Shown one piece after another: positions 1 through 25,027 of a stretch of 25,027 nucleotides of DNA. The stretch covers positions 1 to 25,027 of the IMG/VR virus record IMGVR_UViG_3300020473_000117, one strand, 5' to 3'. A program made the translations under genes and the position numbers. The stretch is from a virus. A model generated the notes under the pieces. It saw only the letters and a list, made by a program, of their open reading frames with translations. It did no database searches and was not told the DNA's origin. Numbering within the stretch: position 1 is the first letter of the stretch; every line of letters starts with the position of its first letter.

Positions 1-101
1 AAAAAAAAAAAAAAAGATATCTATAGTGTTGCATAAATACCACAAGGCGGTACTAATTAGTTACTTTATAATATTTTTATAATATATTTTATATATCTCT
101 A
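1..101. other. A/T-rich leader with a 15-base A run
   Basis: The window opens with fifteen A residues, followed by A/T-rich sequence with alternating TATA/AATAT runs between about 64 and 98. I see no ORF, tRNA or strong hairpin here. The A run may be a window or contig edge, or real sequence next to the promoter of the terminase gene. Nothing upstream is available to decide. Confidence 0.5.
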
Positions 102-130
102 TTGTAAAACTCTACAGTATAGTGTATAAT
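102..130 (+). promoter_or_regulatory. Putative sigma70-type promoter upstream of terL (P0)
   Basis: TTGTAA at 102-107 and a perfect TATAAT at 125-130 are separated by exactly 17 bases. The region also matches the two stronger promoters of this window in part: six of nine positions of TTTGGGAAA and eight of nine of TATAATAAT. A start of transcription about 7 bases after the -10 box would fall at the terL ATG (137), so the message may be almost leaderless. The prediction is from sequence only. Confidence 0.5.
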
Positions 131-136
131 ATTACT

Positions 137-1675
137 ATGGAGAATTTAAATAGTAACTATATAGAAACATTCGTTAACCTTCAAGGATTGTTATCCCAAG
201 GTGTTAACACTCAATGTAATGATGACTTCCTTTCTTTTGTTAGACTGATGGCACCTACCATTGTAACTGACTTTAGAATGGGTCGCCACATTGAAGTTAT
301 ATCAGAAAAACTACAACAGGTAGAAAATGGAGAGATAAAACGACTGATGGTGTTTCTACCACCTCGGTCCTCCAAGTCTGTTGTATGTTCTAAATTGTTT
401 CCCGCATGGTACATAGGTAGAAACCCTGAACATGAGCTACTGACAATATCTCATAGTGATCAGCTTGCCAGTGATTTTGGTAGATCAGTAAGAGATATTG
501 TTAACACCGAAGAGTTCTCAAAGGTATTCAGAGGGGTGGCACTAAGAAGCGATGTCAGGGCGGCGGGTAAGTGGAAAACAAATCAGAATGGAACCTACTA
601 TGCCGCTGGTGTCCGATCCCAGATTGCAGGTCGAGGCGCACATGTGGCAATCCTAGACGATGCAATGTCGGAAGAGGATGCGATCTCCAGTGCAGGTAGG
701 CGCTTCATCAAGGAGTGGTATCCAGCAGGTCTGAGAACACGTATCATGCCTGATGGGGCCATAGTTATAATCAACACTCGATATCACTATGATGACCTCT
801 GTGGCTGGCTTCTCAAGCAACAGGAGAACATGCCCGACTATGAGACGATACCATGGGATGTTGTAAAGATACCTGCATGGGTTGACGAGGATGCCTCAGA
901 GCTTCTTGATCTACCTGTAGGCACTAGCTACTTTCCTGAGTGGAAACCGGATCGTATACTGAAGGTAGATGAAAATGAGATTAAGGCCAGCAACGGTAGC
1001 AGGTACTGGAATGCCCTGTATATGCAAGACCCTACCCCGGAAGAAGGCGGTATCATAAAGAAACGCTGGATTAAGGACTGGGAGTTTGGCGATCCGCCCA
1101 CATGTGATTTTGTTATACAGACATTTGATACCGCATTCTCCACATCAAATACCGCTGACTACAGCGTGATACAGACATGGGGTATCTTCTACATGTACAA
1201 TCAGGATGAGCAGGGCTACGAAGACTTTGCTCCTCACCTGATACTTCTGGGCAACATCAAGGGCCGCTTTGAATATCCAGAACTGAGGCGGCTGGCGCAG
1301 AAGCTGTATAATCAACATAAGCCTGATGTCTGCATGGTAGAAAAGAAAGCATCCGGCCAATCTCTCATACAGGACATGCGTAGGGGTGGGCTACCTGTAA
1401 TGGAATACCTCCCCGACAGGGATAAGGTATCCAGAGTTTATGCAGCAACACCTATCATGGAAGCGGGTAGGCTATGGATACCCAAGGGTAAGAAATGGGC
1501 AGATGACCTCATAGAAGAACTTATACGTTTTCCCAACGCTGCACACGATGACCAAGTGGATGCCTTAACTATGGCAATCCACTATATGAAGGACTCATGG
1601 CACCTGACACATCCTGATGATCCAGAGTATGATGATGAACCTAGAGAGAAACCAGCTACTTACTGGAATGTATGA
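137..1675 (+). CDS. terL: Terminase large subunit (packaging ATPase and nuclease)
   Basis: This is the motor protein that translocates phage DNA into the prohead and cuts the concatemer. Counting from ATG 137 (512 residues), the Walker A-like loop PPRSSKS lies at about 75-81 and the Walker B strand VAILDD at about 170-175. The coupling motif INTRYHYDD is near 212-220. The C-terminal RNase H-like nuclease shows TFDTAFS near 329-335, a VEKKASGQ segment near 401-408 and HDDQVDA near 470-476, which supply the acidic metal ligands. Length and motif order match full-length TerL proteins of the type with a Terminase_6-like C-terminal domain. An in-frame GTG at 122 would add five residues but lies upstream of the predicted transcription start. 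Neither start has a clear Shine-Dalgarno site. No small terminase is seen in this window. Confidence 0.95.
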   Translation: MENLNSNYIETFVNLQGLLSQGVNTQCNDDFLSFVRLMAPTIVTDFRMGRHIEVISEKLQQVENGEIKRLMVFLPPRSSKSVVCSKLFPAWYIGRNPEHELLTISHSDQLASDFGRSVRDIVNTEEFSKVFRGVALRSDVRAAGKWKTNQNGTYYAAGVRSQIAGRGAHVAILDDAMSEEDAISSAGRRFIKEWYPAGLRTRIMPDGAIVIINTRYHYDDLCGWLLKQQENMPDYETIPWDVVKIPAWVDEDASELLDLPVGTSYFPEWKPDRILKVDENEIKASNGSRYWNALYMQDPTPEEGGIIKKRWIKDWEFGDPPTCDFVIQTFDTAFSTSNTADYSVIQTWGIFYMYNQDEQGYEDFAPHLILLGNIKGRFEYPELRRLAQKLYNQHKPDVCMVEKKASGQSLIQDMRRGGLPVMEYLPDRDKVSRVYAATPIMEAGRLWIPKGKKWADDLIEELIRFPNAAHDDQVDALTMAIHYMKDSWHLTHPDDPEYDDEPREKPATYWNV

Positions 1676-1708
1676 TTTGGGAAAATGAAGAAAGTGTGCT
1701 ATAATAAT
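1676..1708 (+). promoter_or_regulatory. Strong sigma70-type extended -10 promoter (P1)
   Basis: The element begins one base after the terL stop. TTTGGGAAA lies at 1676-1684, containing the -35-like TTGGGA at 1677-1682. TGTGCTATAATAAT lies at 1695-1708, containing TATAAT at 1700-1705 with an extended TGn. The spacer between -35 and -10 is 17 bases. The same layout occurs at 6294-6326 with all the named bases conserved except the one before TATAAT. Transcription would start near 1712, 21 bases before the SD-led ATG at 1733. Confidence 0.75.
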
Positions 1709-1732
1709 AGCATGACTGAAAAGGGGAATACT

Positions 1733-2953
1733 ATGGCAGGATTAACTTCCTTACCACGAAAAATGAATATTAAGGGGCAACCCCACAAACTCGCCTACAT
1801 TACTGAGGCTGAGAGCGATCTCCTGAAATCTAGGGGCGGCGCTGGTAAACCACGCAAAGGAACTAAGGGTGTTCCATCCTATGACTTTGGAGACATAGGT
1901 GTTGATGATTATGATGTAATGGGTCTAGATGCACAAGCCGAAGCTGACGCAGCACAAGAAGCAGCAGATGCAGCATTTGATGATGCTGATATGGGACAAG
2001 ATTTTGATCTAATGAATCAAGCAGCACAAGAAGCAGCAGCAGATCAAACAACAGCACAGCAACTAGATGAAGCAGAAGCTACAAATATAGATGCTTTAAT
2101 AGATCAATTAGCTTTATCTAATCAACTAGGTCAACTTAGTTCAATAGCTAGAGGCACTACTGCTGAAGAACAAGCAAATGCATTGCAAGACGCAATGATG
2201 GGCCGTGGCACCATAGGGTATAATCAAGCTGTAGATGCTGGGTATCCAAGCTTAATTGAACAATCATTAAGAGAATCTGATCTTGCCACGGCAAGGGGAA
2301 TAGAAGGTTTATATGGTCTTAGAGAAGGTCAAGTTACTCCTGCCCCTGTAGGAGGTTTTTCTTACCAAGGACCGGGATCAACTAAAGCAGCAGCTACTGA
2401 GATAGGTAGGGGCGCTGCTACACTTGCTGCTAATTTAGTGGAAATGTATCCTAGTCCCTTAAACATATTAGCTACTATTGCAAGAGAAGAGTTTGATGTA
2501 AAAATACCAAGTTTAAATTTAACAGATAAAGTAACAGGTTATTTTGATAGTTTGACAGAATCTCAAAGAGAAGCAAATATAGCAGCTAGGGGAGAAGCAC
2601 CCCCAACAATATCTGAACAAGTTGCTCCTACTCCACAAAGTTCTGTAGATTATTTTGATGTACCTCCGTCTCAACCACAAAGTTCTGTAGATTATTTTGA
2701 CGCATTAATAGATACTACACCTACTCCCTCTACAGCAGAAGACTTTTATGGTGGTATACCAGATGGCAATGAAATAATTCCACGTATTATTCCTGAAACT
2801 CCTACTGCTACACCAGTTGTAGAAAAAGAAGAAGTAGATATTGCAACTGCAACTCCTCGTACCAGAACACCAGCAACAGATACTTTTAACATTCTTGCAG
2901 GTATATATGGACCTGATGTAGCAGCAAAACTTTTACCAACTAGGATAGTATAA
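1733..2953 (+). CDS. Low-complexity virion-associated candidate between terL and portal
   Basis: This protein of about 406 residues has no assigned function. The N-terminus (about 1-60) looks like a conserved module with GQPHKLAYIT and a Gly-rich GGAGKPRKGTKGVPSY stretch. I recall this from phage genes in the same terminase-portal position. Residues about 65-125 are Ala/Asp/Gln rich. A small Gly/Ala segment follows near 230-260, and the C-terminus is rich in Pro, Thr and Ser. The segment PQSSVDYFD occurs twice, encoded by an exact 26-bp direct repeat. ATG 1733 is chosen because AAGGGG at 1721-1726 sits six bases upstream and the promoter would start the RNA at about 1712. The ORF stays open in frame to ATG 1685 and ATG 1712. 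It overlaps the portal ATG (2953) by one base. A packaged or ejected protein is possible but unproven. Confidence 0.8.
   Translation: MAGLTSLPRKMNIKGQPHKLAYITEAESDLLKSRGGAGKPRKGTKGVPSYDFGDIGVDDYDVMGLDAQAEADAAQEAADAAFDDADMGQDFDLMNQAAQEAAADQTTAQQLDEAEATNIDALIDQLALSNQLGQLSSIARGTTAEEQANALQDAMMGRGTIGYNQAVDAGYPSLIEQSLRESDLATARGIEGLYGLREGQVTPAPVGGFSYQGPGSTKAAATEIGRGAATLAANLVEMYPSPLNILATIAREEFDVKIPSLNLTDKVTGYFDSLTESQREANIAARGEAPPTISEQVAPTPQSSVDYFDVPPSQPQSSVDYFDALIDTTPTPSTAEDFYGGIPDGNEIIPRIIPETPTATPVVEKEEVDIATATPRTRTPATDTFNILAGIYGPDVAAKLLPTRIV
2633..2700 (+). repeat. 26-bp exact direct repeat encoding PQSSVDYFD
   Basis: Positions 2633-2658 and 2675-2700 are identical and start 42 bases apart, so the reading frame is kept (14 residues). 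The repeat lies in the Pro/Thr-rich tail of the gene between terL and portal and looks like a recent in-frame duplication. Confidence 0.9.
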
Positions 2954-5499
2954 TGGCAACAGAACGTAATCCCTTTGATCGTATACCAGAACAGGAAACA
3001 AATGTCGTACCTCTTACTCCTGAGTCAGAAGATATTGATGCTACTTTTGAAGTGGACGATGATGGTAATGTTATCGTTGATTTTTCTGATCCTGTAGAAA
3101 TGGAAGCCTCTGAAGATATTGCTGAATGGTATGGCAATATGGCAGAGGATATGGACGAAGATGATCTAGTAGATATTGCCAATGATGTGATAGAAAACTT
3201 TGAGGCTGATAAAGATTCCCGTGCTGAATGGGAGTCAATGTTTGAACGTGGCTTTGATCTGCTGGGCCTGAAGCTTGAACAGGGTTCCGAACCCTTTGAG
3301 GGTGCTTGCACTGCTGTACATCCCCTATTGATTGAGTCGGCAGTCAAGTTTCAATCCAAGGCATCTGGTGAATTGTTTCCTGCTAATGGTCCTGTAAAAG
3401 CTAGAATACTTGGTAAGTCCACACCAGAAAAAGAATTACAAGCTAATCGTGTGCAGAACTTTATGAATTATCAGGTAACGGAACAGATGCCTGAATACTT
3501 TGATGAGTTTGAAAGGATGTTGTTCCATCTACCGCTGATTGGTTCTGCATTTAAGAAGCTGTACTATGATGCTACTGTAAAGCGTCCCAAGTCAGAATTT
3601 ATTCCCATAGATCAGTTCTATGTTTCTTACTATGCAACTGATCTTTCTAATGCAGATCGTTATACACATGTAATCTATCGTAGTCCTATAGAACTACAAA
3701 GAGATATGAGAGCCGGTGTATATGGAGATGTTGAGCTTGGTGATCCATCTTCTTATCCTAGCACTTCGTTTAGCGAAAAGATGGATACGATTATTGGTTT
3801 GTCTCCTATGTCAGATCATGATCCGCAGTATGTTCTTCTGGAACAGCATTGCTATCTTAATATTGAAAATGAAGATGAAGCCTGTCCCTATATCGTAACT
3901 GTTGAACAGCAGTCCAGACAGGTGTTAAGTATTCGTAGAAACTACAAGCAAGATGACCCGAACAAAGAAAAAGTAAATCACTTTGTACATTATAGATTTG
4001 TTCCCGGCTTTGGTTTTTATGGATTGGGCCTTATTCATTTCCTTGGCAATCTAACAATGAGTGCAACGGCAGCTATGCGTTCCCTCATAGATGCTGGACA
4101 GTTTGCCAATTTACCGGGAGGATTTAAGGCCAAGGGAGTCAGGATGGTTGGTGACAATGATCCTATATCTCCCGGCGAGTTCAAGGAGGTTGAGGCAACT
4201 GGTGTAGATTTATCAAAGGCTATTGTTCCCCTTCCCTATAAAGAGCCTTCCTCTACTCTATTCCAAATGTTGAATTTCGTGGCTACTGCTGGTCAGAAGT
4301 TTGCGGACAGCACGGAGCAAGTTATCTCTGATGCTGCCTCCTATGGACCCGTTGGAACTACTATGGCCCTGCTAGAAGCAAGTAGTAAGTTCTTTACAGC
4401 AATTCACAAACGAGTACATAAATCTCAGAAAGATGAGTTCCGTATTCTTGCTCGTATTGACTATGATTATCTTCCTGATGAATATCCATATGATGTTCCT
4501 TATGAAGATCGTAGTATATTTAAAAAGGACTTTGATGGCCGTATAGATATTATTCCAGTATCTGATCCTAACATTCCCAGCAATGCACATCGTATGATGA
4601 TGGCTAACATGGCGTTACAGATGGCGCAGCAATCACCACCGGGAATGTTTAATCTAGAAGCATTAAATAGAACAATTCTTAATGCCTCTAATATGCCTAA
4701 TGCGGATGAAATACTTCCGCCTAAAATTGAGCCTAAAGCAATGGATCCGGTATCTGATATTATGGCAGCAACGAAAGGCGTTCCTATTGCAGCCTTTCCC
4801 GGTCAGAACCATGATGCACACATACAGGTAAAGATGTCTTATCTGCAAGACCCCATCAATGGTGCTAATCCAATTATGGAACGTGTAGCCCCTATTATTC
4901 AGGCTAATATTCAAGAACACTCCGTGATGAAGTATCAGGAACAGATGAGTGGTATTGCAAATCAAATAATGCAACAGGCTCCAGAACAGATGAATAATCC
5001 TGCTGCTGCTGAAATGGCTATGGCACAGGCAGCACAGCAAGTGCTTAATGCTAATCAGGCAATGGGTATGGCCCAATCACCGGAACAGCAACTGGTATCT
5101 CTGGAACAGGCCAAGGTTGAACTTGAGAAACAGAAGCTTCAGGCAGATACAGCAACCAATGCAGCAGAGCTTGAACTGAAAAATAAGAAGCTAGAGCTTG
5201 AAGAAAATGAACAAATCATTGGTATGATGAAAGCAACTGCAACTGATAATCTTAAACGTGATACTTCAGAAGCTAATCGTTCCAGTAAGGAAAAATTAAA
5301 ACAAATGGAACTGATGACAAAAGCAATGATTGAAGAGTTTAAATTAAATAAAGAAGATGAACGACAGGCTATACAAAATGTAAAAGAAATGCTTGATAAA
5401 GAAATGCAAACAAAGGCAGATATAGATGCACAGGCTTTGAATGCTCTTGTGCAAATGGCTGTTCAACAACAGGAGATAATCAATGATGAAGAAAGGTAA
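2953..5499 (+). CDS. Portal protein, P22-type with long C-terminal coil
   Basis: The portal forms the dodecameric ring at the unique capsid vertex through which DNA enters and leaves. The protein has 848 residues, longer than the P22 portal (about 725). An acidic N-terminus (about 1-95) is followed by the conserved core. The core includes the segment MRSLIDAGQFANLPGGFKAK near 374-393 and a wing/clip-like region around 440-560 (for example DAASYGPVGTTMALLEASSK). From about residue 690 to the end the chain is almost entirely Gln/Glu/Lys/Ala-rich helix, which fits the C-terminal barrel of P22-like portals. I recognise it as the portal type usual in marine P22/SU10-like phages. The ATG overlaps the stop of the previous gene (ATAATG), suggesting translational coupling. 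The stop overlaps the next gene by 17 bases. Confidence 0.92.
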   Translation: MATERNPFDRIPEQETNVVPLTPESEDIDATFEVDDDGNVIVDFSDPVEMEASEDIAEWYGNMAEDMDEDDLVDIANDVIENFEADKDSRAEWESMFERGFDLLGLKLEQGSEPFEGACTAVHPLLIESAVKFQSKASGELFPANGPVKARILGKSTPEKELQANRVQNFMNYQVTEQMPEYFDEFERMLFHLPLIGSAFKKLYYDATVKRPKSEFIPIDQFYVSYYATDLSNADRYTHVIYRSPIELQRDMRAGVYGDVELGDPSSYPSTSFSEKMDTIIGLSPMSDHDPQYVLLEQHCYLNIENEDEACPYIVTVEQQSRQVLSIRRNYKQDDPNKEKVNHFVHYRFVPGFGFYGLGLIHFLGNLTMSATAAMRSLIDAGQFANLPGGFKAKGVRMVGDNDPISPGEFKEVEATGVDLSKAIVPLPYKEPSSTLFQMLNFVATAGQKFADSTEQVISDAASYGPVGTTMALLEASSKFFTAIHKRVHKSQKDEFRILARIDYDYLPDEYPYDVPYEDRSIFKKDFDGRIDIIPVSDPNIPSNAHRMMMANMALQMAQQSPPGMFNLEALNRTILNASNMPNADEILPPKIEPKAMDPVSDIMAATKGVPIAAFPGQNHDAHIQVKMSYLQDPINGANPIMERVAPIIQANIQEHSVMKYQEQMSGIANQIMQQAPEQMNNPAAAEMAMAQAAQQVLNANQAMGMAQSPEQQLVSLEQAKVELEKQKLQADTATNAAELELKNKKLELEENEQIIGMMKATATDNLKRDTSEANRSSKEKLKQMELMTKAMIEEFKLNKEDERQAIQNVKEMLDKEMQTKADIDAQALNALVQMAVQQQEIINDEER

Positions 5500-5668
5500 A
5501 GGATATCCTTTTCATGTAAAGGATACTCAAAAAAGTTATGGAGATGCCTATGCTCAAGACGTTACGGGTGGTCGTGCCATTCGTAGTGAGCTAAACCAAT
5601 GGGAAGATGATTCTTGGAAGGCACCGAAACCAATTAAACCTTCTCGCAAAAGCACCATCTATAACTAA
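5483..5668 (+). CDS. Small conserved phage protein after the portal
   Basis: This is a 61-residue protein of unknown function. It is hydrophilic, with a basic start (MMKKGKGYPFHV), a central AYAQDVTGGRAIRSELNQW segment and a basic Pro-rich end (KAPKPIKPSRKS). GGAG at 5472-5475 lies seven bases upstream of ATG 5483. A second ATG follows at 5486. It overlaps the portal reading frame by 17 bases, so translation is probably coupled. Small proteins are common here between portal and chaperonin genes. A virion or assembly role is inferred from position only. Confidence 0.7.
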   Translation: MMKKGKGYPFHVKDTQKSYGDAYAQDVTGGRAIRSELNQWEDDSWKAPKPIKPSRKSTIYN

Positions 5669-5670
5669 GA

Positions 5671-5865
5671 ATGGAAATTTGGGACGAGGTAGTACAAGAG
5701 TATAATGAAGAGATTAATAAGTTGCGACTAGCATTAGGTAATGGTAGTGCTGAAGACTACCCACACTACAGGCAACTTGTTGGTTCTATTTCTAGCCTTG
5801 AGTGGGCCAGAGATAATTTAACAGAAATAATTAAAAAACGAATATATATGGAGGACGAAGACTAA
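5671..5865 (+). CDS. Small helical protein, function unknown
   Basis: This 64-residue acidic protein is probably helical. It has two amphipathic stretches (IWDEVVQEYNEEINKLRLAL and a second around SLEWARDNLTEIIKKR) joined by a short GNGSAEDYPHY linker. The pattern suggests a helical hairpin or small coiled coil. No Shine-Dalgarno site is clear. The gene starts two bases after the previous stop and ends two bases before the co-chaperonin gene, so it is part of the same operon. I recognise the general type from phage portal neighbourhoods but know no function. Confidence 0.7.
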   Translation: MEIWDEVVQEYNEEINKLRLALGNGSAEDYPHYRQLVGSISSLEWARDNLTEIIKKRIYMEDED

Positions 5866-5867
5866 CA

Positions 5868-6293
5868 ATGCAACAAGTAGGTTTAGGTGGCGCACTAAAA
5901 AATGATATGTGGATAACTGAGGATGACGCCCCCGATCCAAGTCCACTACCCACTCTACCGGGATTTCACGTTTTAGTGCGCCCCGTTTCAGTAAAGAGTA
6001 TAACCAAAGGCGGTATTCTTATACCGGATTCAACCAAGGATGATATGTCATATCTCACCACTGTCGCACAGGTTCTAGCGTTAGGAGACTTGGCATACAT
6101 GGATAAAGAAAAGTTCCCCGCTGGAGCATGGTGTAATGTAGGTGACTATGTATGCTATGGCAAACATGCAGGAACTAAACTGTTTTACAAGGGTGTACGT
6201 CTAATACTCTTGTTTGATGATCAGATTATTATGAAAGTAGAGGAACCTAAAGACCTTGATCCAACTTTTAATTTAGGAAAAGGCTCTAGTTAA
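5868..6293 (+). CDS. GroES-like phage co-chaperonin
   Basis: This 141-residue protein has a GroES-like beta-barrel over about residues 28-125. The start of the barrel reads LPGFHVLVRPV. It is followed by SITKGGILIPDST, which aligns with the GroES mobile loop: GGI/ILI plays the part of the Gly-Gly-Ile-Val-Leu segment that docks on GroEL. Later strands include VGDYVCYGKHAGTKL, close to the GroES VGDxVxF segment. By analogy with T4 gp31 it would join the host GroEL chamber to fold the capsid protein. Its place just before the scaffold and capsid genes fits that role. A GGAGG lies 12 bases or so upstream, longer than usual. The N-terminal 27 residues and the C-terminal tail exceed a bacterial GroES (about 97 residues). 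No GroEL gene is seen. Confidence 0.82.
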   Translation: MQQVGLGGALKNDMWITEDDAPDPSPLPTLPGFHVLVRPVSVKSITKGGILIPDSTKDDMSYLTTVAQVLALGDLAYMDKEKFPAGAWCNVGDYVCYGKHAGTKLFYKGVRLILLFDDQIIMKVEEPKDLDPTFNLGKGSS

Positions 6294-6326
6294 TTTGGGA
6301 AATCTATACTTTTGTGATATAATAAT
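6294..6326 (+). promoter_or_regulatory. Strong sigma70-type extended -10 promoter (P2)
   Basis: The element starts directly after the co-chaperonin stop. TTTGGGAAA lies at 6294-6302, with TTGGGA at 6295-6300. TGTGATATAATAAT lies at 6313-6326, with TATAAT at 6318-6323. The -35 to -10 spacer is 17 bases. It matches the element at 1676-1708 in every conserved position and spacing. Transcription would start near 6330, giving a leader of about 37 bases before the scaffold-like gene. Confidence 0.75.
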
Positions 6327-6366
6327 ATAAACGTAATCGTTTGTGTCGTTAACAACGGAGAATAAA

Positions 6367-7371
6367 ATGAGTAACGAAAATGATGGTTGGGAAACCGTTA
6401 CGATCCTAAAAGATGAACAAGAAAACAAACAAGTTGAATTTGAGATTGAAGAAGAACAAGAAGAAATAAAAGTAGAAGAAGAAGAAGAACAGGAACAACC
6501 GCCTGTTGAAGCTGTACAAGAAGAAGTTCAAGAAGAACCTGTAAAAGAAGAACAGCCAAAAGAACTAGAAGGTATAGAAACTAAAGGTGCTGAAAAAAGA
6601 ATTAGGCAATTAATTAGACAGCGCAAAGAACGTGAAGAACAAATTGAAGCTCTTATGAAACAGAATGAAGAGCTAAAAACAAATCTATTAGCTAAAGATA
6701 ATGAAGTTGATAGCATTGCGACTCGTAGTCTTGACGCTAATGAAAAACAGCTAACTCAAAATATGGAGCTTGCTAGACAAGCTTATATGGAAGCTTTTGA
6801 AGATGGAGACAAAGAAAAAGTTCTTAAAGCTCAAGAGATATTAAATAATGCTCAAGCAGATTTAAAAACTGTACAAACTTATAAAAATAATCTTGCTAAA
6901 AAACTTAAACAAAAAGAAGAGCAAGTAGAGGCTACACCGCAGTCTACTCAAACGCAACAGCCGTCTTATGATCCAAAAGCAAATGAGTGGGCTGAAAGAA
7001 ATCAATGGTTTGGTCAAGATACTATTAAAACAGCAGCGGCTCTTGCGCTAGATGCAGAATTAAAAGAACAAGGATATAATCCAAATGATGAAGAATTTTA
7101 TGAAGAAATTGATCGACGCCTTAAAATGGCCTTTGGTCAAACTTCAGACCGTGTGCAGGAAACTGAGAGACAAAGTAACTCAGGCACGTTACAACCTGCT
7201 CAAGTGGTATCGGGGGCTTCACGCTCGTCTCCGTCCGCAGGAAAAAAAGTCAAGCTCTCGAAAGAAGACGTAAGATTGGCTAATAAATGGGGTATCCCAC
7301 TTGAACAGTATGCTGCTGAGAAGCTGAAGGTATCTTCGGCTGATGGCGAATATACTAACATAAACATGTAA
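6367..7371 (+). CDS. Scaffolding-like protein
   Basis: The protein (about 334 residues) has the build expected of a capsid scaffold that is removed after prohead assembly. The N-terminal 75 residues are very Glu-rich. A long coiled coil runs from about 75 to 190 (for example RIRQLIRQRKEREEQIEALM). A Gln/Thr/Ser-rich linker and a globular part (NEWAERNQWFGQDTIKTAAA) follow. The basic end (KKVKLSKEDVRLANKWGIP) recalls the C-terminal helix-turn-helix by which P22-type scaffolds bind the coat protein. ATG 6367 is preferred over an in-frame GTG at 6343 because GGAG at 6357-6360 lies six bases upstream. Position before the capsid gene supports the call. No sequence signature proves it, so scaffold is a family-level inference. 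Confidence 0.78.
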   Translation: MSNENDGWETVTILKDEQENKQVEFEIEEEQEEIKVEEEEEQEQPPVEAVQEEVQEEPVKEEQPKELEGIETKGAEKRIRQLIRQRKEREEQIEALMKQNEELKTNLLAKDNEVDSIATRSLDANEKQLTQNMELARQAYMEAFEDGDKEKVLKAQEILNNAQADLKTVQTYKNNLAKKLKQKEEQVEATPQSTQTQQPSYDPKANEWAERNQWFGQDTIKTAAALALDAELKEQGYNPNDEEFYEEIDRRLKMAFGQTSDRVQETERQSNSGTLQPAQVVSGASRSSPSAGKKVKLSKEDVRLANKWGIPLEQYAAEKLKVSSADGEYTNINM

Positions 7372-7387
7372 GCGTGGAGGAAAGAAT

Positions 7388-7876
7388 ATGACACGAAATG
7401 AATCACGTACTGAGAGTATGAGAGAACAAAATACTAGAGAAGAAAATTGGACCTTTGAAGAGCCAAATGCACTTGAAATTCCAGAAAGTGTGAAAGCACG
7501 TTTTGATAATGAGGGCATGGCACTACGTTGGATACGAGTCTCCCTTCAAGGCAAAGATGACATCACAAATGTTGGCAAAAAATTGCAAGCAGGGTGGGTG
7601 TTTGTAACTCCAGATGAAGTTCCTGAAATGGCTCTTACATCTTTCGTGAGAGATGAGGGCAGGTATCAAGGCTCTGTGTGTCGAGGTGATGTAGCCTTAG
7701 TTAAGATGCCAGCCGGAAAAGTGAGCGCTCGTAGGAAATTTTATGAAGGTAAAGCAAATGATCAGATGGAAGCTGTCAACTCTCAGTTGATGAAAAACTC
7801 TGATTCACGTTTTCCTATTTCTAATACGAGTCGTTCTGTTACAACAAAGGGAAGGCAACCGTCCTTTCAGGACTAA
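7388..7876 (+). CDS. Head-module protein of unknown function
   Basis: This 162-residue hydrophilic protein lies between the scaffold-like and capsid genes. The middle part (about 35-115) looks folded: GMALRWIRVSLQGKDD, then NVGKKLQAGWVFVTPDEVPE, then a GDVALVKMPAGKV strand. The N-terminal 30 residues are Glu/Arg/Asn rich, and the C-terminal 35 are Ser/Thr/Lys rich and probably disordered. GGAGGA at 7376-7381 gives a strong ribosome site six bases from ATG 7388. I recall similar proteins at this position in related marine phages without a known role. A minor head or assembly protein is plausible. Confidence 0.75.
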   Translation: MTRNESRTESMREQNTREENWTFEEPNALEIPESVKARFDNEGMALRWIRVSLQGKDDITNVGKKLQAGWVFVTPDEVPEMALTSFVRDEGRYQGSVCRGDVALVKMPAGKVSARRKFYEGKANDQMEAVNSQLMKNSDSRFPISNTSRSVTTKGRQPSFQD

Positions 7877-7900
7877 CTTCCCCAATTAAGGAGATGAAAC

Positions 7901-8515
7901 ATGTCTACTACTAAAGCATTTCGTGGTTTCATTCCTGCTCGTAAGAAGGGTGGCGGCTACAATAACGAAGCTGTAACCGACATGATTACTCTGACCTCAT
8001 CGGGTCAGGCCCAAACGCCCTCCAATAGCATCTTTACCGGCGATCCGGTAGTGCTTCCCGGTGCGAACTTTGCAACGATTTCTCCGTATATCGCTGCAAC
8101 TCTCAAGCCATCTGGAGTATTTATGGGTTGTCAGTATGTTGAAAATGGCGAGCAGAAGTTCTCCCGCTTTTGGCCGGGTGGAACAAGTGCCACGGACATT
8201 AAATTCTTTGTAATAACTGATCCCGATCAGACGTATTACATTCAGGCTTCTCTTTCGCTATCTGCGGCTGAGTTGGCTATTGTCAGAAACTACAACGTAA
8301 CCGTTAGCTCCACTGCCTCTTCGGGCAGCACAACTACGGGTCAGTCAAGCTACTATCTGGATGGTGCATCTGGTACGGAAGCTGCCGCTGCCGTTCGTGT
8401 AATTGGTAAAGCTCAGTTCCCTGATGAAAAGGACTCTGATGCGTTCCCGATTGTGGAAGTATGGCTTAACCATCACCGTGACCGTTTTGTAACGGCTACG
8501 GCGTCAACGGCTTAA
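7901..8515 (+). CDS. Putative capsid-associated (decoration-like) protein
   Basis: This 204-residue protein sits directly upstream of the major capsid gene with a strong ribosome site (AAGGAG at 7888-7893, seven bases from the ATG). The sequence has a basic Gly-rich start (FIPARKKGGGYNNE), a predicted beta-rich body (TGDPVVLPGANFATISPY, FVITDPDQTYYIQASLSLS) and a Ser/Thr/Gly loop near 135-150. G/C use and codon choice resemble those of the capsid gene, which fits high expression. A decoration, cement or minor capsid protein is inferred from position, predicted fold and expression signals. I do not recognise a named family. Confidence 0.65.
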   Translation: MSTTKAFRGFIPARKKGGGYNNEAVTDMITLTSSGQAQTPSNSIFTGDPVVLPGANFATISPYIAATLKPSGVFMGCQYVENGEQKFSRFWPGGTSATDIKFFVITDPDQTYYIQASLSLSAAELAIVRNYNVTVSSTASSGSTTTGQSSYYLDGASGTEAAAAVRVIGKAQFPDEKDSDAFPIVEVWLNHHRDRFVTATASTA

Positions 8516-8530
8516 TAGGGAGGATTTATC

Positions 8531-9448
8531 ATGGCTATTAATAGAGCTAGTATTGCTAAAGAACTCCTTCCCGGTCTTAACGCCGTTTTTGGGATGGAGT
8601 ATGGAGAGGTTAATAATGAACATGAACCTCTTTATGAGATTGAAAACTCTGATCGTGCCTTTGAAGAAGAAGTTCTCTTCACTGGCTTCGGCACCGCTCC
8701 TACTAAGGGAGAGGGTGCATCGGTTTCTTATGATGACGCACAGGAAAGCTACACGGCCCGTTACACAGCGGAAACCGTTGCGCTTGCTTTTGCCGTTACC
8801 GAAGAAGCGATGGAAGACAATCTTTATGACACGTTCGCTAAACTTCGTGCCCGTGGCCTAGCCCGTGCAATGGCGAACACGAAGCAGGTGAAGGCTGCTA
8901 ACATCTACAACAATGGTTTCTCTGATACCATTGGTGATGGTGCTGCGTTCTTTTCCGCTTCTCACCCAACGATTTCTGATGGCAACCAGTCCAACCTTCT
9001 TGGTGCGGCTGACCTGTCGGAAGCAACTCTTGAAACTGCATTGACCACTATTCAGAAGATCAAAGATGATCGTGGTATTCTGATTGGTGCAAGTGCTGTT
9101 TCTCTGCATATTCCGGTTGATTACTGGGCTGTTGCAGATCGTGTTCTTTCGTCTCCCGGTAACACTCAGACGAGTGCTGCTGATGCGAACCCGAATACGA
9201 ATGCCATTAATGCAACTCGTCATATGGGGATGGTTCCTGAAGGTTTCTACATTAACCGTCGCTTTACTGATACAGATGCATGGTTTCTTAAAACGGATGT
9301 ACCGAACGGCACGAAGATGTTTGTACGGTCTCCGCTTCAGACTAAGATGGAGCCTGACTTTGATACTGGCAATCTTCGATTCAAGGCCCGTGAGCGTTAC
9401 AGCTTCGGCGTTTCGGATTGGCGTAGCTGGTATGGAAGTGCTGGTTAA
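8531..9448 (+). CDS. Major capsid protein (HK97 fold, Mu gpT-like)
   Basis: This 305-residue protein is expected to form the icosahedral shell. Visible features fit a small HK97-fold coat protein. These are an N-terminal arm (AINRASIAKELLPGLNAVFG), an E-loop-like region (EVLFTGFGTAPTKGEGASVS), an Ala-rich spine helix (FAKLRARGLARAMANTKQVK) and the A-domain/P-domain strands. The chain ends with RYSFGVSDWRSWYG, a close match in style to the Mu gpT-like coat C-terminus (FGxxDWRxxxG). The ribosome site GGGAGG at 8518-8523 lies seven bases upstream. C-ending codons are common here compared with the scaffold gene. A strong UUCG-loop terminator follows, as expected for the most abundant virion protein. 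Confidence 0.92.
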   Translation: MAINRASIAKELLPGLNAVFGMEYGEVNNEHEPLYEIENSDRAFEEEVLFTGFGTAPTKGEGASVSYDDAQESYTARYTAETVALAFAVTEEAMEDNLYDTFAKLRARGLARAMANTKQVKAANIYNNGFSDTIGDGAAFFSASHPTISDGNQSNLLGAADLSEATLETALTTIQKIKDDRGILIGASAVSLHIPVDYWAVADRVLSSPGNTQTSAADANPNTNAINATRHMGMVPEGFYINRRFTDTDAWFLKTDVPNGTKMFVRSPLQTKMEPDFDTGNLRFKARERYSFGVSDWRSWYGSAG

Positions 9449-9460
9449 TCAGCAAAATAA

Positions 9461-9494
9461 GGGAGGGTGGCTTCGGCCACTCTCTTCTTATTCT
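9461..9494 (+). terminator. Rho-independent terminator with cUUCGg loop after the capsid gene
   Basis: The arms 9461-9471 and 9476-9486 pair over eleven positions with three G-T wobbles, closed by the very stable C(TTCG)G tetraloop at 9472-9475. The stem is followed by TTCTTATTCTT-type U-rich RNA. It lies 13 bases after the capsid stop and before the ribosome site of the next gene. It probably lowers transcription of the downstream connector and tail genes relative to capsid. Confidence 0.85.
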
Positions 9495-9508
9495 TAAAGG
9501 AGAAATAA

Positions 9509-9850
9509 ATGGCTACAAATATTAAAGTTGCAATAGCTACTGGTGATGCCGTTCTTAAATATGTTGAGGATGATACGACTGTAGGAAGCAATGGAACTGC
9601 TGATGCTAATATTCCTAGCACTACTCGTATTATGGCTATTCATGCTGTAGCATCTGCGGCTGGTTCTTTTTCTATTAAAGGGCAACGACAGATTACAAAT
9701 AAAACAGCGGAAGGTACGGCTATTAAGTTTCAGGTAGCAGCTAATGAAGCATCTGACATTTACATTGGTGACATGGGTGTTGCTGTGTTTGGTGTGGTCA
9801 GTGTTTCTGGTCCTACGGATGGTTCAGTTCTAACTGCTATGCTTGGCTAG
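9509..9850 (+). CDS. Small beta-rich virion protein candidate
   Basis: This 113-residue protein has no family I can name. It is rich in Ala, Thr, Val and Gly with short alternating strands (for example RIMAIHAVASAAGSFSIKG and YIGDMGVAVFGVVSVSGPTDG), so a beta-sandwich or barrel is likely. GGAG at 9499-9502 lies six bases from ATG 9509. It is the first gene after the capsid terminator and directly precedes the adaptor gene. A head-decoration or head-closure role is possible from position only. Confidence 0.75.
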   Translation: MATNIKVAIATGDAVLKYVEDDTTVGSNGTADANIPSTTRIMAIHAVASAAGSFSIKGQRQITNKTAEGTAIKFQVAANEASDIYIGDMGVAVFGVVSVSGPTDGSVLTAMLG

Positions 9851-9852
9851 TC

Positions 9853-10533
9853 ATGCCTGACTTTAGCTATCTAAAGACAGACCTGATTAATACAACGGAG
9901 AATGACTCTACGGAGTTTTCTACGCAGGTATCTGCTTTTGTAAAGAAAACAGAGTTTCGATTGGTAAAAGACTTAGACGATGTAGGTCTAAGCGAATATA
10001 CCAATGTATCAGTATCGGCTGGAAATGCTGGTGCTGTTTCTTTGAATGATCGTACTCTTGTTGTGCGTAATGTTAACTTTGTAGTTAGCAGTGGTACAAG
10101 CACGACTAATCTTCTTCAAAGAACAAATGAATATGTAAATGACTATTGGCCTGTTAGTGCTTCTACAGGAACACCCAGATACTATAGTCGCAGAACTAAC
10201 TCTTCTATTCGTATTGTACCCACACCTGTATCGGTAATTACGGTAGAAGTTGAATCACAGTCACAGCCGCTTGCCCTTGCTTCTGCTACGGGAACTAGCG
10301 TAACAACAACAAACTATTTTAGTGAATACTGTTATGATGCTCTCTTTGCTGGTTGCATGATAGAGGCAACTATATTTATGAAAGATTGGAATACTCTTCC
10401 TATCTTTCAACAACAGTATCAGATTGCAATAGATCAACTTAGAAATCAAGCACGGCGTACCAGATCGGATGATATGGCAGTTGCTGGCTCTCCTGCTGGT
10501 GGACCTAATACAGTTATACAAGGAGCAAGCTAA
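9853..10533 (+). CDS. Head-to-tail adaptor protein, phage SU10 type
   Basis: This 226-residue protein resembles the adaptor of phage SU10-like podoviruses, which sits under the portal ring and joins head to tail. The recognisable run is EFRLVKDLDDVGLSEYTNVS (about 35-54), then LLQRTNEYVNDYWPVSASTG near 89-108 with TPRYYSRR, and a C-terminal helical part ALFAGCMIEATIFMKDWNTL. An N-terminal helical segment and long C-terminal helix fit the connector fold. It begins two bases after the previous stop. The stop overlaps the next ATG (TAATG). The Gly/Ala/Pro-rich last 20 residues are probably disordered. Confidence 0.8.
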   Translation: MPDFSYLKTDLINTTENDSTEFSTQVSAFVKKTEFRLVKDLDDVGLSEYTNVSVSAGNAGAVSLNDRTLVVRNVNFVVSSGTSTTNLLQRTNEYVNDYWPVSASTGTPRYYSRRTNSSIRIVPTPVSVITVEVESQSQPLALASATGTSVTTTNYFSEYCYDALFAGCMIEATIFMKDWNTLPIFQQQYQIAIDQLRNQARRTRSDDMAVAGSPAGGPNTVIQGAS

Positions 10534-10736
10534 TGTCAGATAAAAAACCAGCAGATTATACTCAAATGCCTAAAGAAGATATGGGTCCAGTTATTGATTC
10601 AGCAAATCGAATAGCTGAAATGGAAGCTGAAGCTGCTGAAGCAATGAAGAAAAAAAAGAAAAAAACTAAACTAAAGAAAAAACCAATAGTATCTCGTATG
10701 ACAGGTGGTCAGATTATAGCTGCAATCTATGACTAA
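10533..10736 (+). CDS. Small protein with acidic helix and poly-Lys run
   Basis: This 67-residue protein has unknown function. An acidic half (ANRIAEMEAEAAEAM) is followed immediately by a run of lysines (KKKKKKTKLKKKP) and a short hydrophobic end (GGQIIAAIYD). The opposed charge halves suggest interaction with nucleic acid or with a charged partner. GGAG at 10521-10524 precedes the ATG, which overlaps the adaptor stop as TAATG. It opens the basic-protein cluster and overlaps the next gene by eight bases. Confidence 0.75.
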   Translation: MSDKKPADYTQMPKEDMGPVIDSANRIAEMEAEAAEAMKKKKKKTKLKKKPIVSRMTGGQIIAAIYD

Positions 10737-10911
10737 TCGCTCTAGTATAAGAAAACAGATTACTCGCCCCGGCAAGGTAAAAAAAGTAATGGGTGAGTAT
10801 AAACGGGGCAAACTTAAAAGTAGCTCTGGTAAAAAAGTTAAGAATCGTAAACAAGCCATAGCCATCGCACTTAGCGAGGCAGGACGCAGAAAACGCAAAA
10901 GGAGAAGTTAG
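10729..10911 (+). CDS. Small basic protein, DUF6496-like
   Basis: This 60-residue protein has 23 Lys/Arg (10 R, 13 K) and two Glu. Residues about 20-52 (VMGEYKRGKLKSSSGKKV, then NRKQAIAIALSEAG) match the motif I know as DUF6496, a small family seen in phages and bacteria with no proven function. The C-terminus is a run of Arg/Lys. The start overlaps the previous gene by eight bases and the next gene begins at the base after its stop. Nucleic-acid binding is suggested by charge only. Confidence 0.78.
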   Translation: MTNRSSIRKQITRPGKVKKVMGEYKRGKLKSSSGKKVKNRKQAIAIALSEAGRRKRKRRS

Positions 10912-11088
10912 ATGCCGGGACCACATACACTTATTAAACGGCCCCATAACCTTGATGAGATCGTAGGTCGTCCTACAGGCCAAGGCTATGGTGCTGCACG
11001 TAAAGGACCACAAGTAAAGGGTCCGCCTCAAGATGTTGTAGTCGATGAAGATTATGATGAAGGTAAATCTTTCAAGGTGGAGGACTAA
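10912..11088 (+). CDS. Small hypothetical protein
   Basis: This 58-residue ORF starts at the base after the previous stop, with AGGAG at 10900-10904 seven bases upstream of the ATG. The sequence begins MPGPHTLIKRPHNLDEIVG, continues with a Gly/Arg/Lys middle (GYGAARKGPQ) and ends acidic (VDEDYDEGKSFKVED). Tight spacing on both sides, a good ribosome site and normal amino-acid use support a real gene. No family or function is recognised. Confidence 0.7.
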   Translation: MPGPHTLIKRPHNLDEIVGRPTGQGYGAARKGPQVKGPPQDVVVDEDYDEGKSFKVED

Positions 11089-11091
11089 GTT

Positions 11092-12306
11092 ATGGCTATA
11101 CCTTTAATTGCAATGGCTGTTCTTGGTGGTGTTAGAATGGTTGCTCCCCATGTAGCAAAATATCTTGCTAAACAGGGTTTTAAAAAAGCATCAGCAACTG
11201 CTGTTAAAAAAGCACCAAATGCTCCTAAAATGAATATGACTCAGGCTAGGAAAGCAGTTCAAAATAAAAATGTTGTAAAACGACCAACAGCAGCTAATCG
11301 TAACTATCAAAGAAATCGAGATGGTTCTCTTAAATTAAAAGGTGGAAAGCCTGTACTTAAACCGGGAGTAAGTCCTGCGCCTAAAGCAGCTTCTAAAGTA
11401 GCACGTAAACCTTCTGCCGACAGAAGTACAGCAGCTAGAAAAGCCCGTGAAGCTCAAGGAAGAATTTCTGCTGGTGGATCAGCAGATGATGCTGTAGCGG
11501 CAGGAGCAAGCAGAGCGGCTGCAAGAGCAGCAAGCAAGAAAGCTAAACCTCAAGTTTCTAAAACTTCAAAACCATCTAAACCTAGAGTTTCTGATGTTGC
11601 AACAAGGACAACTAGACCTGCTAGACAGGTTAGTGGTGCTGCAAAAGAAGAAATGCTTAAAGCTGCTGGAAGGAGAGCTAGTGAGGTTGGAAGAAGAATG
11701 TCAAAAGCTTCTGATAAAATTCCCGGCAAAAAAATTGTTGTAAGAAAAAATACTCAACCAGCTAAAACTTCTAAACCTAAAGTTCCAGCAAGAATATCAA
11801 AAACTCCTGCTGATAAAGGAAAAATTGTTGGACTTTCTCGAAAAGGTAAGGCAGTTGCTGGAGGTTTAGCAACTACAGCCGCTGCTGTAGCTCTTGATCA
11901 AGCTTTAAAAGGAGGTAAGTCAGGAACACAACCAGCAGAAGCTGGCAAACTTCCTTCAGTTCAAGCTATACCTAAACCTAGCTCTACTATAGCAGATGTT
12001 AAAAAGAAACCAAAGCCGCCTGTTAAAAAACAAGAACCACCTAAAGCTCCAGTTAGTAGTGGTGGTCGTGGTACAATGGCTGGCAACAAAGGCTATGAAA
12101 CAATGAAAGAATATTTTGTTGATGATATGACTGGCCGTAAGTCTAGAGTTAAAACACCTTTTGGAATAATTACTATAGATAGCTCTGATAAAGGTATGGC
12201 TTTTGAGGAATATGAATCCAAGTATGGTGGTCAGATTAAGGGTACAGTAAAACGTCGCATGGGTGGTAAGGTGCGAGGTTTTGGTAAGGCTATGCGTGGT
12301 TACTAA
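11092..12306 (+). CDS. Long Lys/Ala-rich basic protein, possible internal virion protein
   Basis: This 404-residue protein has low complexity and is very basic. A hydrophobic N-terminus (MAIPLIAMAVLGGVRMVAPH) could be a membrane-active or packing helix. Residues about 30-255 are Lys/Ala/Ser/Pro rich, like an H1-type histone tail. A short Gly/Ala hydrophobic segment (AVAGGLATTAAAVALDQAL) lies near 253-272. After another Lys/Pro linker, a folded C-terminal part (about 330-404) ends in KRRMGGKVRGFGKAMRGY. The RRMGG motif recurs in the repeat protein at 13444-13710. GGAGG at 11079-11083 precedes the ATG by eight bases. A packaged or ejected DNA-associated protein is an inference from composition and position. 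Confidence 0.8.
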   Translation: MAIPLIAMAVLGGVRMVAPHVAKYLAKQGFKKASATAVKKAPNAPKMNMTQARKAVQNKNVVKRPTAANRNYQRNRDGSLKLKGGKPVLKPGVSPAPKAASKVARKPSADRSTAARKAREAQGRISAGGSADDAVAAGASRAAARAASKKAKPQVSKTSKPSKPRVSDVATRTTRPARQVSGAAKEEMLKAAGRRASEVGRRMSKASDKIPGKKIVVRKNTQPAKTSKPKVPARISKTPADKGKIVGLSRKGKAVAGGLATTAAAVALDQALKGGKSGTQPAEAGKLPSVQAIPKPSSTIADVKKKPKPPVKKQEPPKAPVSSGGRGTMAGNKGYETMKEYFVDDMTGRKSRVKTPFGIITIDSSDKGMAFEEYESKYGGQIKGTVKRRMGGKVRGFGKAMRGY

Positions 12307-12496
12307 GGAGTTTCTAGAGAAGTATAATAAGTCTGTAGAAGAAGGATATGACAACTATAGTCTTATTGACTTCTCAGGAACTAGACCAGATAAGAATGAC
12401 TACGAAGACTTTCAAGAGTATATTAACAATCTATGTAAATATTTAAGAAAGAAATTTAGGTATACATATGGCAGTAAAGCGAAAAAGAAAGCCTAG
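12296..12496 (+). CDS. Small charged hypothetical protein overlapping both neighbours
   Basis: From GTG 12296 this gives 66 residues: EFLEKYNKSVEEGYDNYSLI, then a DFSGTRPDKNDYEDFQEY segment, then a basic end (LRKKFRYTYGSKAKKKA). Aromatic and acidic content looks like a real folded protein rather than a shadow. TAAGG at 12285-12289 lies six bases before the GTG. No ATG exists downstream in frame before the conserved part, and an AAGGAG at 12305-12310 has no canonical start after it. The frame is open back to a GTG at 12263. It overlaps the previous gene by 11 bases and the next by 29. Function unknown, start uncertain. Confidence 0.6.
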   Translation: MVTKEFLEKYNKSVEEGYDNYSLIDFSGTRPDKNDYEDFQEYINNLCKYLRKKFRYTYGSKAKKKA

Positions 12497-12770
12497 CAAC
12501 ATGAAAGGCATCACCATTGGTCGGGGCATGAAGCGTCCTACCAAGAAGGGTGCTGGGATGACCAAGAAGGGTGTAGCTAAATATCGTAGACAGAACCCCG
12601 GTTCTAAACTCAAAACTGCCGTAACAGAAAGTAAACCAAGGACTAAAGCAAGGGCCGCAAGACGTAAATCATATTGTGCAAGATCAGCGGGACAAATGAA
12701 AAAGTTTCCAAAGGCTGCACGTAACCCTAACAGTCGGCTTAGACAAGCTCGTAGAAGATGGAGATGCTAA
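12468..12770 (+). CDS. Small Arg/Lys-rich conserved phage protein
   Basis: This 100-residue protein has 36 Lys/Arg (18 each) and one acidic residue. The order is MAVKRKRK, then KGITIGRGMKRPTKKGAG, then MTKKGVAKYRRQNPGSKLKT, then RRKSYCARSAGQMKKFPKAA and NSRLRQARRRWRC. I recognise this as a widespread small phage family (recalled, unverified, as DUF6321-type). It has two Cys (SYCAR and the last residue). The start overlaps the previous gene by 29 bases in another frame. DNA binding is likely from charge, but no role is proven. Confidence 0.8.
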   Translation: MAVKRKRKPSNMKGITIGRGMKRPTKKGAGMTKKGVAKYRRQNPGSKLKTAVTESKPRTKARAARRKSYCARSAGQMKKFPKAARNPNSRLRQARRRWRC

Positions 12771-12779
12771 AAAAATACT

Positions 12780-13463
12780 ATGTCCTATTTAATTTCTAAT
12801 ATTCCACACTTTAAGTGTTGGGTGCGTAAAGAGTTTACTAATAACCATGAAGATTATGAAGGAGAATATTTACACGGATTAGCATTTGCAGTGAATACTA
12901 TACCAGATAGATCATTAAGTTTTCAGGTGGTATTTACTGGATGTGATGAAGAAGAAAATATACATGGTGGTGCAATGTGGGCCAGAATGCCAATAGCTGC
13001 TTTGATTGCAGATACAGAATTGGATGAGTGGCCGGAACTAATGCCAACACATTTTGCTCAACCTTGGGATTGTTCTTCCAGAAATCATGCTATAGTCGTT
13101 CTTGATAGAGTATCCTCAAGTCCGTGGATATGTAAAATAAATGGAGAGTTCTATACAGGTCGTTATATGTTTACTGTAGATTACACTGACAGTTATATTT
13201 CAGATGATCCAGCACAACATAAACAATCACATGTACTAGAACTTATAGATGCAGATGAATTTACAGGTAACATTGTGGCGTTACCTAATAATAGAGTTAG
13301 AGTAACTAATCCTGCTTTGTGGGTCACAGGTGAAGGTGCGCCAGACTTTGCACCAAGTCAATATATACACTCAGCAGAAATAGATAACAGTTACATGAAC
13401 CCTAATATTACTTTTAACAATCTATATGCAGAGGAGATTGAAGATGGCGATGAAGAGGACTAA
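12780..13463 (+). CDS. Conserved hypothetical protein, 227 residues
   Basis: This is a well-formed acidic protein in the middle of the basic cluster. It has eight or so Trp and several Cys (for example HFKCWVRKEF, FTGCDEEENIHGG, WDCSSRNHAIV and PWICKINGEF), long mixed strands and an acidic end EEIEDGDEED. I recall near-identical marine-phage relatives without a function. No signal peptide or membrane helix is seen. There is no convincing ribosome site directly before ATG 12780 and a 9-base gap to the previous stop. The last 20 bases overlap the repeat protein gene in another frame. A catalytic, tail or host-takeover role cannot be told apart from sequence. Confidence 0.8.
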   Translation: MSYLISNIPHFKCWVRKEFTNNHEDYEGEYLHGLAFAVNTIPDRSLSFQVVFTGCDEEENIHGGAMWARMPIAALIADTELDEWPELMPTHFAQPWDCSSRNHAIVVLDRVSSSPWICKINGEFYTGRYMFTVDYTDSYISDDPAQHKQSHVLELIDADEFTGNIVALPNNRVRVTNPALWVTGEGAPDFAPSQYIHSAEIDNSYMNPNITFNNLYAEEIEDGDEED

Positions 13464-13710
13464 AGGTAGGTCCAAAGGCGGCACTGTCCGTCGCATGGGC
13501 GGTGGTAAAACTACTAAATATAAATCCAGAGGTGGGACTGTTCGCCGTATGGGTGGTGGTAAAGCTACTAAATACAAATCTAAAGGTGGCACTGTCCGTC
13601 GTATGGGTGGTGGTAAAGCTACTAAATACAAATCTAAAGGTGGAACAGTTCGCCGTATGGGTGGTGGTAAAGCTACCAAATATCGCTCCCGTGGTGGCCG
13701 TTCACGGTAA
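13444..13710 (+). CDS. Tandem Gly/Arg-repeat basic protein
   Basis: This 88-residue protein has 31 Lys/Arg and no acidic residue. After a basic start (MAMKRTKGRSK) it consists of four 18-residue units GGTVRRMGGGKATKYKSK with small changes, ending GGRSR. GAGGAG at 13431-13436 lies seven bases before ATG 13444. That start is preferred over ATG 13426, which has no site. RRMGG also ends the large basic protein at 11092-12306. The composition (no acids, Gly/Arg/Lys/Thr) suggests an RNA- or DNA-binding peptide, like a GAR-type repeat. No family is assigned. Confidence 0.82.
   Translation: MAMKRTKGRSKGGTVRRMGGGKTTKYKSRGGTVRRMGGGKATKYKSKGGTVRRMGGGKATKYKSKGGTVRRMGGGKATKYRSRGGRSR
13477..13692 (+). repeat. 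Four tandem 54-bp coding repeats
   Basis: Units lie at 13477-13530, 13531-13584, 13585-13638 and 13639-13692, each encoding the 18-residue Gly/Arg/Lys unit. A 44-base stretch is identical at 13546-13589 and 13600-13643, so at least the second and third units are a recent duplication. The outer units differ mostly at synonymous positions. Confidence 0.92.
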
Positions 13711-13727
13711 AACTTGAGGATATAAAA

Positions 13728-13880
13728 GTGAAACCAAGAAATAAAGCTAGAGTTAAAAAAGTTATTAAAGGTTTAAATAAAGCCTCTAAGTTACACGCAA
13801 GTCAAGCTAAATCATTAAACAAAGTTTTAAAGAATGGTAAAAACAAAAGATCCAAAAGTAGGAACAGGAAAAAAGCCTAA
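13728..13880 (+). CDS. 50-residue Lys-rich peptide
   Basis: A GTG start at 13728 with GAGGA at 13716-13720 (seven bases apart) opens a 50-residue peptide. It has 15 Lys, 5 Arg and no acidic residue. The middle, KVIKGLNKASKLHASQAKSL, can form an amphipathic helix, and the end is RSKSRNRKKA. Similar Lys-rich peptides with a hydrophobic heptad occur in related phage clusters, as I recall. The 3' end overlaps the next gene by 47 bases in another frame. Strong ribosome site and neighbour pattern support it. Function unknown. Confidence 0.68.
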   Translation: MKPRNKARVKKVIKGLNKASKLHASQAKSLNKVLKNGKNKRSKSRNRKKA

Positions 13881-14142
13881 AGGTTCTGGACGTAGACTTT
13901 ATACTGATGAGAATCCAAAAGATACAGTTAGTATAAAGTTTGCTACCCCAGCAGATGCTAGGGCTACAGTGGCAAAGGTTAAAAGAATAAATAAGCCTTA
14001 TGCTCGTAAGATACAAATACTAACTGTAGGAGAACAACGTGCCAAAGTTATGGGCAAAACTCAAGTAGCTTCTATATTTAAAAAAGGTAAAGAGGCTATA
14101 CGAAAAGCAAGAGGTAAAAATGGCAGTAAAAAGAAAACGTAA
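13834..14142 (+). CDS. Conserved basic hypothetical protein
   Basis: This 102-residue protein starts with a Lys/Gly linker (DPKVGTGKKPKGSGRRLYTD) and has a folded-looking core (TVSIKFATPADARATVAKVK, then ARKIQILTVGEQRAKVMGK). The core's beta-alpha-alpha-beta pattern with strands TVSIKF and KIQILTV suggests a small mixed fold. A basic tail follows (FKKGKEAIRKARGKNGSKKK). No strong ribosome site precedes ATG 13834. Translation may be coupled to the overlapping upstream gene. It overlaps the following gene by 23 bases. Recognised only as a recurring phage hypothetical. Confidence 0.75.
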   Translation: MVKTKDPKVGTGKKPKGSGRRLYTDENPKDTVSIKFATPADARATVAKVKRINKPYARKIQILTVGEQRAKVMGKTQVASIFKKGKEAIRKARGKNGSKKKT

Positions 14143-14299
14143 GACTACAGCTAAAAAGAAGTCACCTACACCAAAGAATAAAGCTTTGTATTCACGGGTG
14201 AAGTCTGAAGCTAAACGTAAGTTTGATGTATATCCTAGTGCTTATGCTAATGCTTGGTTAGTTAGGACATACAAGAAGCGTGGTGGTACTTACGCATGA
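14120..14299 (+). CDS. Small Lys-rich protein with VYPSAYANAW motif
   Basis: This 59-residue protein has 13 Lys and 6 Arg. It begins MAVKRKRKTTAKKKSPTPKN and ends with a compact motif, VKSEAKRKFDVYPSAYANAW followed by LVRTYKKRGGTYA. I know this motif from many marine phages and some large viruses, where its role is unknown. Its first eight residues match those of the protein at 12468-12770. The start overlaps the previous gene by 23 bases and the stop overlaps the next ATG as ATGA. The short length and full overlap at both ends are the main reasons for less than full confidence. Confidence 0.75.
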   Translation: MAVKRKRKTTAKKKSPTPKNKALYSRVKSEAKRKFDVYPSAYANAWLVRTYKKRGGTYA

Positions 14300-14583
14300 G
14301 CTTGAAAGAATGGTTTGGAAAAGGTCCAAAAGGAGATTGGGTGGACATTGGTGCGCCTAAAATTAAGGGCAAGTTCCAAGCCTGTGGTCGTGCATCCACA
14401 AAATCAAGTAAGAGAAAATATCCAAAGTGTGTGCCACGGGCCACAGCTAATAGAATGACTGCTGCACAAAGAAAAAGTGCAGTGTCAAGAAAAAGATCAA
14501 AGGCTCAAGGTGTTAGTGGTAAACCTACTAACGTCAGAACATTTGCCAAAAAGAAAACAACTAGAAAAAGGGCTAAAGCATAA
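14296..14583 (+). CDS. Basic conserved phage protein with WVDIGAP/YPKC motifs
   Basis: This 95-residue protein has 29 Lys/Arg. The N-terminal part (about 1-50) carries the motif set GDWVDIGAPK, then KFQACGR, then KRKYPKCVPRAT. Its two Cys could be metal ligands or structural. The second half is a basic helix (MTAAQRKSAVSRKRSKA) followed by GGKPT-like and Lys-rich sequence. I recognise the pattern as a recurrent small marine-phage protein with no proven function. The start uses an ATGA overlap and the stop a TAATG overlap with the gp4-like gene, so it is in the same translational chain. Confidence 0.78.
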   Translation: MSLKEWFGKGPKGDWVDIGAPKIKGKFQACGRASTKSSKRKYPKCVPRATANRMTAAQRKSAVSRKRSKAQGVSGKPTNVRTFAKKKTTRKRAKA

Positions 14584-15257
14584 TGGCAGTTTCAGGAACA
14601 TATGACTTTAACCTTGATATAGATGAGGTTATACAAGAAGCTACAGAAATGATTGGGGGTGAAGATACTCTTGGTCATGAACCTGCTTCTGCTCGTCGCT
14701 CTATAAACCTTATGCTTAAAGATTGGCAGAACAGGGGTGTGCTTCTATGGAGTACTTCTGTTTCTAATGTAACTGTATCAGCAAGCGTTACAGCATACTC
14801 CCTTTCATCTTCTACTGTAGATGCTCTGGAAGTTGTTCTTAATAGAGATGATACTGATATACAGTTAGAGCGTATAACTCCTGAAGAATATCTTCTCATT
14901 CCTAACAAGACACAGACAGGTCGTCCTACACAATATTCTATTCGCAGAGGGCGTGATAATCCTACTCTGTCTTTATGGCCCCTTCCTGATAATTCTACAG
15001 ATATTTTAAAGATGGAAGTTATTTCTGAGCTTCAGGATGTAAATAAATCTGCTATACAAAATGCAGACCTACCTAAAAGATTTTTGCCTTGCCTTACATG
15101 TGGTCTTGCCTACTATATGGCAATGAAGCGACCTCTTGTTCCTGAGAATAGAATTATGATGTTGAAGGCAAACTATGAAGAACTTCTTATGAGAGCAATG
15201 GAGGAAGATAGAGAACGTGCTTCTATGCATGTAGTACCTAGATTGAGGTACGTTTAA
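14583..15257 (+). CDS. Tail accessory/adaptor protein, P22 gp4-like
   Basis: This 224-residue protein resembles the P22 gp4 tail accessory factor type, which binds below the portal and closes the head. The conserved run reads ASARRSINLMLKDWQNRGVL and LWSTSVSNVTV near 35-65, then QLERITPEEYLLIPNKTQTG near 99-118 and RPTQYSIRRGRDNPTLSLWP. A C-terminal helical segment follows (DLPKRFLPCLTCGLAYYMAM, then NYEELLMRAMEEDRER). The order of N-terminal helices, middle beta part and C-terminal helix fits the connector fold. It is the second connector-type protein in the window, about 4 kb from the SU10-like adaptor. P22 gp4 is shorter (about 166 residues). Confidence 0.72.
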   Translation: MAVSGTYDFNLDIDEVIQEATEMIGGEDTLGHEPASARRSINLMLKDWQNRGVLLWSTSVSNVTVSASVTAYSLSSSTVDALEVVLNRDDTDIQLERITPEEYLLIPNKTQTGRPTQYSIRRGRDNPTLSLWPLPDNSTDILKMEVISELQDVNKSAIQNADLPKRFLPCLTCGLAYYMAMKRPLVPENRIMMLKANYEELLMRAMEEDRERASMHVVPRLRYV

Positions 15258-15532
15258 TGGCTAGTAATAAAAACGCACTGGCTATGTGTGATGTGTGTGG
15301 GTTTGTATATCCGCATAGAGTAATGCAAATGAATAGCTATGGGATGCTGGTATGCCCAGAAGACTTTGAAGGACAGTTTGATCTGAAGAACCATCCTCAG
15401 AATAAAGTACCTGATGTAAGAGATAATCCAGCTATTCTCAATCCTCGTCCAGATACGGGCGGTAGAAATCTTACATGGAGCGAAGCTTCAAGTACTTGGG
15501 GATCAACAGATAAATATTGGAATCTAATATGA
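15257..15532 (+). CDS. Small CxxC protein of the tail region
   Basis: This 91-residue protein begins with a possible zinc site: MCDVCGFVYPHRVM (CxxC near 11-14), then a third Cys in MLVCPEDFEGQ near 33, with His and Asp nearby as possible fourth ligands. The rest is a conserved run (FDLKNHPQNKVPDVRDNPAI), then LNPRPDTGGRN and a Trp/Ser-rich end. I recall it from tail-fibre neighbourhoods of similar phages with no proven role. The ATG overlaps the previous stop (TAATG) and its stop overlaps the fibre gene (ATGA). A small tail or fibre-joining protein is plausible. Confidence 0.78.
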   Translation: MASNKNALAMCDVCGFVYPHRVMQMNSYGMLVCPEDFEGQFDLKNHPQNKVPDVRDNPAILNPRPDTGGRNLTWSEASSTWGSTDKYWNLI

Positions 15533-18009
15533 GTGACTTAACTGGACAGCTAATATCAAATACATATAAGCAGGTAATACTTGTTAGTTCGTCTGCAAGT
15601 AATACTGGCGTAGATACTTCTCTGAAGGCTGTGCAAACTGGTGATGGAACTAATACTGCCCTGAAGGTAGCAACAAATGCAGTTCAGATTACTGGTGCAT
15701 TGGGAGTGGATGGATCGGTATCTCTGGATGGAAACTTACATGTAGATGATAAAGTATGTGCAAGTTCTTTCTTTGGAGATGGCTCAAACCTTAGTGGTGT
15801 AACCGCAACAATTGCTGGCAATATATCTGTAAGTAATGCCACGGTAGGTGGCACTCTTTATGTTGGCGGCACAGCTACTTTAGCTGGCGCTACACATCTG
15901 CAAAGTACTGTATCAGTTGGTGGGGCCGCACACTTTGGTTCCACGGTAACTGTATCAGGTGCAGCACAGCTTCAAAGTACGGTAACGGCTGTAGGGGCTG
16001 CAACATTTAAGTCTACAGTTACAGTAGAGAATGCAGCAATACTTAAAAATAATGTATCAGTTGGTGGAACATTTGCAGCGGCTGGTGCAGCTACCTTTAC
16101 TTCAAAAACGGAGTTTGACAATGATGTTTCAGTTAGCGGACGTTTGGATGTTGCTTCTTCTGTTTGTATAGGTAATATAGCAAACTTTGCTGACGATGTA
16201 TCGGTAAGTGGTAATGTAAATGTAGTTGGTAATGTAACGGCTGCATTCTTCTACGGAGATGGTTCTAATCTTACAAATGTGGAAGCTGAACTGGGCATTG
16301 CTACAAACATCTCTGTATCAGGATTTATACATGCTGGTGGCAGTGTATCAGTTAGTGGACCATTTAATGTTGTAGGTGCTGCTACATTTAAAGATGATGT
16401 AAGTGTAAGTGGTAATACAAATCTTAGCGGCACAGTCACAGTAGGTGGTGCAGTAAGTCTGGCTTCGACTCTCAGTGTAGGTGGCGCAGCTAACTTTGCA
16501 AGCACAGTAACTATTGCTGGTACTAATGTTCAAGCAGCAAATGCACGGGTATGTGCAAGTGCCTACTATGGAGATGGTTCTAATCTTACAAATGTAGGTA
16601 TCAGTGGAAATGTATCTGTTAATAATGCAACTATTGGCGGAAATTTACATGTAGGCGGAACAGTAACTGCTGTTGGGGCGGCGACATTTAAAGATGATGT
16701 AAGTGTAAGTGGTAATACAAATCTTGGTGGTACAGTAACTGTAGGTGGGGCAGTCAGCCTTGCATCAACTCTTAGTGTGGGAGGTGCAGCAAACTTTGCC
16801 TCTACAGTGACCATAGCAGGGGCTGTGAGCCTTAACTCTACTCTTTCGGTAGGTGGGGCTACTCATCTTGCCAGCACCGTCACAGTGGCCGGAAAAGCCA
16901 TCTTTGAAGACAGTGTGTCTGTAAGCGGTAATCTGGATGTAGGTGGTAATGTTTCAGTTGGTGGAACGCTTTTTGCTGCTGGAGGAATTACTTATGATGG
17001 AGATGTATCTGTTAGTGGTGACTTGGCCGTTGGCGGTAACGTATCTATTGGTGGTACACTCAGCGTTACAGGTGCAGTATCTCTTGCATCTACTCTTAGT
17101 GTAGGTGGGGCAACCAATCTGGGAAGTACTGTTACCGTAGTAGGTGCTGGTACATTTAAAGATAGTGTCTCAGTTTCAGGTAATGTAAACATAGGCGGCA
17201 CTGTAACAGTAGGTGGAGCAGTATCCTTGGCTTCCACATTATCAGTAGGAGGTGCGGCACACTTTGGTAGTACTGTAACAGTGGCTGGTGCAGCAATCTT
17301 TGAAGATGCAGTCTCAATATCTGGGGCAGTAGATATAGCTGGTAATACTTCTGTTGGAGGAACATTCCTTGCAACGGGCAAAGCAGAATTTGAAGATGAT
17401 GTCTCTGTTTCAGGTAACTCAAACTTTGGAGGTACTGTTACAGTAGCTGGTGCAGTAAGCCTGAACTCTACACTTAGCGTTGGTGGAGCATCTAACTTTG
17501 CCAGTACGGTAACAATAGCTGGAGCAGTAAGTCTAAATTCTACACTGAGCGTTGGTGGAGCAACCAATCTTCTTAGCACAGTAACTGCTGCTGGTAATGC
17601 TGGTTTTCTTGGTACTGTAAGAGTATCTGGCAATACGTCACTGGAGGGACAGCTACAACTAACTGAATCAGCGGCTGCTGCTGTACATACCACTGCAATC
17701 AATGGTGTGACATCTGTATCTCTGAACTTTGGTATAGCACAGAACTTCTTTACCTCTGTTACTGCTGCACATACACTGGCACGGCCTACCAATGCAAGAG
17801 TAGGACAAGTGGGTAGTATTCTTTTGATGCAGGATGGTGGCTCTGGTACAGTTGCTTATAATGCCTGTTGGAACTTTATTGGTGGCACAGCCCCAACATT
17901 ATCAACAGGCGATAATGCAATGGACAGATTAGATTACATAGTAGTTTCAGTTTCTTCTGATGATACTGCTGAAAATATTCAAGCAGTTATGACACAAGCT
18001 TATAGTTAG
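15529..18009 (+). CDS. Beta-repeat tail fibre/spike protein
   Basis: This 826-residue protein is built of many short repeats such as TVTVGGAVSLASTLSVGGAA and DDVSVSGNTN, with Val/Ser/Gly/Thr spacing typical of a trimeric beta-helix or beta-prism fibre. Three insertions of the YGDGSNLTNV type (about residues 81, 241 and 346) mark longer units. Repeats run from about 55 to 710. The last 115 residues form a separate domain (HTLARPTNARVGQVGSILLM, then QDGGSGTV) that is shared with the fibre at 21154-22101. The real start is ATG 15529 (ATGA overlap with the CxxC gene). An in-frame TTG at 15517 is not needed. It should contact the host surface or carry the receptor-binding protein. Confidence 0.85.
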   Translation: MSDLTGQLISNTYKQVILVSSSASNTGVDTSLKAVQTGDGTNTALKVATNAVQITGALGVDGSVSLDGNLHVDDKVCASSFFGDGSNLSGVTATIAGNISVSNATVGGTLYVGGTATLAGATHLQSTVSVGGAAHFGSTVTVSGAAQLQSTVTAVGAATFKSTVTVENAAILKNNVSVGGTFAAAGAATFTSKTEFDNDVSVSGRLDVASSVCIGNIANFADDVSVSGNVNVVGNVTAAFFYGDGSNLTNVEAELGIATNISVSGFIHAGGSVSVSGPFNVVGAATFKDDVSVSGNTNLSGTVTVGGAVSLASTLSVGGAANFASTVTIAGTNVQAANARVCASAYYGDGSNLTNVGISGNVSVNNATIGGNLHVGGTVTAVGAATFKDDVSVSGNTNLGGTVTVGGAVSLASTLSVGGAANFASTVTIAGAVSLNSTLSVGGATHLASTVTVAGKAIFEDSVSVSGNLDVGGNVSVGGTLFAAGGITYDGDVSVSGDLAVGGNVSIGGTLSVTGAVSLASTLSVGGATNLGSTVTVVGAGTFKDSVSVSGNVNIGGTVTVGGAVSLASTLSVGGAAHFGSTVTVAGAAIFEDAVSISGAVDIAGNTSVGGTFLATGKAEFEDDVSVSGNSNFGGTVTVAGAVSLNSTLSVGGASNFASTVTIAGAVSLNSTLSVGGATNLLSTVTAAGNAGFLGTVRVSGNTSLEGQLQLTESAAAAVHTTAINGVTSVSLNFGIAQNFFTSVTAAHTLARPTNARVGQVGSILLMQDGGSGTVAYNACWNFIGGTAPTLSTGDNAMDRLDYIVVSVSSDDTAENIQAVMTQAYS
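16384..16725 (+). repeat. Direct repeats of about 300 bp within the fibre gene
   Basis: Positions 16384-16425 and 16684-16725 are identical over 42 bases and exactly 300 bases apart, encoding TFKDDVSVSGNTNL. The following 25-30 residues are nearly the same in both copies but differ at many third codon positions. The YGDGSNLTN segment also recurs at about 16252 and 16567, 315 bases apart. Confidence 0.88.
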
Positions 18010-18020
18010 GATTAATAAGA

Positions 18021-20363
18021 ATGGTATTTAGTAATAATCTTTTAATGGGTGCTGCTGGTCAGGCAAGCGGATATGAGATAGATCAAAGTATTCGTTTCAA
18101 TGACGATGATTCTGCCTTCTTAGCCAGAACGCCTAGCGCCTCCAATCGGAAAACTTGGACTTGGAGTGCGTGGGTAAAACGGGCAGACCTTTTTAACGGT
18201 TCTGTTCCCCAGATTCTTTTGTCGGCTGGTGACGGCGGCAGTAACGATTTCATTATGCAGTTCGGTCAGTCTGATGATACGTTGAGAATTAGTGATTATA
18301 TTAGCACTACTCAAAGCAACTTAATTACAACGCAGCTTTTTAGAGATGTTAGCGCTTGGTATCATTTTGTTCTTGCTTACGATACCACGCAAGGAACAGC
18401 GGCTAATCGCATCAAACTTTACGTAAACGGCTCACAGGTTACGGCGTTTGGAACTGAAATTTACCCCAGCGAAAACCAAGATCTTGTAATCAACTCCGCT
18501 ATTGCTCACAACATTGGCCGGGGTGCTTATTCTAGCAATGGTTATTTTAGTGGGTACATGGCTGAAATAAATTTTGTTGATGGAACTGCATTAGCACCTA
18601 CTGCGTTTGGAGAAACCAATACCAACGGCGTATGGGTTCCTATTGCATATGCTGGTTCTTACGGAACGGAAGGTTATTTTATTGACGGCAGAGATAGCTC
18701 TGATCTTGGAGACGATGAATCAGGTAATGGAAACGATTTCTCCAGCAGTGGCTTGGCAGCGGCAGATCAAATGTCCGACAGCCCGACCGACAACCACTCG
18801 ACTCTTAATCTACTGAGCAATGGAACTGGTGCGGATCCGTCTGACGGCAATTTAAAATTTTCAACTACTTCATCAGCAACGGGAACTATGGTCTCTACAA
18901 TTCCGGTAAGCAGTGGTAAGTGGTACTGCGAAGTTACAGTAACAACAGGCAGCGCAAATGGCGCACTCGGTATTCGGTCAATTACACAATCTTCTGTTAC
19001 CAGCAATACCCTTGGCAATCAAACGCTGGATTATGCTTATAGGGGCAATGGTCAAAAATTTAATAGCAATACCAAAGCAAGCTATGGAACTGCTTATACG
19101 ACAAACGCCATCGTCGGAATTGCGCTTGATTTAGACAGCGGAACAATAAAATTCCTTAACGACAATTCTGACCAAGGAAACGCATACACAGGAATTAGCG
19201 GAACTTTTGTTTTTGCGGTTGGAGATGATAACTCATCGTCTGCGTTTGCTGGAACCTTTAATTTTGGTGCATCATCTTTTACATACACACCGCCAACAGG
19301 ATACAAGGCACTAAATACCGCCAACCTATCCACACCAACAATATCTGATGGCTCAAAGTATTTTCAAACCACACTCTACACAGGTAATGGCTCAACCCAA
19401 TCAATCAACCAATCTGGAAACAGTACGTTCCAGCCAGATTTGGTATGGGTTAAAAACCGCTCCGCAACGGACAGTAATGTTTTGACTGATGCTGTGCGTG
19501 GCGCAACAAAAATCATTTCGTCAGACGCTACCAGCGCAGAAAGCACAGACGCCGATACGGTGACGGCCTTTGAGTCCGATGGCTTTGCGTTGGGCGATGA
19601 CGATAAAGTAAACACGAGTTCTGAAAATTTTGTAGCGTGGCAGTGGTTGGCCGGAAACAGTTCAGGCAGCACCAACGATGATGGTTCAGTTGATAGCACT
19701 GTCACAGCAAACACAACAGCAGGATTTTCAATTTGTAAATTCAATCCGGGTGGAAATAGCAACATCACTTTCGGCCATGGGCTTGGGACGGCTCCCCGTT
19801 TGGTGCTAGTTAAAAATTTGGAGGACGCTACAAACTGGCAAGTCCTGCACCTCGATCAGGGCGTTGGAAATAAACTCTTTCTAAATACAACCGCCGCAGC
19901 CGCATCGGATACAAACATGTGGCAGAACACAGCGCCCACAAGTTCTGTTGTTTCAGTGGGAACGTCTCAAACAACTAACGAACAGAATATTGCGTATGTC
20001 TGGAATGAGGTAGCAGGATATAGTCGTTTTCGTTCATATATTGGAAATGGATCAACAGACGGGCCTTTTATCTATACAGGCTTCCGTCCCGCTCTGGTCA
20101 TAACCAAAAATATCTCGAACTCAGGTGATGCTTGGCCCGTGGCTGACTCCAAAAGAGCGCCCTTTAATGTCTCTGACGCAACAGTGTTTTGGAACCAAAC
20201 CACGGCAGAAACAACCGGCTACTCAGTTGACCTGCTCAGTAATGGGTTTAAGCCCAGATCATCTGATCATGCAATAAACGAAAGTGGAGCAACTATCATA
20301 TATATGGCTTGGGCTGAACATCCGTTTGGCGGTGATGGTATAGCACCATCTCCAGCAAGATAA
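18021..20363 (+). CDS. LamG/SPRY-domain tail adhesin candidate
   Basis: This 780-residue protein looks like a host- or glycan-binding tail protein. Residues about 20-215 resemble a LamG/concanavalin-type jelly roll: SIRFNDDDSAFLARTPSASN, then KTWTWSAWVKR, WYHFVLAYD and RIKLYVNGSQVTAF. Residues about 290-430 resemble a SPRY domain (SSGKWYCEVTV, then IVGIALDLDSGTIKFLND). From about 448 on, the pattern FQTTLYTGNGSTQSI, then FQPDLVWVKNRS, and later VAWQWLAGN matches a domain I recall from marine phage proteins as DUF7483. The end, YMAWAEHPFGG, is common in that family. AGGA at 18008-18011 is the likely ribosome site. Sampled stretches (about 19501-19620) are near half G/C, higher than the downstream genes. 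Confidence 0.78.
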   Translation: MVFSNNLLMGAAGQASGYEIDQSIRFNDDDSAFLARTPSASNRKTWTWSAWVKRADLFNGSVPQILLSAGDGGSNDFIMQFGQSDDTLRISDYISTTQSNLITTQLFRDVSAWYHFVLAYDTTQGTAANRIKLYVNGSQVTAFGTEIYPSENQDLVINSAIAHNIGRGAYSSNGYFSGYMAEINFVDGTALAPTAFGETNTNGVWVPIAYAGSYGTEGYFIDGRDSSDLGDDESGNGNDFSSSGLAAADQMSDSPTDNHSTLNLLSNGTGADPSDGNLKFSTTSSATGTMVSTIPVSSGKWYCEVTVTTGSANGALGIRSITQSSVTSNTLGNQTLDYAYRGNGQKFNSNTKASYGTAYTTNAIVGIALDLDSGTIKFLNDNSDQGNAYTGISGTFVFAVGDDNSSSAFAGTFNFGASSFTYTPPTGYKALNTANLSTPTISDGSKYFQTTLYTGNGSTQSINQSGNSTFQPDLVWVKNRSATDSNVLTDAVRGATKIISSDATSAESTDADTVTAFESDGFALGDDDKVNTSSENFVAWQWLAGNSSGSTNDDGSVDSTVTANTTAGFSICKFNPGGNSNITFGHGLGTAPRLVLVKNLEDATNWQVLHLDQGVGNKLFLNTTAAAASDTNMWQNTAPTSSVVSVGTSQTTNEQNIAYVWNEVAGYSRFRSYIGNGSTDGPFIYTGFRPALVITKNISNSGDAWPVADSKRAPFNVSDATVFWNQTTAETTGYSVDLLSNGFKPRSSDHAINESGATIIYMAWAEHPFGGDGIAPSPAR

Positions 20364-20378
20364 CAGGAGAATAAAGTA

Positions 20379-20951
20379 ATGTGGAAACATAATGGCAGAA
20401 CAATTACAGTAGGTAAGGCATGGACTGCTGATAACGGAGTTCAGAATCCTGCTAACTGGCATATCTGGTCTGCCTCAGAAAAGGTTGCTGCTGGTGTTGT
20501 TGAGATAGTAGAAGAAACCCCACCGGATAGCCGCCTATATAATTGGTCTATGGGTTCAGATGGTAAGATAACTAAAACAGCAAAGTCTTTGACTGATGTT
20601 AATGAAGTAGATGGTAATGGTGATCCTCTTCTTGATGAAGAGGGAAAGCAAGTTGTTACCCGTGGTGTTAAATGGAACCTAAAGCAAGAAGTTAAAAGTC
20701 AACAAGGTTCTTTGCTCAGTCAAACAGACTGGGTTATTATTCGTAAAGCAGACAAAGGTACAGCTATACCTAGTAATATTCAAACATGGAGGGATGGCAT
20801 TCGTACAAAAGCTACACAGATGGAAACAGCTATAGATAATGCAGCAGATACAGATGCGATAGCTGCGCTGTTTGTAACATATACGAGCAATGCAGATGGT
20901 AGTCAAACTAAGTCTGGTATATTGTACGATTGGCCTGAATTAGGAGATTAA
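20379..20951 (+). CDS. Tail-fibre assembly chaperone-like protein
   Basis: This 190-residue protein starts MWKHNGRTITVGKAWTADNG, a small N-terminal module seen in marine phages. The C-terminal part has LLSQTDWVIIRKADKGTAIP followed by IQTWRDGIRTKATQMETAID. That is close to the pattern of phage tail assembly chaperone (APC/Tfa-like) domains: DW, then IP, then YRxxLR. GGAG at 20366-20369 lies nine bases before ATG 20379. It sits directly between two adhesin-type genes, where such chaperones usually occur. The N-terminal module may bind the fibre. Confidence in the exact family is moderate. Confidence 0.68.
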   Translation: MWKHNGRTITVGKAWTADNGVQNPANWHIWSASEKVAAGVVEIVEETPPDSRLYNWSMGSDGKITKTAKSLTDVNEVDGNGDPLLDEEGKQVVTRGVKWNLKQEVKSQQGSLLSQTDWVIIRKADKGTAIPSNIQTWRDGIRTKATQMETAIDNAADTDAIAALFVTYTSNADGSQTKSGILYDWPELGD

Positions 20952-21154
20952 TGTATTATTTTATTTCAGTTATTATAATTTCTATACTACCAACTGGAGA
21001 GCCTGTTATGGAACGAGCCGTTACAGGTCCATTTCCAAGTCAGAATGCCTGTAGTTTGTATACTAAAGTAATTGAAGATATTGTTAAACAAGTACCAACA
21101 TCTTACATAATAGAAGCAGAGTGTAAAAAAGAAGATAAAGGAAAGGCAGTTTAA
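20951..21154 (+). CDS. Small protein with hydrophobic N-terminus
   Basis: This 67-residue protein starts with a hydrophobic stretch (MYYFISVIIISILPTG) that could be a short signal or membrane segment, followed by VMERAVTGPFPSQNACSLYT and a charged C-terminus with a second Cys (EAECKKEDKGK). The two Cys could form a disulfide if exported. The ATG overlaps the previous stop and the stop overlaps the next ATG (both TAATG). It is a recurrent small marine-phage protein as I recall, with no function known. Lysis-related or virion membrane roles are only speculation. Confidence 0.72.
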   Translation: MYYFISVIIISILPTGEPVMERAVTGPFPSQNACSLYTKVIEDIVKQVPTSYIIEAECKKEDKGKAV

Positions 21155-22101
21155 TGGCAAGCACATATACAACAAATCTTCGTCTAACAAAACAAGCAGA
21201 TGGAGAAAATCCAAATAGTTGGGGACAAATCCTCAATGATGGAGTTATCAGTCTTGTTGATGATGCCATCGCTGGATACACTACTGTATCAATAGGTAGT
21301 GCTGCAACTGTTACTTTGACAGAAACTCAAGGTTCAGGTGATCAGTCACGTTCTGCTATTCTTGAGTTTAAAGGAACTGTTGGTGGAGCGCATGATACAA
21401 TTAATGTTCTTATTCCTAATAACTCAAAAACATATGTTGTAAAGAACTCTGTCTCTTATAATGATAGCACTGATGCTGTTGTCCTGAAGGTAGCTGGTAA
21501 TACTGGTGTAACTATTACTGGTGATTCCACAGCAATGTATGTTACAAATGGAACTACTGTTCTTCCTGTAGCACAGACTACTTTTACTAATATCACAGCA
21601 ACTGGTAATCTTGATGTTAGTGGTAATGCAAGTGTTAGTGGAAATATAAAAGTTGGTGGTACTCTCACAGTAGCGGGGGCAGTAAGTCTTGCTTCTACCC
21701 TTAGTGTTGCAGGTGCTGCATACTTTGGTAGCACAGTCACTGTCTCCGGTAAGGGTAAGTTTATGACAGGTGCTTTTGCTCCTATTGTTACTCTGGCAGA
21801 TGCAACTTCTGTAGTTCCTGATCTTAATACCAGTAATGTATTTGCTGTTACTCTGGCAGGTAATAGAACTCTTGCTGCACCTACTAATACTTCTACTAAT
21901 ATTGGAGCATCTGGTCATATTTTTATTATTCAAGATAGCACTGGAGATCGTACACTTAGTTATAATACTGTTTATCAGTTTCCAAATGGAGGAGGAGTGC
22001 CAACACTAACAACTGCTGCTGCTGCGGTAGATGTATTATTCTATGCAGTAAGAACTACTGCTAAAGTTGATTCAATACTTATAAAGAACTTTACCAGATA
22101 A
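21154..22101 (+). CDS. Short tail fibre with shared repeat and C-terminal domain
   Basis: This 315-residue fibre has three parts. Residues 1-140 are an N-terminal domain (NLRLTKQADGENPNSWGQIL, then DDAIAGYTTVSIGS) that resembles the virion-attaching head of many marine phage fibres. Residues about 148-205 are four or so beta repeats (GNLDVSGNASVSGNIKVGGT, then LTVAGAVSLASTLSVAGAAY). Residues about 206-315 are the C-terminal domain (NRTLAAPTNTSTNIGASGHI, then FIIQDSTGDRTLSYN), shared with the long fibre at 15529-18009. The two probably belong to one adhesion apparatus. Start and stop both overlap neighbours as TAATG. Confidence 0.82.
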   Translation: MASTYTTNLRLTKQADGENPNSWGQILNDGVISLVDDAIAGYTTVSIGSAATVTLTETQGSGDQSRSAILEFKGTVGGAHDTINVLIPNNSKTYVVKNSVSYNDSTDAVVLKVAGNTGVTITGDSTAMYVTNGTTVLPVAQTTFTNITATGNLDVSGNASVSGNIKVGGTLTVAGAVSLASTLSVAGAAYFGSTVTVSGKGKFMTGAFAPIVTLADATSVVPDLNTSNVFAVTLAGNRTLAAPTNTSTNIGASGHIFIIQDSTGDRTLSYNTVYQFPNGGGVPTLTTAAAAVDVLFYAVRTTAKVDSILIKNFTR

Positions 22102-23942
22102 TGGCAACAAGACTAGCAAAGTTTGAATTTCAACAAGGCTTTCATAGGGAGACTACGCCCTATGCTGAAGGCCAGCGTTGGTTTGATGGTAACTATGTAC
22201 GCTTTCGTGCAGGTCGCCCAGAGAATATGCGTGGCTATGAGACAAGAGCTTCAGGAGAAACCTTTGATGGTTCTGCCAGAGACTTAATTACATGGTCTGA
22301 TTCCGATAGTAAGAAAAGAGCAATCTTTGGTACACCTGATAAGTTGTATGCACATGAAGGTGATCAGCTATTTGATATCACACCTATAACAACGGCTGTT
22401 ACACTTGCTAATGTATTTGGTACTTCATCTGGCAGTACAAGAGTTTGTTGCTCTGATGCAGGACATGGCAGGGCTGTGGGTGATTATGTATTATTTACAT
22501 CATCGGCAGCTTTTAATAATGTTAGTCTACAGGGAAATACATATCAGGTTGTCTCTGTGGAAAGTGCAAATGTATTTACAATATCTGTTACGGATGCAGC
22601 TAATGCAACGGGCAGTGATACAGGGTCAGCAACATTTAAGTATTATATACCCACTGGTAATTCTATAGCCGCTGCTGGTCTTGGTTATGGTGCTGCCAAA
22701 TATCAAGCTACCGTCTGTGCATCAGAAACAAGAGCATGGAACCAACCTGCATCCGCTGGATCATCTGGAATTGTTTTTGATATTACTCAGTGGAGCTTAG
22801 ATAATTATGGAGAAGATGTTGTAGCTAATCGTAAGGGTAGTAATATATTCTTCTTTGATAGTGATGCTTCTGTGTTACCTACCAGAGCAACATCTGTTAC
22901 AACTTCACCAGTGAGTTCTAACTCTATTATTGTATCACCAAATGATAGGCATCTTATCTGTCTTGGTACAAATGAGTTTTCACCTACAGCTACAGTAAGT
23001 GGTACATTTAATCCAATGTTGGTGCGGTGGTCAGATCAGGATGATAAAAGTAACTGGGTTCCTTCAGTAAGCTCCACTGCTGGTGAGGTTGTTCTTACTG
23101 ATGGTACGGAAATTATTGGTGCTGTTCGTTCTAAAAATGCTATTAACATCTGGACTGATAATTCACTATGGTTAATGGAGTTTGCAGGACCACCTTTTAC
23201 ATTTAGATTTACACAGGCTGGTACAAACTGTGGAATGGTAGGGCCACATGCAGGTATTGATTTTGGTGGCGTTACTTATTGGATGGGATATGACAATTTC
23301 CATAGATTTACTGGTCAGGTAGAAGATATTTCATGTACAGTTCGTAGATATATTTTTGATGATATAAATAGAAACTATTATGATAAAGTATTTGCAGGAT
23401 TAAATTCAGAGTTTAATGAAATTATCTGGCTTTATGCTTCCGGTACAAATACTGAGTGTGATAAATATGTAATATATAATCCAGTAGATGATTACTGGGT
23501 TTATGGTGAAATGATCTTTACAACATTTGCAGATAAGGAAGTTTTTGGAAACACAATTACAACAGGCGTCACTGCTGCTGGTAATAATATATATAACAAT
23601 GAACCTGTATCTGTCTTCACGGGTAGTGGTGAAACGCTTCCATCTTTTGTTGAGTCTGGTGATTTTGACATTGATGATGGTAACGCTATTATGTTTATGA
23701 ATAGAATTATTCCCGACTATGATTTGTCTGGTGGTAAAATTAAGATGAAGTTTACAACCAAACAGTATCCAGAAAGTAATGATTCTGTAACAAAAGAATT
23801 TGATATTACAAATACAACAGAGAAAGTAAACTTTAGAAGTAGAGGAAGGCAAGCAAAGGTACGGGTATCTTGTGGTTCCAATAATGCAAGCTGGCGTTGG
23901 GGAGCGATCAGGCTTGGCATACAAGGTGATGGAGCAAGGTAA
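22101..23942 (+). CDS. Tail hub/DNA-stabilisation protein, P22 gp10-like
   Basis: This 613-residue protein resembles phage stabilisation proteins of the P22 gp10 type (tail hub/nozzle). They close the tail tube and hold packaged DNA. The N-terminus reads FQQGFHRETTPYAEGQRWFD, then NYVRFRAGRPENMRGYE, then a propeller-like repeat region. Typical segments are INIWTDNSLWLMEFAGPPFT near 350-370, GTNCGMVGPHAGIDFGGVTY near 373-400, MGYDNFHRFTG and DYWVYGEM near 463-475. Many Trp/Tyr-rich blades suggest a beta-propeller. Start and stop both overlap neighbours. It follows the fibres, as in related podovirus modules. P22 gp10 is of similar order in length (about 470 residues). Exact family membership is inferred. 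Confidence 0.72.
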   Translation: MATRLAKFEFQQGFHRETTPYAEGQRWFDGNYVRFRAGRPENMRGYETRASGETFDGSARDLITWSDSDSKKRAIFGTPDKLYAHEGDQLFDITPITTAVTLANVFGTSSGSTRVCCSDAGHGRAVGDYVLFTSSAAFNNVSLQGNTYQVVSVESANVFTISVTDAANATGSDTGSATFKYYIPTGNSIAAAGLGYGAAKYQATVCASETRAWNQPASAGSSGIVFDITQWSLDNYGEDVVANRKGSNIFFFDSDASVLPTRATSVTTSPVSSNSIIVSPNDRHLICLGTNEFSPTATVSGTFNPMLVRWSDQDDKSNWVPSVSSTAGEVVLTDGTEIIGAVRSKNAINIWTDNSLWLMEFAGPPFTFRFTQAGTNCGMVGPHAGIDFGGVTYWMGYDNFHRFTGQVEDISCTVRRYIFDDINRNYYDKVFAGLNSEFNEIIWLYASGTNTECDKYVIYNPVDDYWVYGEMIFTTFADKEVFGNTITTGVTAAGNNIYNNEPVSVFTGSGETLPSFVESGDFDIDDGNAIMFMNRIIPDYDLSGGKIKMKFTTKQYPESNDSVTKEFDITNTTEKVNFRSRGRQAKVRVSCGSNNASWRWGAIRLGIQGDGAR

Positions 23943-24217
23943 TGGCAAGATACCCAACCCTTCCGCAGAATATGTCCACGGATGATATTAGGCGAATGTA
24001 TGGTGAAATACAACGATGGGGATCAATACTAATTAATGAACTTAACAATAGAGATACGGTATCAGAAAGCACACCAGCAAGTAACATCTATCGTGTTGTA
24101 ACTGTTACCAGCATAGGAAGACCACGAAAAGGAGATATTGCATACTCAGCAAGCACAGGGAAGTTTAAAGGGTATGTAAGTCTAGGATCAGAAACATCTT
24201 GGCAGGACTTAAACTAA
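23942..24217 (+). CDS. Small tail-associated protein candidate
   Basis: This 91-residue protein starts MARYPTLPQNMSTDDIRRMY, continues with a helical segment (GEIQRWGSILINELNNRD) and ends in a beta segment (VTSIGRPRKGDIAYSASTGK, then FKGYVS and WQDLN). That C-terminal motif is familiar as a small fold at the ends of tail proteins, where a strand pair displays GDIAYS and W. The gene overlaps both neighbours (TAATG). A tail or fibre joining protein is possible. No function is proven. Confidence 0.75.
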   Translation: MARYPTLPQNMSTDDIRRMYGEIQRWGSILINELNNRDTVSESTPASNIYRVVTVTSIGRPRKGDIAYSASTGKFKGYVSLGSETSWQDLN

Positions 24218-24426
24218 TGAAAACATTTGCAGATCATTTTAAACTTGTAAATAATAGTACTCTGTATGGTAATTATAATACTGGACAGGCTATTGATCCT
24301 TTTCATCGTAGAATTGATGAGAAGCGAGAACAGTTTGCGAAAACGGCTAAGATAGGGTATAATAGTAGTGACAATAAATTACTTAATAATAATATTTCAC
24401 AGTTTACTTATGGAAGGTTGAAGTAA
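24217..24426 (+). CDS. Small hypothetical protein
   Basis: This 69-residue protein starts at ATG 24217, which overlaps the previous stop, rather than at an in-frame TTG at 24199. Sequence: MKTFADHFKLVNNSTLYGNY, then a charged helix (RRIDEKREQFAKTAK) and an Asn-rich end (NNNISQFTYGRLK). Nothing catalytic or membrane-spanning is visible. Its stop overlaps the next ATG (TAATG). I recognise no family. Confidence 0.7.
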   Translation: MKTFADHFKLVNNSTLYGNYNTGQAIDPFHRRIDEKREQFAKTAKIGYNSSDNKLLNNNISQFTYGRLK

Positions 24427-25027
24427 TGACTGTTGATCCAAGACAAATGATGCCTTCCGCAAGAACACCTGTAGTAGGAAACTCTCTACAACAGCTTGCT
24501 GCTATGAGAGCTAACAGAGGTCGAGTTCCTGCTCTTGGTAATATTCAGCCAATGCAGCCTATGCCTCCTGCACAGGCACCTACTTTACCTATGAATGAGA
24601 AGACAAGTGAAGTTATAAAAGAGGGTGCATTTAACGCTGCCTTTGAAACTCTTGCAAAGAAAGCAGGAGTTAATATCATTGAGGGTGTTCGAGATGTACA
24701 ACAAGTTCAACAGCAACAGCAAGTTGCAAGCCTACAAGAAGCAGCTATGAAGAATGCAGCTATACAAAGGCTTATGATGGCAGCAAATGATTCTACTGTT
24801 GCAATGCAGAGCGGTGGCCTTATAGGAATGGCGGAACAGATAGATGAAGGAGAACCTACAAATATTGAAGGATTTGTAGAGGGAATAAGGTCTGCTTTAG
24901 ACAAAGATGAGTTTGGTGTTCCAATAATAGAAGGTTCTAAAATGGACCCTGAAACAGGTATTATTACATTACCTGATGGTAGACTAGTAGATAATATTAG
25001 ATATGCAACTAAAAGAGATTTAGTAGA
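24426..25027 (+). CDS. Partial protein, possible internal virion or tail protein (cut at window end)
   Basis: The reading frame from ATG 24426 (TAATG overlap) stays open to the last base, giving 200 residues of an incomplete protein. The start is Pro/Met/Gln rich (RQMMPSARTPVVG, then PMQPMPPAQAPTLPM). Next come an amphipathic helix (KEGAFNAAFETLAKKAG), a Gln-rich stretch (VQQVQQQQQVASLQE), and an AMQSGGLIGMAEQIDEGEP segment. The visible part resembles the N-terminus of a low-complexity virion protein, possibly an ejection protein by its place after the tail hub gene. Length and C-terminus are unknown. Confidence 0.75.
   Translation, partial: MTVDPRQMMPSARTPVVGNSLQQLAAMRANRGRVPALGNIQPMQPMPPAQAPTLPMNEKTSEVIKEGAFNAAFETLAKKAGVNIIEGVRDVQQVQQQQQVASLQEAAMKNAAIQRLMMAANDSTVAMQSGGLIGMAEQIDEGEPTNIEGFVEGIRSALDKDEFGVPIIEGSKMDPETGIITLPDGRLVDNIRYATKRDLV

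Follow-up and report, generated by a model that had tools for sequence, protein, structure and literature searches.

A conserved pair of predicted promoters and a covarying crossing-helix leader at structural-gene junctions of uncultivated marine phages

Phage T4 middle promoters pair an extended sigma70 -10 element with a phage-specific box located at -35, and the mRNA leader of T4 gene 32 contains a small pseudoknot associated with autogenous translational repression; both have a likeness in the locus described here. A close point of comparison is offered by the HTVC023P-type pelagiphages, with which the phage under study shares homologous core proteins and a common structural gene order, namely terL ... 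portal ... GroES, scaffold-like and capsid. The capsid proteins of the two groups are about 52-54% identical and the TerL proteins about 40%, and at these levels (about 52% for the capsid) the phage is best regarded as a distant HTVC023P-type relative. In the HTVC023P-type isolates examined the genes of this region abut, with neither promoter nor pseudoknot, whereas the clade of the present phage carries both.

The DNA analysed, hereafter the window, is 25,027 bases long and constitutes the whole of its own IMG/VR record. The nearest genome_contigs match was a phage-like contig in a Crocinitomicaceae MAG, which we regarded as binning noise. No tRNAs were found in the window or in six relatives. 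Positions 15517-18009 hold a tail-fibre-like gene rich in repeats, which gave many overlapping partial matches in a blastn comparison with the relative G009. The predicted promoters and the genes around them are as follows:

102 to 130, + strand: P0, a related predicted promoter 5' of terL (TTGTAA 102-107, 17 nt, TATAAT 125-130)
137 to 1675, + strand: terL, the terminase large subunit gene (phrog_38, E 8.6e-105; PF17289; stop codon 1673-1675)
1676 to 1708, + strand: P1, predicted promoter, TTTGGGAAA-N10-TGTGCTATAATAAT (TTGGGA 1677-1682, TATAAT 1700-1705), conserved in relatives
1733 to 2953, + strand: gene without assigned family 3' of P1, from the ORF list
2953 to 5499, + strand: portal protein gene (phrog_1216, E 5.6e-35)
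5868 to 6293, + strand: GroES-like co-chaperonin gene (phrog_3188, PF00166; stop codon 6291-6293)
6294 to 6326, + strand: P2, predicted promoter, TTTGGGAAA-N10-TGTGATATAATAAT (TTGGGA 6295-6300, TATAAT 6318-6323), conserved in relatives
6367 to 7371, + strand: acidic coiled scaffold-like gene (phrog_28737, function unassigned; ATG 6367)
8531 to 9448, + strand: major capsid protein gene (phrog_371, PF25209), in the downstream part of the putative P2 operon

The gene at 1733-2953 found no match in the PHROG and Pfam comparisons, and has a second in-frame ATG at 1712. Two small ORFs separate the portal and GroES-like genes, and two genes of no assigned family lie between the scaffold-like and major capsid genes. 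A scaffold role for the product of 6367-7371 is suggested by its position 5' of the major capsid gene.

The original prediction described P1 and P2 as identical copies of TTTGGGAAA-N10-TGTGnTATAATAAT with a -35/-10 spacing of exactly 17, each beginning at the base after a stop codon, and this description proved exact: both sites match without mismatch on the + strand, both have a 17-nt spacer, and P1 directly follows the terL stop and P2 that of the GroES-like gene. It had also named P0 as a weaker relative before terL, which was recovered at the positions listed above, and had seen no third copy; indeed no other site exists in the window even at up to 3 mismatches, and 100 dinucleotide shuffles of the window yielded no match.

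Comparison with relatives, which had been proposed as a check, gave a uniform picture. An exact scan of IMG/VR with the 17-base core of the motif detected at least 118 stretches, and of the core matches listed the majority fall at these two places in the gene order, behind either a terL-like end or the co-chaperonin gene. We then extracted the junctions by protein anchor and not by motif, obtaining 79 distinct sequences for the terL junction and 66 for the GroES junction. P1 was present in 76/76 and P2 in 63/63 distinct uncultivated relatives, at a fixed offset, and among the extracted junctions they were missing only from three isolates, HTVC023P, HTVC027P and DSL-LC04. The site starts exactly after the stop codon in 62 of the 63 P2 and 40 of the 76 P1 cases. 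In P2, the columns for TTG, TRTG (outside the R) and TATAAT are conserved at 98-100%, and most spacer columns at 30-65%; throughout the P1 and P2 sites the distance from the -35 to TATAAT is constant and the spacer sequence variable. The TATAAT hexamer occurs in all P2 and nearly all P1 sites, and TRTGn stands directly 5' of the -10 in every extracted site, an element demanded by the search pattern that only the three isolates failed to satisfy. TTG occupies the fixed 17-nt position in all 63 P2 and most P1 sites, with the rest of the hexamer departing from consensus: TTGGGA accounts for 91 of the 139 P1/P2 sites, followed by TTGTGA, TTGCGA, TTGCAT, TTGCAA and others, and none has TTGACA. A few P1 sites diverge further at the -35, and most of the variation stays within TTGnnA. 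By this pattern of conservation the motif is a phylogenetic footprint.

P0 is likewise conserved 5' of terL, in 39 loci of relatives, of which 36 have TTG at the -35. Its -10 lies only 6 nt from the terL ATG, and the same TATAAT-6 nt-ATG arrangement recurs in 34/39 relatives; because of this short distance the terL transcript is probably leaderless. Transcription from P1 would start near 1712, itself an ATG, and that from P2 near 6330. An ATG exactly 6 nt past TATAAT is seen at P1 in 23/76 relatives. The P1-proximal ATG is the start of the next gene in some relatives, and in others it opens a very small ORF that terminates close to the true start.

The original prediction recognized the promoter pair and missed what lies downstream of its second copy. 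In the window's clade P2 is followed by a conserved block, AACGTAATCGTTTGTGTCGTTAACAACGGAG in the window (6330-6360), which ends in the Shine-Dalgarno (SD) sequence of the scaffold-like gene. A conserved hairpin loop in it (nUCGUnA) is complementary to a conserved strand just 5', which gives the leader of about 33 nt two crossing, covarying helices in the order A-B-A'-B', the arrangement of an H-type pseudoknot:

6330 to 6333, + strand: strand A, AACG, pairing with A' at 6347-6350 (covariation)
6334 to 6337, + strand: loop L1, UAAU, of which UAA is conserved (alignment A4)
6338 to 6344, + strand: strand B, CGU-U-UGU, with one bulged nucleotide, pairing with B' at 6352-6357
6345 to 6346, + strand: loop L2, GU, of which U is conserved (alignment A4)
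6347 to 6350, + strand: strand A', CGUU (covariation)
6352 to 6357, + strand: strand B', ACAACG, the final G of which also opens the SD sequence GGAG at 6357-6360

Support for this pseudoknot comes from counts in a sequence-only alignment and from shuffle tests. In the first 40 elements hairpin B (CGUU-U-GU with AC-AACG) was recovered by RNAalifold unaided, two of its pairs having both bases substituted, and B/B' has two pairs with double changes in alignments A3 and A4, the latter built with MAFFT from the sequences alone of 59 distinct elements. In A4, 90.6% of the cells of the pseudoknot are paired, against 26-56% in slid structures; five pairs show double changes, and the 44 double-changed cells compare with a shuffle mean of 14.3 (0/500 shuffles). 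A/A' alone is 94.9% paired, with 32 double-changed cells against 11.9 (0/500), and its pair 2-25 occurs in all four Watson-Crick forms (UA 17, AU 16, GC 12, CG 3). This outer pair is lacking in 11/59 elements and the top B/B' pair in 13/59. In a regex-anchored set of 80, pair 2-25 is Watson-Crick in 68, where permutation gives a mean of 24.4 and a maximum of 38. These shuffle tests are inflated by sequence kinship, a concern answered in part by a count on the tree and by held-out loci. On the GroES protein tree pair 2-25 has five states and 14 changes (by group GC 1, CG 2, UA 8, AU 9). The held-out set comprised 32 loci fetched afterwards, 21 with a readable GroES end, from which 16 representative elements were tested. 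There the leader pattern largely held: 11/16 elements beat their own shuffles at p 0.005-0.04, two further ones show both A/A' and B/B' at p 0.11-0.14, and in the other three the structure is reduced or missing. New pairing combinations also appeared in this set, AGCG/CGCU with CGUUGUA/UACAACG in L602 and GGCG/CGCC with CGUUAG/CUAGCG in L618.

More divergent members retain the arrangement with different letters, such as UUCG/CGAA with CGC-C-UGU/ACA-GCG in L563 and GCG/CGC with CG-A-CCAU/AUGG-CG in L550; A/A' reads GUG/CAC in L547 and AGCG/CGCU in L534. Among 24 divergent elements, 19 have a fold in the A-B-A'-B' order that surpasses almost every shuffle (p 0.01-0.05), and five gave no fold within the set loop limits. 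In L609, L618 and L565, L1 is enlarged by a hairpin-capable stretch and A/A' is retained. The SD sequence, whose first G is reached by B' in the window's clade and whose second G could be covered by further U-G pairing, lies a few nucleotides past B' in several divergent members, so that direct SD pairing is not universal; the SD of these other clades would still fall within the 30S footprint.

Two other structural interpretations were considered. A nested two-hairpin leader (AACG/CGUU plus CGUU/AACG), which is the fold predicted for the window alone and by RNAalifold, a program that cannot draw pseudoknots, on A4, was rejected: covariation is absent from it, and among 40 sequences the pairs that vary are disrupted in 11 and 22. 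Covariation alone would also allow a DNA operator; the one-sided bulge and the place between the -10 and the SD favour RNA.

We infer that both helices are present at the same time. That they are instead mutually exclusive, forming a two-state switch and not one pseudoknot, is possible but somewhat doubtful. The idea arises from members with 5 pairs in A/A' (L518, L543, L581), where an L3 of 0 nt strains classical H-type geometry, and in L581 A/A' alone reaches -6.5 kcal/mol against -1.5 for B/B'. Most members, however, leave 1-2 nt in L3, and in the window A/A' evaluated singly is unfavourable (+6.8 kcal/mol), with B/B' at -3.0 kcal/mol. The single-sequence fold of the window leader is not better than that of shuffles (z -0.94).

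A covariance model of the hairpin alone detected one strong copy of the leader in the window, in each of six relatives and in each of nine further genomes, and none in HTVC023P, HTVC027P or DSL-LC04. P2 and the leader are both absent from 57/57 HTVC023P-like relatives with the same gene order, in which the genes abut. In a more distant group, L332 and its kin, the leader stands behind a different, P0-like promoter, and promoter and leader are therefore separable. Among the 4227 families of Rfam none matched the leader at or above its gathering score, and none matched in eight divergent leader loci; an identity with preQ1-II, the best match, was dismissed at 14 bits (E 4.9, gathering 47), which is chance level. 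Our literature search found nothing relevant on the P1/P2 promoter form or the leader. At the GroES/scaffold-like junction of Planktothrix phage Pag-Yong1 (L590:1040-1095), a hairpin, CGGTTC-ACCCT-GAACCG, abuts the SD and may be a distant analogue.

As to the kind of promoter, it had been suggested that P1 and P2 represent either a shared phage late-promoter form or one tuned for an altered host sigma factor. The first part gains strong support from the conservation of the sites at the two gene junctions, as a predicted promoter form shared by structural genes and 'late' by gene content only. The second is superfluous, since a perfect sigma70 TATAAT with TRTGn is present, TTGACA promoters coexist and no Sigma70_r4 protein was found in nine near-complete relatives. 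In a crude promoter scan of six near-complete relatives, P1 and P2 lie on the structural strand in each genome, and in most of the six TTGACA/TTGACT/TTGACG-N16-18-TATAAT sites occur on other operons. These TTGACA-type promoters elsewhere in the same genomes imply that a normal sigma70 -35 is available and that TTGnnA marks a distinct structural-gene class. We conclude that P1 and P2 are a clade-specific, extended -10, sigma70-type predicted promoter class of structural genes, and presumably active as promoters.

Some TTGACA-type sites are found repeatedly at a single conserved location, preceded by AAAGTYCTTGAC and followed by TATAATATATG; this conserved opposite-operon promoter, AAAGTYCTTGAC...N17...TATAATATATG, lies at L206:14788-14860 in G009, upstream of an Hsp20-like gene, and has equivalents in G001, G003 and G005. 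A phage-encoded sigma factor was rejected on a search of 10 records, nine of them near complete, none of which contained Sigma70_r4 while control genomes were positive; the corresponding search for a single-subunit polymerase (RNA_pol, PF00940) gave no match in the phage, but none in the control either. Among 20 proteins scanned in the early region of one relative no transcription regulator was annotated, and the matches were to replication, nucleotide, lysis, Hsp20, methyltransferase, endonuclease or uncharacterised families. L206:4413-4958 encodes a cell wall hydrolase (PF07486), a predicted endolysin, which thus belongs to the operon on the replication side instead of that of the structural genes.

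A related possibility, which we judge unlikely, is that P1 and P2 depend on an activator, with TTTGGGAAA acting as a box for a phage regulator whose binding substitutes for the -35 contact, in the manner of MotA at the middle promoters of T4. The lack of TTGACA at these sites and its retention by other operons would fit such a box, as would the half-palindromic TTT-GGG-AAA and, in P2, a conservation extending beyond the hexamer (TTTGGGAAA, last A 98%). Yet many members keep the promoter with TTG and an altered remainder (TTGTGA, TTGCAT, TTGCAA, TTGCGA), the flanking AA is conserved at just 59-63% in P1, the T4 MotA box differs in sequence and spacing, and neither a regulator nor a MotA/AsiA-like protein was identified among the proteins scanned.

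On evidence that is comparative sequence throughout, the reading that we favour, with moderate confidence, is that P1 and P2 are extended -10 sigma70-type promoters and that the P2 leader acts in cis to control translation. Both promoters would add transcripts to the structural operon, P1 serving the gene before portal and then portal and GroES, and P2 the scaffold-like gene, capsid and beyond. TRTGn and the perfect TATAAT would do most of the work, the TTGnnA -35 being weak but constrained. The P2 transcript would start with, or soon reach, the crossing-helix element ending at the scaffold-like SD; the fold would be stabilised, most likely by a phage structural protein, hindering 30S entry and thereby matching scaffold output to capsid assembly. 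Control of translation of the scaffold and capsid genes is thus the most likely role of the leader, and repression of scaffold translation by its own product the most likely mechanism. The low stability of either helix by itself in the window fits a fold needing a partner. The first suspect is the scaffold-like protein itself, which in pseudoknot-bearing phages has a basic Arg/Lys-rich KRIRQLIRQRKER segment that is less arginine-rich in relatives without the pseudoknot; on the strength of this segment it is a suspect as ligand and no more.

Two further roles for the leader appear improbable, to the same degree. It could be a processive antitermination signal of the put/nut type for reading the long structural operon, given its single copy per genome, placed where a transcript covering many kilobases begins or close by, with the predicted start only a few nucleotides from strand A at roughly half of the P2 sites. 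But the element is fixed beside the SD of one gene, even where it lies as far as 27 nt from the -10, known put RNAs are larger, and with one copy per genome none opens the P1 and P0 transcripts. Alternatively, it could be a 5'-end stabiliser that slows decay of the capsid mRNA; hairpins at the 5' end of phage transcripts are known mRNA stabilisers, and in roughly half of the loci strand A would begin at +1 or adjacent to it. In the others, however, the element is 14-27 nt from the -10, and the conserved unpaired UAA of L1 and U of L2, with the fixed place by the SD, suggest recognition over mere capping. Finally, that P1 and P2 are a chance likeness of two ordinary promoters without function is scarcely credible: sigma70-like sites are frequent in AT-rich DNA, but the empty shuffles and the conservation of both junctions, with varied spacers, in all distinct uncultivated relatives refute it.

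Beyond translational control by the P2 leader in this clade, we tentatively propose that the leader is a new phage regulatory RNA class, a switch of about 33 nt with crossing helices that would sense a phage or host factor and set scaffold/capsid translation, widespread in uncultivated marine phages and supplied by a promoter cassette that, in the window's clade, was inserted at a single gene junction. These phages, distant kin of the abundant pelagiphages, gain a defined predicted class of structural-gene promoter and a conserved, compact and testable RNA element not in Rfam. RNA-level dosage control of capsid and scaffold is little known, and a 33-nt leader with multiple natural variants is an easy reporter target.

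With extended -10 sigma70 promoters in general, P1 and P2 have in common the TATAAT, the TRTGn, the 17-nt spacer and a weak -35 offset by the extended -10; they differ in repeating a clade-wide TTTGnGA -35 box at two structural-gene junctions. The leader resembles preQ1 and other compact pseudoknot riboswitches in being a crossing-helix leader of about 33 nt adjoining an SD. From the T4 gene 32 pseudoknot it differs in its unrelated sequence and in abutting the scaffold-like SD, with ligand binding only proposed.
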